Shown: piece by piece, positions 1-11,304 of the stretch
Numbering within the stretch: the stretch's first letter is position 1
Layout of the letters: every line of letters begins with the position of its first letter
Assembly: GCA_000934385.1 (NCBI GenBank)
Contig: KN880907.1
Span: 1 to 11,304 of the forward strand
Length of the DNA: 11,304 bases
Direction: 5' to 3'
From: Cylindrobasidium torrendii FP15055 ss-10
Lineage: Eukaryota > Basidiomycota > Agaricomycetes > Agaricales > Physalacriaceae
Made by a program: the position numbers and the translations under genes
Notes under the pieces: generated by a model
The model's database searches: none
The model's input: only the letters and a program-made list of their open reading frames with translations
Told to the model about the DNA's origin: nothing

Positions 1-93
1 TCTCTCTATACTAACGTTGTATACTACGCGACCGTGGTAGGCGAAAAATTAAATGAGGGTCAGGAGCGCACCAAGTAACGTGGTCCCCTTACA
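1..93 (-). repeat. 3' LTR, first 93 nt (partial)
   Basis: In sense orientation the segment begins TGTAAGGGGACC directly after a G-rich purine tract and continues off the window edge. TG is the usual LTR start, and TGTAA mirrors the TTACA that ends the other LTR fragment at 11266. The fragment should hold the beginning of U3. It contains AT-rich patches and AGTATA-type motifs near positions 3-30, but I cannot identify a promoter with confidence. The boundary is inferred from these signals and not from comparing two LTR copies. Confidence 0.72.
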
Positions 94-111
94 GTGTCCC
101 CCTGCGCTCCT
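62..111 (-). repeat. 9-bp perfect inverted repeat around the polypurine tract and LTR start
   Basis: AGGAGCGCA at 62-70 and its exact reverse complement at 103-111 could form a GC-rich stem with a 32-nt loop. One arm overlaps the TAG stop of the downstream ORF; the other arm is inside the 3' LTR. The loop holds the G-run and the LTR start. This could shape the 3' end of the RNA or the plus-strand primer, but the role is unproven. Confidence 0.55.
97..103 (-). other. Polypurine tract (plus-strand primer site)
   Basis: Sense sequence AGGGGGA, followed by CAC and then the TG of the proposed 3' LTR. Ty3/gypsy elements prime plus-strand DNA synthesis from an RNase H-resistant purine tract just upstream of the 3' LTR. 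The tract is short, and three non-purine-tract bases separate it from the LTR. A second purine run, AAGGGGA, lies a few bases inside the proposed LTR and is an alternative. It lies just after the stop codon of the downstream ORF. Confidence 0.6.
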
Positions 112-2962
112 AAACCGAAGGAGCAGAGTCGTGGTCCAATTCATCTTCCAGCTCTTCAATGCGTCGTCCGCTCCAATTCCCAGGATACATGTTGTTGAGT
201 AGCGAGATTCCCCACTTGACGTCCCGCGAAGTCACCACGTAGTCTCGAGCGTAGTTCCGCTTCTTGTTGCATGCCTGCAAGAACCTCTTCCACTCGCGGT
301 CGGTCTTTCCCGAGGAGAACATCTCATTGTCCGTTTCGATCTGCTTAGTAATGTAGATCAGGAGGTCGTTGATAGACGAATTCCACAATCCTTCTCTATA
401 CCAGTCCAGGTACAGACGCAGAAGTCGTTTCGAGGGATACAGAGTGACGATAGCGGCTCCCTTTCCCAGGCCGTTGTTGCGGTCCGCTTGACCTCGGATC
501 AAGGCTCGTTCTGCCGTGGTAATGCAGTCGCGACGAAGCTGTTCTCCGGTGGAGGAGACCAAAGTGGTAGAGTCTCCTAGCATGAGGCTTGTCAAGCTGG
601 CGGACGGACCCTCTAGCATGAAATCCTCAATGAAGGAGCTCTCTTTCGAGCGGATCCAGTGGGCCATGATCCACTTCTCCACGGAAGATTCGGGGGCTAG
701 TCCTCGAATATGGGCGCGATGCGACAAGTCCTTGAGCTTTTGCATCCAGTTGTTGCGATATGTTGTACCCCCGTCCGGACCGTAGTCGATGAGGGCTTCC
801 GAGAATCCACCTTTGAGACTGGACCCTTCCCTGACGTCCTTGAGAGTCTCTCCTCGACTTGCGGCTTCCTTGATGTCAACCTTTTGCAGCTCCGTCAACG
901 AACGATTATCCCAAGCGAGAGAGAAGTGAATGCCGTTGCTGATAGCGTAACGCAGAACTTGAGCTAAGTCGCGATAGCCGGGGTAGACGTAGTACAGAAT
1001 CTTCAATAGAGCTAAGTCGCTGTCCTCGACAATGAGGTAGGCATCAATCAGTTCATTGTGTGGGAACTCGGGCAGAATTCGGCCCCTCAGAGGTTCCATG
1101 CTGACTCCTTCGTCCATCCCAACAGCTCGGAGGTAGGAGACTACCAGGTTAAACAAAGGAGGGTCGTCCCGCGCAAGACGGTTGTCGTGTCGGAAGTGGG
1201 AGATGACCAGTTCAGCGTGATCTTTAACCTCCATACTAGGCTGGAATTCGTCATACGTGGGGATCGTCAGAGGCCGAGTCTTGTCCTTCTCGGTGAGGCG
1301 AAGCAGCAGCGAAGGAGGCGAGTCTTCCTTCGCGGCTTCTTCATGGTCCTCGGTTTCGATACGTTCTATCAAGGCCACTTCTTGCTCCATGGAGACGTCC
1401 TCGTTGTTGTTCACGATCTCCTCCATGAGTTCCTCGGGGAGATCAGCTACTTCGACGAAGGGAGACACGGAGGGCGACGTATTCTGGGAGTCGGACTCTC
1501 GGAAACCTTGCCAGAAAGTAGGAGGTTCGTCATCGTCTACCAGTAGCGAGCGAATTCCTGAGTCCAAAATCATCTCGTTGGCTGCTTCGTCGTACTCATG
1601 AAACATGAACGAGATGCCCCATTGCGAAGGCGCCGTGAATCGTCCAGGCTTGATGATATTACCGCTAGCTGGTTCTATCTTCTGGCCACGTCCTGGAGCG
1701 AATTTGGGCGCCAGTATCTCGCGCTTGTTGCCCGTCCACTCGCAGTCGAACTCTCGCTGGAATTCCTCCATCTCGCGGCGATTGGTCTCGGCGGCTTCGT
1801 GCTCTTCGCGGGTTCGAGGATCCATGCGCGCGGGTCGATTCCCCAGGAAGGTAACTCGTTTGACAAGGCGTCGCGGTTCCTCATAGAAGACAAACTTGTA
1901 TCTTCTGAGATAGGGCCAGATCTGACCGGGGTCTACTTTGCGAGGAGCCCATCCTTCGAAGTCGACGATGTAGTACTCGAGGATTTTGCCTTTACTTTGT
2001 ATAGCGGGCGAAGGTCGCGAAGCCGCTATGGCTGCATCGTGCCGGTAGCGGTAGCTCAAGTCCAGCTTCTGTAAGTATCCGTCGAAGCTGAGAGCTTCGC
2101 CTATATCCCAGGACTCTCGCTGGAGCACTTCCTTCAGACGGATGTGCCTCTCCTGAGCGCGCCGCATCTCGATGAAGGTTTCGACGACGTCGGGATTGAG
2201 ACGCAGGAAGCGGGGATCGTTGTACAGGTCTTCGCACTCCAGGAGATAGTAGGGGATCTTGGAGCGAGCGTAGAATGGAATGTTGATGCGGGCCCAGTCC
2301 TCCTTGAGATTGAGTATGACTCCCCGGTTCCTCAGGTCGAAGAGCTCCAAGTCTTTTTCAAGGTACGTCCAATCATCAGGTTCGATGCTCTCCTTCACTC
2401 CCTCCATCACGTACCAACACCACTTGATGTAGGCTAGACCAGCAATGATATGGAATTTGACATACGCCCAGAAGTAATTAGCTTGATGCGCGTCGTCGAA
2501 GCGGCGAGAGAGAGCGTTGAGATTCATGACTCGAAGGAACGGGGCGTTCTCGCAGATGAAAGGGAATTGCTTGCGAATATGGGCCATGATCCTCTCGACT
2601 GTCCGAACATCTCGCATCGCCTGCGAGCGCTCTTTGGGATGGAACAATACCTTGATGGGATCACTTTCCTTACGAATAAGACGCGGCTTGTCCTCAAGGA
2701 AGAACCAGACGCCTTCCAGGTTCTCCGAGTTGAGGCATGCGTTCCACGGCGCATCGGGTTCGAGAGCTTCGGGGGATCTGATCCATTCGCTAAAGGAGTG
2801 CTGAAGGTCCTCGTCCGCCTGTAGGAAGAGCTCAGGGCATCGCTCGACGTTGGGCCTCAAGATGGCGCCTGAGTTGTACAGGATGAGATTATCTTCCTGC
2901 AGAGAAGTGGTCCGCTTTGGTTGCATAGGATAGCCTTCATTGGTGAATATAAAGAAATCCAT
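110..2962 (-). CDS. Large orphan ORF in the env position (950 aa, function unknown)
   Basis: I do not recognise this protein family. The first in-frame ATG is at 2962 in a strong context (GCCATGG), giving 950 aa starting MDFFIFTNEGYP and ending at a TAG 16 nt before the 3' LTR. The frame is open upstream but with no earlier ATG. Visible layout, numbered from that Met: an N-terminal globular region to about residue 390, with an aromatic hydrophobic stretch at about 163-189 and a patch around 212-258 containing DPRFLRLNP; a charged R/E-rich stretch near 370-400; a probably disordered, strongly acidic segment at about 470-550; and a second mixed alpha/beta-looking region at about 555-935 ending in an acidic tail. 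No signal peptide from the ATG, no convincing transmembrane anchor and no furin-like site, so a classical envelope glycoprotein is not supported. No RT, nuclease or zinc motif was seen. Its position argues for an element-encoded accessory or virion-associated protein, possibly made by readthrough of the pol UAG. Confidence 0.8.
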   Translation of the reverse strand: MDFFIFTNEGYPMQPKRTTSLQEDNLILYNSGAILRPNVERCPELFLQADEDLQHSFSEWIRSPEALEPDAPWNACLNSENLEGVWFFLEDKPRLIRKESDPIKVLFHPKERSQAMRDVRTVERIMAHIRKQFPFICENAPFLRVMNLNALSRRFDDAHQANYFWAYVKFHIIAGLAYIKWCWYVMEGVKESIEPDDWTYLEKDLELFDLRNRGVILNLKEDWARINIPFYARSKIPYYLLECEDLYNDPRFLRLNPDVVETFIEMRRAQERHIRLKEVLQRESWDIGEALSFDGYLQKLDLSYRYRHDAAIAASRPSPAIQSKGKILEYYIVDFEGWAPRKVDPGQIWPYLRRYKFVFYEEPRRLVKRVTFLGNRPARMDPRTREEHEAAETNRREMEEFQREFDCEWTGNKREILAPKFAPGRGQKIEPASGNIIKPGRFTAPSQWGISFMFHEYDEAANEMILDSGIRSLLVDDDEPPTFWQGFRESDSQNTSPSVSPFVEVADLPEELMEEIVNNNEDVSMEQEVALIERIETEDHEEAAKEDSPPSLLLRLTEKDKTRPLTIPTYDEFQPSMEVKDHAELVISHFRHDNRLARDDPPLFNLVVSYLRAVGMDEGVSMEPLRGRILPEFPHNELIDAYLIVEDSDLALLKILYYVYPGYRDLAQVLRYAISNGIHFSLAWDNRSLTELQKVDIKEAASRGETLKDVREGSSLKGGFSEALIDYGPDGGTTYRNNWMQKLKDLSHRAHIRGLAPESSVEKWIMAHWIRSKESSFIEDFMLEGPSASLTSLMLGDSTTLVSSTGEQLRRDCITTAERALIRGQADRNNGLGKGAAIVTLYPSKRLLRLYLDWYREGLWNSSINDLLIYITKQIETDNEMFSSGKTDREWKRFLQACNKKRNYARDYVVTSRDVKWGISLLNNMYPGNWSGRRIEELEDELDHDSAPSV

Positions 2963-3043
2963 GGCTATGTAAGAGGCTGTAGGTTCAACGCTCGAAACAC
3001 TGGCCAGCTCCGGTGCGTAATCGCTCGCGGAGAGGAATGGATA

Positions 3044-3076
3044 TGAGAGTGAGAGGGAAAAAGAGAAGAAAGAAAC
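3044..3076 (-). promoter_or_regulatory. Pyrimidine-rich block upstream of ORF2
   Basis: In sense orientation this is an almost uninterrupted C/T tract ending about 80 nt before the ORF2 ATG. CT-rich blocks are common in fungal core promoters close to the start site, and pyrimidine tracts also precede 3' splice sites (CTACAG and CATAG follow before the ATG). Either could provide a separate mRNA for the downstream ORF. No clear TATA box or branch point was found, so this is suggestive only. Confidence 0.3.
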
Positions 3077-3207
3077 CGAGTCGAATAACCCCCCAACAAT
3101 CAAAGAATAGAAACTACGAACCGATTTCGAGGTAAATGACGTCGTCGAAAGTAGAGATGAAGCAGATAGGCCAAAATGAAACCCGGAACGCGTGCGGTCG
3201 CTTCTTC

Positions 3208-3231
3208 CCCGGAAAGTAATTATCTTCCGAG
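3208..3231 (-). other. Possible RNA hairpin downstream of the pol UAG
   Basis: Sense CTCGGAA and TTCCGGG can pair over 7 bp (one G-U) with a 10-nt loop, starting 22 nt after the UAG. Structures 3' of a stop can promote readthrough, although the well-studied murine leukaemia virus pseudoknot sits closer (about 8 nt). Weak evidence by itself. Confidence 0.25.
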
Positions 3232-3253
3232 AATTTTGCCTCCGCTGATCGCC

Positions 3254-3256
3254 CTA
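3254..3256 (-). other. Pol UAG stop, candidate recoding site
   Basis: The local sense context is AAA CTC TAG GGC GAT CAG. It ends Pol right after the chromodomain, where many chromovirus Pol proteins end. The next codons stay open in the same frame through to the 950-aa ORF. The downstream hexamer is not the plant-type CARYYA readthrough context; the G following UAG resembles the gammaretroviral gag-pol stop, but this is a loose similarity. Confidence 0.45.
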
Positions 3257-6200
3257 GAGTTTATGCTGCTTTTGGTAAGATCGAAGAACATCAGGAGCGT
3301 TCTTCAAATCTCGAGCTGTTTGCCAAGTATCGCTTTGTGGGCCTAAGTCCTTCCATCTGACCAGGTACTTAATATCTTTCCCTCGTCTTCGGTGACCAAC
3401 TATATCCTCCACTTCCCATTCTTGCGACGGTTGTTTAGGTCTGGCAGTGGACTTGAAGGCTCGAGCACTCCAGTCTTCCTCGGGATTGGGTTGGTACAGT
3501 TTGAGGTGCTGCACGTTGAATACTGGGAACCCTAAGTATGTGTCGTCCATTCGAAGTCGGTACACGTTCTCGTTGATCCTGTTCATTACCTCGAATGGTC
3601 CAATCCATTTGGGTCCCAATGACACTCCTTTCCCTTTGGCTTCGCTCATCTTCAGAGAATGCGGATTGATCAGCACCCAGCTTCCTTCTTGTATCTCTGA
3701 AGTATCTCGACGCCCTTTGTCGTAGGCTCGCTTCTGAGCATCTTGCGCTTTAGCGATTGCACGCCTAGCGCTCTCCCGGTGAACTCGGAGGTCTCTGACA
3801 AAGACTCTGCCTTGCTTGTCCAATCCGTAGCGATCCTCTTCCTGCTTTGCCGAAGGATAGTGCAAATCCAAGGGAGACGGAGGGTGATATCCCAAGAGTA
3901 AGTAGAAGGGCGTCTCTCCTGTAGTCGCGCTCACGTGACTGTTGTACGCGAACTCCAGCAATCTTGACCATTTAGCCCAGTCCTTCCTGTCATCCGCTAC
4001 ATAGGCTCGAAGAGCCGTCTCCAGCCATCGATTCGTGATCTCGGTCTGACCGTCATGCTGAGGATGGTGCGATGAAGAATACGCCATGTCCACCATCATT
4101 GTATTTGCCACTCCTCGCCAGAAATCCGAAGTCCATCTCGGATCTCTGTCGCAGAAGATACTGGTAGGAATCCCATATTTGAGAGCGATCTCCTTCACAA
4201 ATAGGTGTCCAAATTCCTTAGCGGATAGTCCTGTGTCAGTGAGAATAAAGCTTGCATGCTTGGTGAGACGGTCCACTACGACCAGGATGCAGTTGTAACC
4301 TTCCGACCAGGGTAAATCCACAATGAAGTCCAATGATACCGACTCGTAAGGTCTCGTAGGAATGGGACTGGAAATGAGCTTGCCGTATCTCGAGAAACTT
4401 GCTGGTTTGATCTTCTGACATACGTCGCACGAACGACAGAATTTGTCTATGTCTACGTGCATCCTGTGCCAATAAAATCGAACCGATAGCTTGTCCCATA
4501 GTTGTTCTGCGCTGAGGTGAGCTGATTCCAGTGGATGTTCGTGCGCCTGGATCAAAATTTCCGCCCGTAAGGACCTTGGCACGCATAATCTGGGAACATA
4601 GTCCGCATCCTTGAAGAATAAGAGACCTGCCTCGTTCCTGAAAAACCTATAGTCGTGACTCCATTCCTTAGACCTTGTCCATTCCAGAACGCGCGTGAAT
4701 TGTGGATCTGAGTTGTAACCTTCTCTGAATCTCTCCAACAACTCATTGCCCATCTCGATGTGCACGAGAGGAACTTCCCTCCTTCTGTCCTCGTACTGCT
4801 TCTTGGCCTGTCTTCTGCCTAGCCTTGGGTCGCTCTTTTCTTCCTCAACTTCTTTCTCTGCGGAGTGAGGAGAAGTTTTGTCTACGTTCTGAGTACCTTT
4901 CGTCCCCCCTTCTCCACGCTTCGCTTGCGACCTTGTCACCGCCATGGCTTCTGCCAGTTTCTTCGCTGGTGCTCTCTCCAATTCTTCCTCTAATTTGGCG
5001 GCTAAGTCCATGTTTGGTCGAAGAGACTCTGTGTTCGGTTCTCTGGCAGGTGAGGTATGCGATGGGGGCATTCTTGGTATCCTCGACAAAGGATCCACAT
5101 TTGAATGTTTCCTCCCAGGACGATGTATAATCGTCAAATTCGGCGCATAGGCTGAGAACACCGTCCCCCACGATGCTAAGCGTCGATTTGTATACTCGTA
5201 GGTTCGAGCCCACTGCAACGCTGAATGATCTGTCACCAACAGGATCTTCTCTCCTTCTATGAACGGTTGGAATCGAACAAGACCCTCTTTGGCTGCTAGA
5301 GCCTCTCTCTCGGTGGTTGAATAACGAGTCTCCGCTGATTTGAAGCGCCTTGAATAGTATCCGATTACTCGTTCAACCCATATCTGTGTCGAGTCCAAAT
5401 CCGTCCCCCACTCTTGCACGTATCTCTCCGTATCGTCTTTCTCTCCAAGCTTGAGGTACATTCGAGGGGGTGTTGGTGTTCGTTCGTCCCATGCGGCCTG
5501 CAGCCTATCGTACGCCCTTGTACCTTTCAGATCGCGAACTTCGATTAGCTGCACTTGCTGCAAAGCGCATCCCAGCGCGTCGTCCGAAGCATCTGTATAT
5601 AGACGGTATGGGAGTCCTTCGACCGGATGTCCTAGTACCGGCGCTGACTGTAACGCCGCCTTTGCCGCTTCGAAGGCATATTCCTCCTCAGCTCCCCATT
5701 TCCACTCGTTTCCTTTCTTCAGTAACTCGAACAAGGGAATGCAGGTGTCCGAGAAATATGGAATGAACAAGTTGAAGTAGACAACCAATCCTATGAACGT
5801 CTGTAGCTCGGACATCTTTGTAGGCCTTGCCATTTCCGCAATTGCTTTCACTTTCTCTTCATGAGTCGCAAGTCCAAGCCTCGAGACTTCGTGACCCAGC
5901 AACAAGATGGAGTCGTAGAATAGATGGCACTTGTTGGGAGCTAGAGTAATTCCTGCGTCTTCGATAGCCGTGAGAATGGTGTCCAGATGCGCTATGTGTT
6001 CCTCAAAAGACTTCGAGTACACCACTATGTCGTCGATATAAACCAGAGTGAACTGCCATAAGTATGGAGACAGGATTCCTTGCATAACTCGCTGGAATAT
6101 CGAGGGCCCATTTCGCAACCCGAAGGGCATCCTTTTGAATTGGAATAATCCCCGATGGGTGCGGAAAGCCGTCTTCTCTATATCCTCAGAGTGTAGGTTG

Positions 6201-9200
6201 AGTTGCGTAAATCCCGACAAAGCATCCAAAGACGAAAGAACCTGAGCTCCAGCTAGAGCTCCCAATATCTCTGATTGCCTTGGAATAGGGAACTCGTCCG
6301 GAATCGTTTTTGCATTCAATTTCCTATAGTCGACGCAAAACCTGGGTTTCCCGTTTCGGTAAACAATGACGACCGGGGCTCCCCATGGGCTCTTCGAAGG
6401 TTCGATGACATCCTGCGCGAACCATTTGTCCAATTGTTCCTCGATGACTTTTCTCTTCTCTGGCGAAGTACCGTACATGGGTAAGCTGATAGGCTCCGTG
6501 TCTGGCATTGTTCGGATTTTTGCCTCAGTGGCTACTTGTCCCAATCGTCCATCGAATCCAAATGCTTTCACATGCTTTTCGAGCATATTCCAGGCTTCCT
6601 CTTTCAAGGATTCTGGAATTTTTCCTATGTCGATGGTCTCTCGGATTTGGCTTGCTGGGAATTCAGTGGGATCTGGTACGTAGCTGGTTTTTGGCCCATC
6701 CTCTTTCTCCTCGTCCGTGGTACTCCTAGCCTTCGCTTCATCGGACAGTCTCTGGTCGAAAAGCTCTTGCACCATGGCAGCGTACGCGCTCATCTCCTTC
6801 AAGGTTCCTTCGGTTCGAGGTGAATCGATTTCGGTTTGCGCGGCAGAAACCCAAGCTACGGCTTCCCCTTGTCGGACGATCCTAGGTGTAGACGAAGTAT
6901 TGCTGATGGGAATTCTCATGTGTTCCTTGTCGATGAGAGTATTGGGCACTGCAAGGTATGCGCCTCCTTTCAATTCTAGCAGCCCTTTCTCGACTAGGAA
7001 AGCTTCTTCCCCTTGCAAGAGTCCTTCGACCTCCACATTGGCGCAGGAATGAGCGTGTATCAGCACATCTCTTGACGCTCTCACGATGTGCAGATTACGC
7101 TTGCTCTGCTCGAGTCGTCGTTTTCGAGCGTTCTTTGTACGACGATGAGCTCGCGTTTTCTGAAACGACGCCATGAGGGCTACATTCTCCACGAGCAAGT
7201 TCGCGTCTCTGGACGGCATCACTTCCTTTGCTTTCACGACGTGATTCGAGTTCTTGAATCGGATACGGCTGCCTTCTTCCAGATCAAGGCTCACTGTCAA
7301 CTCGTAACCCAAGATATAGTCCATTCCCAGCAGCAAGGGTACTGTCATGCCCGTGACAAGATACACTTCCGCTTCGGTTTGGACCACCTCCCCGTCCTCC
7401 GTTTCCGTGAACAGAGCAAGAGTACAGTATCCTTCGATGGTGTTATTACGCGAGGTGAGCTGATACAAGTCCAATTTCGTTCCCTTGTGCAGCGAGGGTC
7501 GGTTATCCATGGATTTCCAGAACTCATACGACATTAGAGAAACATTTGCGCAGGTATCCACTCTCTGGTCAATTACTTGACCATTCATAGTGTTCACCGA
7601 ACCTCTCATGGACAGTACTGATACTCCCAAAGCGGATTGCCCGGGGGCTCTTTTGCGCCTAGGTTCTAGGAGAATTGGTACGGTGGGTTTGGGCGGACCC
7701 GGCAATTCAGAGTTCAGTGCCTCCGCAGGAGTTTCGAATTCATCCTCGGTGTATGCTTCATTCCAGTTTGCCTCGTATTCTCCAAACGCTGGAATCTCCT
7801 GCTCATAGTATTCTTGAGGCGGAGGCTCAGCGAGTTTCGTCGGCTCCTTCCTCATCCCCGTATGGAATTCCTCTATCTCTTCGTCCTCTTTCGTCCAATA
7901 CTCCCGCTTTTTCTCGATGAGTTCCTCAAACCCTTCATCTCTTGATAGGTTCACTTCTTCATCGTCACACTCCTCCAACGTCGTACGTTTGTAGGTCTTA
8001 CTCCTCGGAGAGTCGCTCGTCGAGCGCTCGGACGCCTGCTCAAAACCCTGTAGCCTCTCTGCCCGTAGGATTTCGTAGGCCATGTCGTAAGCTGGTTCTC
8101 CTTCACTCAGATTAGCTTGTTTCTTACGACTCGCCAAATACGAATCCCAATCAGGGCATTCCTTGTTCCAATGATCTGGACTTCCGCAAGCATAGCAAGG
8201 TTTTGGCGGAGGCTTACTCATTCGAGTCTTGTTGTGGTTCCGCGGGAAAGGATAGGTGCGCTCTTTGTTGGAGCTAGGCTTTGAGAACGAAGCTTTCTTC
8301 GAGCTTACTTGGAAGGCTTGCGCTGGTTCGGTAATGTCCCCCAGTAGATCGATGAGCGGGTCCTCTACCTCAGTCGTATGAACTTCCTTTTCCTCTTCCT
8401 CGATAACGGGGAGCGCTTCGGCCTCCATAGCTCCTTTGCGCTGGTCTCGACTGGACGAAGCTCTTGGGTTCCCATACCCCAGATCCTTGAGCATGGACGC
8501 CAATTTCCCGTGGGTTAAGTCTCCCGAAGACTTCTGAACTGATGCTACCAAAGCCTTCTCGTGAACCAGAGTTCGAGCGAGCAGTTCTTGCGCTGTAGTT
8601 ATCGACGGGACATCCAAGATGGGAGTCCATGCTTCGGGAACCCTGTTCAACAAGAGGCTGACTTGCCCGCTCGCGGTCTGCTGGGACTCCAAATCCAGTA
8701 CTCGCATGTATAGAAGTCTTCGAACGATGAAGTCTTGAGGCATTTCGTGCTCATGTCCCCGTTGACGGAAACGTTGCGTCTCGAATTGGGATTCGACTTC
8801 AAACTTCCATTCTTTGCCAAGATACTTCTTCTTGATAAGTTGAACTCCGTACCACCAATTCTCCTTGGTGGCCTCGATGTCATCTTCGCTCTGAGCCCCC
8901 CACCAATTGTCGATTCCAGAGCCAGCTTCGAAACAGTCTTGTAACCACCTTCCCATTCCTTTACTAACTCTCTCTCCTCTGCGCGCGGTTTTCTGGAGTG
9001 CGAATATCCAAGGCAACGCAGCCTTCTTCGAACCATCCCATTTGGGTATGGAATCTACTTTGAGGCGGACGTCCCAGTAAGGTTCGTCGTTATCATCACG
9101 ACGTCCCCCATTGCAGCCGCAATTTCCTCCAGGACCTCCTCCTCCCGGGTCGCCTGGATCTCCTTTGTCGCCCTTGTCGCCTTTGTCACCCTTGTCGCCT

Positions 9201-11206
9201 TTTTCTCCTTTCTCGCCGGGATCGCCCTTGTCGCCTGGATCACCTGGCTCACCAGGAGCTCCTGGAGCTCCATCTCTTCCAGGTGGGCCTTCTCGCCCTC
9301 TGATTCCAATCGGCCCTGGTGGTCCCGGGTCTCCCTTGTGGCCGCTGGGACCCTTCCTGCCTGGAGGTCCAGTAGGCCTCTCGGATTCTAAGCGGATGAG
9401 CCGATCTTCTAACTCTTCAATGTACGTCAGAAGAGTCGAACGGCTGGATAGGTTTGGTCTTTCAGGTTCCACTACCTGCGCTGACTGCCACTCCACGGGC
9501 TTCGGTGGAATTGGAGGTTTTGGCGATGACTGAGTGCCCGTCTTCCCGTAAAACCAAGTCGCCGAAGTGTAAGGACTGAGACTCTCCGTTCCCGAGAGCT
9601 CTTCCCTGTCTTCAACAGGTTTTCCTTTGTACGACGGAATCACTCGCAGGTTGGGCGCGTCGCGAATGGGATCCTTCCCTTTGGCTCGCTTTCTCTCCTC
9701 CCTGGAGCGAGGAGAGAGTGGACCGTACATAGTCCAGTCGACTTCTTCCGAGTCCGGGTTAGTTCTCCCTAACCACCCAGGTCGCGCTTGGGCAGATTCC
9801 GGTCTGGTGGGAGCCGGCCCGAAGATGAACTCGTCGTTATCGTACGCATGTCCCGCTGGGTTAGAACTAATACGACCAAAATTCTTCCTAATCTTGGCGG
9901 TGCGACTGTACTCTGATCCAGCTGGTGAGTGCGAGCGAAACGAATTCATTGGAGTCCAAGATCTCTCCGTGACATCCCTCATCACCTCACTAGTCTCCGA
10001 GGCTGGTCGAGACGTCTGTATGACAGATCCTTCTCGACTTCTCATCCTACTCCCAGCATCTTCAGATCTGGGCGGCGTGAAATGAGCAATTCTCGGTGCC
10101 GCCGAAACGGACCCAATGGGATCAAGTAGTCCTTCCGCCTCAACCACTTCCGCCGTTTTTGGAATCCTTGATCGAGAGGACTCGCGACTGATCGTAATGG
10201 GGCGAGGGATTTTGGAGTCAGTTTTGACTCGTGCAGACGGAGATCCCGTGAGTGTCGCTTCGGACAGCCTCATGGAGGGTGAAGCGGAAGACCGATGTGA
10301 CGCCTTTGGCGTCGCTGAAGAACTCTGAGGCGAGTTCACCGGCTCCTCGACGAGTTCCTCTGGTTCCTCAGATTGTTCCTCTGGGCTTGCTGGTAGGACT
10401 TCCGGTAACACGACTTGATACTTAGTCTCGAGACTTATAGGTTCTGGATCCTTGCGGAAGAACTCCGACTTTTGCGAGTTAAATGCTTTCGTGGTTTTAA
10501 TTCCAAGCGTAGACTTCAGCCCAATTTGTATCGGAATGAGCTCGTGAAAGGGGGCGTCCTCAACGCGATGCTTCTGCTTCTTCGCCATCTGCTCCTGATG
10601 CTTAGGAATGTTCTTCAAGAGCGCTCGAGTCTGCACTTCTACCGTTCTCGCCTGACGAACCTCGTCATACAGATCCCTATCGGTCGATACGGAGGGAGGG
10701 TGCGTAGGGCCGCTCCGTTCCCTCCGATACTGACGAGCGTATCTTTCGAGACGCTCGTTCCCCGTGTGGAGACGCTTGCACGTAACTTCCCACAGGGTGT
10801 TCAGCAGACCTAGGTCGTCTGTACCTCGAGCGAACGTCCGCTTAGCAGCATCCTGCGGATCGACCTCGTATGGCAACTTTCCTTCTCTCTTCCTTTCTGG
10901 CAGCAACTCCTCGGCGCGCACCAGAAACGATTGCATCTCCTCCATGGTTTGAACCACCTTGTGGAGAAATCCTTCCTCGAGACAGAAACGTCCAACTCCT
11001 GGAAGATCGCGTTTCGGTCCTCGGTCAATTAGGTTTGCTTTCCTCAGATGGGAAGCCCAAAATACGGAAGCTCTCTTTCGAGTAGACTTCCGCTCCGCTG
11101 AGTCTTTGGTGTACTCCTCGAAGAGTGCCTTCATTGGAGACGAATTGTAGCCCTTGGACATGCCGGGGCGAGGCGAGGGAGCGCTAGAGCGGCTCGTAGA
11201 CGCCAT
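3254..11206 (-). CDS. gag-pol: Gag-Pol polyprotein of a chromovirus, single ORF, with collagen-like Gag domain
   Basis: A 2650-aa polyprotein for particle assembly, reverse transcription and integration. The ATG is at 11206 with G at -3 and G at +4, 59 nt after the LTR end. Domains by residue: N-terminal extension 1-590 (helical and charged to about 230, then Ser/Pro-rich and probably disordered, with a proline-rich PPIPPKP near 570); coiled coil 589-609; collagen-like 613-687; capsid about 708-890; CCHC knuckle 1004-1017; protease about 1200-1318; beta-rich linker about 1372-1458; RT about 1565-1760; RNase H about 1865-2045; charged tether to about 2205; integrase about 2205-2455; GPF module about 2500-2570; chromodomain 2596-2650. 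Gag and Pol are fused without frameshift, as in several fungal chromoviruses, so Gag:Pol ratio must be set after translation. Typical single-ORF relatives are roughly 1300-1600 aa; most of the excess lies N-terminal to the capsid. No disabling mutation was found. Confidence 0.97.
3257..3421 (-). other. C-terminal chromodomain (residues 2596-2650)
   Basis: [14 protein letters not shown], then [10 protein letters not shown], then [10 protein letters not shown] and a final helix give the complete chromodomain pattern, ending at the UAG. In chromoviruses this domain steers integration to marked, often heterochromatic, chromatin. Aligned with HP1, cage position 1 is Trp (W2597) in place of Tyr, position 2 is Trp, and position 3 (Tyr in HP1) is Leu, so methyl-lysine binding may be altered or lost. 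Confidence 0.92.
3497..3709 (-). other. Integrase C-terminal GPF module (residues about 2500-2570)
   Basis: [24 protein letters not shown] contains the Gly-Pro-Phe core (2536-2538) of the GPY/F module found in Ty3/gypsy integrases, followed by [12 protein letters not shown]. The module contributes to multimerisation and target-site interactions. It links the catalytic core to the chromodomain. Confidence 0.9.
3842..4594 (-). other. Integrase zinc-binding and DDE catalytic domains (residues about 2205-2455)
   Basis: The N-terminal HHCC finger uses H2222 or H2224, H2230, C2260 and C2263 (29 residues between H2230 and C2260). The catalytic core has D2293 (SLDFIVDLP), D2353 (FCDRDPRW) and E2389 (DGQTEITNR), with exactly 35 residues between the last two, the DD35E signature. 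It joins the linear cDNA to host chromatin. Confidence 0.97.
5072..5614 (-). other. RNase H domain (residues about 1865-2045)
   Basis: Catalytic acidic residues are visible as YTDAS (D1872), TTEREALA (E1968), LVTDHSAL (D1993) and SNVDPLSR (D2038). It degrades the RNA template and generates the plus-strand primer. The first D to E distance is 96 residues, against about 43 in Ty3, because of an insertion at about 1887-1942. Confidence 0.95.
5381..5548 (-). other. About 55-residue insertion inside RNase H (residues about 1887-1942)
   Basis: Between the first catalytic strand (D1872) and the segment leading to E1968 lies a charged stretch including [18 protein letters not shown] and TDLDSTQIW. 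It replaces a short connection in Ty3. I have an unverified impression that basidiomycete Ty3/gypsy relatives carry a comparable insertion, so it may be a lineage mark and not specific to this copy. Confidence 0.65.
5927..6514 (-). other. Reverse transcriptase domain (residues about 1565-1760)
   Basis: Contains [10 protein letters not shown] (D1626), the first catalytic aspartate in [12 protein letters not shown] (D1661), [13 protein letters not shown] (from 1692) and the YIDD catalytic pair at 1723-1726 (D1725, D1726), then LLLGHEVS. All three metal-binding aspartates are present and the spacing is standard for Ty3/gypsy. It copies the element RNA into DNA inside cytoplasmic particles. Confidence 0.98.
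7253..7609 (-). other. Aspartic protease domain with DTC active site (residues about 1200-1318)
   Basis: [12 protein letters not shown] places the catalytic aspartate at D1217, and [10 protein letters not shown] at 1289-1298 is the partner hydrophobic-Gly motif of retropepsins. The domain should cut the polyprotein as a homodimer. The usual DTG/DSG triad reads DTC here (codon TGC, one base from GGC). Whether this is lineage-specific or a mutation of this copy cannot be told from one sequence. Confidence 0.85.
8156..8197 (-). other. Nucleocapsid CCHC zinc knuckle (residues 1004-1017)
   Basis: [14 protein letters not shown] matches CX2CX4HX4C exactly (C1004, C1007, H1012, C1017). It binds the element RNA for packaging and tRNA annealing. 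It is followed by a long acidic stretch before the protease. In most relatives the knuckle lies within the first few hundred residues; here it is past residue 1000. Confidence 0.95.
8537..9085 (-). other. Ty3-type Gag capsid region (residues about 708-890)
   Basis: Begins [16 protein letters not shown] and holds the Trp- and Arg-rich helical pattern of retrotransposon Gag proteins, including KENWWYGV, a QRFRQRGHE segment and [14 protein letters not shown], the region where relatives carry the hallmark of the Retrotrans_gag family. It should form the particle shell. Boundaries are approximate, set by the collagen tail on one side and a charged linker on the other. Confidence 0.7.
9146..9370 (-). 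other. Collagen-like Gly-X-Y domain in Gag (residues 613-687)
   Basis: Twenty-five uninterrupted Gly-X-Y triplets run from GPPGRKG to GDPGDPG, followed by a Gly-rich GGGGPGG and an NCGC pair just C-terminal. The first half is Pro-rich (GPP, GAP, GEP); the second half is charged, with seven Lys-Gly-Asp and one Lys-Gly-Glu junctions. Such Lys-Asp/Glu pairs are known to stabilise triple helices without hydroxyproline, as in bacterial collagen-like proteins. Expected role: a rigid trimeric stalk joining the N-terminal extension to the capsid domain, with the cysteines as possible interchain links. Collagen repeats are not a standard part of Ty3/gypsy Gag as I know the family. Confidence 0.9.
9164..9199 (-). 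repeat. 9-bp tandem repeat encoding (Gly-Asp-Lys)x4
   Basis: Four consecutive GGN-GAC-AAR units. Lys codons alternate AAG/AAA and one Gly codon is GGT, hinting at duplication of an 18-bp pair. Such arrays can expand or shrink by slippage, including during reverse transcription, so copy number may vary between element copies. Confidence 0.75.
9380..9442 (-). other. Short coiled coil before the collagen domain (Gag residues 589-609)
   Basis: L592, I596, L599, L603 and L606 follow a regular 4-3-4-3 spacing in a Glu/Arg-rich helix, ending three residues before the first Gly-X-Y triplet. Short coiled coils of this kind often nucleate trimers next to collagen helices in animal and bacterial collagen-like proteins. 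The role here is inferred. Confidence 0.6.
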
Positions 11207-11253
11207 TTCGAAGTTGTTTTTGTTTTGCTAGTCGGGAATGGGGAGGTTCCCAA
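11207..11253 (-). other. 5' leader between primer-binding site and Gag ATG
   Basis: Only 47 nt, containing no ATG and no GT dinucleotide. The last part is A-rich (AGCAAAACAAAAACAA), an unstructured leader that suits scanning ribosomes. With no possible 5' splice site here, a spliced ORF2 mRNA would need a donor in the LTR or inside gag. Confidence 0.6.
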
Positions 11254-11264
11254 TGTGTCCACCA
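11254..11264 (-). other. Primer-binding site (putative tRNA)
   Basis: Sense TGGTGGACACA begins one base after the LTR end. TGG pairs with a tRNA 3' CCA, the next T with an A at position 73, and GGACACA with a seven-base acceptor strand TGTGTCC. That implies a host tRNA starting GGACACA. Its identity is not determinable here; A73 is typical of leucine tRNAs among others. Confidence 0.65.
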
Positions 11265-11265
11265 C

Positions 11266-11304
11266 TGTAATCCGTCAGCAGTAGGATTACGAGTTCTAAT
11301 ACCT
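11266..11304 (-). repeat. 5' LTR, last 39 nt (partial)
   Basis: In sense orientation the fragment ends GACGGATTACA directly before the primer-binding site. TTACA is the inverted match of the TGTAA that starts the 3' LTR, and LTRs end in CA. The fragment should be the end of U5; the remainder lies beyond the window. Confidence 0.7.
11267..11290 (-). repeat. 7-bp perfect hairpin at the end of U5
   Basis: GTAATCC and GGATTAC, separated by 10 nt, pair perfectly and end one base before the LTR terminus. In RNA this hairpin would sit next to the primer-binding site, a place where retroviral U5 stems influence tRNA priming. It also overlaps the integrase end-recognition sequence. Confidence 0.5.

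Follow-up and report, generated by a model that had tools for sequence, protein, structure and literature searches.

What does a collagen-like module do in the Gag protein of a fungal retrotransposon? Ty3/gypsy Gag proteins are kin of retroviral capsids and of domesticated capsids such as Arc, and in a copy from Cylindrobasidium torrendii a run of Gly-X-Y triplets lies in frame shortly ahead of the capsid domain. The questions that follow are whether this run is a product of chance or of selection, how often it arose, and what it might form on the particle. We analysed a window of 11,304 nucleotides, corresponding to contig C473 in a genome of 29.3 Mb and 494 contigs. It carries an element of Ty3/gypsy type, and no description of its Gag module was found in the listed titles and starts of abstracts of open-licence papers on collagen with Gag, retroelements or fungi.

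Architecture of the element

The features of the window, in the direction of transcription of the element, are the following.

11266..11304, minus strand: 5' LTR, last 39 bases, identical to the LTR ends on contigs C71 and C382
3254..11206, minus strand: Gag-Pol polyprotein, 2650 aa, a single open frame
10607..11149, minus strand: Gag N-terminal helical domain, about aa 20-200 (AlphaFold2 model)
9380..9442, minus strand: short heptad helix of the window copy, aa 589-609 (simple a/d scorer)
9146..9370, minus strand: collagen module, 25 Gly-X-Y triplets, aa 613-687 (Pfam Collagen; kept in sister copy C474)
9068..9145, minus strand: Gly-rich tail, aa 688-713, with NCGC (9113-9124) and NGGRRDD (alignment to C474)
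8489..9067, minus strand: capsid domain, aa 714-906 (family HMM and AlphaFold2 model)
8156..8194, minus strand: CCHC zinc knuckle, aa 1005-1017 (motif; zf-CCHC 22.3 bits against a cut-off of 20.8 with the frame scanned as a separate piece)
7316..7591, minus strand: protease region, aa 1206-1297 (gag-asp_proteas E 0.067, under its cut-off)
5885..6352, minus strand: reverse transcriptase (RT), aa 1619-1774 (RVT_1 E 5.5e-30)
4403..4582, minus strand: integrase zinc-binding domain, aa 2209-2268 (Integrase_H2C2 E 4.7e-16)
3269..3418, minus strand: chromodomain, aa 2597-2646 (Chromo E 1.8e-11)
110..2962, minus strand: second open reading frame, 950 aa, between pol and the 3' LTR (35% identity to its C474 counterpart)
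1..93, minus strand: 3' LTR, first 93 bases, 93/93 identical to the LTR on contig C71

Pfam cut-offs are exceeded in the 2650-aa frame by RVT_1, RNase H, integrase zinc-binding, SH3_Tf2-1, Chromo and Collagen; the domains follow the order RT-RNase H, integrase, chromodomain, with starts at aa 1619, 1837, 2209 and 2597, and the integrase catalytic core rve had no match in the window protein in the Pfam scan. Both marks of a Ty3/gypsy Gag are present, the retroelement capsid fold and the zinc knuckle. The domain right behind the module is modelled as a retroelement capsid fold (AlphaFold2 pLDDT 77.6 for aa 714-906), and the model matches Arc, MOAP1, Copia, PNMA2, Ty1 and the HTLV-1 capsid, with a best Foldseek E of 0.015 and the strongest matches covering the C-terminal lobe. 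The original prediction that the module stands in frame directly ahead of a capsid is borne out by this model and its structure matches, the module ending 26 residues ahead of the modelled domain. At the other end of Gag, aa 1-209 (10580-11206, minus strand) are modelled as helical with a pLDDT of 86.2 from 22 sequences; the model has no clear match in the PDB or among viral models, and the N-terminal region is 36% identical in C474.

Full 399-base LTRs are found at C71:111134-111532 and C382:17537-17935, identical at 399/399 positions and with ATAAC on both outer sides, a target-site duplication. This pattern looks like one recent insertion whose LTRs broke the assembly, and the two LTRs probably border the window copy itself. 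Because the LTRs are identical and the same five bases border them, the element looks young and complete; it is of Ty3/gypsy type with a chromodomain. The LTR end at 11266-11304 contains a small inverted repeat, GTAATCC / GGATTAC, and at 11245-11265 (minus strand) the sequence past the 5' LTR has one base and then starts TGGTGGACAC, which may be a primer-binding site.

The second open reading frame sits where an env gene would, and in a search against Pfam it had no family at E 0.001, the best being 0.068. Its counterpart in C474 lies at 136-2838 on the minus strand. In the window the frame stays open from the gag-pol stop to the second open reading frame (2963-3253, minus strand), in the same reading frame, while C474 has the second frame overlapping pol in another reading frame, so the open stretch is not common to both. 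A 704-aa open frame past pol on contig C43 weakly resembles the second open reading frame (hmmsearch score 14.0, single target).

The glycines of the module are under selection

Glycine occupies every third residue from aa 613 over 30 triplets, and in the first 25 neither X nor Y is glycine. The predicted 25 perfect triplets are thus confirmed, with an agreeing start at aa 613-687 and a Pfam Collagen match (PF01391) at E 3.3e-10, 40 bits against a cut-off of 27.2. The last five triplets are looser and include NCGC (aa 695-698); the Gly-rich tail with this motif, which had been counted within 9146..9442, is present and falls just outside that interval. A chance Gly-X-Y run is ruled out by residue shuffles of aa 561-713, in which the longest glycine run was 8 in 20,000 shuffles versus 30 observed, together with the unbroken sister copy described below. 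A present host collagen gene was also rejected as donor: when the 29.3 Mb were scanned for PF01391 in six frames, exon by exon, with the best candidates scored, the window element and C474 alone matched.

The genome search returned four elements whose RT is at least 63% identical to that of the window, namely C473 itself, C474 (85%), C43 (69%) and C395 (63%), and the remaining RT matches were 30-33% identical. C474 holds the collagen module at the same place, with 25 canonical triplets. The original prediction had taken sibling copies with lost, broken or out-of-frame repeats as the sign of a chance insertion; the sister keeps its repeats in frame and unbroken. The pair is old, since synonymous sites are nearly saturated between C473 and C474 (pS 0.68-0.96 across ten regions). 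Over 24 aligned triplets, in a best alignment offset by one triplet, no glycine has changed (0/24) versus 23/48 X/Y positions (Fisher p 9e-6), and the third base of the glycine codon differs in 19 of the 24. The effect is clear in the first 12 triplets (0/12 versus 17/24, p 4.5e-5) and is not significant in the last 12, which are rich in KGD (0/12 versus 6/24, p 0.079). The glycines of the module are under selection, a result that comes from this single pair of elements.

The rates of nonsynonymous change between the two copies place the module (dN 0.33) beside the capsid (0.38), while aa 191-590 reach 1.20, the heptad stretch 0.92 and the N-terminal 190 residues 0.67; the tail gives 0.21, with 17 gap columns, and includes a 10-residue stretch common to both copies. 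The identity of the slot ahead of the capsid, divided by that of the capsid, is 1.18 for the window and C474, the highest among 162 pairs of relatives from the matches listed (RT identity 0.80-0.90, pairs sharing members; median 0.62, next 1.16), and it is again the highest among 20 non-overlapping pairs of those matches (next 0.94). In the window/C474 slot, 34 positions are gapped in these pairwise alignments, mostly outside the triplets. The ratio supports constraint without proving it, as glycine at every third place inflates identity.

Could the module be a functionless low-complexity expansion, produced by slippage of a 9-base unit? TRF reports periods of 9, 18 and 27 bases within 9149-9245 (68-77% match), as slippage would leave, but triplets 1-13 keep perfect phase outside these arrays, the lone resembling stretch there being 9321-9356 at 67%. 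In addition, all four glycine codons are used, the phase is kept in the sister across near-saturated synonymous divergence, and a module is found twice at the same place (see below). Slippage as the origin of the whole module falls on these data and explains the KGD-rich half at most, and a functionless expansion is in our judgement highly improbable.

The slot ahead of the capsid in relatives

Relatives were taken from the best 120 of 685 RT matches and, in a second RT search with the distant relative P0104, from the best 120 of 438. The pool contains 167 sequences (163 database proteins plus the window, C474, C395 and C43), of which 65 are scorable, with 100 aa or more ahead of the capsid start, and 102 are not. 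Among the matches listed, the agaricomycete Gag-Pol relatives (for example of Hypsizygus, Phanerochaete and Antrodiella) have the same N-terminal domain and capsid family as the window and, in most fungal rows, an RT 57-75% identical to it, but 62 of the 65 scorable slots are irregular, Gly/Pro-rich in 33 and charged or Ser-rich in 29 by a rough composition rule. The longest canonical run in the whole protein is 2-4 triplets in these 62, and the exceptions are the window (25), C474 (25) and P0104 (18). Since no run exceeds four canonical triplets outside these three, collagen is a discrete state of a usually extended linker. The original prediction knew of no other Gag with such a module; two more were found here, in C474 and P0104.

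P0104 carries its 18 triplets in the same slot, with one GGH that leaves 9 consecutive triplets by strict count, and its Pfam Collagen score is 28.1 against the cut-off of 27.2. The RT tree has 76 rows, of which 64 carry a scored slot and 12 do not, P0104's nearest relatives being among the latter. It joins the window and C474 as sisters (100/100) and puts P0104 in another well-supported group; the starred branches force at least two changes of slot state. On this tree, the module of P0104 was evidently gained separately. Two polyproteins of the family, P0109 and P0150, are filed under archaeal and bacterial metagenome assemblies and are probably eukaryotic contamination.

The three modules differ in what accompanies the triplets. 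KGD/KGE pairs number 8 in the window and 7 in C474 and are missing from P0104, and in the last 12 triplets X and Y are mostly charged in the window and C474 alike. The coiled coil proposed as collagen nucleator fared poorly. The heptad stretch itself is present (aa 590-610, with L/I/V/M at 5 of 6 a/d positions by the simple scorer), but it is short, at about three heptads, and the scorer rates aa 78-102 within the modelled N-terminal domain slightly higher, so the a/d score is no strong sign of a coiled coil. The region aa 590-612 is 26% identical between the window and C474, and no heptad pattern precedes the module in C474 or P0104. A shared coiled-coil nucleator was consequently rejected; the heptad helix is private to the window copy and can at most help there. 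The cysteines, proposed to lock the chains, do not form a general feature either, CxC ahead of the capsid occurring in 2 of the 65 scorable slots among the matches listed, those of the window and C474. Disulphides are not expected to be stable in the cytosol, and it is speculation that the CxC pair binds a metal or becomes oxidised outside the cytosol.

A proposed trimeric stalk

The best reading of these observations, to which we give about an even chance, is a selected triple-helical stalk, probably directed outward at the threefold positions of the capsid. The 75-residue modules of three Gag chains would wind around one another as a triple helix, roughly 21 nm long at a rise of about 0.29 nm per residue. 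Lys-Gly-Asp/Glu pairs between chains would stabilise it, and in the window copy the short heptad helix would perhaps assist folding; in model peptides, such KGD/KGE pairs add 15-17 C to the Tm (PMC7824840). Ty3 particles have trimeric capsomers from which the N-terminal domains of the capsid stick out, and the chain ahead of these domains heads outwards through the capsomer's centre (PMC6525542). By analogy, the helix would emerge mid-capsomer as an outward stalk, lifting the N-terminal helical domain, along with the disordered region, off the shell and tying three Gags together. The outward stalk is favoured because chains that meet at a threefold axis just ahead of the capsid have the geometry of a collagen helix; the placement would follow from likeness to Ty3, whose Gag has no demonstrated appendage. 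Against the stalk stand the heptad pattern, missing from C474 and P0104, the KGD/KGE pairs, missing from P0104, the KGD-rich last 12 triplets, which taken alone fall short of significance, and the capsid matches, whose best Foldseek E is 0.015 and which are strongest over the C-terminal lobe.

A variant of a flexible hydrophilic spacer, in which Gly-X-Y keeps the chain extended and soluble without trimerisation, would account for the irregular slots of most relatives, where a plain spacer suffices. It also agrees with the GGP-rich and Pro/Gly-rich slots of C395 and C43 in the same genome and with the 10 glycines in phase in C395, the longest plain phase outside the collagen group among the 65 scorable slots of the matches listed, and the 9 in that of P0065. 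Such a spacer has no need of exact phase, yet all glycines were kept while half of X/Y changed, and the window/C474 slot changes less relative to its capsid than those of the 161 other pairs, with the inflation by glycine noted above. We regard this spacer as rather unlikely. More improbable still is an intracellular role of the triple helix, either as a processing signal or as a rod for binding, whose charged Lys-Gly-Asp tract might for instance hold RNA or a host factor. The charged X/Y residues of the last 12 triplets in both copies would suit such a rod, but P0104 lacks the tract, and a position right ahead of the capsid fits an architectural role.

The proposed stalk can be set beside known systems. 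Ty3 of yeast shares with the window the order capsid, zinc knuckle, protease, RT, RNase H, integrase, and a retroelement capsid fold ahead of the zinc knuckle; unlike Ty3, which has 36 residues ahead of the folded capsid N-terminal domain, the window has a pre-capsid N-terminal helical domain, a disordered stretch and the collagen module, as well as a second open reading frame past pol (PMC6525542). EPclA and EPclB of E. coli prophages likewise have a coiled coil followed by a charged collagen domain without hydroxyproline, but they carry phage fibre domains at both ends in a bacterial host, and for them trimers and stalks were demonstrated, with a collagen Tm of 42 C (PMC3368898). The EPclA type is defined by a trimeric coiled coil beside the collagen that is kept in relatives, and here the heptad occurs in the window only. 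Mcl1 of Metarhizium is also a fungal collagen-like protein, but as described it helps cells to escape insect immune detection and is no retroelement protein (PMC11105155).

The wider proposal is that the threefold capsomers of fungal retrotransposon particles bear trimeric collagen stalks, acquired in this Gag slot on at least two occasions and folded inside the cell without a secretory pathway, as a retroelement counterpart of viral fibres; we hold it tentatively, below an even chance. If true, a selected collagen-capsid fusion in two lineages would show how a naked capsid acquires an outward trimeric appendage, and the module, as collagen that should fold in the cytosol, would make it possible to probe what a triple helix minimally requires.

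On contig C77, where no RT occurs among the matches listed, a lone capsid-like stretch (11205-11627, 26% identical) lies in a 222-aa open frame and may be a remnant or a domesticated Gag.
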